NCBI GenBank assembly: GCA_015655045.1
Contig: JAATFU010000007.1
Span: 1 to 64,000, forward strand
Length of the DNA: 64,000 nt
DNA from: Candidatus Saccharimonadota bacterium
GTDB taxonomy: Bacteria; Patescibacteriota; Saccharimonadia; Saccharimonadales; Saccharimonadaceae
Direction: 5' to 3'
The notes under the pieces: generated by a model
Database searches by the model: none
Seen by the model: the letters and a program-made list of their open reading frames with translations, nothing else
Told to the model about the DNA's origin: nothing
Part shown: positions 1 to 64,000 of the stretch, one piece after another
How the letters are laid out: every line of letters begins with the position of its first letter
Numbering within the stretch: position 1 is the stretch's first letter
Made by a program: the position numbers and the translations under genes

Positions 1-1
1 C

Positions 2-751
2 TTAAAAGCCAGTCCCAATACGACCTACCAATACACTGTAAACAACTCAACTACTCCTCCTACTTTTTGTCTTACGGCTACCAATGGCTCCACTAGTTAC
101 TTCACCACGAATGATGCCACCCCAACTGCTGGTGGTTGTCCGGGACATGGGACGGGGGGAACGGCTGCGATTACAAATCTACACACAAATCCTAGCGTCT
201 CAACTTCTACTGATGGATGGGCGGCGACACCTGCAGGGGGCGCTATCACAGCAGGCCACTTGACTTCGCCGGGGCCTACAAGTTTCCTCACTTCTTTATA
301 CCGAGTAACTATTACTGCCACTCAAACCAGTTCACCCCTAACGGTATTAACAGGGAATTCTATAGCCGTTCAACCTTCGACGCAGTACGTAGCTTCGGTG
401 TATGTTCGTCTTTCTAGCGCACTGGCTAGTGGCCCACGCATTGATGTGACAGAATTTGCCCCAAATGGAACGGACACCACAAGCTTTCACCAGGGTGCTA
501 CTGGGAGTAATGCTACTGGCGTTTGGACGCGAATAAGCAACTCTTTTACGACAACCGCGACTACCGCATACTGTCGCATTATGGTGAATTATTCTGGCCC
601 AACCACGTTACCTGTTAATTCGACAATTGATACAACAGGGGTTATGCTCACTCAGAGTTCTATGCTTTATAACTACGCTGATGGTAATGCTCCAAATTGG
701 GTCTGGAATGGTACACCCAATAACTCCACCTCCACGGGACCCGCTTTATAA
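2..751 (+). CDS. pilin-like secreted surface protein, 3' part
   Basis: Open from the left edge to the TAA at 749-751 (249 codons visible), so the N-terminus lies outside the window. The first visible part carries the cysteine/glycine-rich pattern TFCLTATNG...GGCPGHG that I associate with C-terminal domains of prepilin-type proteins in Saccharibacteria; this is recalled family knowledge, not a search. The rest is very rich in Thr, Ser, Asn and Gly with beta-strand character and could be a carbohydrate-binding-like module. The type IV prepilin leader, if present, would be upstream and cannot be checked. A strong terminator follows at 817. Inference: extracellular, anchored by the pilus/type II secretion route. 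Confidence 0.6.
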   Translation, partial: LKASPNTTYQYTVNNSTTPPTFCLTATNGSTSYFTTNDATPTAGGCPGHGTGGTAAITNLHTNPSVSTSTDGWAATPAGGAITAGHLTSPGPTSFLTSLYRVTITATQTSSPLTVLTGNSIAVQPSTQYVASVYVRLSSALASGPRIDVTEFAPNGTDTTSFHQGATGSNATGVWTRISNSFTTTATTAYCRIMVNYSGPTTLPVNSTIDTTGVMLTQSSMLYNYADGNAPNWVWNGTPNNSTSTGPAL

Positions 752-816
752 CTTCCTAATAACTTGTCTCAATATGATGCAATTTCCTTCCAGATCTAGC
801 CGTACAATCTATACCT

Positions 817-848
817 AAAATGGAGGTTTCGAAACCTCCATTTTATTT
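817..848 (+). terminator. rho-independent terminator after pilin-like gene
   Basis: A perfect inverted repeat, AAAATGGAGGTTTC against GAAACCTCCATTTT, is followed by a T-rich tail. It sits 66 bases after the pilin stop and is nearly symmetric, so it may work in both directions. Confidence 0.85.
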
Positions 849-883
849 CTCTTTCTCATCTGTTAAATACCTCCATATATTCC

Positions 884-901
884 CTCTATATGTATATAGA
901 G
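884..901. repeat. AT-rich palindrome
   Basis: CTCTATATGTATATAGAG reads as an inverted repeat around a TG/TA centre and is followed by a purine-rich tract to about 975. It lies between the pilin terminator and the Mur ligase. It could be an operator or a minus-strand terminator; nothing decides between these. Confidence 0.4.
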
Positions 902-929
902 AGGAAAAAACAAGGAAAGAAAACAAAAG

Positions 930-1037
930 ATGAGGGGATATGGGGACATACCAGAAAAAATAAAAAAAGAAGTTCAGGAGATAGGTCGGGAAGTTTTTTT
1001 AAGAAAACACATAGCCGTCAAAAGCAAAATCGTATAA
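930..1037 (+). CDS. possible 35-aa small basic protein
   Basis: ATG at 930 to TAA at 1035-1037, starting MRGYGDIPEKIKKEV. A purine-rich AAGGAAAG lies about 10 bases before the ATG and could act as a ribosome binding site. The peptide is short, charged and probably helical, without a membrane segment. Its stop overlaps the TATAAG box proposed for the next gene, which argues against a long shared transcript. I do not recognise it; it may be chance in an AG-rich leader. Confidence 0.3.
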   Translation: MRGYGDIPEKIKKEVQEIGREVFLRKHIAVKSKIV

Positions 1038-1050
1038 GATAGACGTAACC

Positions 1051-2334
1051 ATGTTTAAGTCATTTGTCCAAAAAAAGCTCGAAGGATTCGTCCGTCAATA
1101 TTTCCGTAAGCACCCAGAAGTGAAGTTAGTAGTTGTTGCTGGTAGCGTCGGTAAGACGAGTACTAAAGGGGCTATTGCAACAGTTCTAGCTGAGCGATTC
1201 CGAGTCCGTCTTCATGAAGGAAATCATAACAGTGAGCTAAGTGCTCCTCTGGCGATTTTGGGTGTTGAGTATCCGGATAATATTAAGAGCGTTGGGCAGT
1301 GGTTAAAAGTTTTTCGCGCTGCCAAAGAACGGATTGCCGAGCCCACTGATGTCGACGTCATTATTCAAGAGATTGGTACCGAGCACGTAGGGGAGATTCC
1401 ACACTTTGGAACCTACCTACTCCCAGATATTGCCGTGATTACAGCTATTTCACCTGAACACATGGCCTACTTTCAAGTCATGGATGCGGTGGCTCAAGAA
1501 GAACTCGCCGCCGCCAACTTTAGTAAGACAGCGCTGATTAATCGCGACGACATCGAGGGAGAGTACGCCAAGTACCTCACAAATCCTCAGGTGAATACCT
1601 ACGGAACGAGCGGGAACGCGGAGTATCATTTTGTCGATAGTGACTTTAGCATTGAAACGGGTCATAAGGGTAACTTTGTCGCGCCAGAGTGGGACGTACC
1701 AGTCGAAGCGACGATTAAAGTTCTCGGTGAGCATAACCTCCGGCCAGCTATTGCGGCTGGAGCGGTGGGTGTCAAGCTTGGCATGACTGCCGCAGAAGTT
1801 GCTGCCGGTCTCGGAAAGGTTCATTCTGTGTCTGGCCGGATGAATGTCCTCCGTGGGGCGGAGAATACGATGATCATTGACGATAGCTATAATTCAAATC
1901 CCTTATCCGCTATCTCGGCGCTCAAGAGTCTCTATAGTCTGTCGGTGCCTCAACGTATTGCCGTGTTGGGGAGTATGAATGACCTTGGTCCTATCTCGCA
2001 AGCAGAACATATGGCCCTCGGAACCTTTTGTGATCCAGCTCAACTTGCGTGGGTGGTGACGGTCGGCGAGGAAGCCGAAAAGTACGTGGCTCCAGCCGCC
2101 AAGGCCCGTGGCTGTCAAGTGAAGAGTTTCCGCTCAGCCTTAGAAGCCGGAGCCTTTGTCAATGGCATTAAAGAGAGTGGTGCCGCTATCTTGTTTAAGG
2201 GCTCTCAGGGAGATATTTATCTCGAGGAAGCGATTAAGATCGTACTTCATTCGACTGACGAAGAGAGCCAGCTCGTCAGGCAGTCAGCCGCGTGGCTCCA
2301 ACGAAAAGCCGCCTTCTTTAGCTCGCTCCAATAG
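1051..2334 (+). CDS. Mur ligase family protein (MurF-like, short N-terminus)
   Basis: 427 aa. The ATP loop GSVGKTSTK is near residue 32, followed by the NHNSELSAPLAIL segment that matches the MurF substrate region, the central ligase domain, and the C-terminal ligase domain with IIDDSYNSNPLS. MurF adds D-Ala-D-Ala to the UDP-MurNAc-tripeptide in cytosolic peptidoglycan precursor synthesis. MurF normally carries about 80-100 residues of UDP-binding domain before the P-loop; here only about 30 remain, so the substrate may be held differently. The start is the first ATG after a TATAAG box at 1033. Another Mur-type ligase role is possible. Confidence 0.75.
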   Translation: MFKSFVQKKLEGFVRQYFRKHPEVKLVVVAGSVGKTSTKGAIATVLAERFRVRLHEGNHNSELSAPLAILGVEYPDNIKSVGQWLKVFRAAKERIAEPTDVDVIIQEIGTEHVGEIPHFGTYLLPDIAVITAISPEHMAYFQVMDAVAQEELAAANFSKTALINRDDIEGEYAKYLTNPQVNTYGTSGNAEYHFVDSDFSIETGHKGNFVAPEWDVPVEATIKVLGEHNLRPAIAAGAVGVKLGMTAAEVAAGLGKVHSVSGRMNVLRGAENTMIIDDSYNSNPLSAISALKSLYSLSVPQRIAVLGSMNDLGPISQAEHMALGTFCDPAQLAWVVTVGEEAEKYVAPAAKARGCQVKSFRSALEAGAFVNGIKESGAAILFKGSQGDIYLEEAIKIVLHSTDEESQLVRQSAAWLQRKAAFFSSLQ

Positions 2335-2376
2335 GAAATGTATTTCACCTCTGTAGCGATCCGGGGGTGAATTTGC

Positions 2377-2382
2377 TATACT
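2377..2382 (+). promoter_or_regulatory. extended -10 box of leuS
   Basis: TGCTATACT ends 7 bases before the leuS ATG, so transcription would begin at or next to the start codon (leaderless). No Shine-Dalgarno site fits in between. Confidence 0.65.
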
Positions 2383-2389
2383 AGGACTA

Positions 2390-5245
2390 ATGAAACGCTA
2401 TAATCCATCTGACATTGAACCAAAGTGGCAAGCGACTTGGGACGAGCAAAAGGTAAACGAAGTCACGATTGACGACACTCGTCAAAAACTCTATGTGGCC
2501 GGGATGTTTCCGTACCCAAGTGGTGCTGGTATTCATACGGGACACGCTTTTAGCTACTCAATTGTTGATGCGATTGCGCGTTTCCACCGTCAGCATGGAC
2601 TCAATGTCCTTAATCCAATGGGCTGGGACACCTTCGGCCTGCCAGGTGAGAACTACGCTATTAAGACTGGCACCTCGCCCGCAGTCGCGACAGCGACGAA
2701 CATTGCCAATATTCGTAAGCAATTTAAACGCATGGGCATCAGTATTGATTGGTCGCGGGAGATTAATACCAGCGACCCAGAGTACTACCGCTGGACGCAG
2801 TGGATCTTTACGAAATTATTCGAACGAGGCCTAGCCTACCAAAAAGAAAGTCTGCAATGGTGGTGTCCGGTTGATAAGACGGTGCTTGCTAATGAGCAAG
2901 TGGAGGCTGGTCGCTGCTGGCGTTGTGGGAGCATCGTTGAAAAGAAGTCGATGAAGCAGTGGTTCTTTAAGATCACTGACTATGCCGAGGCGTTGCTCGA
3001 GGAAATTGATGACTTGAATTGGCCACAGAAAATTAAGACCGCTCAAGCCAACTGGATTGGGAAATCTGAAGGGGCGGAGATTGAATTCAAGCTTGAAGGC
3101 ACAGACGAGACGATCACTGTCTTTTCGACCCGGCCGGATACGCTCTTTGGCGCAACCTTCTTAGTACTGGCACCGGAGCACCCGCTGGTGCAGAGTCTAG
3201 TCACGGCTGAGTTTGCGGACTTTGTTGCTACCTATGTCAAAAGTGCGATTAAAAAGTCTGATATTGAGCGCATGAATGAGAGCCGAGAAAAAACCGGGGT
3301 CTTTACCGGTAGTTATGCAATGAATCCTGCTACAGGTGCACCTGTGCCAATCTGGATTGCCGATTATGTATTAGCTGGCTATGGTACCGGGGCGGTGATG
3401 GGTGTACCGGCACACGATGAACGCGACTTTGCTTTTGCCGAAGCGTTTAAGCTTCCAATTATCAATGTCATTGAGCCTGAGACGGGGACACCCCAGCAAG
3501 ATCCTGAGGCTCGACAGAGTATTGTGGCGATTGTACGCAATCCCCGTACGAACACGTACTTGTCAATCAATTGGGGACAGCAAGGCGGCAACTTATTTGT
3601 GGGTGGAGGACGCGAAAACGATGAAGCTGTAGTCGCTACTGCGCTGCGAGAGATTGCCGAGGAGACGGGGTACAAGAACGTGAGTTTAGTCAGTCAAACT
3701 GGTCCTATGCACCATAACTACTTTGCTCATAGTAAGAATGTAGCTCGTCGTATTGAGGCACACGCACTCCTCTTTGATCTTATTGACGAAGAACGAACCG
3801 AGACAGCTCTCGAAGCAGATGAACAGGGGAAGTTTACGGTTGAATGGCTAAGTGAAGCTGACGTGCAAGCAAAGGTCCAAGATGAGCTCCATGCGACGAG
3901 TTACGATCTTTTGGTCAATCATTCTATATACCACGGGGAAGGGGTGCTGACAAATTCTGGCGCCTTCGATGGTATGAGTACATCCCAAGCACGCGAAGAG
4001 ATCGTTGCCTGGCTTGAACAAGAGAAAACGGGTCGGACAAAAACCACCTACAAAATGCGCGACTGGCTCATTAGTCGCCAGCGCTATTGGGGGGCACCGA
4101 TTCCTATCATCCACTGTGAGATTCATGGGGCAGTGGCCGTACCTGAAGACCAATTACCGGTTATGCTTCCTGAGATTGCAGATTATGCGCCCAAGGGAGA
4201 TGGCTTGTCAGCCTTGGCTCGGGCGACTGATTGGGTAAATACTACCTGTCCCACCTGTGGTGGTCCGGCAAAGCGCGAAACCGACACGATGGATGGTTTT
4301 GCCTGTAGCAGCTGGTACCTGCTTCGTTATGCCGATCCACACAATACAGAGCAGGCGTGGGATCCTGCCGTGGTTAATTACTGGAACCCCGTCGATTACT
4401 ATATTGGGGGTGACCATGCGGTGGCCCACTTACTCTACGTTCGCTTCTGGACGCATGTTTTTAAAGATATGGGACTAGTGAATTTCAAGGAGCCAATTCA
4501 AAAGTTGGTGTACCATGGCTACATTAACGCTGAAGATGGCACTAAGATGAGCAAAAGTAAGGGTAACGTCGTTGATCCACTGGAAGTTATTGAACAAGGT
4601 TACGGGGCCGATGCGCTGCGTACCTACGTGCTATTCATGGGCCCAATTGATTTGGATGCGGCCTGGAGTTCGAAGGGAATTGCGGGTGTCTATCGATTCC
4701 TTAACCGCGTTTGGGTGCTCGCCCAGCAGTATCAGGAGTCGGATAAAACCTTTGTCGGTCATGACGAGGCGTTACGGCGCCTGCAGCATAAAGTGATTCG
4801 CAAGGTGACCGATGATTTTCATCGTTTGAGCTTTAATACGGCTATCTCAGCTTTAATGGAGTATACAAATGAACTCTACAAGCTAAAAGTTGATGGTTTT
4901 TCAGATGAAGCCTGGGCCGAAGCTCTCGGCTCGCTTATGCAATTGATTGCACCATTCGCGCCTCATATTGCGGAAGAAATTTGGCAACAACTCGGTCATA
5001 CGAGCTTGATTCAAGAGAATCCGTGGCCGGTCTGGGATGACGCGTTGATTGTCGATGAAGCTATAACCATTATTGTCCAGGTGAATGGTAAGCTTCGCGC
5101 TAAGCTATCGGTCTCACCAGATACGAATGAAGATGCCATTAAGACACTTGCCCTTGAGGACGAACATGTGATGAGCTTTGTCGGCGACAAAAAACCGGCC
5201 AAGGTTATCTATGTACCTGGCCGGCTCGTTAATATCGTTGTCTAA
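2390..5245 (+). CDS. leuS: leucyl-tRNA synthetase with inserted Nudix domain
   Basis: 951 aa, longer than the usual 800-870. The class I signature HTGH is at residues 49-52, the KMSKS loop at 719-723, and the editing domain with TVFSTRPDTLFGA near 245-260. Inside the editing domain, between AFKLPIINVIEPE and GVLTNSGAFDG, there is an extra segment of about 140 residues (roughly 370-510) with a complete Nudix box at 406-428 (G406, E412, R420-E421, E424-E425, G427). LeuRS charges tRNA-Leu in the cytosol and hydrolyses mischarged products; the Nudix part would be expected to act on a nucleoside-diphosphate-linked compound, target unknown. The reading frame is continuous, so this is an insertion, not a frameshift artefact. 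Confidence 0.97.
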   Translation: MKRYNPSDIEPKWQATWDEQKVNEVTIDDTRQKLYVAGMFPYPSGAGIHTGHAFSYSIVDAIARFHRQHGLNVLNPMGWDTFGLPGENYAIKTGTSPAVATATNIANIRKQFKRMGISIDWSREINTSDPEYYRWTQWIFTKLFERGLAYQKESLQWWCPVDKTVLANEQVEAGRCWRCGSIVEKKSMKQWFFKITDYAEALLEEIDDLNWPQKIKTAQANWIGKSEGAEIEFKLEGTDETITVFSTRPDTLFGATFLVLAPEHPLVQSLVTAEFADFVATYVKSAIKKSDIERMNESREKTGVFTGSYAMNPATGAPVPIWIADYVLAGYGTGAVMGVPAHDERDFAFAEAFKLPIINVIEPETGTPQQDPEARQSIVAIVRNPRTNTYLSINWGQQGGNLFVGGGRENDEAVVATALREIAEETGYKNVSLVSQTGPMHHNYFAHSKNVARRIEAHALLFDLIDEERTETALEADEQGKFTVEWLSEADVQAKVQDELHATSYDLLVNHSIYHGEGVLTNSGAFDGMSTSQAREEIVAWLEQEKTGRTKTTYKMRDWLISRQRYWGAPIPIIHCEIHGAVAVPEDQLPVMLPEIADYAPKGDGLSALARATDWVNTTCPTCGGPAKRETDTMDGFACSSWYLLRYADPHNTEQAWDPAVVNYWNPVDYYIGGDHAVAHLLYVRFWTHVFKDMGLVNFKEPIQKLVYHGYINAEDGTKMSKSKGNVVDPLEVIEQGYGADALRTYVLFMGPIDLDAAWSSKGIAGVYRFLNRVWVLAQQYQESDKTFVGHDEALRRLQHKVIRKVTDDFHRLSFNTAISALMEYTNELYKLKVDGFSDEAWAEALGSLMQLIAPFAPHIAEEIWQQLGHTSLIQENPWPVWDDALIVDEAITIIVQVNGKLRAKLSVSPDTNEDAIKTLALEDEHVMSFVGDKKPAKVIYVPGRLVNIVV

Positions 5246-5248
5246 GTA

Positions 5249-5689
5249 CTAGTGAGTAATAATAGCAGGAATCACATCTTCCTTTGTGCTACTATAAGGT
5301 TCTGCACTAAATAAGGTACGTCCCAGGAGGGGGCTCTTGAGCTCGTGAACTATGACTTGTTCGCCAGGTTCAAGTTGACCAAGGTCTTCACTTAAATCTT
5401 GGCCGATATGAACAGTATTGAAGTTCTCGGCATCAAGTCCAAGATCGGCTAACGCCTGTGATGCAATATCTATACCATTACCATTGGCCGGGACTGATTC
5501 GATAGTGGATGCAACTTCATGAGGGGGAGTAGCAAACTCTACTATGCCACCGATGCCACTAATAATACCGGTCGTAAGGAGGGCAACTCCAGCCAGAAGC
5601 TTCCGACCGTTATGGGACGTATGAGGATTTTGCTCGATAACACCATAGGTACGTTCACTGGAAACTATATTCATTGCGTTCTTATTCAT
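5249..5689 (-). CDS. small single-pass membrane protein, unknown
   Basis: 146 aa. A hydrophobic helix at about residues 30-52 (LLAGVALLTTGIISGIGGIV) follows a polar 29-residue head. The outside part (about 95 aa) contains a repeated-looking LGLDAENF...LGQLEPGEQVIV stretch that faintly recalls LysM or SAF-type modules but lacks their clear signatures. It is convergent with leuS, ending 3 bases from its stop. A TATTAT box at 5696-5701 ends 6 bases before the ATG, which supports this start and a leaderless message. Function unknown. Confidence 0.6.
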   Translation of the reverse strand: MNKNAMNIVSSERTYGVIEQNPHTSHNGRKLLAGVALLTTGIISGIGGIVEFATPPHEVASTIESVPANGNGIDIASQALADLGLDAENFNTVHIGQDLSEDLGQLEPGEQVIVHELKSPLLGRTLFSAEPYSSTKEDVIPAIITH

Positions 5690-5858
5690 AAGCAGATAAT
5701 ACCACTAATGCTAATAAATGTCAATACCTAGGTCGCCTAGCTCTGGGAGTACACATGATTCACACCAGGGACTTCACCCAAGAGGCTCTTGAGTTATGAG
5801 GGGTAAACAGGTACAATGAGTATAAGTTTTAATAAATTACCTAAAAGGAGTACTTTTC

Positions 5859-6044
5859 ATGGGACAACCAAAGAAACAGACAAGTCCTCGTAAGACTGGT
5901 TTACGTCGAAGTCACCTTCGGCTTGAATTAGCTCGTCGAGTTAATAAAACCTCACCCGTTAAAGCACGCACCACTCGTCGTGAAACTGGTAAGGCACTTG
6001 CAACAAACAAGCCAGCAGCCACTGTCACAGCGACTGCTAAATAG
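5859..6044 (+). CDS. rpmF: 50S ribosomal protein L32
   Basis: 61 aa. The N-terminus MGQPKKQTSPRKTGLRRSH matches the conserved L32 start (xxxPKxxxSxxxxxxRRSH). L32 is a small subunit-bridging protein of the large ribosomal subunit. The usual four zinc cysteines are absent, so this is a zinc-independent form. The tail is Thr/Ala-rich. AAAGGAG lies before the ATG and a TACAAT box at about 5812, giving a normal leadered message, unlike many neighbours. Confidence 0.9.
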   Translation: MGQPKKQTSPRKTGLRRSHLRLELARRVNKTSPVKARTTRRETGKALATNKPAATVTATAK

Positions 6045-6090
6045 CTTCATTTACCTTAAAACATCTAATATAAGAAAGAACTAACGCGTT

Positions 6091-6549
6091 ATGGCATCTA
6101 ATCGCCACCTGGGCCGCATCGTTGCTTTACAAACCCTGTATGAGTTTGAGTTCCGAACTCAATCAAATGACACATCGGTTGATGTTGATGAGATCTTAGG
6201 CCGGAACCTCGAACGATACGAGGCTGCTATTGATGATAAAACTTTTGTCGATGCACTCGTCAAGGGAGTATTAGCTCAGCAAGACGAGCTTGATGGTAAG
6301 ATTGCACCGATTGCGCCTGATTGGCCTATTGATCAAATTGCTCGAATTGATCGCAATATTCTCAGGATTGGACTCTATGAACTACTCTATCAGGCAGTGA
6401 TTGTACCCCCTAAAGTTGCCATCAACGAAGCAGTTGAACTTGCCAAAGCGTTTGGTTCCGATAATTCAAGCAAGTTCATTAACGGCGTACTCGGTACGGC
6501 CTATCGAACGCTTGTCGAGGATACAACAGATGGCAGCGCCACAGTTTGA
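6091..6549 (+). CDS. nusB: transcription antitermination factor NusB
   Basis: 152 aa. NusB-type all-helical RNA-binding domain: [19 protein letters not shown] at the start and the conserved [19 protein letters not shown]...FINGVLG near residues 105-135. It binds boxA of rRNA transcripts with NusE/S10. First gene of the nusB-Nudix-rnc run. The stop is a plain TGA, one sign that UGA is not recoded here. Confidence 0.95.
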
Positions 6550-7024
6550 TAAATTCAAGAAATACTTTAATCGCAAGAAACAGTCGATTCAGGAAATTGT
6601 TCGTGAGCCGACCGCCGGTGGGATAGTCTTTCGTCGAGATGAGAAGGGAGGAGTTGAAATTCTCCTTATTCAGGACTCAAAAGATCGGTGGACGATTCCA
6701 AAAGGTCACATCGAAGAAGGTGAAACCGCCCAGGAAACCGCCAAACGTGAGATTGGTGAGGAAGCTGGTCTCAAAGAGACCGAAGTACTTGGCTGGCTCG
6801 GCAAAATTCACTTTCGGTACCGTCGGATTGATAAGTTAGTCTTAATGACGACGCAGATCTATCTGGTACGCGCGATTGGTGATACGAACGCTATCCAAAA
6901 AGAAGAGTGGATGAATGGCATTAAATGGTTTAGCTTCCATGATGCGCTCGATGCAATTGAGTATGAAGATATTGGCAAATTAATGTTACTTGCGATGAAA
7001 CGCATTAGACAGGAGAATTTATAA
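6530..7024 (+). CDS. Nudix hydrolase
   Basis: 164 aa from the ATG at 6530, which overlaps the nusB tail by 20 bases and removes an unrelated 43-residue N-terminal extension in the longer frame. After a basic head ([13 protein letters not shown]) comes the Nudix fold with box [20 protein letters not shown] at about residues 59-81 and AGGIVF / WTIPKGH strands. Family members cleave nucleoside diphosphates linked to another group; this one resembles the diadenosine-polyphosphate/8-oxo-dGTP type but the substrate cannot be read. Translationally coupled to nusB and 2 bases from rnc. Confidence 0.9.
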
Positions 7025-7026
7025 GT

Positions 7027-7746
7027 ATGTCAGGTATGCAGACCGCCCCGTATCAAGATTTTGCGCGTGAAGTGTTTGGCTTTGAATTTCAAGATATTCA
7101 ACTCTTGATTACAGCCCTAACGCACCGAAGCTACGTTAATGAGCATAAAAAGAGTGTCAGTGAGCACAATGAACGCCTTGAGTTTCTTGGAGATGCCGTC
7201 TTGGAGCTCGTTGTCACCGATTTCTTGTTTAATAACTATAAAGAGCAAGAAGGTATCCTTACCAGTTGGAGAGCCGCCCTAGTGCGTACCGAGAGTATTG
7301 GGGCTGCTGGGGAGAAGTTAGGCTACGAACCGCTAGTCCGTATGAGTCGCGGCGAGAAGCAAGGTAGTAGTCGGGCTCGACAACAGATCCTGGCCAATGC
7401 TTTTGAAGCGGTTATTGGTGCAATCTACCTTGAACGAGGTTACGCTGATGCAGCAGTCTTTATCCATAAACACATTATCAGCAAACTTGATAGTATCTTG
7501 GCCTCTGGAAGCTGGCGAGATGCCAAGTCGCACCTGCAAGAGGTTTCACAGCGTCATGATAATCAAACTCCTCAGTACCGCGTCATTGAAGAGATCGGAC
7601 CCGATCACGACAAGTTATTTAAACTCGGTGTCTATGTAGGCGACAAGCTGATGGGCACAGGTAGTGGGCCAAGTAAGCAGGTGGCTCAACAGCAAGCAGC
7701 TCAAGCGGCACTCGAAGCCTATGCGAAGCGCGCCAAAACAGATTGA
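7027..7746 (+). CDS. rnc: ribonuclease III
   Basis: 239 aa. The catalytic signature ERLEFLGDAVLELV lies near residues 48-62, the second acidic site (NAFEAVIGAIYLERG) near 125-138, and a double-stranded RNA binding domain occupies about 160-235. It cuts double-stranded RNA such as rRNA precursors. It follows the Nudix gene by 2 bases and precedes rpsP, a common bacterial neighbourhood. Confidence 0.96.
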   Translation: MSGMQTAPYQDFAREVFGFEFQDIQLLITALTHRSYVNEHKKSVSEHNERLEFLGDAVLELVVTDFLFNNYKEQEGILTSWRAALVRTESIGAAGEKLGYEPLVRMSRGEKQGSSRARQQILANAFEAVIGAIYLERGYADAAVFIHKHIISKLDSILASGSWRDAKSHLQEVSQRHDNQTPQYRVIEEIGPDHDKLFKLGVYVGDKLMGTGSGPSKQVAQQQAAQAALEAYAKRAKTD

Positions 7747-7771
7747 CGTGACGGCCAAAACAGTGTATTAT
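7743..7771 (+). promoter_or_regulatory. sigma70-type promoter of rpsP
   Basis: TTGACG, 17-base spacer, TATTAT. The -35 overlaps the rnc stop codon. It would give an approximately 45-base leader for rpsP with AAAGGAA before the ATG. Confidence 0.7.
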
Positions 7772-7824
7772 CGAACGAGCGATAAAATCATTTAAGCGTT
7801 TTAGTTAAAGGAAATCATACATTT

Positions 7825-8229
7825 ATGCTCGCAATTCGTTTGCAACGCGTTGGCCGCAAAGGTTACGCAACTTACCGTTTGGCCGTACAAGAGTCACAAC
7901 GTCACCCTTCGAGTGGTCGCGTCGTTGCTTACGTCGGTAGTTACAACCCTCACACCAAGGATGCTACCATCCAAGTTGAGCTGGCCCAAAAGTACCTTGA
8001 TAACGGTGCTCAGCCAACTCCTCGGGTCATTAAACTTTTGGCCGATGCTGGCGTTAAGCTTCCAACATGGGTGAAGCAAGCTAGTAACAAGGCAAAGACG
8101 ATCCGAAATGCCGAGAAACTTCGTAAGAACCAACCAAAGGAAGAAGTTCCTGAAGTTGAAGAAGTTGTTGCTGACGAGACTCCCGTTGTTGCCGAAGAGC
8201 CAGCTGCTGAGACGCCTGCTGCAGAATAA
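7825..8229 (+). CDS. rpsP: 30S ribosomal protein S16
   Basis: 134 aa. The core MLAIRLQRVGRKGYATYRL and YVGSYNPHT match S16 over the first 80 residues. The last 40 residues are an acidic Glu/Ala/Pro/Val tail not found in the standard 80-90 aa protein. S16 is an assembly protein of the small subunit. It has its own promoter and a terminator at 8251. Confidence 0.95.
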   Translation: MLAIRLQRVGRKGYATYRLAVQESQRHPSSGRVVAYVGSYNPHTKDATIQVELAQKYLDNGAQPTPRVIKLLADAGVKLPTWVKQASNKAKTIRNAEKLRKNQPKEEVPEVEEVVADETPVVAEEPAAETPAAE

Positions 8230-8250
8230 AGAAACGACTCTGTCTATGAG

Positions 8251-8279
8251 AAACGCTCGAATCAATCGGGCGTTTTTTG
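8251..8279 (+). terminator. terminator after rpsP
   Basis: AACGCTCG, loop AATCAAT, CGGGCGTT, then six T. It separates rpsP from khpA, which has its own promoter. Confidence 0.85.
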
Positions 8280-8304
8280 ATAGGACGTAATCTAATTATG
8301 CTTG

Positions 8305-8313
8305 TGCTACAAT
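8305..8313 (+). promoter_or_regulatory. extended -10 box of khpA
   Basis: TGCTACAAT, with the TG extension, lies 45 bases before the preferred khpA start at 8359. Confidence 0.55.
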
Positions 8314-8358
8314 AAAACTACGATATTAGTTTGTGACTGCGCGAGTATGGAGGGTAAC

Positions 8359-8751
8359 ATGTCGACAATAGATCAGCAATTTGTAGAATATATCGTTAAA
8401 TCTTTAGTGGGTCATCCTGATGATGTCATCGTTGAGCGATTGATTGATGAAAAGGGTGTACTTCTCACTCTGACAGTGAATCCCGAGGATCTTGGCCGAG
8501 TGATCGGTAAACGCGGCGTCACGGCACAGAGTCTACGCACACTGTTACGGGCCCTTGGGACGAAGAACGACGCACGGTATAACTTGAAAATCGTCAACAA
8601 TGACGACCAGCGAGAAAACTATACCATAACATCAGATGATACTGCTGACGAGCCTGTGAAGAACTCTACAGATGAGGGTGTGGATAACGCTAGTGATTAC
8701 TCGAAAAAGACTCGAGAAGAGCTTGCAGAACTCGATGACCTCGATATATAA
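8359..8751 (+). CDS. khpA: KH-domain RNA-binding protein KhpA
   Basis: 130 aa from the ATG at 8359, chosen because GGAGGG lies 6 bases upstream and the family starts with DQQFVEYIVKSLVGHPDDV; the longer frame would begin inside the promoter. The KH loop GRVIGKRG is near residue 49. An acidic, low-complexity tail of about 45 residues follows the 75-residue domain, as an extra compared with the usual short KhpA. KhpA works with KhpB on RNA linked to cell-wall and division control. Sits between rpsP and trmD as in many bacteria. Confidence 0.9.
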   Translation: MSTIDQQFVEYIVKSLVGHPDDVIVERLIDEKGVLLTLTVNPEDLGRVIGKRGVTAQSLRTLLRALGTKNDARYNLKIVNNDDQRENYTITSDDTADEPVKNSTDEGVDNASDYSKKTREELAELDDLDI

Positions 8752-8840
8752 TACGGATAGTTCCAAAAGAGACAATCTTTGAACTGCGAGAAAAGCTCAT
8801 GCGAGCAACAATATATTGTTGAGAGCCTTATATGTTTGAA

Positions 8841-8867
8841 AAACTACCTCATCGAAGGTAGTTTTTT
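8841..8867 (+). terminator. terminator after khpA
   Basis: AACTACCT, loop CATCGA, AGGTAGTT, then a T run. The about 90 bases between the khpA stop and this hairpin hold no gene I can see. Confidence 0.85.
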
Positions 8868-8892
8868 GATTCGTAACATCTTAGAACATTGA

Positions 8893-8921
8893 TAGACATT
8901 TACGTCAATCCATCGTACACT
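8893..8921 (+). promoter_or_regulatory. promoter of trmD
   Basis: TAGACA, 17-base spacer, TACACT, ending 8 bases before the trmD ATG; predicted leaderless. Confidence 0.6.
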
Positions 8922-8929
8922 AGTAAGCA

Positions 8930-9601
8930 ATGAAAAAGATTCAAGTTATTACTTTATTTCCCGAGATGTTTGACGGTGTGCTGAACAGTTCGATGCTCTG
9001 GAAGGCCCAAGATCAGAAACTGGTTGAGTTTCGTCTAATCCAATTACGACAATTTGGATTAGGTCCTCGTCAACAAGTAGACGATACGCCATATGGCGGT
9101 GGTGATGGCATGCTTCTCAAGCCTGAACCGTTATTTGCGGCCGTTGAAGATGCCCAAGCCTATGACCCTACGGCAAAAGTAGTCCTTATGACGCCACGAG
9201 GACAACGCTGGAAGCAGGCACTCGCTCAAAGCTGGGCTGATGCGGATCAAGGTTATATCTTCATCTGCGGCCGCTATGAGGGCTATGACGAACGCATTCT
9301 GAGCGTAGTCGATGAGCAGGTTAGTGTCGGGGATTATATCTTGACCGGTGGTGAGCTACCGGCAATGACCATTATTGATAGCATTGTACGGCTGATTCCA
9401 GGGGTATTAGGAGGCGAAAATAGTGCAGCTATCGAAAGCTTTAGCGATGGGGAGACTTTAGAGTTCCCACAATATACTCGACCTGAAGACTATAAGGGGA
9501 TGAAGGTACCGCCAGTGCTGATGAGTGGTAATCACGCGGCGATTGCTAAGTGGCGGGCCGAGAATTCAGTGAAGGCTGACTCACTAAAAACGTCCTCTTA
9601 A
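8930..9601 (+). CDS. trmD: tRNA (guanine37-N1)-methyltransferase
   Basis: 223 aa. SPOUT-type methyltransferase with IQVITLFPEMFDGVL at the start, DDTPYGGGDGMLLKPEP near residues 48-66, and the knot region FICGRYEGYDERI...DYILTGGELPA near 112-146. It methylates G37 next to the anticodon using S-adenosylmethionine, preventing frameshifts. Length and motifs are normal. It is transcribed from its own promoter, separate from rpsP. Confidence 0.97.
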   Translation: MKKIQVITLFPEMFDGVLNSSMLWKAQDQKLVEFRLIQLRQFGLGPRQQVDDTPYGGGDGMLLKPEPLFAAVEDAQAYDPTAKVVLMTPRGQRWKQALAQSWADADQGYIFICGRYEGYDERILSVVDEQVSVGDYILTGGELPAMTIIDSIVRLIPGVLGGENSAAIESFSDGETLEFPQYTRPEDYKGMKVPPVLMSGNHAAIAKWRAENSVKADSLKTSS

Positions 9602-9617
9602 AAAGAGAACGCATTTA

Positions 9618-9665
9618 GTTGTTGTGGTGGATATCGGAGTGCGAGCAGTCACAACATATGTTTTT
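9618..9665 (+). terminator. weak terminator after trmD
   Basis: GTTGTG and CACAAC can pair across about 28 bases and are followed by ATATG and seven T. The long loop makes this only a moderate candidate. Confidence 0.4.
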
Positions 9666-9757
9666 TTGGAGTTATGTTTGTTTTTGTAACTTTCGCTTAT
9701 TGGTACTTTACGGTATTTAGAGGAAAAGCACAAGTAGTTTAGCAAAAATAACAACAT

Positions 9758-9786
9758 TTGCATGCCGTGCGTGACGATTGTATACT
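9758..9786 (+). promoter_or_regulatory. promoter with leaderless start
   Basis: TTGCAT, 17-base spacer, TATACT, then 7 bases to the ATG at 9794. One of the clearest examples in the window where the start site must coincide with the start codon. Confidence 0.75.
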
Positions 9787-9793
9787 GCGAAGC

Positions 9794-10276
9794 ATGAGCT
9801 TCTTTGTACATACCACAGCCGCTCCTGCATATAAGACACCCGATGTGAAGCGAATCACGCTCCTATATGGGGGCATCTTGTTGGTTCTGGCGCTTTGCCA
9901 GCTCTTTAGTTTCGATGATTTTCTTAACCTGCTGGAGAGCTTTTGGCTACCAGGAGGGAGGCCACTTTCTAACTTGCTTGCGGGGCTGCTCGTAACGACT
10001 GAAATATTCGCGCTACCCTTCTTACTTCGTATGCGTCTCAGTCCTCTAGCACGAGTATTAAGTATGGTGCTGGGTTGGCTTGTGCCGCTTCTTTGGTGCG
10101 GTATTGCGTTGTGGCTGGTGCTGACCGTGAATGCGGTGACGAACATTGGATTTTTGGGTACTGTCGCGAAACTGACGCCTGGTTGGTGGGCAGTCTTTAT
10201 CAGTCTGGCACTTGGTCTTTTGGCCGCCTGGTCAAGCTGGGGCCTTTGGCCTATTGTTCGACGCACAAAGAAATAG
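9794..10276 (+). CDS. four-helix membrane protein, unknown
   Basis: 160 aa from the ATG at 9794, set by the promoter just upstream; the longer frame would start inside the -35. Hydrophobic segments lie at about residues 22-41, 60-80, 88-108 and 125-150. The layout resembles small DoxX/MauE-like membrane proteins, but I see no family signature. The following gene is also a membrane protein on the same strand. Confidence 0.6.
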   Translation: MSFFVHTTAAPAYKTPDVKRITLLYGGILLVLALCQLFSFDDFLNLLESFWLPGGRPLSNLLAGLLVTTEIFALPFLLRMRLSPLARVLSMVLGWLVPLLWCGIALWLVLTVNAVTNIGFLGTVAKLTPGWWAVFISLALGLLAAWSSWGLWPIVRRTKK

Positions 10277-10332
10277 TTGTTGTCTCTTTACAAGCAGGGT
10301 ATGATATAGCTATAACGAAGGAGTTCACATCT

Positions 10333-10875
10333 ATGGAAAGCATACAAAAACTTGAGAAGCGGCTTGCGGGATACTTCAAGCAACTACCCAATCTACCTCA
10401 AGCGGGTCGAACATGGCTAGCCGAGAATGTGTGGTGGTTAGCGCTGATAAGTGTGATTATATCGGCACTTAGCCTTGTCTATGCGCTTATCGGGGTAATT
10501 AGTCTGGTCGTATGGACAGCAACACCGGTGTTTTATGGCGCGTATTATTCAGCCACCGCTATAAGTGCTGCCTGGATAACCTCGGCTAGCCTTACGCTTC
10601 TCTTTGTGCTGGTGATTACCGTTCTTATGGCCCAAGCGGTTCCTTTCCTACGGACAATGCGCTATAGGGGATGGATGCTTCTATTTACGGTCTACCTTGT
10701 AAATGCTCTCAGAATAGTAGTCATGGCACTTCTCACTGGAAGCATTACTGGCTTTATTGCGGGTATTATCTTTGGTGCGATTGGCCTGGCCATTGTTGGG
10801 TACTTCTTGTTTCAGATTCGTTCATTCTTTGGAGCAGGCGAGAAGACTAGCCGTCGTATTTTGAAGAAGAAATAA
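10333..10875 (+). CDS. membrane protein with basic tail, unknown
   Basis: 180 aa from the ATG at 10333, where AAGGAG lies about 10 bases upstream; the longer frame runs through the previous gene and has no site. An amphipathic head (EKRLAGYFKQLPNLPQAGRTW) is followed by about four hydrophobic segments (roughly 33-58, 68-95, 105-128, 133-158) and the basic tail KTSRRILKKK, which suggests a cytosolic C-terminus. Not recognised. Confidence 0.6.
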   Translation: MESIQKLEKRLAGYFKQLPNLPQAGRTWLAENVWWLALISVIISALSLVYALIGVISLVVWTATPVFYGAYYSATAISAAWITSASLTLLFVLVITVLMAQAVPFLRTMRYRGWMLLFTVYLVNALRIVVMALLTGSITGFIAGIIFGAIGLAIVGYFLFQIRSFFGAGEKTSRRILKKK

Positions 10876-10926
10876 TAGCCACCTCTTGAGTAGATATCTT
10901 AATTAGTGTACAATTCATGATGCTAA

Positions 10927-11001
10927 TGGGATGTCGCCAAGTGGTAAGGCATCGGCTTTTGGTGCCGACATTCGGGGGTTCGAATCCCTCCATCCCAGCC
11001 A
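10927..11001 (+). tRNA. tRNA-Gln (anticodon TTG), CCA encoded
   Basis: Acceptor stem TGGGATG pairs with CATCCCA; D stem GCC/GGC; anticodon stem TCGGC/GCCGA with loop TTTTGGT giving TTG; T arm GGGGG-TTCGAAT-CCCTC; discriminator G then CCA. A complete cloverleaf. GatCAB, encoded at 57.6-61.1 kb, fits charging through Glu-tRNA-Gln. Confidence 0.97.
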
Positions 11002-11026
11002 AATTAGAATATAATAGATAAGATAT

Positions 11027-11530
11027 ATGAGTATTGAAGCGCCTACCATCGAAGCCTGGCCCACAGAATTTACTATCACGCCATCACAGATTGCGTTAGC
11101 CCATTTAGCGGTACGGAAAAATCAAGAGCTTGTTGGCACTAACACGTTCTCAAATATTTATGACACACAAGAAGACTTAGTGGGCCTAGAGCAAAATTAT
11201 ATTGCAGGTGGTGGTAATTTCTTCATTGCCACAACTGAAAACGGTGAACTTAAAGGTTTCGTCGGTTTACGAAATGATGGCGACGGAAATGCAACTCTCA
11301 AGCGACTAGCCGTATTACCCGAGTTCGAGGGACAAGGCGTAGGCAAGACTCTAGTTAGAAAGTTGATAGCTTGGGCTCGCGAGAATGGTTTTACGAAAAT
11401 CGCTCTACAAACAGGCGGTGACGAACAGGCTAAGGCAAGGATTTATAAAAAAGCCGGTTTTGTAGTAATAGGAACCGTACCAAAAGAGCACAAATCTGAT
11501 GAGTGGCTTATGGAATTGTCTTTAAGCTAG
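11027..11530 (+). CDS. GNAT family N-acetyltransferase
   Basis: 167 aa. GNAT fold with FFIATTENGELKGFVGLR (strands 2-4), the acetyl-CoA loop LPEFEGQGVGKTLVRKLIAWA near residues 97-117, and ARIYKKAGFVVIGTV near 143-157. Transfers an acetyl group from acetyl-CoA to an amine; substrate unknown. A TATAAT box at 11010 ends 11 bases upstream. First gene after the tRNA. Confidence 0.88.
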   Translation: MSIEAPTIEAWPTEFTITPSQIALAHLAVRKNQELVGTNTFSNIYDTQEDLVGLEQNYIAGGGNFFIATTENGELKGFVGLRNDGDGNATLKRLAVLPEFEGQGVGKTLVRKLIAWARENGFTKIALQTGGDEQAKARIYKKAGFVVIGTVPKEHKSDEWLMELSLS

Positions 11531-11593
11531 CTAATATTTGTAGGTAATGAGTTCTATAATCGTTCTTTATACCCAGCCAGATTCGACAATTAG

Positions 11594-11625
11594 AAATGAG
11601 ACACGTATGTGTCTCATTTGTTTTG
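11594..11625. terminator. bidirectional terminator
   Basis: AAATGAGACAC, loop GTAT, GTGTCTCATTT, then GTTTT. It lies between the GNAT gene and the convergent helicase gene. Confidence 0.8.
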
Positions 11626-11660
11626 AGCTAAAATTAAAAATACCTATCCCAAAACATCGG

Positions 11661-14375
11661 CTAGGCTTCTTTATTTCGACGTTTACGTATAGCTTGAAAT
11701 CCACATGCTTCTTGGAATTCATTCATGCTTCCGAACCTTCTGAATATTGTCGATTGGTTTGGAAATTCATTTCTATCGAGTTTCTTCATCCCTGTAACGC
11801 TCAGTGGTTTATCGGGACTCAATTGTAAGGCGAGGTCAACAATCTCCTGGTTTGTAAATGTTTGCCAATTTATGTTACTTATTACTTCAAATCCACAGGC
11901 TTTTTGAAAGTTAGTTAAGCTGCCAAATCGTTCTCTTATGAGATCGTAGCCGGGGAAAACGCTACGGTCTAAAGCGGCGATTGTCAATTGTGTCATAGCT
12001 TCCTCGGGGCTCACTTTTTTAGCAAGTTCTATCAGTTCTTCGTTCGTAAGCTTGCTCCAGATGTGCTTTCCATTAAATCCACATGCTTCATAAAACTCAT
12101 CGATTGATCCGAACTGACGCCTGATTAGGCTTTCCCCCGGAAAGGCACCCTTCTCCAGAGTTTTCCTTACTGATTTTGAAAGTGGTTCATTCGGACTTAA
12201 TTGTAAGGCGAGTGCTACGAGTTCTTCGTTGGATAGATTATGCCAATTTCTGAGCATATTGAATCCGCAGTTTTTATGAAACTCACCTAATGATCCAAAT
12301 CGTTCTACAACCATTGAGATGGGGGGAAATTCATCTCGACGAAGGATTTCTAAGTCACTCGTACGTAAGGGATTATTGGGGCTGATACTTAAAGCGAGAT
12401 CCACAATATCCTGATCACTGTAGCTAGCCCATTCAACTGTCTTGAAACCACATGCTTCATGAAACTCTTTCATTGACCCAAAGCGATTCTTAATTGTGCC
12501 CGCTGACGGAAACTCATCTCTACTCAGGGTATCCACATCTGGAACAAGTAATGGCTTATCTGGACTAAGTTGAAGCGCAAGCTGCACAATATCTTCGTTG
12601 CTGAAGTTTGGCCATCTCACAATATTAAAGCCGCAAGCTATCTGAAAATTTGTAATGTTTCCAAATCGATTCGTGATAACCTGCTCGGTCGGGAACTGCT
12701 CTCCGTTCATTGCTTTGATTTCATGGATGCCAATTGGCCTATCTGGGCTCAGCTCAAGTGCTAGTGTAACGATGTCGTCAGCAGTATATGTGCGCCAATT
12801 AGTTACCTCAAATCCACACGATTGTTGAAAATTACTCATTGATCCAAAGCGCTTATAAAGGTGAGTGATTCCTGGAAACTCGTCTCGAGCAGCCAATGCT
12901 TGAATAGCTGTGCTTCTGAGTGGCCGATCTGGACTAATACGTAAAGCTCTTTCTATAATTTCGTCTTCACTCACACTGAACCAGTTAGTTCGGTGCTCAT
13001 TTTCGGCGAGTCTCTTGTAGGCATCCAGCAAATCAATGATTTTCTTGTCAAAAACAAACAAATTACCTTCGTCGCCCATTTTAAAGGTAACGCCGTCATC
13101 TATTTTATCGAGTTGATCGTTCGATCCCTCTTTAAAGATCCTGGTCCATAGTTCTTCCAGCATCAGTAATCGATCGATATTTGCCACGAAATCCATAACA
13201 ACCACTTTGTTCTTTTTAGCATTTCTTCGTAGGCCTCTCCCGAGCTGTTGCTCGAAGACTGGCTTACTCTGTGTAGAACGCAAAAAAACGATTAAGCGTG
13301 CATCAGGTATATCCACGCCCTCGTTAAACATATCTCTCACTGTTATAGTTTCAAACTCACTCTCAACAAACCCCTTGAATGTCTCAAGTTGTTGTTGCTT
13401 TGGAAGCTCGGAGTGGTAACTCTCTCCATTTAATAGCTCTGCAATTTTGTCGCTATGTTCGATGTCTTCGCAAAAAACGATTGTTTTAACGGTTTCAACG
13501 CTATCTTCGATTCTGATCTGCTTCTGCATGTCTTTAATTTTCTGAACGATCTCTTCATTACGAATCTCGCTCTCGAATGCTGCTCTCAGTTCTCGTGTAG
13601 TTCTGGCATTAAAGCCGTTTTCAATAGCTTCTTTCGTGGTGTCATCCATCATAACGTTATAAACGACTTCCGCTAAATACTTTTCTTGTATTGCCTCAGG
13701 CAGTGTTTTGCTATAAAGCGGTTCACCAAAATGAAGCCGAATATCTCTTGTGTCCATACGATGTGGAGTTGCTGTAAGGCCGAGCTGGAATTGAGGTTGG
13801 AAATGATCAACAACCTTTTTGTATGTATCGGCCTCAATGTGGTGTGCTTCATCGTACACGATATAGTCATAGTAATCTTGAGGAAATTTATCAATACTTC
13901 TTACGAGTGATTGAAACGTCGTAAAGGTGATCTCGCTAGTGGGGAGCTGTTTTTGGCTTGAATTGTATCGGGATCGTCCCACATGTGGCAATAAGGCACC
14001 GAATCTATCACTTGCTTGCGAAAGTATATTACTACGGTGGACTACAAATAATGCACGAGGCTCGTGATCGACTGCCTGTTGTTCGGTGCGGAACTGTGCA
14101 TAGTCGAAGACTGCAATTGATGTTTTGCCGAGACCAGTCGCTAATCTAATGAGGCCTTTTTGGGCGCCGTCTTTGCGGGCCATGGATAGCATATTCCACG
14201 AGTCTAACTGGTAAGGGCGTGCTTCAAAGTCGGTAACCGCTCGGCGTTGTTCGGCTTGTTCTCCTAAGAAACGACCACCTACCTGTAGCTGATCAGAAAT
14301 AAAGGCACCTACTTTTGTGCGGTGCTCACTATTGACGATGACCTCTTTAGGATCTTCTCCATCGGGCATTTTCAT
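11661..14375 (-). CDS. SF2 DEAD/DEAH-type helicase with seven C-terminal repeats
   Basis: 904 aa. The first half is a superfamily 2 helicase: Walker A ATGLGKTS near residue 79, DEAH box YDEAHH near 175, LTATP near 200, and motif VI QQLGRGLRR near 380. From about residue 455 to the end there are seven tandem units of about 62 residues, each ending in a consensus like FP...I..RFGS...F..ACGF and beginning with a helix like NEELVALALQLSP. They resemble the homing-endonuclease-associated repeat (HNH_repeat), which I take to be DNA-binding. The ATG follows a TATAGT box at 14385-14390 by 9 bases. Likely role: DNA translocase with sequence recognition, possibly defence or mobile-element related; inference only. 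Confidence 0.85.
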   Translation of the reverse strand: MKMPDGEDPKEVIVNSEHRTKVGAFISDQLQVGGRFLGEQAEQRRAVTDFEARPYQLDSWNMLSMARKDGAQKGLIRLATGLGKTSIAVFDYAQFRTEQQAVDHEPRALFVVHRSNILSQASDRFGALLPHVGRSRYNSSQKQLPTSEITFTTFQSLVRSIDKFPQDYYDYIVYDEAHHIEADTYKKVVDHFQPQFQLGLTATPHRMDTRDIRLHFGEPLYSKTLPEAIQEKYLAEVVYNVMMDDTTKEAIENGFNARTTRELRAAFESEIRNEEIVQKIKDMQKQIRIEDSVETVKTIVFCEDIEHSDKIAELLNGESYHSELPKQQQLETFKGFVESEFETITVRDMFNEGVDIPDARLIVFLRSTQSKPVFEQQLGRGLRRNAKKNKVVVMDFVANIDRLLMLEELWTRIFKEGSNDQLDKIDDGVTFKMGDEGNLFVFDKKIIDLLDAYKRLAENEHRTNWFSVSEDEIIERALRISPDRPLRSTAIQALAARDEFPGITHLYKRFGSMSNFQQSCGFEVTNWRTYTADDIVTLALELSPDRPIGIHEIKAMNGEQFPTEQVITNRFGNITNFQIACGFNIVRWPNFSNEDIVQLALQLSPDKPLLVPDVDTLSRDEFPSAGTIKNRFGSMKEFHEACGFKTVEWASYSDQDIVDLALSISPNNPLRTSDLEILRRDEFPPISMVVERFGSLGEFHKNCGFNMLRNWHNLSNEELVALALQLSPNEPLSKSVRKTLEKGAFPGESLIRRQFGSIDEFYEACGFNGKHIWSKLTNEELIELAKKVSPEEAMTQLTIAALDRSVFPGYDLIRERFGSLTNFQKACGFEVISNINWQTFTNQEIVDLALQLSPDKPLSVTGMKKLDRNEFPNQSTIFRRFGSMNEFQEACGFQAIRKRRNKEA

Positions 14376-14504
14376 AATGAATATACTATAGCATAATTAT
14401 CAGTTATAAGCAATATTTGATAGTGTCGTCTAGCGTATCTCATCCTCATCCGTAAATCCGTATTAGACCCACAAGCTCAGCCACGATATATTCGAACCAA
14501 AGTC

Positions 14505-14537
14505 AAATAAGTATTCACGCTATGTGAATACTTATTT
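14505..14537. repeat. perfect 14-bp inverted repeat
   Basis: AAATAAGTATTCAC, loop GCTAT, GTGAATACTTATTT. It lies 130 bases upstream of the helicase start. It could be a terminator for either side or an operator; the weak T tail does not decide it. Confidence 0.7.
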
Positions 14538-14580
14538 TATGTTATAGTAATTTTGCCGATGCGAGCCGTACTTTACTGGA

Positions 14581-14820
14581 GTGATTCAAGATAACCGTAG
14601 CGGAGACAACATTGGCAACGCTTTTGCAGATGCGCGTACTGCTGTAGAGACATCTCATGTCGAATCGTTTTTTGGAAAAATCGCATTCGGGATTGCAAGC
14701 CCCGACCCATGTAAGGGCACCTTCGGGTAGCAGCAAGGCATGATGGCCAATAAAGGAAGTAAAGCAGGGCTTTCGTGCAACATTATCCAAAAAGCGTCCC
14801 GGGATCATGATACGCTCTGA
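14581..14820 (+). pseudogene. possible decayed gene with in-frame stop
   Basis: One frame runs 80 codons from a GTG at 14581 to TGA at 14818 with a single TAG at 14728. Translations either side (NIGNAFADARTAVETS and NKGSKAGLSCNIIQKAS) look protein-like. An upstream TATAGT box (about 14542) and ATG at 14559 fit the local leaderless start pattern but are one base out of frame. I do not recognise the family; a non-coding RNA is the alternative. Confidence 0.25.
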
Positions 14821-14827
14821 TCCCGGG
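14798..14827. repeat. GC-rich hairpin
   Basis: CCCGGGATCA and TGATCCCGGG pair perfectly around a 10-base loop. A T-rich stretch (CTTTCTTTTT) begins about 10 bases later, so it may end a short transcript. Confidence 0.55.
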
Positions 14828-14886
14828 CACCACCCACTTTCTTTTTAGACCCACCCTCCCAGCCAAGTGAGCCAAATGCGACAATT

Positions 14887-14919
14887 TAAAAAGAGACCTA
14901 TACAGGCCTCTTTTCTTTA
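14887..14919 (-). terminator. terminator of the ECF sigma operon
   Basis: AAAAGAG and CTCTTTT flank CCT/AGG with one mismatch. Read on the minus strand it is followed by TTTTTAAATT, just after the stop of the anti-sigma-like gene. Confidence 0.7.
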
Positions 14920-14929
14920 AGGGTAGATA

Positions 14930-16195
14930 TTAGTATGCGTGTGCAGCTCCACCTTTCGCTAGGATCTCTAGCCTAAAATCTATGCCCTGGATAGTATTGT
15001 TTGGAATGGTCGTCTCATGTGCTGTTTTACTTTCGAGGTACGTCACTCTTACAGTACTTCCAACTACAACTTTAGCGTTGTTGAATGCGGCCGAATTACT
15101 TGCGTTGAAATCCGTAAAAATTCGAGCCGGGGCTTCAATGGTATACATTGTGCCAGCAGTGCTTTGGATTGTAAAAGCATTGTTTTCAATTGCCGTAACT
15201 GTCCCTTCGATATATTTGGTCATTTGTGTTCCAGTGAGTGAAGATTGTAAATCTCTTGAGTAAAGACTTGTTGCAGCGGCATTACCTTGAAGACACATGC
15301 TATTCTCGTTACCAATACAACTACTCAGCTCAGCAAGCGATTGCCATGCGTCATCATCATAGTCCTTGAAGTCTCGGTCGAGCTTTATAACGGCAACAAG
15401 TCTGCTTACTCCTCGATACTCTCCAAATTTACGACATGCATCTGAGGTACACTTTTCTAGTGGCGTCTTAACGGTTTTGCTCATTGTCACATACGCAACG
15501 GCATCGCCGGGTTTGAAAGCACTTCTTGCTACATCGGTGCCATTAGCAACGAAACGAATACTGTCTGGTGCATTGAGCGTTTCCTCGGGCAATACGGACA
15601 ACTTGTTATTTTTCTTTGCGAAAGTTATGGATGAGTCGCTGACTGAGGTGAGTTGGCGAACGCTTTGCACGCCCGGTATTTCATGGGTCCGTGCATCGCC
15701 GAATGAGCCGTCAGGACCTTGGGCGTATGTTTTTATCGCCCAATCATTGATCGCCTGCAGTTCACATCGAGCTTTGGCGATTGCTTCAATTTGACTGGCG
15801 TCGATAGTTGCGCCTCTTTTTAGCTCATATTTATTTGCCATTGGGTTAGTACCACAACTTGAAAATGCAATAGACACCTCTTGTCTGCCACTTGCTGATG
15901 TCGTGGGCGGATTAACCTGTATCTCTGGATGTCCCCACAAAGAATAGATAGCGTAGGCAGATCCGGATAAGAGCACGGTTGCTCCAATTGCCAGCGCAAC
16001 TATTGCAAACTTTGGTAAGTGTTTGAATCTCATTATGAATGTCTCCTTTTTATTGACATTCATACTACGTATTTGCTTTGTAAATATTGCAGATGGTTGG
16101 AGTGAATCCATGACCTTATCTGTAAAAATACGGTTTGGTACATAATTTTCCAATCGCGCCTCCATGAGAAGGCCGCTAAGACGCATATCTTTCAT
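14930..16195 (-). CDS. anti-sigma-like membrane protein
   Basis: 421 aa. A cytosolic head of about 60 residues is followed by one membrane helix near residues 62-85 (FAIVALAIGATVLLSGSAYAIYSLW) and a long outside domain rich in Thr, Ser and Asp with several cysteines (SSCGTNP, KCTSDACRK, SSCIGNENSMC). It starts on the ATGA overlap with the ECF sigma gene, the classical arrangement of an anti-sigma factor. No zinc-binding anti-sigma HxxxCxxC motif is visible in the head, so the assignment rests on context and topology. Confidence 0.6.
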   Translation of the reverse strand: MKDMRLSGLLMEARLENYVPNRIFTDKVMDSLQPSAIFTKQIRSMNVNKKETFIMRFKHLPKFAIVALAIGATVLLSGSAYAIYSLWGHPEIQVNPPTTSASGRQEVSIAFSSCGTNPMANKYELKRGATIDASQIEAIAKARCELQAINDWAIKTYAQGPDGSFGDARTHEIPGVQSVRQLTSVSDSSITFAKKNNKLSVLPEETLNAPDSIRFVANGTDVARSAFKPGDAVAYVTMSKTVKTPLEKCTSDACRKFGEYRGVSRLVAVIKLDRDFKDYDDDAWQSLAELSSCIGNENSMCLQGNAAATSLYSRDLQSSLTGTQMTKYIEGTVTAIENNAFTIQSTAGTMYTIEAPARIFTDFNASNSAAFNNAKVVVGSTVRVTYLESKTAHETTIPNNTIQGIDFRLEILAKGGAAHAY

Positions 16196-16719
16196 GATAA
16201 TTTCTCCCTGAGCTGTGATTTCGCTCGATTAATCCAAGAACCTATTGTATTCGTCGTTGTGTTGAAAGTGACTGCTATCTCCTGATAGCTTTTACCTTCC
16301 CAAAAATAAGCTTTAATAACCTCGGCATATTTTGGAGGCTCAAGTTGTTCGACAAGTATACGAACCTTCTCAATTTCATCCATCTCCATAGAGGCTGGAT
16401 CGATTGCATCAGTGTATCGCTCAATATCTTCCACGTTAACAATCCTCTTATTTTTACGGAGAAAATCGACACAAACGTTACTGGCAATCCGGTAGAGCCA
16501 TGTAGAAAATCGTGCTTTATCACTCGAAAACGTCTTTAAATTTTTAAATGCTTTGATAAATGCTTCTTGTGCCATGTCCTCACCGTCCTGCCTGTCATTG
16601 AGTATGTTTTCGCAATGAATAATGAGGCCAGTTTGATAGCGCTCAACAAGCTCCCTGAACGCATCGGTTTCACCATCGAGCACTCGTGTGATAATTATTT
16701 TTTCTTTCACTATGCTCAT
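16192..16719 (-). CDS. ECF-family sigma-70 factor
   Basis: 175 aa. Region 2 is EAFIKAFKNLKTFSSDKARFSTWLYRIASNVCVDFLRK (about residues 52-90); region 4 is VIKAYFWEGKSYQEIAVTFN followed by IGSWINRAKSQLRE. ECF factors direct RNA polymerase to stress or envelope promoters. It overlaps the next gene by 4 bases. A TATACT sequence touches the annotated ATG, so the leaderless start may be the GTG three codons later (MKEKIII...). Confidence 0.9.
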   Translation of the reverse strand: MSIVKEKIIITRVLDGETDAFRELVERYQTGLIIHCENILNDRQDGEDMAQEAFIKAFKNLKTFSSDKARFSTWLYRIASNVCVDFLRKNKRIVNVEDIERYTDAIDPASMEMDEIEKVRILVEQLEPPKYAEVIKAYFWEGKSYQEIAVTFNTTTNTIGSWINRAKSQLREKLS

Positions 16720-16829
16720 AGTATACGCAACGCTCCTTTATGTTTTCCTACCTTATACGCAAATACTGGATGAAATATTGCAAGGAAAGCGCCTTAACGT
16801 TGAAAATCATCCTTTTCCTATAGCCTTTT

Positions 16830-16937
16830 CATAATACTGTAGAGTTTTGGCAGCGTCCTGTACCAGACTCTCATCCCCGCCAAAATTATTGACAGATTGA
16901 AAGAATCCTAGAAAACGCGAATTCTAGGATTTTTTGT
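16830..16937 (+). ncRNA. candidate small RNA with terminator
   Basis: A CATAATACT stretch at about 16830 can serve as a -10. The next about 100 bases contain TTTTGGC...GCCAAAA pairing and end in a clear terminator (AATCCTAGAA, loop, TTCTAGGATT, T5G T4). No open frame of note lies inside. Divergent from the sigma gene. Confidence 0.3.
16904..16937 (+). terminator. rho-independent terminator
   Basis: AATCCTAGAA pairs with TTCTAGGATT around AACGCGAA and is followed by TTTTTG. No annotated plus-strand gene lies directly upstream, which is why a small RNA is proposed. Confidence 0.75.
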
Positions 16938-16951
16938 TTTAATACCTCTGT

Positions 16952-16975
16952 AATAAGGGATTCGAGTCCCTTATT
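16952..16975. repeat. hairpin AATAAGGGA / TCCCTTATT
   Basis: A nine-base perfect stem around TTCGAG, resembling a tRNA T arm by chance, directly after the previous terminator and before the 17025 gene. Confidence 0.5.
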
Positions 16976-17024
16976 GTTGTCATGCGCTATGCCCTGAAAT
17001 ATGATGAGAATAGGAGGAAGTTGT

Positions 17025-17207
17025 ATGTCAAGCAGGGGTATCACCACAGCGGTTGAACTGTACGAGGAGTTAGTAAAGCGTGTGGCTGCGAAAAATCAGC
17101 ATGTACTCATTTATCTAGCGCAACAGGATGAGGGCATGAGAAGTGTGATTCGAAAGATGTTACAACATAGACTTAATCAGATTCACAAGACTAAACAGAA
17201 GAGTTAA
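17025..17207 (+). CDS. small protein, 60 aa, unknown
   Basis: The ATG at 17025 is chosen because AGGAGGAAG lies 5 bases upstream; an earlier ATG at 17001 overlaps that site. The product is helical and charged (ITTAVELYEELVKRVAAKNQ) with a basic tail, without a membrane segment. It may be the remaining head of a regulator whose downstream neighbour is decayed. Confidence 0.45.
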   Translation: MSSRGITTAVELYEELVKRVAAKNQHVLIYLAQQDEGMRSVIRKMLQHRLNQIHKTKQKS

Positions 17208-17215
17208 CAATTTTA

Positions 17216-17587
17216 CTGTCAACTATAGATAGAAATTTCAGAAACTATATACACGATTGCAGTCGGCTGGGTTCAAAGCCTACGGTACGGTATTTTGAGA
17301 ATGGCAAGGAGACTGTTAAGGGTAACGTTGATGCGGAACTCGTTCTACACGCTGCTGCGATTGAATATGATAACTATGATCAGGCTGTCATTGTAACTGG
17401 CGACGGTGATTTTGCCTGTGTTGTCGAATTCCTTGATGAGAAAAAGAAGTTGCTTCATATTCTTACACCGAACAGTAAATATTCAAAGTTATTGAGACCT
17501 TACTCCCGTTATATTGTTGAATTAAGTAAATTACGTAGTTCTCTTGAATACAAAAAAGCCGGCATCGGCGGTCGGTCGAAACCTTAG
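17216..17587 (+). pseudogene. NYN/LabA-like PIN-fold nuclease remnant
   Basis: One frame (up to 123 codons) encodes the C-terminal two thirds of an NYN domain: KGNVDAELVLHAAAIEYDNY, then QAVIVTGDGDFACVVEFLDE with the acidic metal-site residues, then LHILTPNSKYSKLLRPYSRY. The N-terminal strand with the first catalytic Asp (xxxDGxN) is missing and there is no ATG or obvious GTG start before the homology; only a CTG at 17216. Such proteins cut RNA. I read this as a truncated gene, although a rare start cannot be excluded. Confidence 0.65.
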
Positions 17588-17724
17588 GCCTATCCGGACA
17601 TGGTGATATTAGAATTATAATAGACGCTTATGGTGTTTGTCAATAACATCGTTATATTCTATACTAATCTTTTCCTAAAATATGGAAGTTCAAGCAGAAA
17701 ATTATAATTAGAAGAAGGTATTAA

Positions 17725-18018
17725 ATGAATAATTTTGAGCATAATGGATATAAGATTTACGAAAGTAGTGGGGGTTTTAGGCTCGGCAATGGAATGTTTG
17801 CGATTCAGTCATATATCGCTACTCAAGATGGCTTTGGCTATGGATTTGCATTCTGTGTGAGTACGTTGGGCGCTGTGATAAATGGCTTTAACGTCGATGA
17901 TACAGTTCTCATAAAGAAAGCGCGTCAGACAGTTGTAGCTTACTTAGACACTCCGGATGAGCTAATTGATCACGAAGAGTATACATTTCAGTTTAATCTG
18001 GATGACGAAAGTTTTTGA
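17725..18018 (+). CDS. hypothetical protein, 97 aa
   Basis: Starts MNNFEHNGYKIYESSGGFRL, with AGAAGG at about 12 bases upstream as a weak ribosome site. Mixed alpha/beta composition with aromatic-rich strands and an acidic end (FNLDDESF). No membrane segment or motif recognised. It lies among other orphan genes, separated by AT-rich gaps. Confidence 0.5.
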   Translation: MNNFEHNGYKIYESSGGFRLGNGMFAIQSYIATQDGFGYGFAFCVSTLGAVINGFNVDDTVLIKKARQTVVAYLDTPDELIDHEEYTFQFNLDDESF

Positions 18019-18240
18019 GAAGTACAAAATCCTGGCTAGTGGACCAAGGCTACGAGATAAAAATCTCTAAATTGTAAAGCTTCAATAGGGGTGATATTTT
18101 TTGCTAAACACCTTGAAAATGTATGTAAAATTTTTGAAACTTACAGCGGGATGACCCCGCTCTGTATGCCATTGACGGAGGTTCGACTACGCGTATTCTA
18201 GTTATATAATGATTAATCATTTATTTAGGAACTAGCCACA

Positions 18241-18723
18241 ATGGAGCAAGATCATCACGATGATAACGAACCCAATGTTCGACAATGGCAAAAGCGGCTG
18301 CTTGAATGTGCTGTGCGTCTCCGTGTCGTTCCGACTGAGTCACGTCATCACGAAGCTATGCAAGGACGTAAGGAAGCAGACCAACTCCAGTCCGGGATTG
18401 ATTTGTCTGACTCGTTGGAACGTTATGCCCTGGAGCGCGCTGATCGTCTCACAGAGCTGATCAACACAACAGACCAAGGTAAAATGCCTAGCTGGTTTAT
18501 TAGTGAAGCCGCAGACCGGATCTCAAGCGAATACCTTGCACAGCTCCTGCGTGAATGGCGTCAAGACGAGAGTCAGCGTCTTCCACACCTGATTGCTGCA
18601 TCCGAGATACTTAAAGAGACAGCAGGGCAACTGTCTGAGAGCGATCTCTGGGACTTCTGCCAGTCGGAGGTCGCGGTTGAGGTTCTCTTAGCCGACTATC
18701 TCGACCGAAATATCGGCATCTAG
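18241..18723 (+). CDS. hypothetical protein, 160 aa, helical
   Basis: Almost entirely helical, charged and soluble, with many Arg, Glu, Gln and Asp and the segment AADRISSEYLAQLLREWRQD. A TATAAT box lies about 30 bases before the ATG. The about 220 bases upstream hold only a short AGCGGG/CCCGCT hairpin. Not recognised. Confidence 0.55.
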   Translation: MEQDHHDDNEPNVRQWQKRLLECAVRLRVVPTESRHHEAMQGRKEADQLQSGIDLSDSLERYALERADRLTELINTTDQGKMPSWFISEAADRISSEYLAQLLREWRQDESQRLPHLIAASEILKETAGQLSESDLWDFCQSEVAVEVLLADYLDRNIGI

Positions 18724-18869
18724 TCTCGCTTACCGTGGCAACTGCATCAGCTTCATTTAAGAGCGCTTGCTCTGATGCGTAACTGAGATGAAAAATACGC
18801 CAGCCAACTCGCACGGCAACGTTGAGGCTTCGAGGTGGAGCTATAACACTGACTTCCCCAAAGGTTCTG

Positions 18870-18899
18870 TTGACACTCAATCTTAATGAAGGCTACAAT
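18870..18899 (+). promoter_or_regulatory. consensus sigma70 promoter
   Basis: TTGACA, 18-base spacer, TACAAT, about 26 bases before the 18926 gene, which has GAAGGGGGAAG as ribosome site. Confidence 0.75.
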
Positions 18900-18925
18900 A
18901 AGGAAAATACGAAGGGGGAAGTTGA

Positions 18926-19189
18926 ATGGAACTAGCGCATATTACCTACGTGGAGGAAGATACATCAGAAGAAGTCGTGGCAAAACATGTGAAAAGCTAC
19001 ATTGAAGGGCTGGGGCATCTTGCAAGCTTGGATACTGTTTATCGAGATGAATATTATAGTTGGGGTGAGTATCCTGTCGTAGAATTTAGTAGCGAACCGG
19101 GTTTGCGTCTTGTAGGCGAACAAGAAATTCAGGAATCTGTTGAAAATGGTACACTTGCGGCATACCTTGAGAGCAAGCCAACTGAATAA
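18926..19189 (+). CDS. hypothetical protein, 87 aa
   Basis: Acidic soluble protein starting MELAHITYVEEDTSEEVVAK, with an aromatic strand YRDEYYSWGEYPVVEFSS in the middle. It has its own near-consensus promoter and strong ribosome site, so it is probably real and expressed. No family recognised. Confidence 0.55.
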   Translation: MELAHITYVEEDTSEEVVAKHVKSYIEGLGHLASLDTVYRDEYYSWGEYPVVEFSSEPGLRLVGEQEIQESVENGTLAAYLESKPTE

Positions 19190-19934
19190 TTGGATAGTCT
19201 CTAGTGGTATTTCTGGAGGAAAGGAAGACTTTTGTTTTTTGTGAAATTTAATCTTGTCTTAATGTGGCTTTTAGATTGATGAGACTGTGATTACTAGGCA
19301 TAAAGTATTCATTTCATAGAATAAACAGCCTATCGGTAAATGCCGTAAAGAGATCAATCAAAAGAAATACATCTCATGGTATAATGACCGAACTACCCGT
19401 ACGCTCCTTCTCGTTAAGTGACCAGCTGATACTATTATGCAAATAGTTCCGTAGATTAAACACCCGCCACAAATTGTGACGGGTGTCCTTTACGCTCCTT
19501 TTCTCTTTTTACAAATCGGTAGAGGTGCTCCCCCCGATGAGCAAAATGAGGTACTCCTTCCAGCGGGTCAAGTGGCCAGTCTTTTTGGCGAGTCTCCACG
19601 CGCGATGCGCGTATTGGATTCGTGCGACGAAAGAAGATCGCCACTAAACGTAAACTTGTCGAGGTCGAAGTTCTATATCCCGAGGTTTTAGCTTGCGTAA
19701 AATAACCCCAAGACAACTTGCTTTGGCATACCTCACATTCTATGAATTTAATAGCCTCCTTGAAATGTCTAAGCTATTAGCAACAGAACTAAGACAACCC
19801 TAGGATCTCGGGTCGCTCCGACCAAGTAGATGAAGAATTCACCTACGTGGTATGCCCCCCGTTTTCTATGGGGTCGTAGGCATATATACGTGCGTGCCGT
19901 GATAAACTAGAGACATAAGAAAGATGAGGGATAT
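19190..19934. other. 745-base gap with remnants and a possible short transcript
   Basis: A TATAAT box at about 19380 is followed about 80 bases later by a hairpin (ACACCCG / CGGGTGT, 19460-19486). The motif TACGCTCCTT occurs twice, at about 19399 and 19491. From about 19550 to 19709 one frame ends VEVEVLYPEVLACVK before TAA, and another nearby frame reads NEVLLPAG; together they suggest the tail of a frameshifted gene, family not recognised. No intact gene seen. Confidence 0.35.
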
Positions 19935-20927
19935 ATGAAAAGGCGCAAACTCGGTAGCAGTGATTTAGAGGTGAGTGAAATTGCATTAGGCTCATGGTTA
20001 ACCTATTCTGGCGGCGTCGGGCGTTCGCAAACGGAAGCCTGTACCCGTGCAGCCTACGAGGCTGGTATCAACTTCTTTGATACGGCAAATGTCTATGGTC
20101 AAGGTGCGTCTGAGGAAGCATGGGGAGAGATTTTATCCGACTATAAGCGTGACTCATATGTGCTTGCCACTAAGGTCTATTTTCCGATGACCGATACAGA
20201 CAAGGGCTTATCAGCGGTTCAGATTCACAAACAGATAGACGATTCTCTTCGTCGATTGAAGACAGACTACGTTGACCTTTACCAGTGTCATCGTTTTGAC
20301 GCAACTGTGCCAATTGAAGAGACAATGGAGGCTCTGAGTGATGTTGTACGAGCAGGCAAGGCCCGTTACATTGGTTTTAGCGAATGGACGCCAGAGCAGA
20401 TTAAAGCTGGCCTGGCTGTAATTGGTGCCGAGAAGTTTGTGTCGTCCCAGCCGCAATACAACATGCTTTGGCGTGGGGCCGAAAAGGAAGTCTTTCCAAT
20501 TTGTGCTGAGAATGGTATTGGCCAGATTGTTTTCTCTCCACTTGCTCAAGGTGTACTGACAGGTAAATATAAGCCCGGTCAGCAGCCACCAGCTGATTCC
20601 CGTGCTGCAAGTAGTGAAATGAACGTATTTATGGGTGATATTCTCTCGGACCATACACTTGAAGCTGTCCAGAAGCTTCAGCCCATTGCAGATGAAGTCG
20701 GTTGTAGTATCTCTCAGCTCTCGTTAGCCTGGATCTTACGTCGTTCTGAAGTATCGGCAGCAATTATTGGGGCATCTCGTCCTGAGCAAGTTATGCAGAA
20801 TATTGCCGCAACTAACTTTGTGCTTAGCGATGATATCCTAAAAGCAATCGACGAAGCCCTGGGGGATGCAGTAGTGTATGAAGATCGTACGGCGGGCAAT
20901 GGCCTTGCTGTGAAACACCAGGTGTGA
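19935..20927 (+). CDS. aldo/keto reductase
   Basis: 330 aa. Starts RRKLGSSDLEVSEIALGSWL; catalytic residues are visible as DTANVYGQG (Asp, Tyr), ATKV (Lys) and YQCHRFD (His); the NADPH-binding tail includes IIGASRPEQV. Resembles the voltage-gated potassium channel beta-subunit group of NADPH-dependent reductases acting on aldehydes or ketones. GAGGGAT before the ATG is a plausible ribosome site. Stands alone on its strand. Confidence 0.93.
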   Translation: MKRRKLGSSDLEVSEIALGSWLTYSGGVGRSQTEACTRAAYEAGINFFDTANVYGQGASEEAWGEILSDYKRDSYVLATKVYFPMTDTDKGLSAVQIHKQIDDSLRRLKTDYVDLYQCHRFDATVPIEETMEALSDVVRAGKARYIGFSEWTPEQIKAGLAVIGAEKFVSSQPQYNMLWRGAEKEVFPICAENGIGQIVFSPLAQGVLTGKYKPGQQPPADSRAASSEMNVFMGDILSDHTLEAVQKLQPIADEVGCSISQLSLAWILRRSEVSAAIIGASRPEQVMQNIAATNFVLSDDILKAIDEALGDAVVYEDRTAGNGLAVKHQV

Positions 20928-20959
20928 AATAGATAATAGTTTTACGGGTGCGTCATTAA

Positions 20960-21087
20960 ACTCGCGAGTGCATGCATTGTACGTCTTAGCTAAGTGCCGG
21001 TCGTGCTTTCGGACTACCCGTGCCCAACAGCGGGATCAAGGTTGAGCCATACATATAATATCACCAGGATTGGGTGTGTAATGTACA
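20960..21087 (-). pseudogene. decayed MazF-like toxin
   Basis: Directly after the antitoxin stop, translations in shifting frames recover MazF start-region pieces in order: YITHP, PGDII, WLNLDPAVGHG, then KARPALS. In MazF these form the conserved start (P-GDI-W-xDFDP-xGHEQ-xxRPALVLS). Here they are split by at least two frame changes and stops, so no functional toxin of about 110 residues can be made. Confidence 0.65.
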
Positions 21088-21342
21088 CTATTCATAGCGT
21101 TCGTTTCCTATATCATCTCCCCAGTCAAGCTCGCCACCAACTGTAGCTGGTGTCGCACCCTCAAGGAGAGACTCTAAAGTAATTTTATTTGTTTCTTTAA
21201 CGGGCGTAAGAATGATAGAGGAGCCCTTAGTAGAAACTTCGAGCGGTTGGTTGACTTTGATATGGGCTGCTTCTATAACTTCCTTGGGGAGCTGTACGCC
21301 ATTCCCGTTGCCCCATTTTTGTAGTGATCGAATTATATTCAT
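21088..21342 (-). CDS. MazE-like antitoxin (AbrB/SpoVT fold)
   Basis: 84 aa. SLQKWGNGNGVQLPKEVIEA is the swapped-hairpin DNA-binding fold of MazE/AbrB, followed by the acidic toxin-binding tail ending GGELDWGDDIGNERYE. GGGAG lies 4 bases before the ATG and a TATAAT box further upstream. MazE antitoxins bind MazF and repress their own operon; the partner here is a remnant, so this gene is an orphan antitoxin. Confidence 0.85.
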   Translation of the reverse strand: MNIIRSLQKWGNGNGVQLPKEVIEAAHIKVNQPLEVSTKGSSIILTPVKETNKITLESLLEGATPATVGGELDWGDDIGNERYE

Positions 21343-21424
21343 GATACTCCCTTATATACATTATAAGTAAATTGTTAAGATTTTTGAATTGATAGTTGGC
21401 GTTTGCGACCTTAAATAGTGCTAA

Positions 21425-23056
21425 CTAGGAAGGTATATTCTTCGAATAAGTTTTAAGGAATTTCTTTTGATCAGTGTGGGTTATGATGCTCTGCTGAGCC
21501 GATTCTCGTATTGGATCAAAGACTTCTTTGAAAAAGATATTATCCGTCTCGATGAAGATCGCACTATCTCTGAAGAACTGGATTGCCTGATTAATATGTG
21601 TAAGTGTGAGATTAGAAAGTAAAGTCAGTCCAGTGTGCCAAAAAGTAGTTTGGAGTTGTTGGATAAGCTCGGATAAGCTATACGTACCAGGTTGAGTTTT
21701 AGCTTGCTTGAGCAAAAAGGCAACCACAAAGCTTATATGGCCACGTGTGAGATCTTCTACCCAGTCGTGTATATCATCGTTAAGCTGTCTTGCGATGAGG
21801 TAGTGGTCAAGGCTGTGCTCGATAAGCTGGCAGGTTGATTCGGGTATGCTCTTATCAAGAAGCATAAGAATAGTCGGACCTAGAAGGTGTGCGCTCGCTC
21901 TTCGTGCGAGAATTTCACCCTCACCATATAAAGGCAACTCTTTCACTGTAATCTTGTCTTTTCTGACGTCGTATCGGCAATGAGCTAACTCCCAGGCATT
22001 GGCTATGTCCATATCGGTAAATGACTGTCGAATCACTAATCGGATAGAAGGGGAGTCGTCTACTTCTTGATAGTGCCAAAGACTTGCTCGGTGGGCGTAG
22101 TTTGCCACTGGCAGGAATGAGGGCTCTCCTTCTTCGTCTATAAAGTCATCATAAATTGTGTAGGCCATCCAAGTATAAAAGTTAGCCGTCCCTAATCGTT
22201 CGCATGCCGTATCGGTTAGTAGTTTTGAGGGATGCTTTAATGAGCGTTTAAAAAACAAAGGCAGGTGAGTTATTTCGTGTCTTGTATCGGCTTTTACGAC
22301 CGACTGCCATACTTGTAAGGCTTTCGATTGAAGTGGCTCTTGCAGTACGCTCAGCTCTCGCTCTACTTGGCGCATCACTGTATTTTGAGCCGTCCTAGCA
22401 GTTGCCCGTGCTTGGGGCTTCGTGAATGGTTCGCTATTAAGTAGACAGACAGCGATTGCCGTAATCGTAAGAGAGGTGAGATCGTGACTTGCGCTCCAAC
22501 TTCCGTTGGGTTGTTGAGCCTTTGGAAGGTGAGCGAGATAGTCTGATTTGATCGGATTTTTGAGAAGACGAGAAGGCCATGAGACTGCCCATAGCGTCAA
22601 GGGATCTGTAAGGATTTGAGAATTTGTATAAGCGATATGTTGCACGAAATCCACAAGATGTGGCAAGGGACTACCAAAAGCAGTAAATAACTGGGCGAGT
22701 AGGGCATTGGCCAAGAGTTCTGGCGAGTGACCCGGCTCGGCATACGGGCCACCGACAGCTTGTTCGGTACGGAGAAGTCGAGCTGCGAGTTGAGCTAGCC
22801 CTGTCCCATCAAGTATGGTCGGGTCATACATATGGAGAGCTAATAATCGTAGAGCCATCTCCTGGAGCTCAACCGTATCAATCCATTTCCAGTCATTCCC
22901 TCGAAGCTGCTGGGTGAGCCGAGGGGGTACAGCGGGTCGTATGCCAGACGATTGAGCAAGCGCGAGTACCAATAAAGCTGCTTCTTGGTCACTTACCGTA
23001 GGCTCAAAAACACAACTCTTAAGATACCGGAGGGCGTTGTCGATAGATAACGGCAT
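21425..23056 (-). CDS. terpenoid-synthase / prenyltransferase-like two-domain protein
   Basis: 543 aa. The ATG at 23056 is preferred: it follows the kinase stop by one base and has GAAGGG 9 bases upstream; a longer frame starts inside the kinase gene. Residues about 20-220 look like an alpha/alpha toroid (repeats such as GGPYAEPGHSPELLANAL and QQPNGSW), as in terpene cyclase beta domains. Residues about 280-500 look like an all-helical class I isoprenoid synthase with DDFIDEE at 303-309 and a second acidic motif QLNDDIHDWVEDL at 424-436. No class II DxDD motif is visible. It would act on prenyl diphosphates, product unknown. Last gene of a two-component operon. Confidence 0.65.
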   Translation of the reverse strand: MPLSIDNALRYLKSCVFEPTVSDQEAALLVLALAQSSGIRPAVPPRLTQQLRGNDWKWIDTVELQEMALRLLALHMYDPTILDGTGLAQLAARLLRTEQAVGGPYAEPGHSPELLANALLAQLFTAFGSPLPHLVDFVQHIAYTNSQILTDPLTLWAVSWPSRLLKNPIKSDYLAHLPKAQQPNGSWSASHDLTSLTITAIAVCLLNSEPFTKPQARATARTAQNTVMRQVERELSVLQEPLQSKALQVWQSVVKADTRHEITHLPLFFKRSLKHPSKLLTDTACERLGTANFYTWMAYTIYDDFIDEEGEPSFLPVANYAHRASLWHYQEVDDSPSIRLVIRQSFTDMDIANAWELAHCRYDVRKDKITVKELPLYGEGEILARRASAHLLGPTILMLLDKSIPESTCQLIEHSLDHYLIARQLNDDIHDWVEDLTRGHISFVVAFLLKQAKTQPGTYSLSELIQQLQTTFWHTGLTLLSNLTLTHINQAIQFFRDSAIFIETDNIFFKEVFDPIRESAQQSIITHTDQKKFLKTYSKNIPS

Positions 23057-23057
23057 T

Positions 23058-24503
23058 CTAACGACCCTTCGAACTATATCGAGGTAAGGTAATAATAAAT
23101 CGAGTATATTCTCTACTTGGATCAAGGGAGATAGTGCCCTTAAAGTGGGTTTCGATCATACTTTTTGCAATAAATAGACCAATACCCATACCATTTTTCT
23201 TGCTGCTCTGAAACGGCGTAAAAAGTTGTTGACGTATATTATCAGGTATTCCCTGTCCGTCATCTGTGATCATAATTTCAACGGTTGTTTGGGTGATGTG
23301 TGTTGCAATAAAGACCGTGGGTTCAGCAAACGAGGTGGGCGCTTCGCCATATGCTTCAATGGCATTCGTGATAATAATGGTAAGGATCTGTGAAAGACGT
23401 AGTGCGTCACCATTTCCTAAAATTGCCTTTTGTCCTGTCGGTTTTTTATAATGAAGACTAACCTGAACTTTAGCGGCCATCGTACTGAGATTTGTCACTA
23501 CTTCATCGACAGCGGTGAGGATATTAAACACATTTGATGCGCTGGTTTCCTGTAATTGGTGGCGTACCTGACCGACCATATTATCAAGGTGGGTGATGCT
23601 CTCTCGCGCATGTGAAATTGCTTTGGTACGATGATTACGCTGTTGAATATCATCAATATCAAGGGTGAGGACCGTCAGGTGATTAGCAAGTTCATGAAGG
23701 AGCGCAGTACTTTGTTGACCCAGTTCGGCGAAACGGTACAATTGACGCATCTCTTCAAGTTGAGATTCGCGAAGATATCGAGTTTGTTCCTCTAATCGAA
23801 CGGCCAATAAATCTTTTTCGGATTGGAGCGCCGCTTCGGCAACGAGAGCCTTTTGTAAAGATTGTTCCATCTGACGTCCCGATAACCATGAGATGAGTGC
23901 AAAAACAGCAAAGATAGTACTATAACTGACAACATCACCAAACCCCGAAGCTATAGCAAGTGAACTATAGTCAGGATGAACAATACCAAGCCTACTTGCA
24001 AGTTGGAGAAACGAAAGAAGCCCTATAACGACAATTGTTACAGGGATAATATAGCGTGCCCCAAGCATAACTCCTGCAAGCACAATAATAAAACCGAGTA
24101 CTAAAATGCCAATAGGGGCATTAATACTCCACATTAATAAGATGAGACTTGCAAGACCGACGTATAGGGCAATGAGCATCCACGCAGCCGACATGATATG
24201 GGCCCTGTGTATAAGAATCTTGATACAGACAAGGTAAAGAACGGCACCCAGACATAAAAAAATACGATTGGCTACATAGGCATTACCAGCGACGAAGAAG
24301 CTAAAACTAAGGAGAATCAATAGGAGGCTGACGACAAAAAAGGTTCCGCGAAAAATTATTGTAACAATAGCCTGCTTGCCCTGGAGCAACTGAACAGCTG
24401 CTAACCGACGGGTATAGCTTGCAAGGAATTGAGGCGCAACAAAAAGCCGAGCAACGAATCGGTTTCTTGTACGTGGCACAGCTTTTGTTGCGGATGTACT
24501 CAT
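23058..24503 (-). CDS. membrane sensor histidine kinase
   Basis: 481 aa. The N-terminal about 215 residues hold six to seven hydrophobic helices without an extracellular loop domain, suggesting sensing in or at the membrane. A coiled coil (about 215-250) leads to the phosphoacceptor region TALLHELANHLTVL, then the ATPase domain: N box IIITNAIEAYG, G1 ITDDGQGIPD, G2 GMGIGLFIAKSM. It phosphorylates itself and then a response regulator, very likely the product of the 24653 gene. The start is 7 bases after the stop of a 38-aa ORF. Confidence 0.93.
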   Translation of the reverse strand: MSTSATKAVPRTRNRFVARLFVAPQFLASYTRRLAAVQLLQGKQAIVTIIFRGTFFVVSLLLILLSFSFFVAGNAYVANRIFLCLGAVLYLVCIKILIHRAHIMSAAWMLIALYVGLASLILLMWSINAPIGILVLGFIIVLAGVMLGARYIIPVTIVVIGLLSFLQLASRLGIVHPDYSSLAIASGFGDVVSYSTIFAVFALISWLSGRQMEQSLQKALVAEAALQSEKDLLAVRLEEQTRYLRESQLEEMRQLYRFAELGQQSTALLHELANHLTVLTLDIDDIQQRNHRTKAISHARESITHLDNMVGQVRHQLQETSASNVFNILTAVDEVVTNLSTMAAKVQVSLHYKKPTGQKAILGNGDALRLSQILTIIITNAIEAYGEAPTSFAEPTVFIATHITQTTVEIMITDDGQGIPDNIRQQLFTPFQSSKKNGMGIGLFIAKSMIETHFKGTISLDPSREYTRFIITLPRYSSKGR

Positions 24504-24510
24504 GGGAGTA

Positions 24511-24627
24511 TTATTCTACGTTGTACCAAGGGGTACCAGCGATACTGGTTTGTAAGAGATGAGCTTCGACGACTGCACTCTTACGAGCATCTGCATCCGT
24601 TAGGATGGTGTGGAGTATATCAATCAT
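24511..24627 (-). CDS. 38-aa ORF between response regulator and kinase
   Basis: ATG at 24627 to TAA at 24511, starting MIDILHTILTDADARKSAV and ending SIAGTPWYNVE. AGAAAGG lies 8-9 bases before the ATG, and spacing to both neighbours is tight (25 and 7 bases), so it fits in one operon. No cysteine, no signal peptide, no membrane helix. It might be a regulatory peptide, a leader coupling kinase translation, or a precursor; no family recognised. Confidence 0.5.
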   Translation of the reverse strand: MIDILHTILTDADARKSAVVEAHLLQTSIAGTPWYNVE

Positions 24628-24652
24628 AACAATTGGACCTTTCTTGTATTAA

Positions 24653-25330
24653 TTATTTAGGCACATCGACCCGATATCCAAGACCGTACGCAGTCTTTAT
24701 AAGTGATGAGTGAAAGGGACGATCTATCTTGTCTCGAAGGTGTTTAATATGTACATCAACGGTACTGTTCCAACTTGTTTTGCTAGAGTCCCAGGCGTGA
24801 TCGATAATCATCTCTCGTGTCAGTACCCTCCCCCGATTGCTAACGAGGTATTCTAATATGTCGAATTCTTTGCGGCGTAGATCAATCGGTGTGCCGGCTC
24901 GTACAACTGTTCGTCGCTCGGTGTCGATGACGAGGTCCTGATAGACAAGAGCGGGCTTTGCGATGTGAAGCGGTTGCCGGCGAGCAAGGGCTGCGATACG
25001 GGCACGTAGTTCGTCGCTATCAAAGGGCTTGGTTAAGTAATCATCTGCACCGGCATCAAGAAGTTGCACACGTGAGGTTACCTCGTCGACACCGGTCAAA
25101 ATTAATATCGGGGTATCTAGCTTTAATTCTTCACGGAGGCGCTTACAGACAGTCAGTCCGGGCATGTCAGGAAGTCCAAGGTCAAGCACAATAACACCAT
25201 ATCGAGTCTCAGCGGCTTTGGTAAGTGCTCCCTCACCCGTAGTGGTCACATCAACAAGATAGAGCTTTGTAAGCTGGTATTTAAGACGCTCTGCTAGTCG
25301 TTCGTTATCTTCAACAAGGAGCAATTTCAT
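24653..25330 (-). CDS. OmpR-family response regulator
   Basis: 225 aa. Receiver domain with phosphorylation site VIVLDLGLPDMPG (Asp near residue 51) and LTKPFDSDEL (Lys near 101); C-terminal winged helix with LRRKEFDILEYLVSNRGRVLTRE and STVDVHIKHLRDKI. First gene of the operon with the 38-aa ORF, kinase and terpenoid-synthase-like gene. A TATAAT box at 25339-25344 ends 8 bases before the ATG (leaderless). Confidence 0.95.
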   Translation of the reverse strand: MKLLLVEDNERLAERLKYQLTKLYLVDVTTTGEGALTKAAETRYGVIVLDLGLPDMPGLTVCKRLREELKLDTPILILTGVDEVTSRVQLLDAGADDYLTKPFDSDELRARIAALARRQPLHIAKPALVYQDLVIDTERRTVVRAGTPIDLRRKEFDILEYLVSNRGRVLTREMIIDHAWDSSKTSWNSTVDVHIKHLRDKIDRPFHSSLIKTAYGLGYRVDVPK

Positions 25331-25439
25331 ATACTATCATTATACCTACTTATGTTAGTCTCAGTGTATATCAGAGTTCTTAAATAATTATGAACTATTT
25401 CACCAATTACTCACCAAAAGGTACCGATGTGTCCATTGA

Positions 25440-26060
25440 CTAGCTAAGAATATTGACAGCACGGGCTGCGACGAGGGCAATTGTAATGAGCGAAATAATT
25501 GCTTGAATAGCCATAAGGAGTTTTGTTCGATGTGTTAGTGGCATGGTATCGGTTGGGCTAAAGGCGGTTGCATTCGTAACGGAGACAAACAAATAGTCAA
25601 AGAAGGATGGTTTCCAACCTGGCTGAATTTGAGGACTGGTTTGTTGGGGAAAAAGAAAGTCGGGTGTAGCCAGTCGGGTATTATCGAGTTCCCAGTACCA
25701 CAAGCCAAAGACAATGATATTGGTAATATAGATTGCAATACTTGAAATAAGCAGTTCGTGACCATCGACACCCACGTGGGCAAATAAAGCGACGATCACC
25801 ATGCCAAGTGATACCACGTTGGCAAACGAAATAAGGCCAAGGAGAAGAATGGCAAAAAGTCGCTTCAAAGCGGCGTGGAGCTTAAAGACACTGAGAAGTA
25901 AGACGAGTACCACCTCAAGACCAGCTACTGCGTATTTAGTACCAAATGTAAGTTCGTTGCTTAAGATAAGTTCAAGTCCGACGGCAATGAGAATTGCAAC
26001 GACGATGTGCCAACCTGCTTCATGGGCATGAGTTTTATGATGAAGTTCTGATAATTGCAT
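25440..26060 (-). CDS. DUF1345-like membrane protein
   Basis: 206 aa with about five hydrophobic helices. The end, FFDYLFVSVTNATAFSPTDTMPLT followed by a final helix, matches the pore-like end of DUF1345 / two-transmembrane channel-like proteins as I recall them. It starts 2 bases after the DedA stop with AAGGAATA as ribosome site, so both are made from one transcript. Ion channel function is only suggested. Confidence 0.6.
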   Translation of the reverse strand: MQLSELHHKTHAHEAGWHIVVAILIAVGLELILSNELTFGTKYAVAGLEVVLVLLLSVFKLHAALKRLFAILLLGLISFANVVSLGMVIVALFAHVGVDGHELLISSIAIYITNIIVFGLWYWELDNTRLATPDFLFPQQTSPQIQPGWKPSFFDYLFVSVTNATAFSPTDTMPLTHRTKLLMAIQAIISLITIALVAARAVNILS

Positions 26061-26062
26061 GG

Positions 26063-26716
26063 TTATTCCTTCTTTAATGTCGCTACTTTTATCTTATGCC
26101 TTTTTTCCCGAAGTTTGCCAATAAAATGGAAAAGAACAAAAGCGAGGATAATACCAACAAGAATCAGAAACGAGGGAAGCGTATGTGCACGAACAAGGTG
26201 CTCAATGTTTGCCCCATAATGGTGGCCAAAAGATAGCCAAAAAAATATCCATAGAATTGCCGAGATAAACGTACTCAAAATGAAAGTTGAGTATTTGACA
26301 CCCGACGTGGCCGCAAAGATAGTAACCGGTACACGCATGCCGGGAATATGACGGCCTAAAATAATAGTCAATACTCCATACTTTGCAAATAATGCCTCAG
26401 CTTTATCAATCTGGCTCTCTTTAAGGAAGATAAATTGGCCTAATTTACGAACAATTAGCTGGCCCCAGCGATGGGCGATAAAATATAGAATCGTTGAGCC
26501 AATCAACACGGCTAAGATACCTATCACCGTAGCTGTAATCATCGAAACCGACGGACCGGCACCTTTGACGAGCGCGCCAGTATAGGCAAGAATGGCATCG
26601 CCAGGCACCAGGATAGGTATACCCATCTCCTCGACTGTAATCAGAAGAAGAGGTGCGAGGATAAAATTAGCATGGAGGAAGCCTTCGATAAGGTGTGCGT
26701 ATTGGTGAATCCACAT
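26063..26716 (-). CDS. DedA family membrane protein
   Basis: 217 aa. DedA/SNARE-associated fold: EEMGIPILVPGDAILAYTGAL near residues 28-50, HRWGQLIVRKLGQ, and the signature FGRHIPGMRVPVTIFAATSG-like segment (here LGRHIPGMRVPV) near 120-140. DedA proteins move or flip lipid carriers such as undecaprenyl phosphate. A TATACT box at 26724-26729 ends 7 bases before the ATG. Divergent from a PAP2 phosphatase gene, which could act on the same carrier. Confidence 0.9.
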   Translation of the reverse strand: MWIHQYAHLIEGFLHANFILAPLLLITVEEMGIPILVPGDAILAYTGALVKGAGPSVSMITATVIGILAVLIGSTILYFIAHRWGQLIVRKLGQFIFLKESQIDKAEALFAKYGVLTIILGRHIPGMRVPVTIFAATSGVKYSTFILSTFISAILWIFFWLSFGHHYGANIEHLVRAHTLPSFLILVGIILAFVLFHFIGKLREKRHKIKVATLKKE

Positions 26717-26723
26717 GTGATCA

Positions 26724-26771
26724 AGTATACCTTATCATGGGTGAGCCATTCTGAAGCCCTTACGGTATACT
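26724..26771. promoter_or_regulatory. divergent leaderless promoters (DedA / PAP2)
   Basis: Minus-strand TATACT (26724-26729) and plus-strand TATACT (26766-26771) each end 7 bases before an ATG. The 62-base gap between the genes therefore holds two back-to-back promoters and little else. Confidence 0.7.
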
Positions 26772-26778
26772 AGTCTAT

Positions 26779-27276
26779 ATGATAGATACCAGCCTACTTA
26801 TTCGTATTATTGCTGACGGGGCAGTGATTCCAGGGATATTAATCGGGATATATGCTCTTATATGGAAAGTACCAAAATCGCGACGGTTTGAAGCCTATAG
26901 CCGCATCTTGATGGCTGGATTAACCGCCTATTTTATTGCCAAGTTAGCAGGAGCTATTTATCAGCCTACGGGAGAGCGCCCCTTTGAGTTGTTGGGTACA
27001 ACCGCGGGAGCACTCTTTTTAAATAATCCAGGGTTCCCCTCTGACCACACGCTTTTTCTAACAGCAATTACATGCGCTGTCTGGTTCGAAACGCGACAGC
27101 GCATTTTATCACTTGTTTTGGCATTCCTGACAGTGTTAGTCTGCGTTGGGCGGGTACTTGCGTTAGTCCATACGCCCCTTGATGTGATCGGGGGAGTAAT
27201 TATTGGCCTCATTGGAGCTCTTTGGTATGTGAATTATGTCCCTGGGCGAAAAATAGATACATCTTTTCAAAAGTAA
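26779..27276 (+). CDS. PAP2-family phosphatase
   Basis: 165 aa, mostly membrane-embedded. Phosphatase motifs: C1 region GERPFELL, C2 PSDHTLF (normally PSGH, with Asp for Gly here), C3 VGRVLALVHTPLDVIGG with the catalytic His and Asp. PAP2 enzymes remove phosphate from lipid diphosphates such as undecaprenyl or other prenyl diphosphates at the membrane. Lies near DedA and the terpenoid-synthase-like gene, though on the opposite strand. Confidence 0.88.
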   Translation: MIDTSLLIRIIADGAVIPGILIGIYALIWKVPKSRRFEAYSRILMAGLTAYFIAKLAGAIYQPTGERPFELLGTTAGALFLNNPGFPSDHTLFLTAITCAVWFETRQRILSLVLAFLTVLVCVGRVLALVHTPLDVIGGVIIGLIGALWYVNYVPGRKIDTSFQK

Positions 27277-27309
27277 CGTATACTAACAAGTATACGGAGG
27301 TGCAATAAA

Positions 27310-27795
27310 GTGGTACAACTTACGACACACGAAGACCCACAGGCAATATTACGAGACAACTATCCCCTTTGGGAAATTATTGGTAGCGCCGTGGTGCTTG
27401 GCGTTGGTTTTTGGGCACTTAATGCGTGGTTTGGCCATTATGTGATTGACCAATTACTCTGTCGCACACCAAATACACTTACGGCCTGTAGCGATGCGAC
27501 GGCCGTCGCTACCGGCATTGCCGCCGTGATTGTTGCGGTAGCGGGTACGGGTCTTATGGTGCGTCTACGTATCTATCAACCGCTACTTGTGGCAATAGCA
27601 GCCGCTTTAATCCTATTCGATCTAGGTAGCTGGACGTCTGGACTCGCGTGGGGTGAGGCACTGGGATGGTCGGTTCTTTTGTACGTACTGACATACTTAC
27701 TTTTTACGTGGCTCGTTCGCTATAAACGGTTCGGCATTATTCTTCTTTCATCGGCTTTAATCGTAGCGCTTATACGGCTTATCCTCACCAACTAA
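27310..27795 (+). CDS. membrane protein, unknown (GTG start)
   Basis: 161 aa from a GTG with GGAGG about 8 bases upstream, which decides the start. Five hydrophobic segments (about 22-40, 58-80, 83-100, 110-135, 138-158) and a short outside loop with two cysteines (LLCRTPNTLTACSD) that could form a disulfide. Follows PAP2 by 33 bases, so possibly co-transcribed. Not recognised. Confidence 0.6.
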   Translation: MVQLTTHEDPQAILRDNYPLWEIIGSAVVLGVGFWALNAWFGHYVIDQLLCRTPNTLTACSDATAVATGIAAVIVAVAGTGLMVRLRIYQPLLVAIAAALILFDLGSWTSGLAWGEALGWSVLLYVLTYLLFTWLVRYKRFGIILLSSALIVALIRLILTN

Positions 27796-27820
27796 TCCTT
27801 TCCGATGGTATACTAAAAGC

Positions 27821-28891
27821 ATGGATTTACTTATTCTTGCTATTGTACTGATCGTTATTATTATTGGCTTTGCCATTGTCGTCTATATTCTCAATCAACG
27901 TATGCAGGAGCTTAAAAGTACCAGTGCTGTCGAGCTATTAAAGACAGACGTGACTGAGCTGACGCGGGGTATTACGAGCCTGCAACAAACAATGGGTGAT
28001 CGACTTGAGCAGAGCAATAGTTCAATGCAGACGTCTATGCAAAAACAGCTGGGTGAGAGTGCGAAATTGGTATCTGAGGTAACGCAGCGCCTTGCAAAAC
28101 TAGACGAGACAAACCGGAGAGTGGTGGATGTAGCCGATGAGCTGAAAACGCTTCAGAACGTGCTCCAGAATCCAAAACAGCGCGGTGTCTTTGGCGAGTA
28201 CTATCTGGAGTCGGTGCTTGAGAATATTTTGCCCTCAAAGAATTACCAGATGCAATATCGCTTTCAGGATGGAGAAATTGTTGATGCCGTCGTCTTCCTT
28301 GATAAGGGCCAGATTCTACCGATTGATAGTAAGTTCAGCCTCGAAAATTATAACCGCATGGTAAGCGAAAATAGTAAACCAGAGCGAGAAAAGTTGCTTG
28401 CCAAAGTACGGATGGACCTTAAGGGTCGCATTGATGAAACGAGTAAGTATATTCGACCCAGCGAGCATACGATGGACTTTGCCTTTATGTTTATTCCGAG
28501 TGAGTCGCTCTACTATGATTTGCTTATTGGTGACGTGGGAACCGGCTCAAGTGCACGGGATCTTATCGAGTACGCATTTCGGGATAAGAAAGTTATTATT
28601 GTGAGTCCGACGAGCTTTATGGCCTATCTCCAGACAGTTTTACAGGGACTACGCAGCCTCCAGATCGAAGAGCAAGCAAAAGATATTCAGATTCGAGTGG
28701 GGAAGCTTGGTCAGCACATTGGTCGGTTTGAAGAATTTATGCAAAAGTTAGGTAACTCACTCGGTACAACAGTTAACCACTACAATAACGCGCACAAGGA
28801 ACTTGGGAAAATCGATAAGGACGTTGTGAAGATTGCAGGTAATGATTCAAGCGTTGAGCCACTTCTGATCGATAAGCCTCACGACGAATAG
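27821..28891 (+). CDS. rmuC: RmuC family protein
   Basis: 356 aa. N-terminal membrane helix (residues 2-25), a long coiled coil (about 28-115), then the RmuC nuclease-like core with RGVFGEYYLESVLENILP, LPIDSKFSLENY, DFAFMFIPSESLYYDL and IIVSPTSFMAYLQ. RmuC is linked to limiting recombination at inverted repeats; it is a PD-(D/E)XK-fold relative. A TATACT box ends 6 bases before the ATG. Confidence 0.92.
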   Translation: MDLLILAIVLIVIIIGFAIVVYILNQRMQELKSTSAVELLKTDVTELTRGITSLQQTMGDRLEQSNSSMQTSMQKQLGESAKLVSEVTQRLAKLDETNRRVVDVADELKTLQNVLQNPKQRGVFGEYYLESVLENILPSKNYQMQYRFQDGEIVDAVVFLDKGQILPIDSKFSLENYNRMVSENSKPEREKLLAKVRMDLKGRIDETSKYIRPSEHTMDFAFMFIPSESLYYDLLIGDVGTGSSARDLIEYAFRDKKVIIVSPTSFMAYLQTVLQGLRSLQIEEQAKDIQIRVGKLGQHIGRFEEFMQKLGNSLGTTVNHYNNAHKELGKIDKDVVKIAGNDSSVEPLLIDKPHDE

Positions 28892-28912
28892 CGTATTTGT
28901 TATACTACACTC

Positions 28913-29398
28913 ATGAAATATGTGAAAGTGTTGCCTTCTGGACATGCGGATACAGGTAACTTTCTGCTCGACGTACCGAAGGGCATCATTAACGTACCGA
29001 AATCTGTGGTAGAGTATGCACGGCAGCACCATTTTTATGAAAAATCAGACCTTCATATAACGCTTATTGGTCGTCCCCTTGCTGAGCTTATCGCTCAACT
29101 TCATTTAACATCCGAGGCGACCCAGATAACACGTGAAATTCAGTCACTGAAAATGGCTTCGAGTGGCGACTTCTTTGTATTAAGGAAAGTCTTAGAAGAC
29201 GCTACGGTAAAAGAATCGATTATCTGTCTAGTCAAAGTCAAGGGAGTGAAACGACTGTTTAACCAGTTACGTATACTGACAAAATGCCCGATTACTGTAC
29301 CACCTACACACGTAACTCTTTATACCAAGGGAGACGAGAGAGGAATTGGCGTATATTCCGAGGCGGACTTTCGAGCCTATACAGTAGAGAATCTTTAA
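28913..29398 (+). CDS. 2H phosphoesterase-like protein
   Basis: 161 aa. Two HxT motifs, DLHITLIG near residue 47 and PTHVTLYTKGD near 140, are the hallmark of the 2H phosphoesterase superfamily (2'-5' RNA ligase / cyclic phosphodiesterase group). Such enzymes open 2',3'-cyclic or related phosphodiesters. A TATACT box ends 6 bases before the ATG. Substrate unknown; sequence is otherwise divergent. Confidence 0.7.
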   Translation: MKYVKVLPSGHADTGNFLLDVPKGIINVPKSVVEYARQHHFYEKSDLHITLIGRPLAELIAQLHLTSEATQITREIQSLKMASSGDFFVLRKVLEDATVKESIICLVKVKGVKRLFNQLRILTKCPITVPPTHVTLYTKGDERGIGVYSEADFRAYTVENL

Positions 29399-29408
29399 CA
29401 AACAAATA

Positions 29409-29435
29409 TAATACCCCGCAATACGCGGGGTATTA
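29409..29435. terminator. bidirectional terminator
   Basis: TAATACCCCGC, loop AATAC, GCGGGGTATTA, between the convergent 2H-phosphoesterase and aquaporin genes. Confidence 0.8.
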
Positions 29436-29461
29436 TATGCATTAGTAAGGTCTTTAGCTAG

Positions 29462-30298
29462 TTAAGCCTGAACCTTGTCAGTCTGTGATGACTGAAGAAT
29501 ATTCTGGATAACAAATCCGATGATTCCACCAACCAATGGTGCAAAGACGTAGATGAAGATTGTCCAGAAGTCCCATGTGACGGCGTTTAGTGAAAACGCG
29601 ACGGCTGGGTTCAAAACTGTAAAGCCGGTTGAGGCAACTGAAAGTAGTGGTGCGGTTGCTGATACGGCAATGGCAAGACCAATCAAAAGACCAAAGCCAA
29701 TTGTGAAACCGCGAACCAATTTACTTCCTTGTGTACGTAGAGCGGTTGCGACGCTAAATGCGACGATTGCTGTACCAAGTAATTCTGCAAAGAAAATGTA
29801 CCATTCTTTGCCACTAATAAGTGTTGCACCATGGTAGAGCGTTGTTGCGGCTGTACCGGTAGTTGCGTCAGTTACGGTTGCCTGTAGGAAACCGGTAAGG
29901 GTTGCCCATGCAGCAAGTGCACCAAGCAGTTGAGCGACGATGTAGCCAATTGCACGACTACCTTTGATGCGGCGAGTAATCCAGGCACCAACGGTAACAG
30001 CAGGGTTGAGGTGGGCACCCGAGAAACCACCAATCAACAGGACGATACCAACAGCTACGAATGCGACGTAGAGTGGTGAGCCTTGAAGATCAATGTAGGC
30101 TGCAGCAAGTAGGAAGGTTCCTATGAATTCAGCGATAAGCACACCGATAAATGGAGTGAACTTAGCGTTTGAAAAGATACTTGTTGAAGTACTTGTTGAA
30201 ACGGCTTTTACGGTTGTTGTTGTGGTACTGGTTTTCTTGGTAGGAGTCGTTTTTGCGGACGATTTCTTACCAGTCGAAGTAGCTTGTTTAGTAGCCAT
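29462..30298 (-). CDS. aquaporin / MIP family channel
   Basis: 278 aa. The ATG at 30298 is preferred because AAGGAGG lies 7 bases upstream; the longer frame adds 13 residues without a site. The first about 45 residues are a Lys/Thr/Ser-rich tail (KKSSAKTTPTKKTSTTTT), then six membrane helices with the two pore motifs GAHLNPAVT and VLNPAVAFS. Conducts water or small neutral solutes. The long basic cytosolic tail is unusual for the family. Confidence 0.93.
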   Translation of the reverse strand: MATKQATSTGKKSSAKTTPTKKTSTTTTTVKAVSTSTSTSIFSNAKFTPFIGVLIAEFIGTFLLAAAYIDLQGSPLYVAFVAVGIVLLIGGFSGAHLNPAVTVGAWITRRIKGSRAIGYIVAQLLGALAAWATLTGFLQATVTDATTGTAATTLYHGATLISGKEWYIFFAELLGTAIVAFSVATALRTQGSKLVRGFTIGFGLLIGLAIAVSATAPLLSVASTGFTVLNPAVAFSLNAVTWDFWTIFIYVFAPLVGGIIGFVIQNILQSSQTDKVQA

Positions 30299-30375
30299 GT
30301 ATTTCCTCCTTAGTTGAACATGGCTATAGTATACCACACCTACGGCTACGTAAACATGAGTGATATACTAGGAGC

Positions 30376-30621
30376 ATGTCACTATTTATTCGCCAAAATG
30401 ATGAACGATCAAAACTTCAAGAACGACTCGCAGCGGAGCTTCAAGAGCGAGCGAAGCAACGAGCACTTTTGCAGGATCAACCTGATGGCGTTGACGACTC
30501 GCGTTATATTGAGGGAACCAAACGAACTACTAGCCTCGCCTGGGTATGGGTGGTGATCGCCATTGTTGTCGTCGTTGCTTTTGTGGGATTGGTTATTCTT
30601 AACGTCGCGCGTACTGCCTAA
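30376..30621 (+). CDS. small single-pass membrane protein, 81 aa
   Basis: A charged helical head (QNDERSKLQERLAAELQERA) followed by one C-terminal membrane helix near residues 54-76. TATACT at 30364-30369 ends 6 bases before the ATG; AGGAG lies in the same interval, so a short-leader reading is also possible. Lies just before pheS. Not recognised. Confidence 0.6.
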   Translation: MSLFIRQNDERSKLQERLAAELQERAKQRALLQDQPDGVDDSRYIEGTKRTTSLAWVWVVIAIVVVVAFVGLVILNVARTA

Positions 30622-30689
30622 CTTTACAATTTTCTATCACGCTTTCTCTTATACGATTTAACTGTTTTGCCGTATAATAACTAACAGTT

Positions 30690-31697
30690 ATGCAAAACAT
30701 TGAAGATGTACGTAAAGATTACGTCGAGCAAATTGAAGCCAGCGAGACACCTCGGGAGCTCTTGAAAGCACCTACACTTAAACAGCTATACGGTGTTATC
30801 GGCACACTTCCGCCCGAAGAGCGGGGCGCATACGGGAAGGCGATTAATCAACTCAAGCTATCATTAGAAGCGGCGGTTGTAACCCGTGAAGCAGCTCTTG
30901 AGAATGCGACGATCGTTCCTATAGATGTGACGGCTCCATGGGACCTTAACGCGAGTCCAATTGACCTTCTTCCAACTGAGCAAGGTACCCAACACCCGCT
31001 CACTCGTGAACTTGAAGTGGTTATCGATATCTTCACCCGTATGGGTTTTGAAGCGATTGAGTCACGCCAAATTGATGATGACTATCATATGTTTGGAGCC
31101 CTAAACTTTCCCGAAAACCATCCAGCCCGTGATGGATATGATACTTTCCGAACCGAAGAGGGTTATATTCCGCCAGCCCACACCAGCACGATGCAACATC
31201 GTATCCTCAAGGAGGGCATAGAAAAACTTGAGGCTGGCGGTCAGATTGCCGCAGTAAGTTATGGGCGCGTTTTCCGTAATGAAGATGTCGACGCAACCCA
31301 TGAACACACCTTTTATCAATACGAAGGTGTCTTTGTGAGCAAAACGGCTAGCCTTGCCGATATGCTTGGTACATTACGTGCCTTCTTTGAGGCATATTAT
31401 GGTCAGAATCTCCACACAAAAACGCAACCTGCCTACTTCCCGTTTGTTGAACCAGGACTTGAATTTGCAATTGAAAAACCAGCTGCATTAAACGGAAAAC
31501 CGGGTGAATGGTTGGAGATGCTTGGGTGCGGCATGATTCACCCAAATGTTTTACAGGCGGCGGGAATAGACTCGAACACGTATCGAGGCTTTGCGTGGGG
31601 TGGAGGTATTGAACGCCTGGTGATGTTGAAATATGGTATTGAAGATCTGCGTCATTTTGAGTCCGGAAAACTGGCTTTTCTTAGGAAGTTTGTATGA
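30690..31697 (+). CDS. pheS: phenylalanyl-tRNA synthetase alpha subunit
   Basis: 335 aa. Class II core: motif 2 region FRNEDVDATHEHTFYQYEGV, motif 3 GFAWGGGIERLVMLKYGI, and the HPARDGYDTF loop. Helical N-terminus of about 90 residues. Forms the alpha2beta2 enzyme with pheT to charge tRNA-Phe. A TATAAT box ends 11 bases before the ATG. First of three overlapping genes: pheS, a PNPOx-like gene, pheT. Confidence 0.97.
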   Translation: MQNIEDVRKDYVEQIEASETPRELLKAPTLKQLYGVIGTLPPEERGAYGKAINQLKLSLEAAVVTREAALENATIVPIDVTAPWDLNASPIDLLPTEQGTQHPLTRELEVVIDIFTRMGFEAIESRQIDDDYHMFGALNFPENHPARDGYDTFRTEEGYIPPAHTSTMQHRILKEGIEKLEAGGQIAAVSYGRVFRNEDVDATHEHTFYQYEGVFVSKTASLADMLGTLRAFFEAYYGQNLHTKTQPAYFPFVEPGLEFAIEKPAALNGKPGEWLEMLGCGMIHPNVLQAAGIDSNTYRGFAWGGGIERLVMLKYGIEDLRHFESGKLAFLRKFV

Positions 31698-32122
31698 ATG
31701 ATATTCAACCAATCCTTGACGCCACTACCTACGCTGTCTTAGCAACGACTCGAGAGGATGGCGCACCATGGGCAACACCTGTCGCCTTCGCGTATGATGA
31801 TCAATTTCTTTATTGGATGTCACCCTCAAGTGCCGTTCATACTCAAAATATTACAAGAGATAATCGAACATTTGTGATTATCTATGATTCAACACCATTG
31901 CCAAAAGCAGACACGCATGGAGGCGTGTATCTTAGCTCAATCTCCGAACAACTAGTGGGTAAACAACTTGAGCACGGAACACGAGTATACCAAACGCGCT
32001 TCAGTGCAGCTCCTGCGCCGAATGCGGCAGTTACTTTGTATCGAACACCGATAGGTACGCTCGATATAGACAAAACGAGCGGGGAACGATTTTACTTTAA
32101 ACACGAGGCATCTAAGCTATGA
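31694..32122 (+). CDS. PNPOx-fold (FMN-binding split barrel) protein
   Basis: 142 aa. Starts with the split-barrel pattern YAVLATTREDGAPWATPVAFAYDDQFLYWMS and continues VHTQNITRDNRTFVIIYDS, typical of the pyridoxamine 5'-phosphate oxidase-like superfamily, which binds FMN or F420 and reduces or protects small molecules. It overlaps pheS by 4 bases and pheT by 4 bases (ATGA type), so it is translated with both synthetase subunits. Substrate not readable. Confidence 0.8.
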   Translation: MNDIQPILDATTYAVLATTREDGAPWATPVAFAYDDQFLYWMSPSSAVHTQNITRDNRTFVIIYDSTPLPKADTHGGVYLSSISEQLVGKQLEHGTRVYQTRFSAAPAPNAAVTLYRTPIGTLDIDKTSGERFYFKHEASKL

Positions 32123-34605
32123 TCATTTCTCTCAATTGGCTAAAAAAATATACAACTATTGAGGAATCACCCGATCAATTAAGTGAGCGGATAGGTGCCC
32201 GGTTGGTTGAAATTGAGCAGATTACTGACCATTCTCACGTCTATGATGGCGTAGTTGTAGCAAAAGTTGTCGAATGTCGGCCTATTGAAGGAACTGATCA
32301 TCTAAATGTAACGAAGATTGACGACGGGGGAGTGACAGAAGGTGTTGATCGTGATGAGCATGGTTTCGTGCAGGTTGTGTGCGGTGCGCCAAATGTCCGA
32401 GCAGGTCTTGCGGTCGCCTGGCTACCTCCTGGAGCAACCGTACCGTCAACTAGTAATGATACTGAGCCATTTGTACTTACGACGAAGGAACTTCGAGGCG
32501 TTATGAGTAATGGGATGTTGGCGAGCGCTAAGGAATTGGCTTTATTTGATGACCACTCGGGTATTTTAGAGTTAGACATTGATTTACATCCCGGTGATAG
32601 TTTTGCGCGTGTTTACGAACTTGATGACCAGTTATTTGATATCGAGAATAAATCATTGACTCATCGACCAGATACATTTGGTATTATTGGCTTTGCTCGC
32701 GAAGTAGCGGCTATTGAAGGTAAGGCGTTTCATACCCCCGATTGGCTTCGCACGACAACACCAAGCTATGGCGAGAAGCAAGGGGATATCGTTACGCCGT
32801 CAGTGACGATTGATGAGCCTGAGCTGTCTGCTCGCTACCAAGCAGTTGTCTTACAGGATGCGGATGGTACCAGACAGTCACCTGTCTTAATTCAAACTTA
32901 TCTGGCTCGAGTAGGCCTGCGTCCTATTAATGCAATTGTTGATGTTACAAACTATTTAATGATGGTCTCAGGTCAGCCACTGCATGCATTTGATTATGAT
33001 AAGGTACTTGCCGTTGGTGGGGGGAGGACAGACATTCATGTACGTCGCGGACGAGACGGCGAAAGCTTAACCCTACTTGATGGGCGAACTATTACCCTGG
33101 TACCTGAAGATATTGTTATTGCAGTTGGTGAGACTGCCATTGGTCTAGCTGGTGCAATGGGTGGCGCAAGCACGGTGATCGATGGGACAACAAGAAATAT
33201 TATTATTGAGAGTGCTACATTTAACCTTTATAGTCTGCGTTCGACTCAAATGCGACACGGTATCTTTAGTGAGGCCATTACTCGTTTTACCAAGGGGCAA
33301 CCTGCCGCCCTGACTGCGCCAGTCCTCGGTGAGGCTATCCACCTAATGAATGAATGGGCGGGGGCAAAACGCGTCAGTGAAGTGGCTGATGCCTATCCAT
33401 CTGTCGAATCTCCTCGACCAATTATGGTGTCGAGTGAGACGATTAATCATATTCTCGGTAGTGATCTTTCGGAAGAAGCAATTATCGTGAGTCTTCAAAA
33501 CAGTGAGTTCAATGTTGAAAAGAAGGATGATCTCTTAAGTGTCATTGCACCATATTGGCGAGCCGATATTCATATTAAGGAGGATATTGTTGAGGAAGTA
33601 GGACGTCTAAATGGTTTTGATACCATCGTTTCTCGTTTACCTCTGAGAGACTACCGGGCGGTTAATCCAGACGAATTTGATAGATTTCGATCTCAGCTTC
33701 GTCAGACATTACTACGAACTGGGGCAAACGAAGTTTTAACTTACAGCTTCGTTCATGGTGATGTTCTACGAAAGGCAACGCAAGAACCGACTAATTCGTA
33801 TAGAATTATCAATTCGATAAGTCCTGACCTCCAGTACTATCGTCAAAGCCTTACGCCGAGCTTATTAAATCTCATTTTTCCAAATAGTAAGCAGGGCTTT
33901 GAAAGTTTTGCACTGTACGAGATGAATAAAGTTCATCCCAAGGAACACGGATTGACGGATGAACATGTGCCTCAAGAAATTGACATGCTTGCATTCACTA
34001 TAGTAAGTCCGCAACAACCGGGAGCGCCATATTATCAGGCAAAAAAATACCTCGATTTTATTGCTCGTACTGAGGGACTCACCCTGGTGTATAAGCCAAT
34101 TGAAGAAGAGCCTCGTTTTGCTGTTACTGCTCCGTTTGAATACCGTCGAAGTGCGTATGTGAGTGATGCCCATTCAGGAGTATTTATCGGTATTGTGGGT
34201 GAGTATAAGAAGACCGTCGCACGCGGCTTTAAGCTACCTGAATATAGTTCTGGCTTTGAAATTGATCCACGCGGATTGCTTGAAGCGACCCAGAAGCGAG
34301 CCGCGCTCTATACGCCGCTGAGTAAGTACCCAAGTACTGAGCGTGATATCTGTTTCCAGGTTGACCATTCAGTCCTTTACGATCAAATTATCGAAGGGGT
34401 ACGTCAATCCCTTGAGAATGTTGAGCTTGAGGTTATCATTTCACCTGTTGATATATACCAGCCGGATAATGGCGCAACAAAAAACATCACGATTCGCATG
34501 AGACTGACAGCCAACGATCGGACCCTGACGAGTGAGGCGGTCAATCAGATCGTTACACGTGTTGCGGATCATCTTCATGAGACTATTGGTAGTCGAGTTA
34601 TCTAA
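32119..34605 (+). CDS. pheT: phenylalanyl-tRNA synthetase beta subunit
   Basis: 828 aa. N-terminal tRNA-binding (EMAP-like) domain with VVVAKVVECRPIEGTDHLNV and VVCGAPNVRAGL; B3/B4 editing region near RPINAIVDVTNYLM and QPLHAFDYDK; B5 region; C-terminal anticodon-binding ferredoxin-like domain with LSKYPSTERDICFQV. Editing of Tyr-tRNA-Phe resides in B3/B4. Start overlaps the PNPOx-like gene. Normal length. Confidence 0.96.
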   Translation: MIISLNWLKKYTTIEESPDQLSERIGARLVEIEQITDHSHVYDGVVVAKVVECRPIEGTDHLNVTKIDDGGVTEGVDRDEHGFVQVVCGAPNVRAGLAVAWLPPGATVPSTSNDTEPFVLTTKELRGVMSNGMLASAKELALFDDHSGILELDIDLHPGDSFARVYELDDQLFDIENKSLTHRPDTFGIIGFAREVAAIEGKAFHTPDWLRTTTPSYGEKQGDIVTPSVTIDEPELSARYQAVVLQDADGTRQSPVLIQTYLARVGLRPINAIVDVTNYLMMVSGQPLHAFDYDKVLAVGGGRTDIHVRRGRDGESLTLLDGRTITLVPEDIVIAVGETAIGLAGAMGGASTVIDGTTRNIIIESATFNLYSLRSTQMRHGIFSEAITRFTKGQPAALTAPVLGEAIHLMNEWAGAKRVSEVADAYPSVESPRPIMVSSETINHILGSDLSEEAIIVSLQNSEFNVEKKDDLLSVIAPYWRADIHIKEDIVEEVGRLNGFDTIVSRLPLRDYRAVNPDEFDRFRSQLRQTLLRTGANEVLTYSFVHGDVLRKATQEPTNSYRIINSISPDLQYYRQSLTPSLLNLIFPNSKQGFESFALYEMNKVHPKEHGLTDEHVPQEIDMLAFTIVSPQQPGAPYYQAKKYLDFIARTEGLTLVYKPIEEEPRFAVTAPFEYRRSAYVSDAHSGVFIGIVGEYKKTVARGFKLPEYSSGFEIDPRGLLEATQKRAALYTPLSKYPSTERDICFQVDHSVLYDQIIEGVRQSLENVELEVIISPVDIYQPDNGATKNITIRMRLTANDRTLTSEAVNQIVTRVADHLHETIGSRVI

Positions 34606-34626
34606 ATAGGGCAGTAGTCTATGCGA

Positions 34627-34644
34627 AGTGAACAATTGTTCACT
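34627..34644. promoter_or_regulatory. palindromic operator 1, AGTGAA-N6-TTCACT
   Basis: AGTGAACAATTGTTCACT is a perfect 18-base palindrome. Its end is 21 bases from the CATAGT -10 box (34666-34671) of the 34679 gene, so it covers or replaces the -35. Confidence 0.65.
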
Positions 34645-34678
34645 GTTATATATGTTCGGCCATGGCATAGTCATATCT

Positions 34679-34918
34679 ATGGAAGATAACATATTTCGAG
34701 AAGAAGTTTTTATTAATGACCCGGAGATTCAAAAGCATGCAGCCGATCTTGTGGTCGAGGTAGTGCAAAAGATCAAAGACCAAGAGCGTGTGCTTCGTGG
34801 TATGACATTCCGAGCCTTGCGCGAGTATCTTGTCGAGGTGGCGGATGAGCATGATGGTTCAATACCGGTTCAAGACATGCATAGGATATTCGATGCCGTC
34901 CTTAGGGGGGATAAATAA
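34679..34918 (+). CDS. small acidic protein, 79 aa, unknown
   Basis: The ATG at 34679 is chosen because a TGGCATAGT extended -10 ends 7 bases upstream; the longer frame would begin inside the operator. The product is helical (EIQKHAADLVVEVVQKIKDQ) and ends with an amphipathic helix. No motif recognised. Shares operator design and spacing with the next gene. Confidence 0.6.
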   Translation: MEDNIFREEVFINDPEIQKHAADLVVEVVQKIKDQERVLRGMTFRALREYLVEVADEHDGSIPVQDMHRIFDAVLRGDK

Positions 34919-34934
34919 ATGATGTGTTTGATCT

Positions 34935-34952
34935 AGTGAAAAAGTATTCACT
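34935..34952. promoter_or_regulatory. palindromic operator 2, AGTGAA-N6-TTCACT
   Basis: AGTGAA-AAAGTA-TTCACT. Its end is 21 bases from the CATACT box (34974-34979), exactly as for operator 1, and GT follows the right half in both. Confidence 0.65.
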
Positions 34953-34985
34953 GTATTGCACACAGGCGCAACCCATACTAGAAGT

Positions 34986-35720
34986 ATGAATAAAGAACCA
35001 CAACCCTACAAAGATTTTGATTTATCAACCGAACACCTCAATGGTCGTGCCTATATCCCCCCGTTCACTCGTAATGAGACTGAACGACAACGACGTCACC
35101 TTCTTCCACCTGGCACAATCATCTTAGAACAGCAACGTCGTGGATTGGCTATATCGGTCGCTCTTCTTGAACGTATAACCGAGCCACAGGACCTTCAATT
35201 TGCCGCACGGATGATTGCGATGGGCGCCATCAACAGTAGCTGGTATCTCTACGGTGAACATGCGCCAGTTATGCGACGACGTCTCAATCTTCCAGAGCTT
35301 GCATCGGCTGAAAGTGATTGGCGACAAGATACACAAGGTTTGCTTGTGAAAACCCGCCACGATCTTGTTTCGGCTACCGAACTTGCCGAAGCAACAGTTG
35401 CGACCCATATAAATCGAGCCAGTACGCAGAAGATACGAAGCCAACTTGGTCGACGCGTAGGGAACGCCTCACTCGGCCTCGCTTCGCTCGAGGTAGGCAC
35501 AACGGCACAGTCTTTGAGCGCCTTCGCAGTTCAAGCCCGTGCTCGTCAAGAAGGCTTGCAGTTGATTGAAGATGCTCGAACGCTTGGCGATAGAACCGGT
35601 ACACATCCGTCAATTGCCCAGCTTGCCGATCCTGATAGTGACCTCGCCGTACTGTGGCGTCGTGAAGCGCCCAATGAAGCGTATACGGCATTCGAATGGG
35701 CTACCGAAGAAGTGGCTTAG
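34986..35720 (+). CDS. hypothetical protein, 244 aa, helical
   Basis: The ATG at 34986 lies 6 bases after the CATACT box; the longer frame would start inside the operator region. Soluble, Arg/Ala/Leu-rich and mainly helical, e.g. VALLERITEPQDLQFAARMI and TELAEATVATHINRAS. No catalytic motif or membrane segment recognised. Probably co-regulated with the 79-aa protein upstream. Overlaps the end of the convergent gene by 4 bases. Confidence 0.6.
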   Translation: MNKEPQPYKDFDLSTEHLNGRAYIPPFTRNETERQRRHLLPPGTIILEQQRRGLAISVALLERITEPQDLQFAARMIAMGAINSSWYLYGEHAPVMRRRLNLPELASAESDWRQDTQGLLVKTRHDLVSATELAEATVATHINRASTQKIRSQLGRRVGNASLGLASLEVGTTAQSLSAFAVQARARQEGLQLIEDARTLGDRTGTHPSIAQLADPDSDLAVLWRREAPNEAYTAFEWATEEVA

Positions 35721-36385
35721 AGCTGGAATGTTTCTTCAATAAACGACTGGTCTCTCTTGAGGTAGGCATGACTCAAAGTAGGGGCGGTGGGTAGGATAGT
35801 CGGTGCCGAAAAATCGGGGTCGAGTACCCAGGCATACTCACCGAATGTGTCTTGTTGAATGAGTTCGCCCCGAATATCATCACAGGCCAGTAAAGTGAAG
35901 TGGGTAAAACTCTCAAGTTCACCATCCTTATAAATACGAAAATACCCATTGCTTATAACCGTGAAATCACCTTGTAGCCCCGTCTTTTCAAAGCAGGCAG
36001 TATGTGCAAGCTCAATGGCAGTACTCTCAGGGGTGGGTTGGGCTTGCATAAAGCCGGACCAGCCTAGGAGTGGTTGGTTACCGCGTTTAAATAATAGCCA
36101 TGCTCCATCAGTTTGTCGTCGAACAATTAAGAAGAGAAGGGAATATGCGCGGTTAATATAGCGACTTTGCTTTTGGAGTGCGCCTTTCCCCACGCGACGG
36201 CCTTCAGGGGTAAGACTATACGTGCCATCTTCGTTTTTTGTCACATATCCGGCGTGCACCACTTTCTTTAAGTGGTACGAGAATAATTTATTATCCACAC
36301 CATCAGGTTGAAGTTCGCTAAAACGCAGGCTATCGGCAAAAGCTAGTGTATAGACGATGGTGCGCTGAATATGATGATCAAACAT
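35717..36385 (-). CDS. winged-helix protein with degenerate Nudix domain
   Basis: 222 aa. N-terminal winged helix (about residues 5-75, with FSYHLKKVVHAGYVTKNEDGTY and LTPEGRRVGKGA). The C-terminal part follows a Nudix fold (AYSLLFLIVRRQTDGAWLLFKRG) but the box is broken: GFMQAQPTPESTAIELAHTACFEKTGL lacks the RE..EE pair. Loss of catalysis with a DNA-binding domain recalls NrtR-type regulators that sense a nucleotide or sugar ligand. It could control neighbouring genes. TATACT at 36392-36397 ends 6 bases before the ATG. Confidence 0.7.
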   Translation of the reverse strand: MFDHHIQRTIVYTLAFADSLRFSELQPDGVDNKLFSYHLKKVVHAGYVTKNEDGTYSLTPEGRRVGKGALQKQSRYINRAYSLLFLIVRRQTDGAWLLFKRGNQPLLGWSGFMQAQPTPESTAIELAHTACFEKTGLQGDFTVISNGYFRIYKDGELESFTHFTLLACDDIRGELIQQDTFGEYAWVLDPDFSAPTILPTAPTLSHAYLKRDQSFIEETFQL

Positions 36386-36398
36386 ATTGCTAGTATAT

Positions 36399-36428
36399 CA
36401 AATAAAAATGGCCCCTTACGTAGGGCCA
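36399..36428 (-). terminator. terminator of the small basic gene
   Basis: On the minus strand GGCCC and GGGCC pair around TACGTAAG and are followed by ATTTTTATTT. It lies just downstream of the 36469 stop. Confidence 0.65.
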
Positions 36429-36468
36429 GATGGATCAAATCCACCCTGTAGCCTGTTCGGCTAACGGC

Positions 36469-36717
36469 TCATGCGAGCAGCTTGAGCTTCTGACTTACCA
36501 AGCTAAGCTTCTGTTTATTCGTGTGACTGAGTTGCCTCAGCCTCTCGATAACATCAAGGCCTACCTGGTCTGAGTTGAGTCCTCCGAAGCTCGCTCGACG
36601 CTTGAGGATGGCGGCCTCGATGGCCGCTATCCTACTTGTCAGTAACTGTCTCCGAAGTCTCAACCATCGTCTCCGTACTCGTTTCAAAATACCACCTCCA
36701 AAGAAATCGTATTCCAT
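36469..36717 (-). CDS. small very basic protein, 82 aa
   Basis: Starts MEYDFFGGGILKRVRRRWLR; about a quarter of residues are Arg or Lys. A TATAGT box lies about 24 bases upstream and a terminator follows the stop, which supports a real transcription unit. The product is helical and could bind nucleic acid. No clear ribosome site, no family recognised. Confidence 0.4.
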   Translation of the reverse strand: MEYDFFGGGILKRVRRRWLRLRRQLLTSRIAAIEAAILKRRASFGGLNSDQVGLDVIERLRQLSHTNKQKLSLVSQKLKLLA

Positions 36718-36843
36718 CGCTACGTAACCGTAGGTAAAAATACTATAGCACGTAATGAACATTCAACAAATATCCTTTCATCCGTCATGATTTGGCAAGG
36801 TTTGCTATAATAGAACGAGTATTGAAGTAGGGAGAAAATTCAG

Positions 36844-37434
36844 ATGGCGACACAAACTTCGCAGCGCATTGGTATATGGATTATTGCAATTGTTATGGTC
36901 GTAGGGACGATTGGGTCATTCGTAGTCATTATTCTATCAAATCAAAATCAACAAAAAGATGCTACTGCTCAGGCAGCGTCAGCTGCGCAGACTGCTGCTC
37001 AACAACAAGTTGCAGCTCAGGACCATGCTGCGACCTCAGAGCCACTGGCGGGTTATAGTGCCCGTACTTTTGACGGGACGGCCGTTAGTAAACTCAATGT
37101 TGAGACACTTGTGGCAGGAACGGGCGATACCGTTAAAGCAACCGACTCAATTAATGCTAGCTACTTTGGGTACCTTCCTGATGGGACAATTTTTGATAGT
37201 TCAACTCAAAAGGGTGCGGCTGATGCCCCTACGACACTTTCGCTAGCGGGTGTTATTGCTGGTTGGACACAAGGACTTACCGGAGTGAAGGTGGGGAGTG
37301 TGGTTCGCTTAACTATTCCGGCCGAACTCGGCTATGGTAGTGTGGCTCAAGGAGTTATTCCGGCCAATTCACCACTTGAATTCATTGTAGAAGTTCATAG
37401 TATTGAGGCGGCTTCAGGCACAACCACTCAGTAA
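36844..37434 (+). CDS. FKBP-type peptidyl-prolyl isomerase, membrane-anchored
   Basis: 196 aa. Uncleaved signal-anchor at about residues 10-32, an Ala/Gln-rich linker to about 70, then an FKBP domain: YFGYLPDGTIFDSS, VIAGWTQGLTGVKVGSVVRLTIPAELGYG and IPANSPLEFIVEV. Catalyses prolyl cis-trans isomerisation, here facing outside the membrane. AGGGAG upstream of the ATG and a TATAAT box at about 36806 give a normal leadered message. Confidence 0.93.
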   Translation: MATQTSQRIGIWIIAIVMVVGTIGSFVVIILSNQNQQKDATAQAASAAQTAAQQQVAAQDHAATSEPLAGYSARTFDGTAVSKLNVETLVAGTGDTVKATDSINASYFGYLPDGTIFDSSTQKGAADAPTTLSLAGVIAGWTQGLTGVKVGSVVRLTIPAELGYGSVAQGVIPANSPLEFIVEVHSIEAASGTTTQ

Positions 37435-37507
37435 TTCTTTCGTAGTAGCGTATTGCAAAAGACACTAAGCACTAGATATACTAGCAATAAAGAAAGTGGG
37501 ATATACC

Positions 37508-38458
37508 ATGAGTGAAACAATTCGAGATGTCATAATGATTGGCTCTGGGCCTAGTAGTCTGAGTGCGGCTATCTATACGACGCGTGAAGATATCGACACG
37601 GTCGTGTATGAGAAGGGTGCGATTGGAGGCCTCGCGGCCATTACGGATCTTGTCGATAATTATCCGGGGTTTCCAGAAGGGATTGAAGGCTTGACTCTTG
37701 CTGGGCAGTTAGAGAAGCAGGCCGAGCGTTTCGGGGCGCATATTGAGTTTGGAGAAGTTTCGGCTATTCGTCACGAAGGTGATATAAAGATTGTGACCGT
37801 TGATGGAGTCGATGTTCAAGCAAAAACAGTCCTTATCGCAACGGGAAGTGACTACAATAAAATTGGCGTTCCAGGAGAAGCCGAACTGTACGGCCGAGGT
37901 GTTCACTACTGTGCAACCTGCGACGGTGCTTTTTATCGAGAGAAGCGATTAGTAGTAGTTGGTGGCGGTAATTCTGCCATTCAAGAATCAATTTATCTTA
38001 CCCGCTTCAGCACTCATATTGACCTCCTTGTTCGAAGCACTATTAAAGCAAGCGAAGTGTTACAGCGAGAACTCCAGAAATTTATCGATGAGGGGAAGAT
38101 TACGGTTCACCTTGCTACGACTACTCAAGAGATTGTAGCCGTCGGTGGAAAAGTGACATCTGTAAAAGCAACTGTAGCTGGTAAGCCAGTCAGTTTTGAA
38201 ACAGATGGTGTCTTTATCTTTGTCGGCTTAAAGCCGAATACTCAATTCCTTGAAGGTAGCGGTATTGAGCTTGATGAACGGGGATTGATTAAAACCGATC
38301 GTAAACTTCAAACAAACATTGCTGGTATCTTTGCAAGCGGTGATGTACGAAGTGGTGCCACGACCCAAATTGCAAGTGCAGTTGGCGAGGGAGCACATGC
38401 GGCCATGAGTATTCGCGAATACCTCGATGATCAAGAATTAATACAGTCCGCTATTTAG
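37508..38458 (+). CDS. trxB: thioredoxin reductase
   Basis: 316 aa from the ATG at 37508 (GTGGGA upstream). FAD loop IGSGPSSLSAAIYTTRE (the usual GxGxAG with Ser for Ala), redox pair CATCDG near residue 134, NADPH loop VVGGGNSAIQES, and the C-terminal FAD segment GIFASGDVRSG. Uses NADPH to reduce thioredoxin. Its stop overlaps by 4 bases the convergent PLD gene. Confidence 0.96.
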   Translation: MSETIRDVIMIGSGPSSLSAAIYTTREDIDTVVYEKGAIGGLAAITDLVDNYPGFPEGIEGLTLAGQLEKQAERFGAHIEFGEVSAIRHEGDIKIVTVDGVDVQAKTVLIATGSDYNKIGVPGEAELYGRGVHYCATCDGAFYREKRLVVVGGGNSAIQESIYLTRFSTHIDLLVRSTIKASEVLQRELQKFIDEGKITVHLATTTQEIVAVGGKVTSVKATVAGKPVSFETDGVFIFVGLKPNTQFLEGSGIELDERGLIKTDRKLQTNIAGIFASGDVRSGATTQIASAVGEGAHAAMSIREYLDDQELIQSAI

Positions 38459-39441
38459 GCAACGTGATCACGCCAGAATGTCTCAAGTTGAGATATGATA
38501 TCTGGATTCTCAGTTTGAAGAGCGATCTCGCGCGTACCGAGAAGTGCCCCGCCATTAACAAAGTTATGTGACCCAGTCAGGGCAACTTTATGTCCGTCTG
38601 ACATGGTAAAAATCATGAACTTAGCATGGAGATATTGTGGCCTCGTATACAGGGTTTGTTGACCACTTAATGCCATACCTACCCGAATGACAAGTCGGTT
38701 CAACCAGTTGGCCTTTTCTGGCGGATTGAAGTATAACCGTGATTCGGTTTTTTGAAGCAGGCGGCTTAGCTTTCCAGTCGGGCAATATTGTGACACAAGT
38801 GTAATGCGACTGGCTTCGGCGGCTAGGCGACAGGCTCGTCTATAAATAAGTGAGTCGCCGAAGAAGCCACCATCAATTAGAATCGAGTCATTTCCATAGG
38901 CGAACGCATGACTTCGATAGGCGTAATCATGTCGATCGGCTTCCTTGAGATGGGCGTATTCAAGGACTAATTTATCGGCGAGCGCCTTATCGTTTACTTT
39001 GAACATATAATCAACGTTATCAATACCCTTTTGGTACAAATTTACTCCGCCGAAGGAATAAACGGTGTCATCTACGACACACCATTTAATATGAGTTCGT
39101 CCGCTAAAGATAGTTGTTTTTGTCCGTCCGAGCCATGTAAATTTAACCCCGCTTTTGTTAAAACGTTTGCTCATACTATTAGTAGCGCGCGATTGCTTAC
39201 GGCGATAGCGGGTCGGTAGGAAGAAGCCACCAAGTTCACCATACGTGAAGACGTCTGCGGCGACTTCGACAACTACACCTCGTTCGGCTGCTTCGGCGAG
39301 TGCATTAATCAAGTCGTCTGTTGAGTCGTCTGTTGCCACGATCATACATAAGAAAGAAACCCGAGTTGTGGCACGTCGAATTTGTTGAGCCGCATCACGT
39401 ACATAGTCCGGAGGCAGCAGTAATTTAGCACGAGAAGACAT
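38455..39441 (-). CDS. phospholipase D family protein (cardiolipin synthase-like)
   Basis: 328 aa. Two HKD motifs: HIKWCVVDDTVYSFGGVN near residue 118 and HAKFMIFTMSDGHKVALTGSHNF near 273. This is the transphosphatidylase layout (cardiolipin or related phospholipid synthesis), but with no membrane helices at the N-terminus a soluble PLD-type nuclease is also possible. TATAAT at 39451-39456 ends 9 bases before the ATG. Confidence 0.85.
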   Translation of the reverse strand: MSSRAKLLLPPDYVRDAAQQIRRATTRVSFLCMIVATDDSTDDLINALAEAAERGVVVEVAADVFTYGELGGFFLPTRYRRKQSRATNSMSKRFNKSGVKFTWLGRTKTTIFSGRTHIKWCVVDDTVYSFGGVNLYQKGIDNVDYMFKVNDKALADKLVLEYAHLKEADRHDYAYRSHAFAYGNDSILIDGGFFGDSLIYRRACRLAAEASRITLVSQYCPTGKLSRLLQKTESRLYFNPPEKANWLNRLVIRVGMALSGQQTLYTRPQYLHAKFMIFTMSDGHKVALTGSHNFVNGGALLGTREIALQTENPDIISQLETFWRDHVA

Positions 39442-39555
39442 TCTATCATGATTATACTACGCCAATCCTTAAATCGGTGAAGCCATATCTATGACCGATC
39501 TTGAAAAACTGATAAAATAGAATAAACCGAATGAACTTAAAGGAGATGTTGAACA

Positions 39556-40086
39556 ATGGCAGATTTTAATCAGATTCTTACCCCTGGTGACGTAGATGAC
39601 GGAATGGTAAATGTGGTAATTGAGATTCCGGCGGGGAGTAGTCACAAAATCGAATGGAACCGTGAAAAAGCGGTATTCCAGCTTGATCGCGTTGAACCAA
39701 GTATTTTTGCGAAGCCAACCAACTATGGATTTATTCCTCAAACACTTGATGAAGATGGCGATGAACTTGATGCTCTTATCATTACCGACCAGCCATTGCC
39801 AACTGGCATCTTCCTCGAAGGCAGAGTTATTGGTGTTATGAAATTCGAAGATGACGGGGAGGTAGACGATAAGGTTGTCGTTGTCCCGGCAGATGATCGT
39901 AGTACGGGCAATGCCATTACTTCGCTTGCCGATCTTCCAAAGCAGAAGATAGATCAGATCACACATCACTTCACCCACTATAAAGATCTAAAAAAACCTG
40001 GGTCAACGATTGTCAAAGGATGGGGTGATATTGAAGAAGCAAAGGTGATTATTCACCAAGCAATTGAGCGTTGGAATATAAAATAG
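39556..40086 (+). CDS. ppa: inorganic pyrophosphatase
   Basis: 176 aa. Family I pyrophosphatase: VVIEIPAGSSHKIEWN, NYGFIPQTLDEDGDELDALII (metal-binding Asp cluster near residues 70-82) and DKVVVVPADD. Hydrolyses PPi, pulling biosynthetic reactions such as aminoacylation forward. AAAGGAG lies before the ATG. Followed by a Nudix gene 23 bases later. Confidence 0.97.
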   Translation: MADFNQILTPGDVDDGMVNVVIEIPAGSSHKIEWNREKAVFQLDRVEPSIFAKPTNYGFIPQTLDEDGDELDALIITDQPLPTGIFLEGRVIGVMKFEDDGEVDDKVVVVPADDRSTGNAITSLADLPKQKIDQITHHFTHYKDLKKPGSTIVKGWGDIEEAKVIIHQAIERWNIK

Positions 40087-40109
40087 GAGACCTACCGAGG
40101 GGTGGCACT

Positions 40110-40535
40110 ATGCTTATTAGGTCGGTAAAAGTAATTATCCTTGATTTGGAAGGCAATATCTTATTGTTACGTCGAAGCGATACTCATCCATGGGCGCCTT
40201 TGAAGTCTGATCTACCCGGTGGTCTTGTTGAAGATAATGAGACATTTGAAGAAGGTGCGGTTCGTGAAACTTTTGAAGAGACAGGTCTAACCCTTAACAC
40301 TCATACTCTCCACTTAACCAATACTATCGAAGAGCCCGAGCATCCAAAGGGTCCACTTGTGCGTTTATTCTATCGGGCTGTTCTTAATGAGGTAAAGCCA
40401 GTCATCGTACTGAGTTGGGAACATGATCAGTATGAATGGCGGTCAACCCAGGACCGGGCTGACATTACAATTCAAACTTCTACAGGAATTGATTATATTA
40501 ATCGGAATGGTTTGGTCCGAGAGGTAAAAACATAG
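40110..40535 (+). CDS. Nudix hydrolase
   Basis: 141 aa from the ATG at 40110 with GAGGGG upstream; a longer frame overlaps ppa and adds unrelated residues. Nudix box GGLVEDNETFEEGAVRETFEETGL near residues 39-62 is complete. Close to ADP-ribose / MutT-like members; substrate not readable. Probably co-transcribed with ppa. Confidence 0.92.
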   Translation: MLIRSVKVIILDLEGNILLLRRSDTHPWAPLKSDLPGGLVEDNETFEEGAVRETFEETGLTLNTHTLHLTNTIEEPEHPKGPLVRLFYRAVLNEVKPVIVLSWEHDQYEWRSTQDRADITIQTSTGIDYINRNGLVREVKT

Positions 40536-40599
40536 GCTCTCTATCGTGCGGAAGTGGTATGGGTAAAAGTTGCATCTTAAAGCGAAGTGAAGGCTGTAG

Positions 40600-41271
40600 C
40601 TAATGCATCATGGAAACAAGTGCATAGCGACCATCTTCAGTCTGTCTCCCCGCTAGGAATTCGCTATGAGAAAAATAACGTGGATCAGTCGTGCTATCAG
40701 ACGAGTCATTCGTAATGTGAGAGGCTGAAATTCCGGCTTGATCGAGTTGTTCAAGTACAATCTCCTTAAAGTCGCCGTTACCAAATGCCCAGACAGGATA
40801 GCTTGCTTGTCCAGGTGCGGGCGTAAGCCATACCAGGAGGGAGGCGGGGTTAGATTGATATTGGGTCACAAGCCATTGAACGGATTCGTGTGCACCGTTT
40901 TGTTCAAGGCTATGTCGACCGACGTGTGAGAGCATGAGAATATGTTGGTCGGGGTCATAGACAACCATACCGACACAATCGGCCAGAGGCAAGAAAAGAG
41001 CATGCCTCCGTTCGCGTGTGATAAGTGCATCACATGCGACTGCCTCACCGTTATACATTCCATCGCCTTTTTGGGCTGAGCCGACTTCTTTGTAGCGTGT
41101 GTAGTTATGACCGCCGTAGGTTACTTTAACTAGTGTCGTATCTTTCATTGGAATATGATGCGTCATTAAGAAACGGTCACGATTTTGAATCACAATCGGT
41201 TGATTACTCTTATCGGGGAGAATAGACATTGTACCGTCAGAAATAGTTGAAATGGCAACCGTAATGTCCAT
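40600..41271 (-). CDS. YfiH/PgeF-type multicopper (laccase-domain) protein
   Basis: 223 aa. Laccase-domain features: KGDGMYNGEAVACDALIT, LADCVGMVVYDP and LSHVGRHSLEQNG, with the Cys and His residues of the family's metal/active site. Family members are associated with purine nucleoside phosphorolysis or with removing misincorporated amino acids from peptidoglycan precursors. It starts on the last base of the RelA/SpoT stop (TAATG), so the two are co-translated. Confidence 0.8.
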   Translation of the reverse strand: MDITVAISTISDGTMSILPDKSNQPIVIQNRDRFLMTHHIPMKDTTLVKVTYGGHNYTRYKEVGSAQKGDGMYNGEAVACDALITRERRHALFLPLADCVGMVVYDPDQHILMLSHVGRHSLEQNGAHESVQWLVTQYQSNPASLLVWLTPAPGQASYPVWAFGNGDFKEIVLEQLDQAGISASHITNDSSDSTTDPRYFSHSEFLAGRQTEDGRYALVSMMH

Positions 41272-42809
41272 TATCTTGCTTTTTTGTGACTAGATTTTCG
41301 ACGGATAATATTAGCTGCGCCGGTTAGGCTTGCAATGACACCGAGCTGACGAAGTTGCATGCGAAGTTTATTGCGTGCATGTGTGGTGGTTACAAGATCT
41401 TGCCATGCTTGTTTTGGTAGAGAGAGCTTACGGGTAACTACTTCGACGACATCACCATTTTGAAGTTGTTTATCAAAGGCGTGAATACTACCATTAACGC
41501 GAAAACTATAGGCATGATTACCGATATCACTGTGAACAAGGTAGGCAAAATCAAGCGGTAAGGCTCCCTCGGGTAAATTGTAGATATCGCCTTTCGGAGA
41601 GTAAACAAAGATTCGGTTTCCAAATAGATCAACATTTAATTGATCTTTTGATATTTCTTCATTATTACCAAGCTTTGCTGCAATCTCTTGGAGCTGGGAT
41701 ATCCATTGGAGCTGGGCGGGAAGAGTTGAACTTTTTCGGCCCTTAATGTAATCTTTACTCGCTTTTTGGTCGTGATAATGGAAGCTAGCTGCGAGCCCTC
41801 GTTCGGCGTAATCATGCATCTCGTAGGTACGAATCTGGAATTCGACAATCTGTTTAGTCGGGGTAATAACTGTTGTGTGGAGACTTTGATATCCATTGGG
41901 TTTTGGAATTGCAATGTAGTCCTTGATACGACTAATCATTGGTTGGTACATGGTGTGAAGAATGCCAAGCACGAGGTAACAATCTTCTTTACGCTCAACC
42001 ACAATTCGTAGCGCCATAAGATCATAGATATCGTCAATGTTTCCATCAACTTTCTTCAACTTGCGGTACAGGCTATAAACACCCTTCACGCGGCCATTCA
42101 CCTCGGCCTTAATATCGTGCTTCTTTAACTCAGATTCGACTTCGGCCCGAACAACACCAAGCTTACGCGTACTCTTGCCGAGCCTTTTTTTAATTAGATT
42201 CTGGACGCGTTTGAATTCTGGAGGATCGAGAAAACTAAAGGCAAATTCTTCAATTTGCATTCGAACTCGGCCCATACCGAGTCGGTCGGCCATAGGACCG
42301 AATACCTCAAGTGACTCCCGGGCAATCTTTACCTGCTTATCTTTTGGCATATGCTGAAGTGTTGAGAGGTTATGTAGACGATCAGCTAGTTTGATAATGA
42401 TAACGCGTACATCTTGACCAACAGCAATAAGGAGTTTTGATAAATTATCTTTTGTTTGAGGGAGATAGTTTGAGAGATCTTGCATGCCCGCGCGAGCTTG
42501 AGAAACTTTTGTGACACCATCAACTAAGAAGGCGACATCTCTGCCGAAAAGTGATTCAATTTGTTCTAAGGTTGCTTCGGTATCTTCGACGGTATCATGC
42601 AATACACCAGCTAATACGCTATCGATATCCATACCCCATTCGATAAGTGTATTGGCAACCGAAAGGGGATGGATAATATATGGCTCACCACTTTTGCGTT
42701 TTTGTCCCGCATGGGCAGCGGTAGCAAAGTCAATTGCATGATCAAGTTCAAGAATCTGATCCTCTTCATAAAAGGGAGCTGCATGTTCAAGGACGATCAC
42801 TTTCTTCAT
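41271..42809 (-). CDS. RelA/SpoT-type (p)ppGpp synthetase/hydrolase
   Basis: 512 aa from the ATG at 42809. HD hydrolase domain (about 20-180, with VLHDTVEDTEATLEQIE), synthetase domain (about 210-330, YDLMALRIVV and IAIPKPNGYQSLHTTV), TGS domain (about 375-440, IFVYSPKGDIYNLPEGALPLDFAY). The C-terminal helical, zinc-finger and ACT parts of the usual about 730-residue protein are missing, so regulation by the ribosome may differ. TATACT at 42816-42821 ends 6 bases before the ATG, which settles this start over one 13 codons upstream. Confidence 0.95.
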   Translation of the reverse strand: MKKVIVLEHAAPFYEEDQILELDHAIDFATAAHAGQKRKSGEPYIIHPLSVANTLIEWGMDIDSVLAGVLHDTVEDTEATLEQIESLFGRDVAFLVDGVTKVSQARAGMQDLSNYLPQTKDNLSKLLIAVGQDVRVIIIKLADRLHNLSTLQHMPKDKQVKIARESLEVFGPMADRLGMGRVRMQIEEFAFSFLDPPEFKRVQNLIKKRLGKSTRKLGVVRAEVESELKKHDIKAEVNGRVKGVYSLYRKLKKVDGNIDDIYDLMALRIVVERKEDCYLVLGILHTMYQPMISRIKDYIAIPKPNGYQSLHTTVITPTKQIVEFQIRTYEMHDYAERGLAASFHYHDQKASKDYIKGRKSSTLPAQLQWISQLQEIAAKLGNNEEISKDQLNVDLFGNRIFVYSPKGDIYNLPEGALPLDFAYLVHSDIGNHAYSFRVNGSIHAFDKQLQNGDVVEVVTRKLSLPKQAWQDLVTTTHARNKLRMQLRQLGVIASLTGAANIIRRKSSHKKAR

Positions 42810-42836
42810 GATCCTAGTATACGGTATGAGTGGGTA

Positions 42837-42862
42837 TAAAAAAATCACCCTTTCGAGGTGAT
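42837..42862 (-). terminator. terminator of the 42897 gene
   Basis: On the minus strand ATCACC, loop, GGTGAT is followed by a run of seven T reading towards RelA/SpoT. Confidence 0.8.
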
Positions 42863-42866
42863 GGCG

Positions 42867-42895
42867 CTACGGGGGTGCTTGGCGCACCCCCGTAG
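42867..42895. repeat. 12-bp GC-rich hairpin
   Basis: CTACGGGGGTGC and GCACCCCCGTAG pair perfectly. It starts one base after the stop of the 42897 gene and stands in front of the terminator, forming a double-hairpin 3' end. Confidence 0.75.
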
Positions 42896-42896
42896 A

Positions 42897-43295
42897 CTAG
42901 CAATCCAGAAGTCGATGTCGTTCTTGACTTGGTAGATCATTGAAGCTCACCTCTCCGTCGAGACTTTCAACAACAATCGTAGATCCAGCCTCCCAGTGAT
43001 TACCGGTGCGCAGGACAGCCACGATGTAGTTCACATCGTCTTTGATGTAAAGGTGTGCCACAACATACTCAACCTCATCTCGACAAATTGAGATTTCGGA
43101 GAGGTAACCTGGTCGACGCACTCCGTTGACATACAGCGCCAACTCGAGCTCGTCAGTCACGCGAATCTTGAAGCCTTGCAATAAGGTTATCGCATAGCCC
43201 AATTCTCCTGTTGCAACGCGAGTGAGCGCCTGGTTTACTTCTTCGGTCATTGCGACCGTTAGATCTTCTGGATTGCGTAAGGACTTTAGAGACAT
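42897..43295 (-). CDS. hypothetical protein, 132 aa
   Basis: Mixed alpha/beta soluble protein. Helical start (MTEEVNQALTRVATGELGYAI), then strands such as EYVVAHLYIKDDVNYIVAVLR. AAAGGAG 4 bases before the ATG is a strong ribosome site, and a double hairpin ends the unit. No motif recognised. Divergent from gap. Confidence 0.65.
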   Translation of the reverse strand: MSLKSLRNPEDLTVAMTEEVNQALTRVATGELGYAITLLQGFKIRVTDELELALYVNGVRRPGYLSEISICRDEVEYVVAHLYIKDDVNYIVAVLRTGNHWEAGSTIVVESLDGEVSFNDLPSQERHRLLDC

Positions 43296-43369
43296 CAGAC
43301 TCCTTTTCTCAGCAGGTGGACGTGACTAATACTTAGATTATATAACTATTTAAAAGATAAGTCAAATGT

Positions 43370-43401
43370 TTGACTCTGATTATAACTAAGTAGTATATAA
43401 T
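43370..43401 (+). promoter_or_regulatory. promoter of the central carbon block
   Basis: TTGACT followed by TATATAAT with an 18-20-base spacer, about 50 bases before gap. Confidence 0.5.
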
Positions 43402-43452
43402 GATCAATAGAAATGCTAACGCTTACAATGATAAGGGAGTGGGGATAGGAAC

Positions 43453-44469
43453 ATGAGTCAGACAAAGATAGCGATTAATGGATTTGGCCGCATTGGCCGA
43501 AATGCGTTTAAGATTGCTTTTGAGAGAAGCGACCTAGAAATTGTGGCAATTAACGACCTTACCGATACTAAGACACTTGCGTACCTTTTGAAGCACGATA
43601 GCAACTACGGGACCTATCATAACGATGTTAGCTATGATGAGACGGGTATTATTGTTAAAGGCTCTCACATTACAGTATTAGCAGAGCGTGACCCCGCAGC
43701 TCTACCGTGGACCGATCTAGGCGTTGAAGTGGTTATTGAATCAACTGGTTTTTTTACCGATAAAGACGGAGCTTCGAAACACATTAGTGCCGGGGCAAAA
43801 CGAGTTATTATTAGCGGTCCTACCAAGAGTGATGGGGTTGATACTATTGTGATCGGCGCTAATGAAGATTCAATTGAAGGTGCAACTGAAGTTATTAGTA
43901 ATGCAAGCTGTACTACAAATTCGCTTGGTGCAGTCATGGCAATCTTGGACAGTGAGTTCGGTGTTGAGAAGTCACTTCTAACCACGGTTCATAGCTATAC
44001 AGCGAGTCAATCTCTCCAAGATGCGCCTAATAAGGATTTACGAGAGGGCCGCAATGCAGCTGAGAATATCGTGCCAACCACGACCGGTGCTGCTATTGCA
44101 GTGACCAAAACCTTACCTCAGCTAGTCGGTAAGTTTGACGGTCTAAGTATCCGGGTTCCCACACCTGTGGTCTCAATCAGTGATGTAACCGTCCTTCTTG
44201 GTCGCGATACAACGGTTGAAGAGATTAACGGAGTGTTTAAGAAGGCCTCGACTGAGCCATTTTATCAAGGGATTCTAGGTGTTAGCGAGGAGCCACTGGT
44301 GAGTCGTGATTATATTGGTGATAGCCATTCCGGTATTGTTGACTTACTTTTGACGAAAGTTGTGGGAGGAAACCTTGCAAAGATTATGGTGTGGTACGAC
44401 AACGAATGGGGCTATAGTAACCGATTGGTTGAACTTGTCGCGGATGTGGGCAAGAGCTTGCCTAAGTAA
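43453..44469 (+). CDS. gap: glyceraldehyde-3-phosphate dehydrogenase
   Basis: 338 aa. NAD-binding KIAINGFGRIGRNAFKIAF at the start, catalytic SNASCTTNSLGAV (Cys near residue 155), and WYDNEWGYSNRLVEL near the end. Oxidises glyceraldehyde-3-phosphate with phosphate uptake in glycolysis. First gene of a long same-strand carbon block reaching about 51.5 kb. Confidence 0.98.
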   Translation: MSQTKIAINGFGRIGRNAFKIAFERSDLEIVAINDLTDTKTLAYLLKHDSNYGTYHNDVSYDETGIIVKGSHITVLAERDPAALPWTDLGVEVVIESTGFFTDKDGASKHISAGAKRVIISGPTKSDGVDTIVIGANEDSIEGATEVISNASCTTNSLGAVMAILDSEFGVEKSLLTTVHSYTASQSLQDAPNKDLREGRNAAENIVPTTTGAAIAVTKTLPQLVGKFDGLSIRVPTPVVSISDVTVLLGRDTTVEEINGVFKKASTEPFYQGILGVSEEPLVSRDYIGDSHSGIVDLLLTKVVGGNLAKIMVWYDNEWGYSNRLVELVADVGKSLPK

Positions 44470-44493
44470 CCCTATAACGCTTATACTTTAAAT

Positions 44494-44946
44494 ATGAAGA
44501 TATATCTGGGTAGTGATCATCGTGGCTTTCATTTAAAAGAGAAGGTTTTTGCATACCTTGCAAAACATGGGTATGAGGTTGAGGATGTAGGCGATGAAAC
44601 GCCTGACCCCAACGATGATTTTCCAGAATTTGCTCAAGCTGCAGCTTTAAAGGTATTGGGAAGTCTAGATGATGATCCAAGGGCCATTTTGCTCTGTGGT
44701 GGTGGTCAGGGTATGGCAATTGCGGCAAATCGTTTTCGGGGTATTCGTGCAAGTGTCATTTGGGACGCTTTTGAGGCAAAGATGACTCGAAATGACAACG
44801 ACAGTAATATTTTATGTCTCCCATCACGTGTTCTTGAGGACGAAGAGGACAGTGCGTGGCAAGGTATTATCGAAACCTGGCTAAGCACACCGTTTGCCGC
44901 AGCGGTACGTTATAAGCGACGTAATGCGCAGATTGACGAGTTGTAG
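44494..44946 (+). CDS. rpiB: ribose-5-phosphate isomerase B (RpiB/LacAB family)
   Basis: 150 aa. IYLGSDHRGFHLKEKV at the start, LLCGGGQGMAIAANRFRGIRAS near residues 70-92, with the usual GTGIG-like loop as GGGQGMA. Interconverts ribose-5-P and ribulose-5-P. The catalytic Cys is in LLCGGG. Abuts rpe end to end. Confidence 0.9.
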   Translation: MKIYLGSDHRGFHLKEKVFAYLAKHGYEVEDVGDETPDPNDDFPEFAQAAALKVLGSLDDDPRAILLCGGGQGMAIAANRFRGIRASVIWDAFEAKMTRNDNDSNILCLPSRVLEDEEDSAWQGIIETWLSTPFAAAVRYKRRNAQIDEL

Positions 44947-45591
44947 ATGAGTGTAATTGCCCCTACTATCACCGTAGAAACGGCTGATGAATATAAAGCC
45001 GCGATCGAGCGGATTCATCCTTTTGCTCAACGGGTCCATATTGATATTAGCGACGGTGAGTTTGCTCCCACGTTTCTCGTAGGAGAGGCGCAGATTTGGT
45101 GGCCTAAAGAATGGATTGTCGATATTCACGCTATGGTAGCTCGCCCGGCAGAACACTTGCCAGCCCTCCTGGGACTGAAGCCTCATATGATTATTTTGCA
45201 CGTTGAGACAAATACTGATTTATTGCCATTGCTCACCCAAATTAAACAAGCCGGTATTAAAGCTGGCATTGCTCTTTTAAAGCCAACTGTCCCCTCAACG
45301 GTTGCTCCTTTAATTCAAGCGGCCGACCACGTTATGGTATTCAGTGGTGATCTCGGCCATCAGGGTGGAATGGCTAGTCTGATGCAGCTAGAAAAAGTAC
45401 GTCTTATTAAAGCTATCAACCCCACTGCTGAAATTGGTTGGGACGGTGGGGTAAACGTTGAGAATGCTTACACACTGACTCAGGGAGGTGTTGATGTACT
45501 AAATACAGGGGCGGCTATTGCCAAGGCTGAAGATCCTGCCCAAAGTTATGGACTACTAGTACGAGAAATTAATAAGCACGGAGTTATCTAA
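44947..45591 (+). CDS. rpe: ribulose-phosphate 3-epimerase-like protein
   Basis: 214 aa, TIM barrel: RVHIDISDGEFAPTFLVG, VDIHAMVARPAEHLPAL, VMVFSGDLGHQGG and EIGWDGGVNVENAYTL. The conserved HLMV and MTVxPGFGGQ signatures are changed (HAMV; VFSGDLGHQGG), so it is a divergent member. Expected to link ribulose-5-P and xylulose-5-P for the transketolase genes next door. Directly joined to rpiB and tktN. Confidence 0.82.
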   Translation: MSVIAPTITVETADEYKAAIERIHPFAQRVHIDISDGEFAPTFLVGEAQIWWPKEWIVDIHAMVARPAEHLPALLGLKPHMIILHVETNTDLLPLLTQIKQAGIKAGIALLKPTVPSTVAPLIQAADHVMVFSGDLGHQGGMASLMQLEKVRLIKAINPTAEIGWDGGVNVENAYTLTQGGVDVLNTGAAIAKAEDPAQSYGLLVREINKHGVI

Positions 45592-46458
45592 ATGCGCGAA
45601 CAATTGACCATTACTCAACTACAACAGATGGCTAATACGCTTCGAGAAGATATTATTAGCATGCTCGAGACAGCGAAGAGCGGACATAGTGCCGGCCCCT
45701 TAGGATTAGCCGATATCTTTGCAGCACTTTACTTCAACATTCTCCATATTGATCCAAAGAATCCTGACTGGGAAGATCGAGACATCTTCCTTTTGAGTAA
45801 TGGTCACACCATCCCGGTTCAGTATGCGGCAATGGCTGAAGCAGGTTTCTTTGAAAAGGAGGAGCTGCTTACGTTGCGCAAGCTTGGTAGTCGTTTACAG
45901 GGTCATCCTGAACGACAGCGTCTACCTGGACTTGAGAATACGAGTGGCCCTCTCGGTAGCGGACTTTCGCAAGGGGCGGGATATGCCTATGCTCTCCAGT
46001 ACCTAGATAAGGTACTTCATCGTTTTGTGTATGTTGTTATGGGTGATGGCGAGCTTGACGAAGGAAATGTATGGGAGGCAGCGATGTTTGCGGGAAAGAA
46101 TAAGCTCTCCCAGCTCATTGTCTTTATTGATCGAAATAATATCCAGATTGATGGCAACACAGAAGATATTATGCCGCTCGAAGATTTACGGGGTAAATGG
46201 GAGAGCTTCGGCTGGCATGTTTTAGAGATTGACGGACATAATATTGAAAGCATTATTGACGCCGCAAGTATGGGACGTGCGATTACCAATCGTCCTACAG
46301 TTGTGATTGCTCACACCATACCGGGTAAGGGTGTGCCCTTTATGGAATATGACTACAAATGGCACGGCATCGCACCAAATAGTGAACAGGCAAAAGCAGC
46401 GCTTGAAAAACTACGAACGCTTGATGGTAAGATTACACACGAAGGGATGGGTGTATGA
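45592..46458 (+). CDS. transketolase, N-terminal subunit
   Basis: 288 aa. Thiamine diphosphate-binding half: SAGPLGLADIFAALYFNIL, LSNGHTIPVQYAAMAEAG, GSGLSQGAGYAYAL and the metal motif GDGELDEGNVWEAAMFAG...IDRNNIQIDG. Works with the next gene as a split transketolase moving two-carbon units. It overlaps that gene by 4 bases. Confidence 0.95.
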   Translation: MREQLTITQLQQMANTLREDIISMLETAKSGHSAGPLGLADIFAALYFNILHIDPKNPDWEDRDIFLLSNGHTIPVQYAAMAEAGFFEKEELLTLRKLGSRLQGHPERQRLPGLENTSGPLGSGLSQGAGYAYALQYLDKVLHRFVYVVMGDGELDEGNVWEAAMFAGKNKLSQLIVFIDRNNIQIDGNTEDIMPLEDLRGKWESFGWHVLEIDGHNIESIIDAASMGRAITNRPTVVIAHTIPGKGVPFMEYDYKWHGIAPNSEQAKAALEKLRTLDGKITHEGMGV

Positions 46459-47453
46459 GCGATTTTCCACTAAACGAAGATCTATTTAGTGATGAGGTTA
46501 CCCAGGAACCAATCCGGGCAGGTTTTGGCAGAGGATTAAAGACGGCAGGTGAGGCCAATCCGCTGATTGTTGCTTTGTGTGCCGATTTAACCGATAGTAC
46601 ACAAATGTCACTCTTTAAAGCAGCCTTTCCAGAGCGTTTTATTGAGATTGGCATTGCTGAACAAAACCTTGTCACGGTTGCCTCTGGACTCGCAAGAGCG
46701 GGTAAAGTTCCATTTACGAGTAGCTATGCTGCTTTTAGCCCAGGGCGTAACTGGGAGCAAATTCGCACTACGATTGCCTTAAATAATCAACCTGTCAAGA
46801 TTATTGGTTCCCATGCGGGCGTCAGTGTAGGGCCGGACGGCGCGACACACCAAATGCTTGAAGATATAGCACTTATGCGAGTTATTCCAAATATGGTCGT
46901 GATCGCTCCTGGTGATAGCCTCGAGGCCGAAAGAGCGACTCAAGCAATTGCCGAGAACGGCAAACCTAGTTACATGCGCTTGGCACGCGAAAAGACGCCA
47001 ATCTTTAGTACTCCGGATTCTCCTTTTGAAATCGGTAAGGCATATGTACTACGAGAGGGTCACGACATTAGTTTGCTGGGGACCGGGACAATGACCTATC
47101 AACTTCTCAAAACCGCCCACCTGCTTGAAGAGCAGGGTATTCAGGCTGAAGTAGTGCATGTGCCAACCGTGAAGCCACTTGATGAAGAAACAATCCTACA
47201 GAGTATACGCAAAACAGGTCGGGTTCTCACGGCCGAGGAAGCACAAGCTGCGGGTGGATTTGGTGGTGCCGTCGCAGAACTATTGGGTGAAAAATTACCT
47301 ACTCCCCTCCTGCGCATCGGGATGAAAGATAGATTTGGTGAGTCGGGTGAGCCGGACGAACTACTCGATTATTTTGGTTTGACTGGTGAGCATATCGCCG
47401 AAGCAACGAAGAAGTTTATTGATACTACGTCCCGCTATCATCAGGGCTTCTAA
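46455..47453 (+). CDS. transketolase, C-terminal subunit
   Basis: 332 aa. Pyrimidine-binding half with RFIEIGIAEQNLVTVASGLA (catalytic Glu), SSYAAFSPGRNWEQIRTTIA and GSHAGVSVGPDGATHQ, followed by the C-terminal transketolase domain (TGTMTYQLLKTAHLLEEQGI). Pairs with the preceding subunit. No transaldolase gene is seen nearby. Confidence 0.95.
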   Translation: MSDFPLNEDLFSDEVTQEPIRAGFGRGLKTAGEANPLIVALCADLTDSTQMSLFKAAFPERFIEIGIAEQNLVTVASGLARAGKVPFTSSYAAFSPGRNWEQIRTTIALNNQPVKIIGSHAGVSVGPDGATHQMLEDIALMRVIPNMVVIAPGDSLEAERATQAIAENGKPSYMRLAREKTPIFSTPDSPFEIGKAYVLREGHDISLLGTGTMTYQLLKTAHLLEEQGIQAEVVHVPTVKPLDEETILQSIRKTGRVLTAEEAQAAGGFGGAVAELLGEKLPTPLLRIGMKDRFGESGEPDELLDYFGLTGEHIAEATKKFIDTTSRYHQGF

Positions 47454-47566
47454 TGGCAGTTCGCATAGCGATTAGCATTTAGTACTGCCGTATGTATTCA
47501 TTTTCGGTAACCATAAGTGATATACTACTTGCAGATATGACCAACATTTTCTAGGGGGCACAACAC

Positions 47567-48478
47567 ATGGGACTGACAATTAATCAAATCCGCGATAATA
47601 CGACACGGGCACGTCACTTAATGCAGCGTAGTCGGGCTCAACATTTTGCGGTTGGTGCCTTCAATATTGATAACCAAGAGACTTTGATTGCAATAGCTCA
47701 AGCAGCTCAAAAGCTCAATGCACCAGTCTTGGTTGAAGTGAGCGATGGTGAGGTTAAAGCTCTTGGATTAGATAATATTCGTGACATGGTTGACAACTAC
47801 AAGGCTCAATATGGGGTTGAAATGTATATCAACCTTGACCATAGCCCAACAGTCGAAGATTGCAAACGCGCCATTGACGTTGGTTTTGAATTCATCCATA
47901 TTGACATATCTCAAGCAAATCATGACGCGACAACCGAAGACATTATCGAGAAAACAAAAGAAATAGTTGAGTATGCTAAATTCACCGGTGCTCTTGTTGA
48001 AAGTGAGCCACACTACTTTGGTGGCAGTAGTAACGTCCATACTGAGACAATAGACTATGAAGAGATTAAGAAGACCTTTAGTACTCCAGAGGCGACCAAG
48101 TCTTTTGTGGAGGCAACTGGGATTGATACGTTTGCGGCAGCAGTCGGCAATCTTCATGGTAGATATCCAGTTCCGAAGAAGCTAGATCTTGAGTTACTTC
48201 AACGTATTCGTAATGCCGTTGATTGTCAGATTAGTCTTCACGGTGGGAGCGGTACCCCACTTCATTATTTTGAGGAAGCTGCAAAAATTGGCGTTAGCAA
48301 AATTAATATAAACAGCGACATGCGTTTTGCTTTCCGAACAGAACTTGAGAAAGTACTCGCGGCAAATCCGGATGAGTATGCGGTGGTCAAATTAATGCCC
48401 CAAGTATACAAGGCGGTGCAGACTGTTGCTGAAGATAAGATCCATGCTTTTGGTTCGGTAGGTAAAGCAGTTCTGTAA
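47567..48478 (+). CDS. fba: class II fructose-bisphosphate aldolase
   Basis: 303 aa. Zinc-dependent aldolase: FAVGAFNIDNQETLIAIA, INLDHSPTVEDCKRAID, IDISQANHDATTEDI, AVGNLHGRYPVPKKLDL and SLHGGSGTP...GVSKININSDMR. Splits fructose-1,6-bisphosphate. The promoter region just upstream has TATACT at about 47521. Followed 2 bases later by a PfkB kinase, suggesting coupled expression. Confidence 0.95.
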   Translation: MGLTINQIRDNTTRARHLMQRSRAQHFAVGAFNIDNQETLIAIAQAAQKLNAPVLVEVSDGEVKALGLDNIRDMVDNYKAQYGVEMYINLDHSPTVEDCKRAIDVGFEFIHIDISQANHDATTEDIIEKTKEIVEYAKFTGALVESEPHYFGGSSNVHTETIDYEEIKKTFSTPEATKSFVEATGIDTFAAAVGNLHGRYPVPKKLDLELLQRIRNAVDCQISLHGGSGTPLHYFEEAAKIGVSKININSDMRFAFRTELEKVLAANPDEYAVVKLMPQVYKAVQTVAEDKIHAFGSVGKAVL

Positions 48479-48480
48479 TT

Positions 48481-49446
48481 ATGAAGACTCCTGTAATCGT
48501 AACTATTGGCAAGGCTACGCAAGATGTCTTTCTACTGAGTTCAAAAGCTTTTGAGCCACAAAACCACAAAGGCGTGCTTTATGAGCAGCTGCCACTTGGT
48601 CAGAAACTTGATCTAGACGAGGTTATTTTTTCGACTGGCGGAAACGTCACGAATGCAGCGGTTACATTTGCCCGGCAAGGTCTTCATAGCAAGTATGTAT
48701 GGGTGATTGGGACCGATGTTGCCAGTCAGGCGATCCTTGACGCGCTTGACGCCGAAGCTGTTGATACGAGCCACGTCGTACAAGATAGCGGCTATCGAGC
48801 TAGCTACTCAACCATTCTCCTTGCCCATGGGGGCGAACGCACCATTTTAAATTATCACGGAACCGATATTACAAGTGAAGATCCGTTGCTTGCCATAGAT
48901 GTTATTCAATCAGCGGATTGGGTATATTTATCCGCTCTTGGAGACATGGAATTGCTCGAGAAAATTATCACATTCTGTGCGAAGCATAACATTAAGGTAA
49001 TGCTTAATCCAGCGGGTGTTGAGCTGCATAATAGTACCAAACTCAAGCCTCTACTCGAGGATGTTGAAATTTTAGCAGTGAATAAGGAAGAAGCACAAAT
49101 GATTGTCGAGGGCAGTACACTCGAAGAGCTTGCTCGCCATGCAAGTAATTACTGTAAGGTAGTTATTGTTTCGGACGGACCACATGGAGCGGTCACTACT
49201 GATAGAAAAACAGTAGTCACTTCTGGTATGTATGAAGATGTACCTGTAATCGATAGAACCGGCGGCGGAGATGCCTTTGGCTCTGGTTTCTTAAGTCATT
49301 ATGCGCAGGGACGCTCTCTAAAGGACTCAATCGTTTTTGCAAGTGCTAACTCAACATCAGTGGTCAGTAAAATTGGCGCAAAGGCAGGTATTTTAGAGCG
49401 GGGTAAGGCATTGCACAGTATGCCATTAACAGAGAAAGATTTTTAA
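48481..49446 (+). CDS. PfkB-family carbohydrate kinase
   Basis: 321 aa. Ribokinase fold: GGNVTNAAVTFARQGLHSKYVWVIGTD near residues 56-82, and the anion-hole/catalytic signature DRTGGGDAFGSGFLSHYA near 260. Phosphorylates a sugar or nucleoside with ATP. Its place after fba and the absence of a PfkA gene nearby make a fructose-6-phosphate kinase role attractive but unproven. Confidence 0.9.
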   Translation: MKTPVIVTIGKATQDVFLLSSKAFEPQNHKGVLYEQLPLGQKLDLDEVIFSTGGNVTNAAVTFARQGLHSKYVWVIGTDVASQAILDALDAEAVDTSHVVQDSGYRASYSTILLAHGGERTILNYHGTDITSEDPLLAIDVIQSADWVYLSALGDMELLEKIITFCAKHNIKVMLNPAGVELHNSTKLKPLLEDVEILAVNKEEAQMIVEGSTLEELARHASNYCKVVIVSDGPHGAVTTDRKTVVTSGMYEDVPVIDRTGGGDAFGSGFLSHYAQGRSLKDSIVFASANSTSVVSKIGAKAGILERGKALHSMPLTEKDF

Positions 49447-49447
49447 G

Positions 49448-50965
49448 ATGGCCCGATTTCTTCAAACTATCCTCAACGTCGAAGAACCTCTATTCAGTGT
49501 TGGCCTCACTCGCCTTGAGAAAGCTACCGGCAATAGCGGCGTCGATACTCGTTTGATCGCTGATATTATCGAAAAGGCCCACCAGGTAATGCGCGCCCTT
49601 ACGCTTGATCCTGCGGATACTACCGGTCATGAGGTATATCAAGCTCTTATTGGAACGGTTATCGACGGGACAGCTCAAACAATACTGGTTGATACGGATT
49701 ACATTCTTTTAGCATTTGAGAGTGAGATTGTCTCATTTAATCTTATCGACGTAATTGAGAACAGGCATCACCAATTATCGTATGGCAGTCAGATTGCAAG
49801 CCACGGCCAGCGTAGTTTAAGGGGTGAAATAGTGACTCGCTATATTGATCACGCGCGAAGTAACGAGGCTGTTACTCGTGAGATTGCTAGTAGCATTGGT
49901 CTTTTACCCGAATCTGACCAAGGCTACGAATCAGTTGCGGCTGCCCTTGGTAACTCCGTAGCTACAAATGTGCCCTATCTGCTGGCAATTGGCGATATTG
50001 TCACTGATGCCTTTATTACGCTTCGGGAGGATCAAGCTGAAGTTACTACTGATGAGCACGGAGCAAAGCGTCTCAGTATGGAATTTGGCTCAAAGCCGCC
50101 ATACGATCATGTAGATATTATTCAGGCTGTGGGTAATAGTGCAAATGCCGCAGTCTCGTTTGCGCGTCTTGGGCTTAACGCAGGGCTCCTTGCTTTTTTA
50201 GGGGATGATCAGGCTGGAAAAGATTCACTTAAATATTTAAAGAGTGAGAAAATTGATACTTCACTTGTATCGGTACAGCCAGGCCAAAAATCTAATTATC
50301 ATTACGCTCTTCGCTATGGAGCGGATCGCACTATTCTTATTAAGTACGAAAAGTATGCCTACACCTGGCAGCCCCCTGCTGTCATACCTGATTGGATTTA
50401 TCTTAGTATGATCAGTGCTGATTCGTGGCAACTACATGAAGATCTCGCGGCTTATCTTACGGAGCATGTTGAAACAAAACTTGCTTTTCAGCCAGGTACA
50501 TTTCATTTCGAATGGGGCATTGAAAAGCTAGAGGCCATATATAAGAGAGCATATTTGGTCGTAATGAATCGAGAAGAGGCCGCGCTGGTTACGGGGCAGC
50601 CGCATGAATCCATCAAGGGCTTAGTTAACGCGTTGCACGCCCTGGGACCACAGATTGTTGTTGTCACGGATGGACCAAGCGGGGCGTATGCTTCGGAAGG
50701 TGATACGATTTTACAAATGCCAAATTATCCAGATCCAGTGCCGCCTTATGACCGGACGGGTGCTGGTGACGCCTTCGCATCAACACTCGTGGCAGCCCTT
50801 GCTAAGGGCGAGACACTGAAGACGGCTTTAACGTGGGCACCTATTAACTCGATGAGTGTTGTACAAGTCTTGGGTGCCCAGGCTGGTCTTTTACGTCTCG
50901 ATAAACTCGAACAACTACTTCAAACAGCGCCGGGTGACTATGCGCCAAAGGAATACGTGGAATGA
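49448..50965 (+). CDS. PfkB-family kinase with unknown N-terminal domain
   Basis: 505 aa. Residues about 185-500 are a PfkB kinase (NSANAAVSFARLGLNAGLLAFLGDDQAG; DRTGAGDAFASTLVAALAKG near 435). The first about 175 residues are an extra, mostly helical domain (GVDTRLIADIIEKAHQVMRA; DTTGHEVYQALIGT) that I do not recognise. One base separates it from the previous kinase; it overlaps the next gene by 4 bases. Confidence 0.88.
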   Translation: MARFLQTILNVEEPLFSVGLTRLEKATGNSGVDTRLIADIIEKAHQVMRALTLDPADTTGHEVYQALIGTVIDGTAQTILVDTDYILLAFESEIVSFNLIDVIENRHHQLSYGSQIASHGQRSLRGEIVTRYIDHARSNEAVTREIASSIGLLPESDQGYESVAAALGNSVATNVPYLLAIGDIVTDAFITLREDQAEVTTDEHGAKRLSMEFGSKPPYDHVDIIQAVGNSANAAVSFARLGLNAGLLAFLGDDQAGKDSLKYLKSEKIDTSLVSVQPGQKSNYHYALRYGADRTILIKYEKYAYTWQPPAVIPDWIYLSMISADSWQLHEDLAAYLTEHVETKLAFQPGTFHFEWGIEKLEAIYKRAYLVVMNREEAALVTGQPHESIKGLVNALHALGPQIVVVTDGPSGAYASEGDTILQMPNYPDPVPPYDRTGAGDAFASTLVAALAKGETLKTALTWAPINSMSVVQVLGAQAGLLRLDKLEQLLQTAPGDYAPKEYVE

Positions 50966-51570
50966 GATACCAGATATGTGTTTCGGGTGCGGCATCGGGT
51001 GATACTGTTCAGGCCTCACACCAACTTGCGTTTGACCTTGGCAAAGCAATTGCACTCAGTGGTAAGACGCTCATTACAGGTGCAACGGTAGGATTACCGT
51101 GGTATGCTGCGCAAGGTGCGTTTAGTGTCAAAGGCAAACGCGGCATCTCAATTGGCTTTTCGCCAGCTAGTTCATTTCGAGAGCACGTCACTGTCTATAA
51201 GCTTCCCACGGTTGAATTTGATTATATTAATTTTACCGGTATGGCCTACGTGGGTCGTGATGTCCACCTGGTTCGTAGTAGTGATGCGGTTATTACAGTC
51301 GGAGGACGCATGGGGAGCCTACACGAACTTGCAACGGCGCTTGAGAGCCGCAAAGTATGTGGTGTTCTGCTGGGCAGTGGAGGTTTGGCCGACTACATTC
51401 CAACTCTACTTGAGCACATTGAAGCTCCTGGTTCACATGATGTTATCTATGATACAGACCCAAGTAGGTTGCTCGATAAGGTTATTGCAGCACTTGATTT
51501 TAAATATAGAGATTTTGAGCATTTTGATGACGATCGTCAAGTCAGTGATCGTCGCTCGGGCCGTGGCTAG
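50962..51570 (+). CDS. LOG/SLOG-domain protein (TIGR00725-like)
   Basis: 202 aa. Rossmann-like SLOG fold: YQICVSGAASGDTVQAS, LITGATVGLPWYAAQGA and TVGGRMGSLHELATALE, which corresponds to the PGGxGTxxE motif of the lysine-decarboxylase-like / LOG family with altered residues. LOG enzymes release cytokinin-type bases from nucleotides; other SLOG proteins sense nucleotides. Overlaps the kinase upstream. Confidence 0.8.
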   Translation: MRYQICVSGAASGDTVQASHQLAFDLGKAIALSGKTLITGATVGLPWYAAQGAFSVKGKRGISIGFSPASSFREHVTVYKLPTVEFDYINFTGMAYVGRDVHLVRSSDAVITVGGRMGSLHELATALESRKVCGVLLGSGGLADYIPTLLEHIEAPGSHDVIYDTDPSRLLDKVIAALDFKYRDFEHFDDDRQVSDRRSGRG

Positions 51571-51612
51571 CGCGTTTTATTTGCCCTGCTAGAACCTTTT
51601 GGCAGATCATCG

Positions 51613-51618
51613 TATAAT
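51613..51618 (+). promoter_or_regulatory. -10 box of uvrB
   Basis: TATAAT ends 8 bases before the uvrB ATG; predicted leaderless. Confidence 0.6.
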
Positions 51619-51626
51619 AGTGAGTA

Positions 51627-54600
51627 ATGAAGTTTCAACTCCACTCTGAATATAAGCCAACTGGGGATCAGCCGACTGCCATTAAGCAATTAATTGACGG
51701 CTTAGATAGTGGTGTTCGTGAGCAGACACTTCTAGGGGTCACGGGTAGCGGTAAGAGTGTAACCGGTGAAACTATAATAATGATTACGAAGAAAGGTGTG
51801 ACAATACAGAAACCGATTGCCACGGTAGTCGACTCACTTTTTAAGGAATACCCTCAACAGATCCAAACAGTAGGAGAGAGCGAATTTATTAACTTTAATG
51901 ATCTTCCGGCTTCGGAGCATATGCGCACCCTATCGTTTAATTCAAAAACAGGAGTGAATAGTTGGCAGAAGCTCACCCAAATTTCCCGCCATCAAGCGAA
52001 TGAAGTCGCCCATATTCAGTTGAGTAGTGGGCAGTCGGTCTCTTCAACTTTGGACCATAATTTTTTCACTTTACGAGAGGGAAAGCCAACTTTGGTGGAT
52101 GGTAGTCAGTTGAAAGTAGGCGATCTATTACCTACCCCTCGCCAAATAGATGGCCCGAGGAAGCCACTGGTTTCAATTGTTGTGCCTCAACAACTTCGAG
52201 ACCTTTCTGGTATGTATATTGGGCTACGGGATGGCGTGACAATCGACAAACTTTCGGGTTATTCAATTCCTTATAGCAAAAAATGGCGTATCGTACATCA
52301 AGCAGAGCGAATTCTTGCAACCGCACATCAGGCAACGCAAATTCGTCAGCAAGTACTTGCCAAGACGATTGGTTCTCGAACGCTTGTTGCAAAAATTCCT
52401 TACCAATTAGAATTGAGTGACGCGTTGTTGCGGTTCATTGGATATTATATTGCTGAAGGCCACTCGACAGAGCGCTATGTGATCATTACTTCCGCAGATA
52501 ATGAAGTTGTTAGTGATATATATGCAGCTATGGGAGGTATAGGCCTACGCACGGCTCACCGCATTAATCCTTATGATTATCAGATTAACTCAATGGTATT
52601 CGCGCGCTTAATGGGCGATATGTGTGGGCATGGTGCCTTTAGTAAAAAACTACCTGAATTTTGGATGCAGTTAAGCGACTCCCAACTAGCACAGCTCCTA
52701 TCTGCCTATTTTGCTGGAGATGGTGGCGTTGAGAAAGCGGCCATTACGGCAACAACTGCAAGTGATCAACTTGCATCTGATCTACAGTATGCATTATTGA
52801 GATTTGGCATATTGGCCCGGAATCGGTCTAAGAAGGTACGTTTGCCAGGTGGTGCAATCGGCCGGTATAACATCATCTCAATTAGCGGCCGTAGTAATAT
52901 GACGAAGTTTGCAAGGAATATAACCTTCTCATTATCAAGAAAACAACAGGCGCTTCAGCTACTTCTCGACCACGAGGTTATAGAGAATACAAACGTGGAC
53001 CTTATCCCGCTTTATGGTAATGACATACGGGTACTTCGAGAACGATTTGGCTTGTTTCAAATTAACCTTGCTAAGGCAGTTGGTTCATCAAGATCTCATA
53101 TCTCTCTTATTGAAACGGGTGTCAGACGGCCTTCTCGTACTATTGCAACTCGACTTATTAACTTTCTTATTCAAGAAGCGGCCCATAGGAATGACCAACT
53201 AGCATATAAGCAGATTATGGAGATGGCAAGTCTACTTCAGAATAATTGGTCGCCGGTTCGATCTATCGACGTGGAAAGCAGGAATAGAATGGTATACGAT
53301 TTTGCGGTAAATGAAAATGAGACATTTCTTGCAGGGAGCGGTGGCATATTTGTCCACAATACTTTTACTATGGCTAACATTATCCAAGACCGTCAAGTGC
53401 CAACCCTTGTTTTGGCCCATAACAAGACTCTTGCAGCGCAACTGTATAGCGAATTTAAATCATTCTTCCCAGACAATGAAGTCCATTACTTTGTGAGCTA
53501 TTTTGATTATTATCAGCCAGAAGCATACATGGCAAGTAGTGATACCTATATTGAAAAAGATAGTAAGATTAACGACGAAATTGATAGACTGCGTCATGCA
53601 GCAACCATGGCTCTACTCACACGTCGCGATACGATTATTGTGGCTAGCGTCAGTTGTATCTATGGTATTGGCTCCCCAGATGATTACTCAGCAATGTCTA
53701 TTACCGTCAAAAAAGGTGAGCGACGTCTACAGGACAAGTTTGTACGTCTGCTAACCGATATTCAATATCAACGTAATGATATTGATTTTCATCGGGGCAC
53801 CTTCCGCGTGAAAGGTGATGTTGTTGATGTTTTTCCGGCTGGGAGCGATGTTGCTTATCGGATTGAGTTCTTTGGAGATGAAGTCGATCGTCTTACTCGT
53901 ATTGATCCATTGACAGGTGAAATTTTGGCAGAGCCGGATGAAGTAAGCATCTTCCCGAGTAGTCATTATGTAACACCTAAGGAAAAGTTGGCCGTCGCAA
54001 TTGAGAAAATTAAACAAGAGTTTGCTGAACGAGTCGAATGGTTTGAAAAACACGATAAACTGCTTGAAGCTCAACGTCTAAGTCAACGAACAAAATATGA
54101 TATTGAGATGCTCGAAGAGACAGGCTTTGTGAAAGGGATTGAGAACTATAGCCGGTACCTGACAAATCGAGAACCTGGTGAACAGCCAGCGACACTGCTT
54201 GATTATTTTAGTGATGATTTTCTACTGTTGGTGGACGAGAGCCACATGACACTGCCTCAGGTACGCGGTATGTATAACGGCGACCGAGCCCGGAAAGAAG
54301 TTCTGGTTGAGTATGGCTTTCGTATGCCCTCGGCGCTAGACAACCGTCCGCTGACCTTTGCAGAATTTGATCGTCATATTAATCAGGCTATTTATGTCTC
54401 GGCAACCCCAGGCGAGTATGAGCTTGCACATAGTCCCGAGCCTGCTCAGCAGATTATTCGCCCCACAGGACTCATTGACCCGGAAATCGTTATTCGTCCT
54501 ACGGAAGGCCAGATTGATGATCTCGTTGCAGAGATCCGTGATCGAACCGCTCATAATCAACGAGTGCTGGTGACGACACTGACGAAGCGTATGGCAGAAG

Positions 54601-55196
54601 ATCTCTCGGCCTACCTCCAAGAGATTGATATTAAGACTGCCTATATTCACAGCGAGGTTGATACGTTGGAGCGAGGTGATATTATCCGCGATCTTCGCAT
54701 GGGTGTCTATGATGTGCTGGTTGGGATTAATCTTCTCCGTGAAGGACTCGATCTGCCCGAAGTCAGTATGGTAGCTATTATGGATGCTGACAAAGAGGGC
54801 TTCCTTCGTAGTAGTAACGCCCTGATTCAAACCATTGGTCGGGCTGCGCGTCATCTTGAGGGCAAGGTCCTGATGTACGCTGATCGGGTGACTGATTCGA
54901 TGCAGCAAGCTATTGATGAGACGGCCCGTCGTCGAGCAATTCAAACCGCCTATAATACCGAACATAACATTACTCCCGAAAGCATTGCAAAAGAGATTGA
55001 TGAAGGACTGCGGTCAATTATTCCAAAGAAAGAGGATGAGTCGCGTAAATTAAATCTCAAGAAGATTCCAAAAGATGAATATCCAAGTCTCATTAAAGAA
55101 CTAAGTGGTCAAATGGAGCTCGCAAGCGCGAACCTTGAGTTTGAGAAAGCTGCTGAACTTCGTGACATGATTACAGATCTACGGAATAAATTGTAG
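51627..55196 (+). CDS. uvrB: UvrB excinuclease subunit, interrupted by an intein
   Basis: 1189 aa: 654 residues of UvrB plus a 535-residue intein. Extein N part ends LLGVTGSGK (residue 43); extein C part resumes [11 protein letters not shown] (residue 579), so splicing restores the Walker A motif GVTGSGKT. Downstream are the beta-hairpin region ([15 protein letters not shown]), DESH box ([12 protein letters not shown]), helicase motifs V-VI ([10 protein letters not shown]...QTIGRAARH) and the UvrC-binding UVR motif at the end. UvrB verifies damage in nucleotide excision repair and must splice before it can bind ATP. Confidence 0.97.
51756..53360 (+). mobile_element. intein with DOD homing endonuclease and HTH
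   Basis: Residues 44-578 of the UvrB precursor. Splicing blocks: first residue Ser in [14 protein letters not shown] (block A), TLDH near 141-144 (block B), [14 protein letters not shown] and GGIFVHN ending in His-Asn (blocks F, G), with Thr as the +1 residue. Two LAGLIDADG-type motifs: [12 protein letters not shown] near 268-279 and [12 protein letters not shown] near 357-368, each with an acidic residue. After the endonuclease there is an Xre-like helix-turn-helix (about 469-520, [20 protein letters not shown]). All parts look intact, so splicing and homing may both be active. Confidence 0.95.
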
Positions 55197-55198
55197 AT

Positions 55199-56050
55199 AT
55201 GCTCCGAATCGCCTCGTGGAACATTGAAGGAAGGCTAAGCCGGTACAGTGGCAAGGGTAGGGGAACTCCGGAACAGATTGTACACGGAATTAGTCAACTT
55301 GATGCCGATATAGTCCTTTTGCCGGAGGCCTACGATACAGGGCTATCAATTGATTCTGGGATTGAAGCAAACTTACGGGACATGAAATACACGGTATATG
55401 ATAGTGCCTACGAAGAGGGCGGGCCAAAGCGACGCAATCCAGCCGTAAGTTCTCCGCACCTCAGGCTGCTATCTCGGCTTCCAATCGAATCAATTCAGAC
55501 TGTTCGTTTGGGTGAGCTACGCAATGCAATGATTATTATCGCGCATGACCCTGACACCCACATACAGCTACGTATTATTGGTATTCATTTAGATGATCGA
55601 TCGGAAGCATTTCGTGTCAAACAACTCGATGACCTTGTTCCTATTATTAATGGTTCATCGGTTCCCACAATTATGCTTGGTGATTATAACGCAATGCACG
55701 GTAGTACTAAACGAGCTCACTTCATTCGTAGTTGGCCGATTCGATGGTTAGCTCACTATTTTTTGCCAACAACAGACCTTAGAGATATTGCCCAGCGTAT
55801 GGTAGCGATGGCTTCGGGTATTACAATGAGCATCTTAGAATCTGAGACAGATCTACGAGATATCGATTTAAGACACCGAGCAACTGCAACGCCAAAGATG
55901 CGTGGGCATACCTGGCTTCCGAGTGTACGGCTAATTGATATTGATCACATGATGGTTTCAAGCCAGGTGACGGTGAACGATTTTATCGTTGCTGAGCATG
56001 ACGGTGGCTCGGATCATCGGTCGATATGCGCAACGTTGTCATTTGAGTAG
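55199..56050 (+). CDS. endonuclease/exonuclease/phosphatase family protein
   Basis: 283 aa. EEP fold: LRIASWNIEGRL at the start, ADIVLLPEAYD (metal Glu), IGIHLDDRSEAFR, IMLGDYNAMHG (Asp-Asn pair) and DHMMVSS...GGSDHRSICATL (terminal Asp-His). Cleaves phosphodiesters in nucleic acid or phospholipid heads. Begins 2 bases after uvrB, so probably co-transcribed; a repair nuclease role is plausible. Confidence 0.85.
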   Translation: MLRIASWNIEGRLSRYSGKGRGTPEQIVHGISQLDADIVLLPEAYDTGLSIDSGIEANLRDMKYTVYDSAYEEGGPKRRNPAVSSPHLRLLSRLPIESIQTVRLGELRNAMIIIAHDPDTHIQLRIIGIHLDDRSEAFRVKQLDDLVPIINGSSVPTIMLGDYNAMHGSTKRAHFIRSWPIRWLAHYFLPTTDLRDIAQRMVAMASGITMSILESETDLRDIDLRHRATATPKMRGHTWLPSVRLIDIDHMMVSSQVTVNDFIVAEHDGGSDHRSICATLSFE

Positions 56051-56269
56051 ACATTATAGCCATACCAGCATAGCTTGCAAAATGTAGGGGAGTGTGCTAA
56101 TATTAAAACATTGCATTCGATGAATGTCGAGCCTCTTTCAAAGACTAGCGCACGGTACACAAAAAACCAATACAGCGCGGCCACCGAAATATCCTCTCGC
56201 TGTTCTCTCCGTTTATTTATAAACGATAAGACTGCAAAACAGCAATCAACAACGAAAGGGCTATTTTTT

Positions 56270-57499
56270 ATGGCATACGAACAACGACGCTTCGGCGGAT
56301 CTAATAATTCACGACCTCAAGGAGGTCGATCATTTGGTGGAAATCGCGGCGGAAGCCGTGGTGGAAATCGTGGACCTGCAAAGAAGTATATCCACCCAAG
56401 TAAATTTATTAACAAAGCGGTCACAAAAGCCGATGAAGTCATCTATATTCCAAAGAATAAATTTGCAGACTTTCCATTTGGTAACCAACTACACCACAAC
56501 ATTTCGAAAAAAGGTTACGAACTACCTAGTGCGATTCAGGATCAAACGATTCCCCTCATTCTTGAAGGTAAGGACGTTATTGGACTTGCCAATACAGGAA
56601 CCGGCAAAACAGCTGCCTTCCTATTGCCTATTATCGAGCGTCAATCTGGTGTTTCACTGCGACCAAGCGTATTGATTATTGCGCCAACCCGTGAACTTGC
56701 TCAGCAAATTGATGAACAATTCAGAGAATTTGCTCAAGGCCTTGACCTTTACTCGGCTCTTATTGTTGGTGGCGTCAACGTGGATCGTCAAATTCGTGAC
56801 TTAAAACGTCGTCCACATTTCATTATTGGGACACCAGGACGCTTGAAGGATCTCATGAATCGTCGTCTTATTCGACTCGAGAGCATTACAACTCTTGTGC
56901 TCGATGAAGCCGACCGTATGCTTGATATGGGCTTCCTGCCTGATATCCGTACCATTGTAAATGACATGCCAGCTGATCGTCAGACACTCTTCTTTAGTGC
57001 GACAATTACGCCAGATATCCAAGGGCTTGTGCATGCATTCTTACGTGATCCAGTGACTGTCTCGGTTCGTACAAGCGAAACGAACGAGCATGTAGAGCAG
57101 ACAGTCATCGAGGCGCGCGATAAGAATCATAAGATTGAACTTCTGACCGAGATGCTTCGTGGCGATGATTATGATAAGGTCCTTATTTTTGGCGAAACTA
57201 AATTTGGTGTCCAACGACTGAGTGATCACCTTGATAATAGCGGTATTCCATCTGTAGCGATTCATGGCAACAAGAATCAGTCACAGCGTCAACGTGCCTT
57301 GAAGCAATTCAAAGACCAGCGTGTTCGCGTTATGGTAGCAACTGATGTTGCTGCACGTGGGCTCGATATTCCAAATGTTTCACATGTGATTAACTTCGAC
57401 ACCCCCCAGACATATGAAGATTACATCCACCGTATCGGTCGTACCGGCCGTGGTGGTGCAAGCGGAAAAGCACATACCTTTATCGATATTCAACGATAA
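56270..57499 (+). CDS. DEAD-box RNA helicase
   Basis: 409 aa from the ATG at 56270 (CGAAAGGG upstream); the longer frame adds 65 residues without motif. An Arg/Gly-rich head (GGNRGGSRGGNRG) precedes the core: Q motif near AIQDQTIPL, Walker A ANTGTGKT, PTRELAQQ, DEAD (VLDEADRMLDMG), SAT (FFSATIT), and HRIGRTGRGG. The C-terminal extension is almost absent. Unwinds RNA in ribosome assembly or decay. An extended -10 (TGCTAATAT, about 56094) would give a leader of about 165 bases, long for this genome. Confidence 0.95.
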   Translation: MAYEQRRFGGSNNSRPQGGRSFGGNRGGSRGGNRGPAKKYIHPSKFINKAVTKADEVIYIPKNKFADFPFGNQLHHNISKKGYELPSAIQDQTIPLILEGKDVIGLANTGTGKTAAFLLPIIERQSGVSLRPSVLIIAPTRELAQQIDEQFREFAQGLDLYSALIVGGVNVDRQIRDLKRRPHFIIGTPGRLKDLMNRRLIRLESITTLVLDEADRMLDMGFLPDIRTIVNDMPADRQTLFFSATITPDIQGLVHAFLRDPVTVSVRTSETNEHVEQTVIEARDKNHKIELLTEMLRGDDYDKVLIFGETKFGVQRLSDHLDNSGIPSVAIHGNKNQSQRQRALKQFKDQRVRVMVATDVAARGLDIPNVSHVINFDTPQTYEDYIHRIGRTGRGGASGKAHTFIDIQR

Positions 57500-57516
57500 G
57501 TAGCTACTTCCAAAGC

Positions 57517-57558
57517 AAAACAACACATAGCCCAACTTTTTAGGCTATGTGTTGTTTT
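57517..57558 (+). terminator. terminator after DEAD-box helicase
   Basis: AAAACAACACATAGCC, loop CAACTTTTTA, GGCTATGTGTTGTTTT: a 16-bp perfect stem directly upstream of the gatC promoter. Confidence 0.9.
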
Positions 57559-57569
57559 CGATTGTGCGG

Positions 57570-57575
57570 TATAAT
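57570..57575 (+). promoter_or_regulatory. -10 box of the gat operon
   Basis: TATAAT ends 7 bases before the gatC ATG (leaderless). Confidence 0.65.
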
Positions 57576-57582
57576 AGTCCTC

Positions 57583-57873
57583 ATGACCGATATATCCCGT
57601 GATGATGTGCTCCATCTCGCACAACTAAGTAGTTTGCAACTCAGCGACCAGGAAATTGATGAACTTCAAGTTGATCTTCCCCATATCTTGACATATGTCC
57701 AGCAACTCAGTGAGCTTGATACAACGGGCGTTGAACCAACCTATCAAGTGACGGACCTGGAGAACGTTTGGCGAGACGATACTATCGTTGAATATGGTAT
57801 TAGCCGTGAACAACTCCTAGACCTAGCTCCAGAGAGTACCGCACACTCTATCAAAGTGCCGAAGGTATTATAA
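57583..57873 (+). CDS. gatC: Asp/Glu-tRNA amidotransferase subunit C
   Basis: 96 aa from the ATG at 57583, fixed by the promoter. ISRDDVLHLAQLSSLQLSD and VEPTYQVTDLENVWRDD match GatC, which wraps around GatA and links it to GatB. First gene of gatC-gatA-(HEPN-like)-gatB. Confidence 0.94.
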   Translation: MTDISRDDVLHLAQLSSLQLSDQEIDELQVDLPHILTYVQQLSELDTTGVEPTYQVTDLENVWRDDTIVEYGISREQLLDLAPESTAHSIKVPKVL

Positions 57874-57874
57874 G

Positions 57875-59257
57875 ATGACGAATATTGCTGAGATTCAGTC
57901 CCAGATTAAAGCTAGCTCGGCCCGGAGCGTTGTGGAGGCAGCCCTTACGAAAGCTCGAGATAATGAGAACTACCACGCTCTGCTTAGCTTTACCGATAGT
58001 CGGGCACTTGAACGAGCCGATAAAGTAGATAGTGGTCAGATTACGGGCCGTTTAGCAGGTGTTCCTTTTGTCGTGAAAGATAATTTCCTCGCCTTTGGTG
58101 CCCCGACGACAGCAGCTAGCCATATGCTTGAATCATTTCAGGCGCCCCTTCAAGCGACCGCAATTGAAAAACTCGAAGCTGAAGGTGCGATCTGTATTGG
58201 TAAAGCTAATCTTGATGCATTTGCCCACGGAGGAAGTACTGAGAATTCGGCTTTTGGTCCAACGAAAAATGCATTTGATATGAGTCGAGTTGCCGGCGGT
58301 AGTAGCGGTGGATCTGCCGTTGTGACTGCTTTACATATCGTACCTTTTGCACTCGGAAGTGATACAGGTGGTTCCATCCGTCAGCCTGCTAGTTTTAATG
58401 GAGTGGTAGGCGTGAAGCCGACGTATGGTACAGTGAGTCGTTATGGTGTAGTTGCAATGGCAAGTAGTACAGATACAATCGGCACGTTTGCGACTAGCGC
58501 AGCTGATGCAGAGTTCATAATGAGTATTATATCCGGACGTGATGCCCGAGACATGACAACGCTACCAGATTTCTTTGTTCCCCAAGCGATACGGCCAGCA
58601 CAAAAAATTGGCCTGATTAAAGAATTCATGAGCGACGAAGTTGACCCTGAGGTTCGTGCGCGAACGAACGAATATGCTGAGCGGCTACGGGCCGAAGGCC
58701 ATGTAGTTGAAGAGGTAAGCCTACCGATTGTGCAATATACTCTTGCCATGTATTACATTATCGTACCCGCAGAAGTGAGCAGTAATCTGGCTCGTTATGA
58801 CGGTATTCGCTATGGACATCGGGCAGCAGCACCAACAAGTTTAGGCGATCTCTATGGACGAAGTCGCGATGAAGGATTCGTAGCCGAGAATAAGCGTCGT
58901 ATTATGATCGGGAGCTACGTGCTATCGAGTGGCTTCTTTGATGCATATTACCAGCAGGCTCAAAAGGCTCGCACGCTACTGATTCGGGCTTTTAATGAGC
59001 TCTTTGAAAGCTACGATGTTCTCCTTGGTCCGGTTACTCCAACACCCGCTTTTAGGTTAGGTGAGAACACGAGTGACCCAATAAAGATGTATCTGGCTGA
59101 CATTATGACAGTGCCTGCTTCACTGGCGGGAATACCGGCTATTAGCGTACCAGCAGGAGTGAGCCAAGCCGGTCTACCTATTGGCGTACAACTAATCGGC
59201 CAACGTCGAAGTGATGCAAACCTATTATCGCTCGCTCGATCATTGGAGGAGAAATAA
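57875..59257 (+). CDS. gatA: Asp/Glu-tRNA amidotransferase subunit A
   Basis: 460 aa. Amidase signature: Lys in FVVKDNFL, GGSSGGSAV and SDTGGSIRQPASF provide the Ser-cisSer-Lys triad. Releases ammonia from glutamine for GatB. One base after gatC. Confidence 0.97.
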   Translation: MTNIAEIQSQIKASSARSVVEAALTKARDNENYHALLSFTDSRALERADKVDSGQITGRLAGVPFVVKDNFLAFGAPTTAASHMLESFQAPLQATAIEKLEAEGAICIGKANLDAFAHGGSTENSAFGPTKNAFDMSRVAGGSSGGSAVVTALHIVPFALGSDTGGSIRQPASFNGVVGVKPTYGTVSRYGVVAMASSTDTIGTFATSAADAEFIMSIISGRDARDMTTLPDFFVPQAIRPAQKIGLIKEFMSDEVDPEVRARTNEYAERLRAEGHVVEEVSLPIVQYTLAMYYIIVPAEVSSNLARYDGIRYGHRAAAPTSLGDLYGRSRDEGFVAENKRRIMIGSYVLSSGFFDAYYQQAQKARTLLIRAFNELFESYDVLLGPVTPTPAFRLGENTSDPIKMYLADIMTVPASLAGIPAISVPAGVSQAGLPIGVQLIGQRRSDANLLSLARSLEEK

Positions 59258-59259
59258 CT

Positions 59260-59679
59260 ATGGATCTATCACTTCTATTTGTATTTGCAGCAATGCTTAT
59301 CGTGATGGCCCTTCTATTTGCAGTGATTGGTATTACCAAGAACGGTAATAAACAGCTCGACGTGGATCGTTACCGGGTAAAATGGATGGCAACCGAGCAT
59401 CAATTGGTTCGTGAACAAATCAGCAGCTATCATCTTGCGGTACTCAATGGCGATAAACTTGTCGATCAAGCCTTGCGCGAAAAGGGTATAAAAGGACAGA
59501 ATATGGGTGAGCGTTTAAAGAATGGCGCTCAACTCTTTACTAATCGCAATAACGTATGGATGGCTCACAAATTACGCAATCAGATTGCCCACGAACCAGA
59601 CGTTAGTGTGACGTATGAAATGGCCCAACAAGCTCTGAGTGCCTTCCGCCAAGCCCTTAAAGACATAGGAGCGATTTAA
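59260..59679 (+). CDS. membrane-anchored HEPN-like protein
   Basis: 139 aa. One membrane helix at residues 2-25, then a helical domain. The segment RNQIAHEPDVSVTYEMAQQA near residues 107-126 carries the Rx4H motif of HEPN domains, many of which are ribonucleases or nucleotide-binding partners. It lies between gatA and gatB (2 and 1 bases away), so it is made with the amidotransferase. Single-domain and short; activity unproven. Confidence 0.6.
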   Translation: MDLSLLFVFAAMLIVMALLFAVIGITKNGNKQLDVDRYRVKWMATEHQLVREQISSYHLAVLNGDKLVDQALREKGIKGQNMGERLKNGAQLFTNRNNVWMAHKLRNQIAHEPDVSVTYEMAQQALSAFRQALKDIGAI

Positions 59680-59680
59680 T

Positions 59681-61129
59681 ATGGTTACGGATGAAACCTT
59701 AGCAAAATATGATATGACAATTGGTATTGAGTGTCATGTTCAATTAGCAACAAACACGAAGTTATTTAGTGGTGCCAATAATGATGCCCGTGATCAATCG
59801 CCAAACAGTGTTGTGAGTCCAATTGATTTTGGGCTTCCCGGCATGCTCCCAGTCCTCAACCGCGGAGCAGTCGATTTAGCAATTAAAGCCGGCAAGGCCC
59901 TCGAAAGCACTATTGCGCACGTAAGTCGTTTTGACCGTAAGCATTATTTCTATCCAGATCTTCCAAAAGGCTATCAGACAACCCAAATGTATCAGCCAAT
60001 TATAGGCCCAGGTATAGTGCACGTACCGCTAGATGGTGAGATTATTGACGTTCATATTGATCATGCCCATATGGAAGAGGATGCCGGTAAGCTGACCCAT
60101 TATGGTGATTACAGTCTTGTGGATTTAAATCGGGCTGGTACGCCACTGATTGAAATTGTTTCAGAACCGGATATTCACTCGCCGCAAGCAGCCAAAGCAT
60201 ATGCCACCGAACTGTACTACCTTATGACATATGCCGACGTCACTCGAGGTGATTTATATCAGGGGAATATGCGCTTTGACGTTAACTTGTCAGTGGCACT
60301 AAAGGGAGCGACTGAACTTGGAACACGTTCAGAAGTCAAAAACCTAAATTCATTTCGAAGTGTTGAACGAGCTGCTGAGTATGAGTTTCGACGTCAGGTT
60401 GAACGGCTTGAAAGGGGTGAGCGCATTATTCAGGAGACGCGCGGATGGGACGATGCAACCCAAAAGACGGCTAGTCAACGCAGTAAAGAGGACGCCCAAG
60501 ACTATCGTTATATGCCTGATGCTGATATTCCCCCTATTGTCCTAACGGACGAAGAGATTACGCGTATTCAGGCCACGGTACCTCCTCTACCAGCCGAGTA
60601 TCGTACACAATGGTTGAGCCTTGAGCTTGATCAGTCGGTTGTCGATTCGTTACTTGCAAATAGGAGCTATGCGGTATTAATTAGCGAAATTCAACGGAAC
60701 GCAGGTGATAGTATCGCTAAGCGTGTAGCTCACTGGTTTTCTAGTGCCCTAGGACATGACGAGACGGAGACCGGTATTATTGCAAGTAACTTTACACCCG
60801 AAGGCTTTATTGAACTTGCAACAATGGTCGAGAGCAATGAACTGTCAAGTACCGCTTCCAAAGAAATCTTCGTTGAACTTTTAACAAGTGACCAAACGCC
60901 ACGTCAGATAGCAGAAAGCAAGAACCTTCTTCAAGTTAGCGATGAAGGAGCGATTGCGGCTATTGTCGATGAAGTTCTCGCTGATCCTGCAAGCGCGCAG
61001 GCAGTTGCTGCTATCAAACAAGGGAATGATAAAGTTATTGGGTTCCTCGTCGGGCAAATTATGAAGAAGTCAGCTGGAAAGGCAAACCCCGCTTTAGCAC
61101 AGCGATTGATTCGTGAACGGCTCCAGTAA
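59681..61129 (+). CDS. gatB: Asp/Glu-tRNA amidotransferase subunit B
   Basis: 482 aa. GIECHVQLATNTKLFSGA at the start, DRKHYFYPDLPKGYQ, HMEEDAGKL, DLNRAGTPLIEIVSEPD; C-terminal helical YqeY-like tail (ELLTSDQTPRQIAE...GQIMKKSAGKANPA). Phosphorylates and amidates misacylated Glu-tRNA-Gln or Asp-tRNA-Asn. Confidence 0.97.
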   Translation: MVTDETLAKYDMTIGIECHVQLATNTKLFSGANNDARDQSPNSVVSPIDFGLPGMLPVLNRGAVDLAIKAGKALESTIAHVSRFDRKHYFYPDLPKGYQTTQMYQPIIGPGIVHVPLDGEIIDVHIDHAHMEEDAGKLTHYGDYSLVDLNRAGTPLIEIVSEPDIHSPQAAKAYATELYYLMTYADVTRGDLYQGNMRFDVNLSVALKGATELGTRSEVKNLNSFRSVERAAEYEFRRQVERLERGERIIQETRGWDDATQKTASQRSKEDAQDYRYMPDADIPPIVLTDEEITRIQATVPPLPAEYRTQWLSLELDQSVVDSLLANRSYAVLISEIQRNAGDSIAKRVAHWFSSALGHDETETGIIASNFTPEGFIELATMVESNELSSTASKEIFVELLTSDQTPRQIAESKNLLQVSDEGAIAAIVDEVLADPASAQAVAAIKQGNDKVIGFLVGQIMKKSAGKANPALAQRLIRERLQ

Positions 61130-61213
61130 CATTCCGCTTAAGCGTTTGCACAGTTTGATAAATAAGTGTTATACTATGCGTAGTAACTATTAACATCAAC
61201 AAAAAGGAACAAT

Positions 61214-61465
61214 ATGAATAGCGCTTCAGAAATTTTAGTCATCATCTTATCTGTCTTTTTAGCACTCTTCTTGCTGCTAGGTATTATTCTCACCATCTAT
61301 CTGATTCGTATTACGAAACAGATTCGCCATATTACTCAATCTGCCGAAAGAACAGTTTCGCACATTGAGTCGGCCGTGTCGGGTGTCAGCCGACTAACCT
61401 CACCATTCTTCGTGGCCGAAATGGTTGGTAAGTATATAAAAAAATTCATGAAAGGAAAGAAGTAA
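61214..61465 (+). CDS. small DUF948-like membrane protein
   Basis: 83 aa. One membrane helix at about residues 5-30, then an amphipathic helix (QIRHITQSAERTVSHIESAV) and a basic end (KYIKKFMKGKK). Resembles short DUF948 proteins that accompany YtxH. AAAGGAA before the ATG and TATACT at about 61172. Confidence 0.65.
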   Translation: MNSASEILVIILSVFLALFLLLGIILTIYLIRITKQIRHITQSAERTVSHIESAVSGVSRLTSPFFVAEMVGKYIKKFMKGKK

Positions 61466-61470
61466 GTATT

Positions 61471-61782
61471 ATGGCAAAAGGAAAATTTGTACTTGGCGCA
61501 TTATTTGGAGCAGTTGCAGGGGTTATTGCAGGCGTGCTCACCGCACCTAAGAGTGGAAAAGAAACCCGAACAGAGATTAAGACCAAAGCAAGTGACATTA
61601 AGCTAGAAGCTCTAAAAAAAGCAGAAGCTGCGAAAGCTAAAGCAACTGAAAAGGCCACCGAAGTGAAGACTAAATCAGATGAGGTTGTTGCCGACGTAAA
61701 GGCAAAAGCAGACGACCTTAAAGAGCGTACAGAAGCTGCCGTTGCAGGAGCTAAAAAAGGCTTTGAGACAAAGAAATCATAA
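61471..61782 (+). CDS. YtxH-domain protein
   Basis: 103 aa. Gly/Ala-rich membrane segment GALFGAVAGVIAGVLTAPKSGKETR, then a Lys/Ala/Glu coiled coil (KAEAAKAKATEKATEVKTK), the YtxH pattern, often stress-related. Begins 5 bases after the DUF948-like gene. Composition is low-complexity. Confidence 0.8.
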   Translation: MAKGKFVLGALFGAVAGVIAGVLTAPKSGKETRTEIKTKASDIKLEALKKAEAAKAKATEKATEVKTKSDEVVADVKAKADDLKERTEAAVAGAKKGFETKKS

Positions 61783-61800
61783 CACTTATTTGATCGTACT

Positions 61801-62088
61801 ATGCTTAAGAAGCTTCATCATAAAGTAGTCAAAAAAGTGAAGACCGATAATGAACAGGGTGCACGGCGCGCGGTGTTAGAGGATCTATTTTACGATTTTC
61901 ATCGAAGCCGCGTGCAAGTGTATCGTATGAACTTTGTTCGTGGTCTTTTCTTTGGCTTCGGCAGTGTGCTCGGGGGAACGGTTCTGATTGCATTACTCGC
62001 ATGGATTCTCAGTTTGTTTGTGACCATTCCGGGTATTGGCGATACAGCCCATCAGGTTCAAGAGACAATTCAGGCTCAAAAGAAATAA
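61801..62088 (+). CDS. DUF5665-like small membrane protein
   Basis: 95 aa. Basic head, then FYDFHRSRVQVYRMNFVRGLFFGFGSVLG leading into one hydrophobic helix near residues 48-78. The layout matches DUF5665 as I recall it. Function unknown. Same-strand trio with the two preceding genes. Confidence 0.65.
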   Translation: MLKKLHHKVVKKVKTDNEQGARRAVLEDLFYDFHRSRVQVYRMNFVRGLFFGFGSVLGGTVLIALLAWILSLFVTIPGIGDTAHQVQETIQAQKK

Positions 62089-62135
62089 TACCGCCCAAGC
62101 TTATTTTACTACAGACAAACACGGGTATCATTGCG

Positions 62136-62141
62136 TATACT
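62136..62141 (+). promoter_or_regulatory. -10 box of dnaE
   Basis: TATACT ends 11 bases before the dnaE ATG. Confidence 0.55.
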
Positions 62142-62152
62142 AGTAAGTAGTT

Positions 62153-64000
62153 ATGGGGGTTCAAACAAAGTCAGCACCTGATGTCGCCGTAGGATTGCAG
62201 CCATCAGATTTTGTGCATTTACATAATCATACCCACCACAGTGTGTTGGATGGTCTAACAAAGATACCCGATCTTGTTCACAAGGTCAAAGAGATGGGAA
62301 TGGGATCAATTGCGATGACCGACCATGGCACAATGTCGGGCACGGTAGAGTTTTATAAGGCCGCTCGAGATGCTGGCGTAAAGCCAATTATTGGCATGGA
62401 AGCTTACGTTGCTTCGCGCTCGCGTCATGACAGGGACCCGCAGAAGGATAAAGCTCGCTATCACTTAACTATTCTCTCTATGGACTATACGGGCTATCAA
62501 AACTTGATGCAGCTTTCGTCGAAGGCCAATCTTGAGGGTATGTACTATAAGCCTCGCATTGACCATGAACTTCTTGAAGAGTTTAATGAAGGACTCATTA
62601 TATTATCGGGGTGTGCAAGTGGTGAGCTTGGCGAGAATCTTCGATCAGATAACTACCAAGAAGCAAAGAAAATAGCTACCTGGTATAAGAAAATATTTGG
62701 TGATCGCTATTACCTTGAGATGCAGGATCATGGCCACCCAGATTACCCAACTCCGTGGGACGTCCAGGTAAAGATTAATGGCTACATTGAACAACTTTCA
62801 AAGGAGCTTGATATTCCCCTGGTAGTGACGAGCGATGGTCACTACTTAACACACGATGATCAGGATTCTCATGAGATACTACTCTGTGTGGGAACGGGTG
62901 CGTTCTTGAGCGATGAGAAACGAATGAGTCTAAAGGACTTTGAGCTACACGTGACAGACCCCAATGACATTATTAGTCGGTGGGGAACTACACATCCCGA
63001 CGCAGTTCGTAATACTAGTCTCATCGCTGCTCGTTGTCAGGTCGAGCTTAAACTTGGTGGTATTTTGATCCCAACCTTTCCAACCCCAGAGGGCGAGAAT
63101 GAGAAAACCTACCTTGATAAACTTGTCTACCGAGGTCTTGCATGGCGTTATGGCGACCTTACGAAAGATGAGACACCCGAACTAAGTGTGGAGGAGGCCA
63201 AGCAACACATTCCTGAGGGTGTGTTGGAACGTGCCGAATACGAGCTAGGCGTGATTGATGGTATGGGCTTTAACGGCTACTTCTTAATTGTGCAGGACTT
63301 TATTAACTGGGGTAAGAATCAGGGAATTATTTTTGGACCAGGGCGTGGTAGTGCAGCTGGATCAATCATTGCATACTCGCTTCGTATTACTGAACTGAAC
63401 CCCTTGAACTATGACCTACTATTTGAACGATTCTTGAACCCGGATCGTATTAGTATGCCCGATGTAGATATTGATATTCAGGACACAAGGCGAGATGAGG
63501 TGATCGCCTACTGTACTCAGAAATATGGAGTTGATCGAGTGGCGAATATTGCTACATTCGGTAAAATGGCAGCGCGCGCAGCAGTTCGGGATGTATCTCG
63601 AGTATTGCAGGTTCCATATGCCGAAGCCGACCGATTATCTAAGATGATTCCACCCCCTGTTCAGGGTCGGCAGATTCCACTCAAGGTCAGTGTCAAAGAA
63701 GATGCAGATCTACGCAAAGAATATGAAACAAATCCAACCGCAAAGATGGTCTTTGACTATGCAATGCGGCTCGAGGGAACAATTCGTTCACACGGCATCC
63801 ATGCGGCTGGAGTGGTAATTGCTCCAGATAAAATTGTGAAATTTGCGCCCCTTGAGATGGCGCAAAAAGGGGTTGTATCGACCCAGTATCCTATGGGGCC
63901 AATTGAAGAGCTGGGCCTCCTCAAAATGGACTTTCTAGGTCTCTCAAACTTAACAATTATTAATAACGCTCTTCGTATCATTAAGAAAGTACACAAGACC
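62153..64000 (+). CDS. dnaE: DNA polymerase III alpha subunit, 5' part
   Basis: 616 codons, open to the right edge. PHP domain at the start (FVHLHNHTHHSVLDG; SIAMTDHGTMSG; TSDGHYLTHDD), then the polymerase palm: GPGRGSAAGSIIAYSL near residue 399 and MPDVDIDIQDTRRDEV near 436-451 with two catalytic Asp residues; IRSHGIHAAGVVIA follows. The third catalytic Asp and the C-terminal parts lie beyond the window. The PHP histidines are largely kept, so built-in proofreading is possible. No intein in the visible part. Confidence 0.97.
   Translation, partial: MGVQTKSAPDVAVGLQPSDFVHLHNHTHHSVLDGLTKIPDLVHKVKEMGMGSIAMTDHGTMSGTVEFYKAARDAGVKPIIGMEAYVASRSRHDRDPQKDKARYHLTILSMDYTGYQNLMQLSSKANLEGMYYKPRIDHELLEEFNEGLIILSGCASGELGENLRSDNYQEAKKIATWYKKIFGDRYYLEMQDHGHPDYPTPWDVQVKINGYIEQLSKELDIPLVVTSDGHYLTHDDQDSHEILLCVGTGAFLSDEKRMSLKDFELHVTDPNDIISRWGTTHPDAVRNTSLIAARCQVELKLGGILIPTFPTPEGENEKTYLDKLVYRGLAWRYGDLTKDETPELSVEEAKQHIPEGVLERAEYELGVIDGMGFNGYFLIVQDFINWGKNQGIIFGPGRGSAAGSIIAYSLRITELNPLNYDLLFERFLNPDRISMPDVDIDIQDTRRDEVIAYCTQKYGVDRVANIATFGKMAARAAVRDVSRVLQVPYAEADRLSKMIPPPVQGRQIPLKVSVKEDADLRKEYETNPTAKMVFDYAMRLEGTIRSHGIHAAGVVIAPDKIVKFAPLEMAQKGVVSTQYPMGPIEELGLLKMDFLGLSNLTIINNALRIIKKVHKT

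Follow-up and report, generated by a model that had tools for sequence, protein, structure and literature searches.

The closest known counterpart of the four-gene system described here is the ComX system. In ComQXPA of Bacillus, an isoprenoid-synthase-fold enzyme, a short precursor with a Trp near its C-terminus, a multi-span kinase and a response regulator are encoded next to each other (PMC4008528, PMC5331326); a census made in 2014 met with loci of this type in Firmicutes only (PMC4008528). The PalQ-PalX-PalP cluster of Paenibacillus alvei combines a Trp prenyltransferase of the isoprenoid synthase superfamily, a precursor with a C-terminal Trp and a histidine kinase (PMC10853753). Prenyltransferase and cyclase domains joined in one protein that acts on peptide Trp characterise the ChrPC/NctPC-type maturases, as described in PMC13290415. 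Our search of the literature returned no paper on ComX or ComQ in Saccharibacteria, nor one on prenyl signalling in Patescibacteria. Many ultra-small Patescibacteria are thought to be host-attached, and most of the organisms are uncultured.

The window, the whole 64,000-nucleotide stretch of DNA analysed here, encodes on its minus strand, in this order, an OmpR/PhoB-type response regulator (225 aa, 24653..25330), a 38-aa precursor peptide (24511..24627), a membrane histidine kinase (481 aa, 23058..24503) and a 543-aa enzyme (21425..23056), with putative roles like those of ComA, ComX, ComP and ComQ, respectively. An earlier note on this DNA had described a four-gene, one-strand operon with gaps of 25 (regulator to peptide), 7 (peptide to kinase) and 1 (kinase to enzyme) bases under a leaderless promoter; positions and gaps were verified in the sequence, and a -10-like TATAAT (25339..25344, minus strand) located 8 nt upstream of the regulator ATG is compatible with a leaderless or near-leaderless transcript. 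This TATAAT is accompanied by a poor -35, and the promoter may depend on an activator. The operon itself contains neither an exporter gene nor a protease gene.

The order of regulator, peptide, kinase and enzyme on the same strand, which the earlier note had singled out for comparison among relatives, is shared by 27 loci from Saccharibacteria and other Patescibacteria, and this recurrence across the phylum excludes chance. Three loci (L038, L045 and L053) keep peptide and enzyme together and lack kinase and regulator. Among weak matches only L105 (G718) and L109 (G750) were counted, each with all four parts; the counts leave out G696, G727, of which only the N-domain matched, and G016, which has several stops (E 5e-4). 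A tblastn search of plasmids with a long form of the enzyme gave no match.

The enzyme has no Pfam or NCBIfam match above threshold; it matched no ComQ model, and PF00348 matched none of 23 members. Phmmer against the PDB gave a weak prenylcyclase match only, and hhalign aligned the enzyme to prenyl synthases with only 34% probability (E 4e-4). The isoprenoid-synthase fold was found in the predicted structure (pLDDT 88, pTM 0.80), where the C-domain takes up this fold, recognised by structure only, and carries the first Asp-rich motif. With this model, the best PDB matches in Foldseek were trans-prenyl diphosphate synthases, and the Trp farnesyltransferase Ord1 was also listed. The N-terminal domain (about residues 1-210; 22427..23056, minus strand) matched the class II domain of drimenol synthase by profile (9mhs, E 8e-12). 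Profile match, predicted structure and Foldseek together back the two-domain isoprenoid-synthase-like protein of the earlier note, which we describe as a class II cyclase-like domain fused to a class I trans-prenyltransferase-like domain. Neither of the outcomes that the earlier note had named as refuting, a predicted structure lacking the isoprenoid-synthase fold or a gene order conserved in no relative, occurred. The likeness to drimenol synthase (PDB 9mhs, 9m7d) extends, in long forms, to the DxDD region and DGSWP-like repeats, whereas the partner domain in those proteins is, judging by their PDB names, of the haloacid-dehalogenase type and not a prenyltransferase. Of 35 relatives, 20 have DxDD (DLDDT-like); the window copy lacks it. 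Set beside the ChrPC/NctPC-type maturases as described in PMC13290415, the enzyme differs in lying in a sensor operon and in lacking the cyclase motif in many copies.

Two Asp-rich motifs were located on the minus strand. The first is D303-D-F-I-D307 (22136..22150), where D303 and D307 do not vary among 23 relatives; in the second, Q424-L-N-D-D-I-H-D-W432 (21761..21787), the residues Q424, D427, D428, D431 and W432 are invariant in 23 relatives. The second motif, whose Gln precedes the first Asp by three residues, aligns with that of prenyl synthases, and this Gln-x-x-Asp matches Q216/D219 of Ord1 (PMC13290415). Compared by description, Q424 also matches the Gln described for Trp recognition in ComQ, PalQ and ChrPC (PMC13290415), but Gln stands at the same position in the aligned prenyl synthases and is therefore not discriminating for Trp prenyltransferases. 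Bacillus ComQ follows a pseudo-SARM rule (N/GDxxx, PMC5331326), to which the Q-x-N-DDxxD found here does not clearly conform; the motif here is more PalQ-like.

A small ORF of 22-40 aa (34-40 aa in all but three) is present in each of 35 loci; in the window it encodes MIDILHTILTDADARKSAVVEAHLLQTSIAGTPWYNVE. Its Trp is invariant (35/35 loci) and lies 2-7 residues from the C-terminal end, preceded by Pro as 'PW' in 33 of the 35 peptides by our count, compared with background ORFs of the same loci of which 14% have Trp in the last seven residues and 0.6% have PW. The ORFs in the gaps had first been collected without a Trp filter, and the C-terminal Trp was evident all the same. Pairwise identity reaches 0.91 for PW, 0.38 for the leader, which in most peptides has the common form [IL]LTDxxxR, and 0.12 for the residues after Trp. 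Trp34 of the window peptide (codon 24528-24526, minus strand) is the acceptor candidate, and the conservation pattern around PW suggests GTPWYNVE (24514..24537, minus strand) as putative core. The ORF starts with ATG, and most loci have a Shine-Dalgarno-like sequence. Whereas the existence and place of the ORF given by the earlier note hold, there it was merely counted, and the conserved precursor with its invariant C-terminal Trp was missed. The 38-aa peptide belongs to no Pfam or NCBIfam family and is unrelated in sequence to ComX; it also differs from PalX, whose leader is of the NHLP type and which ends in Trp (PMC10853753). The ComX precursor family PF05952 matched none of 19 peptides, and a PF05952 search of the genome itself and 14 control genomes found no match anywhere and hence is uninformative on ComX absence.

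The kinase (H-box HELANHL; HATPase_c 2.9e-19) has a hydrophobic N-terminus with about six to seven membrane segments; a domain outside the cytoplasm is not obvious, consistent with the earlier description of six to seven helices without an outer sensor domain. Its membrane region is the more divergent part among relatives (identity 0.26, compared with 0.37 for DHp and 0.38 for the catalytic domain), so that peptide tail and kinase membrane region are both variable, as in ComX and ComP (PMC4008528). HisKA was matched in 17 of 31 kinases, and HisKA_3 (PF07730) was not among the matched families. In the regulator (Response_reg 1.4e-24, Trans_reg_C 9.2e-25, Pfam), both domains are conserved in 28/28 aligned relatives. 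The system is best read as ComQXPA-like in architecture and built from different parts: a HisKA/HATPase kinase instead of HisKA_3, an OmpR-type instead of a LuxR-type (PF00196) regulator and a cyclase-prenyltransferase fusion instead of the single-domain ComQ (PF00348), with the regulator gene first, the enzyme gene last, and hosts in Patescibacteria rather than Firmicutes. PalQ, for its part, is not described as a cyclase fusion, and its cluster lists no response regulator (PMC10853753).

Polyprenyl diphosphate synthase genes lie in or adjoin the locus in seven lineages and overlap the enzyme gene in three loci (L036, L044 and L050). Such a synthase is encoded in 21 of the 23 genomes with the enzyme and in 104 of the 370 without it (Fisher p 1.4e-9, by a test that ignores phylogeny); G115 and G144 have the system and no prenyl synthase was found in them. 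The earlier expectation of little isoprenoid metabolism fits in so far as the search of 23 genomes with the system turned up no HMG-CoA reductase and no IspH, but not with the carotenoid gene cluster and its GGPP-synthase-like gene in the source genome. Because these two enzymes were not found, isoprenoid precursors may come from outside.

From the gene order, the conserved peptide with its Trp, the folds, the motifs, the prenyl synthase linkage and the repeat box, all computed here, we infer that the operon probably encodes a Trp-prenylated peptide autoinducer circuit working like ComQXPA, including prenylation, processing, export, sensing and autoinduction. The enzyme would bind a prenyl diphosphate at the first Asp-rich motif and move the chain onto the Trp close to the C-terminus of the 38-aa peptide. 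Where relatives have kept DxDD intact, the class II domain probably cyclises the attached chain, whereas in the window enzyme, which has lost this motif, the chain probably stays linear. The leader would then be trimmed off and the modified C-terminal peptide exported, to be detected by the membrane kinase, which would phosphorylate the OmpR-type regulator. Points against this reading are the lack of exporter and protease genes in the operon, the three loci without the sensor pair, the two genomes with the system in which no prenyl synthase was found, the missing PF00348 and ComQ matches with the weak hhalign alignment, the loose fit to the pseudo-SARM rule and the heterogeneous look of the box-linked genes.

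An alternative that we regard as unlikely keeps the chemistry and takes the product for a lipidated RiPP, antimicrobial or host-directed, which the two-component pair would sense only for self-induced production or immunity. The three loci with peptide and enzyme and without kinase and regulator would suit it, as would the fused prenyltransferase-cyclase RiPP maturases described in the literature (PMC13290415). Yet most loci retain kinase and regulator, genes for a transporter, a protease or immunity are not among the recurrent neighbours, where the prenyl synthase is the one biosynthetic gene not explained by synteny, and the regulator box is found elsewhere in genomes with the system.

It is more improbable still that the kinase responds to a small diffusible terpenoid produced by the enzyme while the short ORF serves as a regulatory peptide or translational leader. 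The terpene-synthase-like domains of both classes, II and I, and the prenyl synthase adjoining several loci agree with such a product; a leader peptide, however, needs no invariant C-terminal Trp, and the ORF has its own start codon, in most loci with the Shine-Dalgarno-like sequence, and stays beside the enzyme even where the sensor genes are missing. Least probable of all is the proposal of the earlier note that the kinase senses a membrane polyprenyl lipid made or used by the last gene, while DedA and PAP2 would work on these lipid carriers too: a multi-span kinase without outer domain and the adjoining DedA and PAP2 genes speak for it, but it leaves the conserved peptide without a role, and the invariant C-terminal Trp favours peptide prenylation over lipid sensing. 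As functional partners DedA and PAP2 were rejected, since DedA-type genes are sporadic beside the locus among relatives and PAP2, restricted to related genomes at apparently the same chromosomal place, is also present where the sensor genes are missing, so that its adjacency is probably mere shared position.

If the prenylated-peptide circuit holds as a phylum-wide family, this would suggest that ultra-small bacteria signal to each other, and it would link signalling to isoprenoid supply. Tentatively, Patescibacteria may use terpenoid-peptide hybrids in which long-form enzymes prenylate Trp and then cyclise the chain, giving a polycyclic autoinducer; as HMG-CoA reductase and IspH were not found, the signal may draw on precursors from a host or the surroundings, which would tie communication to the state of that source. 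The loci also supply many new candidates for tryptophan prenyltransferase-cyclase fusions, and peptides and enzymes could be produced for tests in E. coli even where the organism itself, as in most cases, is uncultured.

In the proposed circuit, the regulator would bind a direct repeat of 11-bp period that precedes its own operon and further genes. Of 30 loci, 17 carry the consensus TTAAK-N6-TTAAB upstream of the regulator gene, against a mean of 0.29 and a maximum of 3 after shuffling, and the box is period-specific; the window has a candidate box with one mismatch, TTCAT-N6-TTAAG (25379..25394, minus strand). Genome-wide, the box is enriched only where the system occurs: in 14 such genomes 93 matches stand against 12 for the control, and in 24 genomes without the system 59 against 94. 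An exact direct repeat of the same period, TTGGTGA-N4-TTGGTGA (25400..25417, minus strand), is the sole exact copy in the genome and local to it; as a regulon marker it was rejected, showing no enrichment over the reversed control. The box-linked genes look heterogeneous and no single regulon function emerges from them. Leads among them are coiled-coil proteins, repeated in G070 and G360, and, by eye, a PilB-like ATPase (L198), a RadC-like gene (L201) and a second regulator (L204).

The four open reading frames of the operon (window 25330-21425, minus strand), with the strand and gaps described in the earlier note, all match our re-reading of the window sequence. They encode an OmpR-type regulator, a 38-aa peptide, a kinase with HATPase_c and a 543-aa enzyme for which a family-model search gave no family match. 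A degenerate-peptide scan detected relatives in two named Saccharibacteria genomes, 47-87 and UBA7683, both of which keep the order regulator, small ORF, kinase, enzyme, bearing out the expectation that gene order would be conserved. Searching 393 genomes from the class with an enzyme profile returned 24 matches, of which 23 were accepted and one (in genome G016) was rejected; the search over 380 genomes of the phylum returned 20, some of them weak. The regulator, kinase and enzyme genes share strand and order in 27 of the loci around enzyme matches. The system is rare within the window's own genus (found in none of the 27 genus members included in the first 60 relatives that were searched) and is therefore often gained or lost. 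Directly after the operon lies a MazE/AbrB-type antitoxin-like gene (window 21342-21088, minus strand), with no toxin gene noticed adjoining it, and upstream a 206-aa membrane protein (window 26060-25440, minus strand) with a weak DUF1345 match (E 0.02). In Saccharibacteria 47-87, genes that by eye alone resemble a cytochrome oxidase operon, with a haem O synthase-like UbiA protein as its last product, sit near the operon (locus L001, 12559-17339, plus strand).

The regulator-kinase gap contains an ORF of 34-40 aa in nearly every locus. The ORF of the rearranged locus L048 has 32 aa, and those of L105 and L109, the two loci that diverge most, have 22 and 27 aa and encode unusual short Trp peptides (MSKQETETTPAEDNSPGTPWRS, MNTLEQIVLAPTEEALIQTEEQWLPWY). 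Most gap ORFs have a Shine-Dalgarno-like sequence. Listed without sequence filter, they share the leader [IL]LTDxxxR and a C-terminus of PW followed by 1-6 variable residues. Trp stands 2-7 residues from the peptide end in 35 of 35 loci checked and PW, by our count, occurs in 33 of 35 peptides, figures to be read knowing that Trp was demanded by the search itself for part of the second locus set, that other peptides were picked by eye out of translations and that several starts were chosen by hand from in-frame ATGs. Of the short ORFs in the background that carry a Shine-Dalgarno-like motif, 14% have Trp within the last seven residues and 0.6% have PW near the end. Compared in pairs, the peptides have an identity of 0.91 at PW, against 0.38 for the leader and 0.12 beyond the Trp; they match no known family.

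In the alignment of 23 enzyme relatives, D303 and D307 of the first Asp-rich motif and Q424-x-x-D427-D428-x-x-D431-W432 of the second are invariant. An AlphaFold2 model built from the same 23 sequences (mean pLDDT 88, pTM 0.80) finds trans-prenyl diphosphate synthases as its first Foldseek matches in the PDB (best E 1.5e-4), which upholds the isoprenoid-synthase-type structure proposed earlier; the Trp farnesyltransferase Ord1 is also listed (E 5.7e-3). With hhalign, the second Asp-rich motifs of the enzyme and of prenyl synthases align (E 4e-4, probability only 34%). Over its N-terminal part, the family profile hits drimenol synthase in the class II domain (E 8e-12); in this part of the enzyme, DxDD is kept by 20 of 35 relatives and is absent from the window protein. 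The very divergent loci L105 (8130-8969, minus strand) and L109 (6209-7114, minus strand) encode enzymes with one domain only; their length, 279-301 aa, is that of ComQ, making them in size the family members most like it.

The operon shares the logic of ComQXPA: an enzyme of the isoprenoid synthase superfamily, a precursor with Trp near its end, a multi-span kinase and a regulator. By domain content its proteins fall outside ComQXPA, with no match to PF00348, PF05952, PF07730 or PF00196. For the chemistry, PalQ-PalX-PalP (PMC10853753) and prenyltransferase-cyclase fusions (reviewed in PMC13290415) are precedents. We therefore read the operon as a variant on ComQXPA logic, with putative prenylation and signalling steps.

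Of the gene families that recur beside the locus, only polyprenyl diphosphate synthase (seven lineages) offers a plausible link in metabolism; its gene overlaps that of the enzyme in L036, L044 and L050 and sits between regulator and peptide in L094. It is present in 21 of 23 genomes with the enzyme versus 104 of 370 without (Fisher p 1.4e-9, no phylogeny correction). None of the 23 enzyme-bearing genomes yielded HMG-CoA reductase or IspH, whereas control genomes gave matches, and IDI-2 gave no match above its cut-off; judging from the first two as pathway markers, isoprenoid precursors therefore probably come from outside. Although the searches detected neither HMG-CoA reductase nor IspH, the window genome has a carotenoid-type cluster (L064, G000:C6:2000-21900, 9752-14589, plus strand) in the order polyprenyl synthase, phytoene synthase, Amino_oxidase-family desaturase-like protein and UbiA protein.

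In three genomes of genus g8 (L038, L045, L053), peptide and enzyme occur together with neither kinase nor regulator beside them, and a search of these genomes turned up no orthologous kinase; such orphans may have lost the receptor, leaving possible signal producers without one, or may use another. The suggested partnership with PAP2 is not supported: because PAP2 accompanies these sensor-less orphans and the window within the same family, we read it as shared chromosomal position; a more distant PAP2-like match in L043 lies elsewhere. In L048 (G088:C5, 4650-9471), a HisKA-type kinase, peptide and polyprenyl synthase share one strand, and the cyclase-prenyltransferase gene is divergent on the opposite strand.

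OmpR/PhoB-type regulators bind direct repeats with an 11-bp period. Such a repeat, TTAAK-N6-TTAAB, precedes the regulator gene in 17 of 30 loci; shuffled sequences gave a mean of 0.29 loci (maximum 3), and no other spacing was enriched. Across 14 genomes that have the system, a stricter box matched 93 times and its reversed control 12 times; across 24 genomes that lack it, the figures were 59 and 94. The window's candidate box (25394-25379) has one mismatch, and the rest of its genome holds just two exact copies (L205, L206), which makes this genome the weakest case for a regulon. Genes near other boxes look heterogeneous and point to no function so far; among them, TTAAK-N6-TTAAB precedes each of several small coiled-coil proteins of a similar kind (L165-L169 in G070; L175 and L178 in G360).
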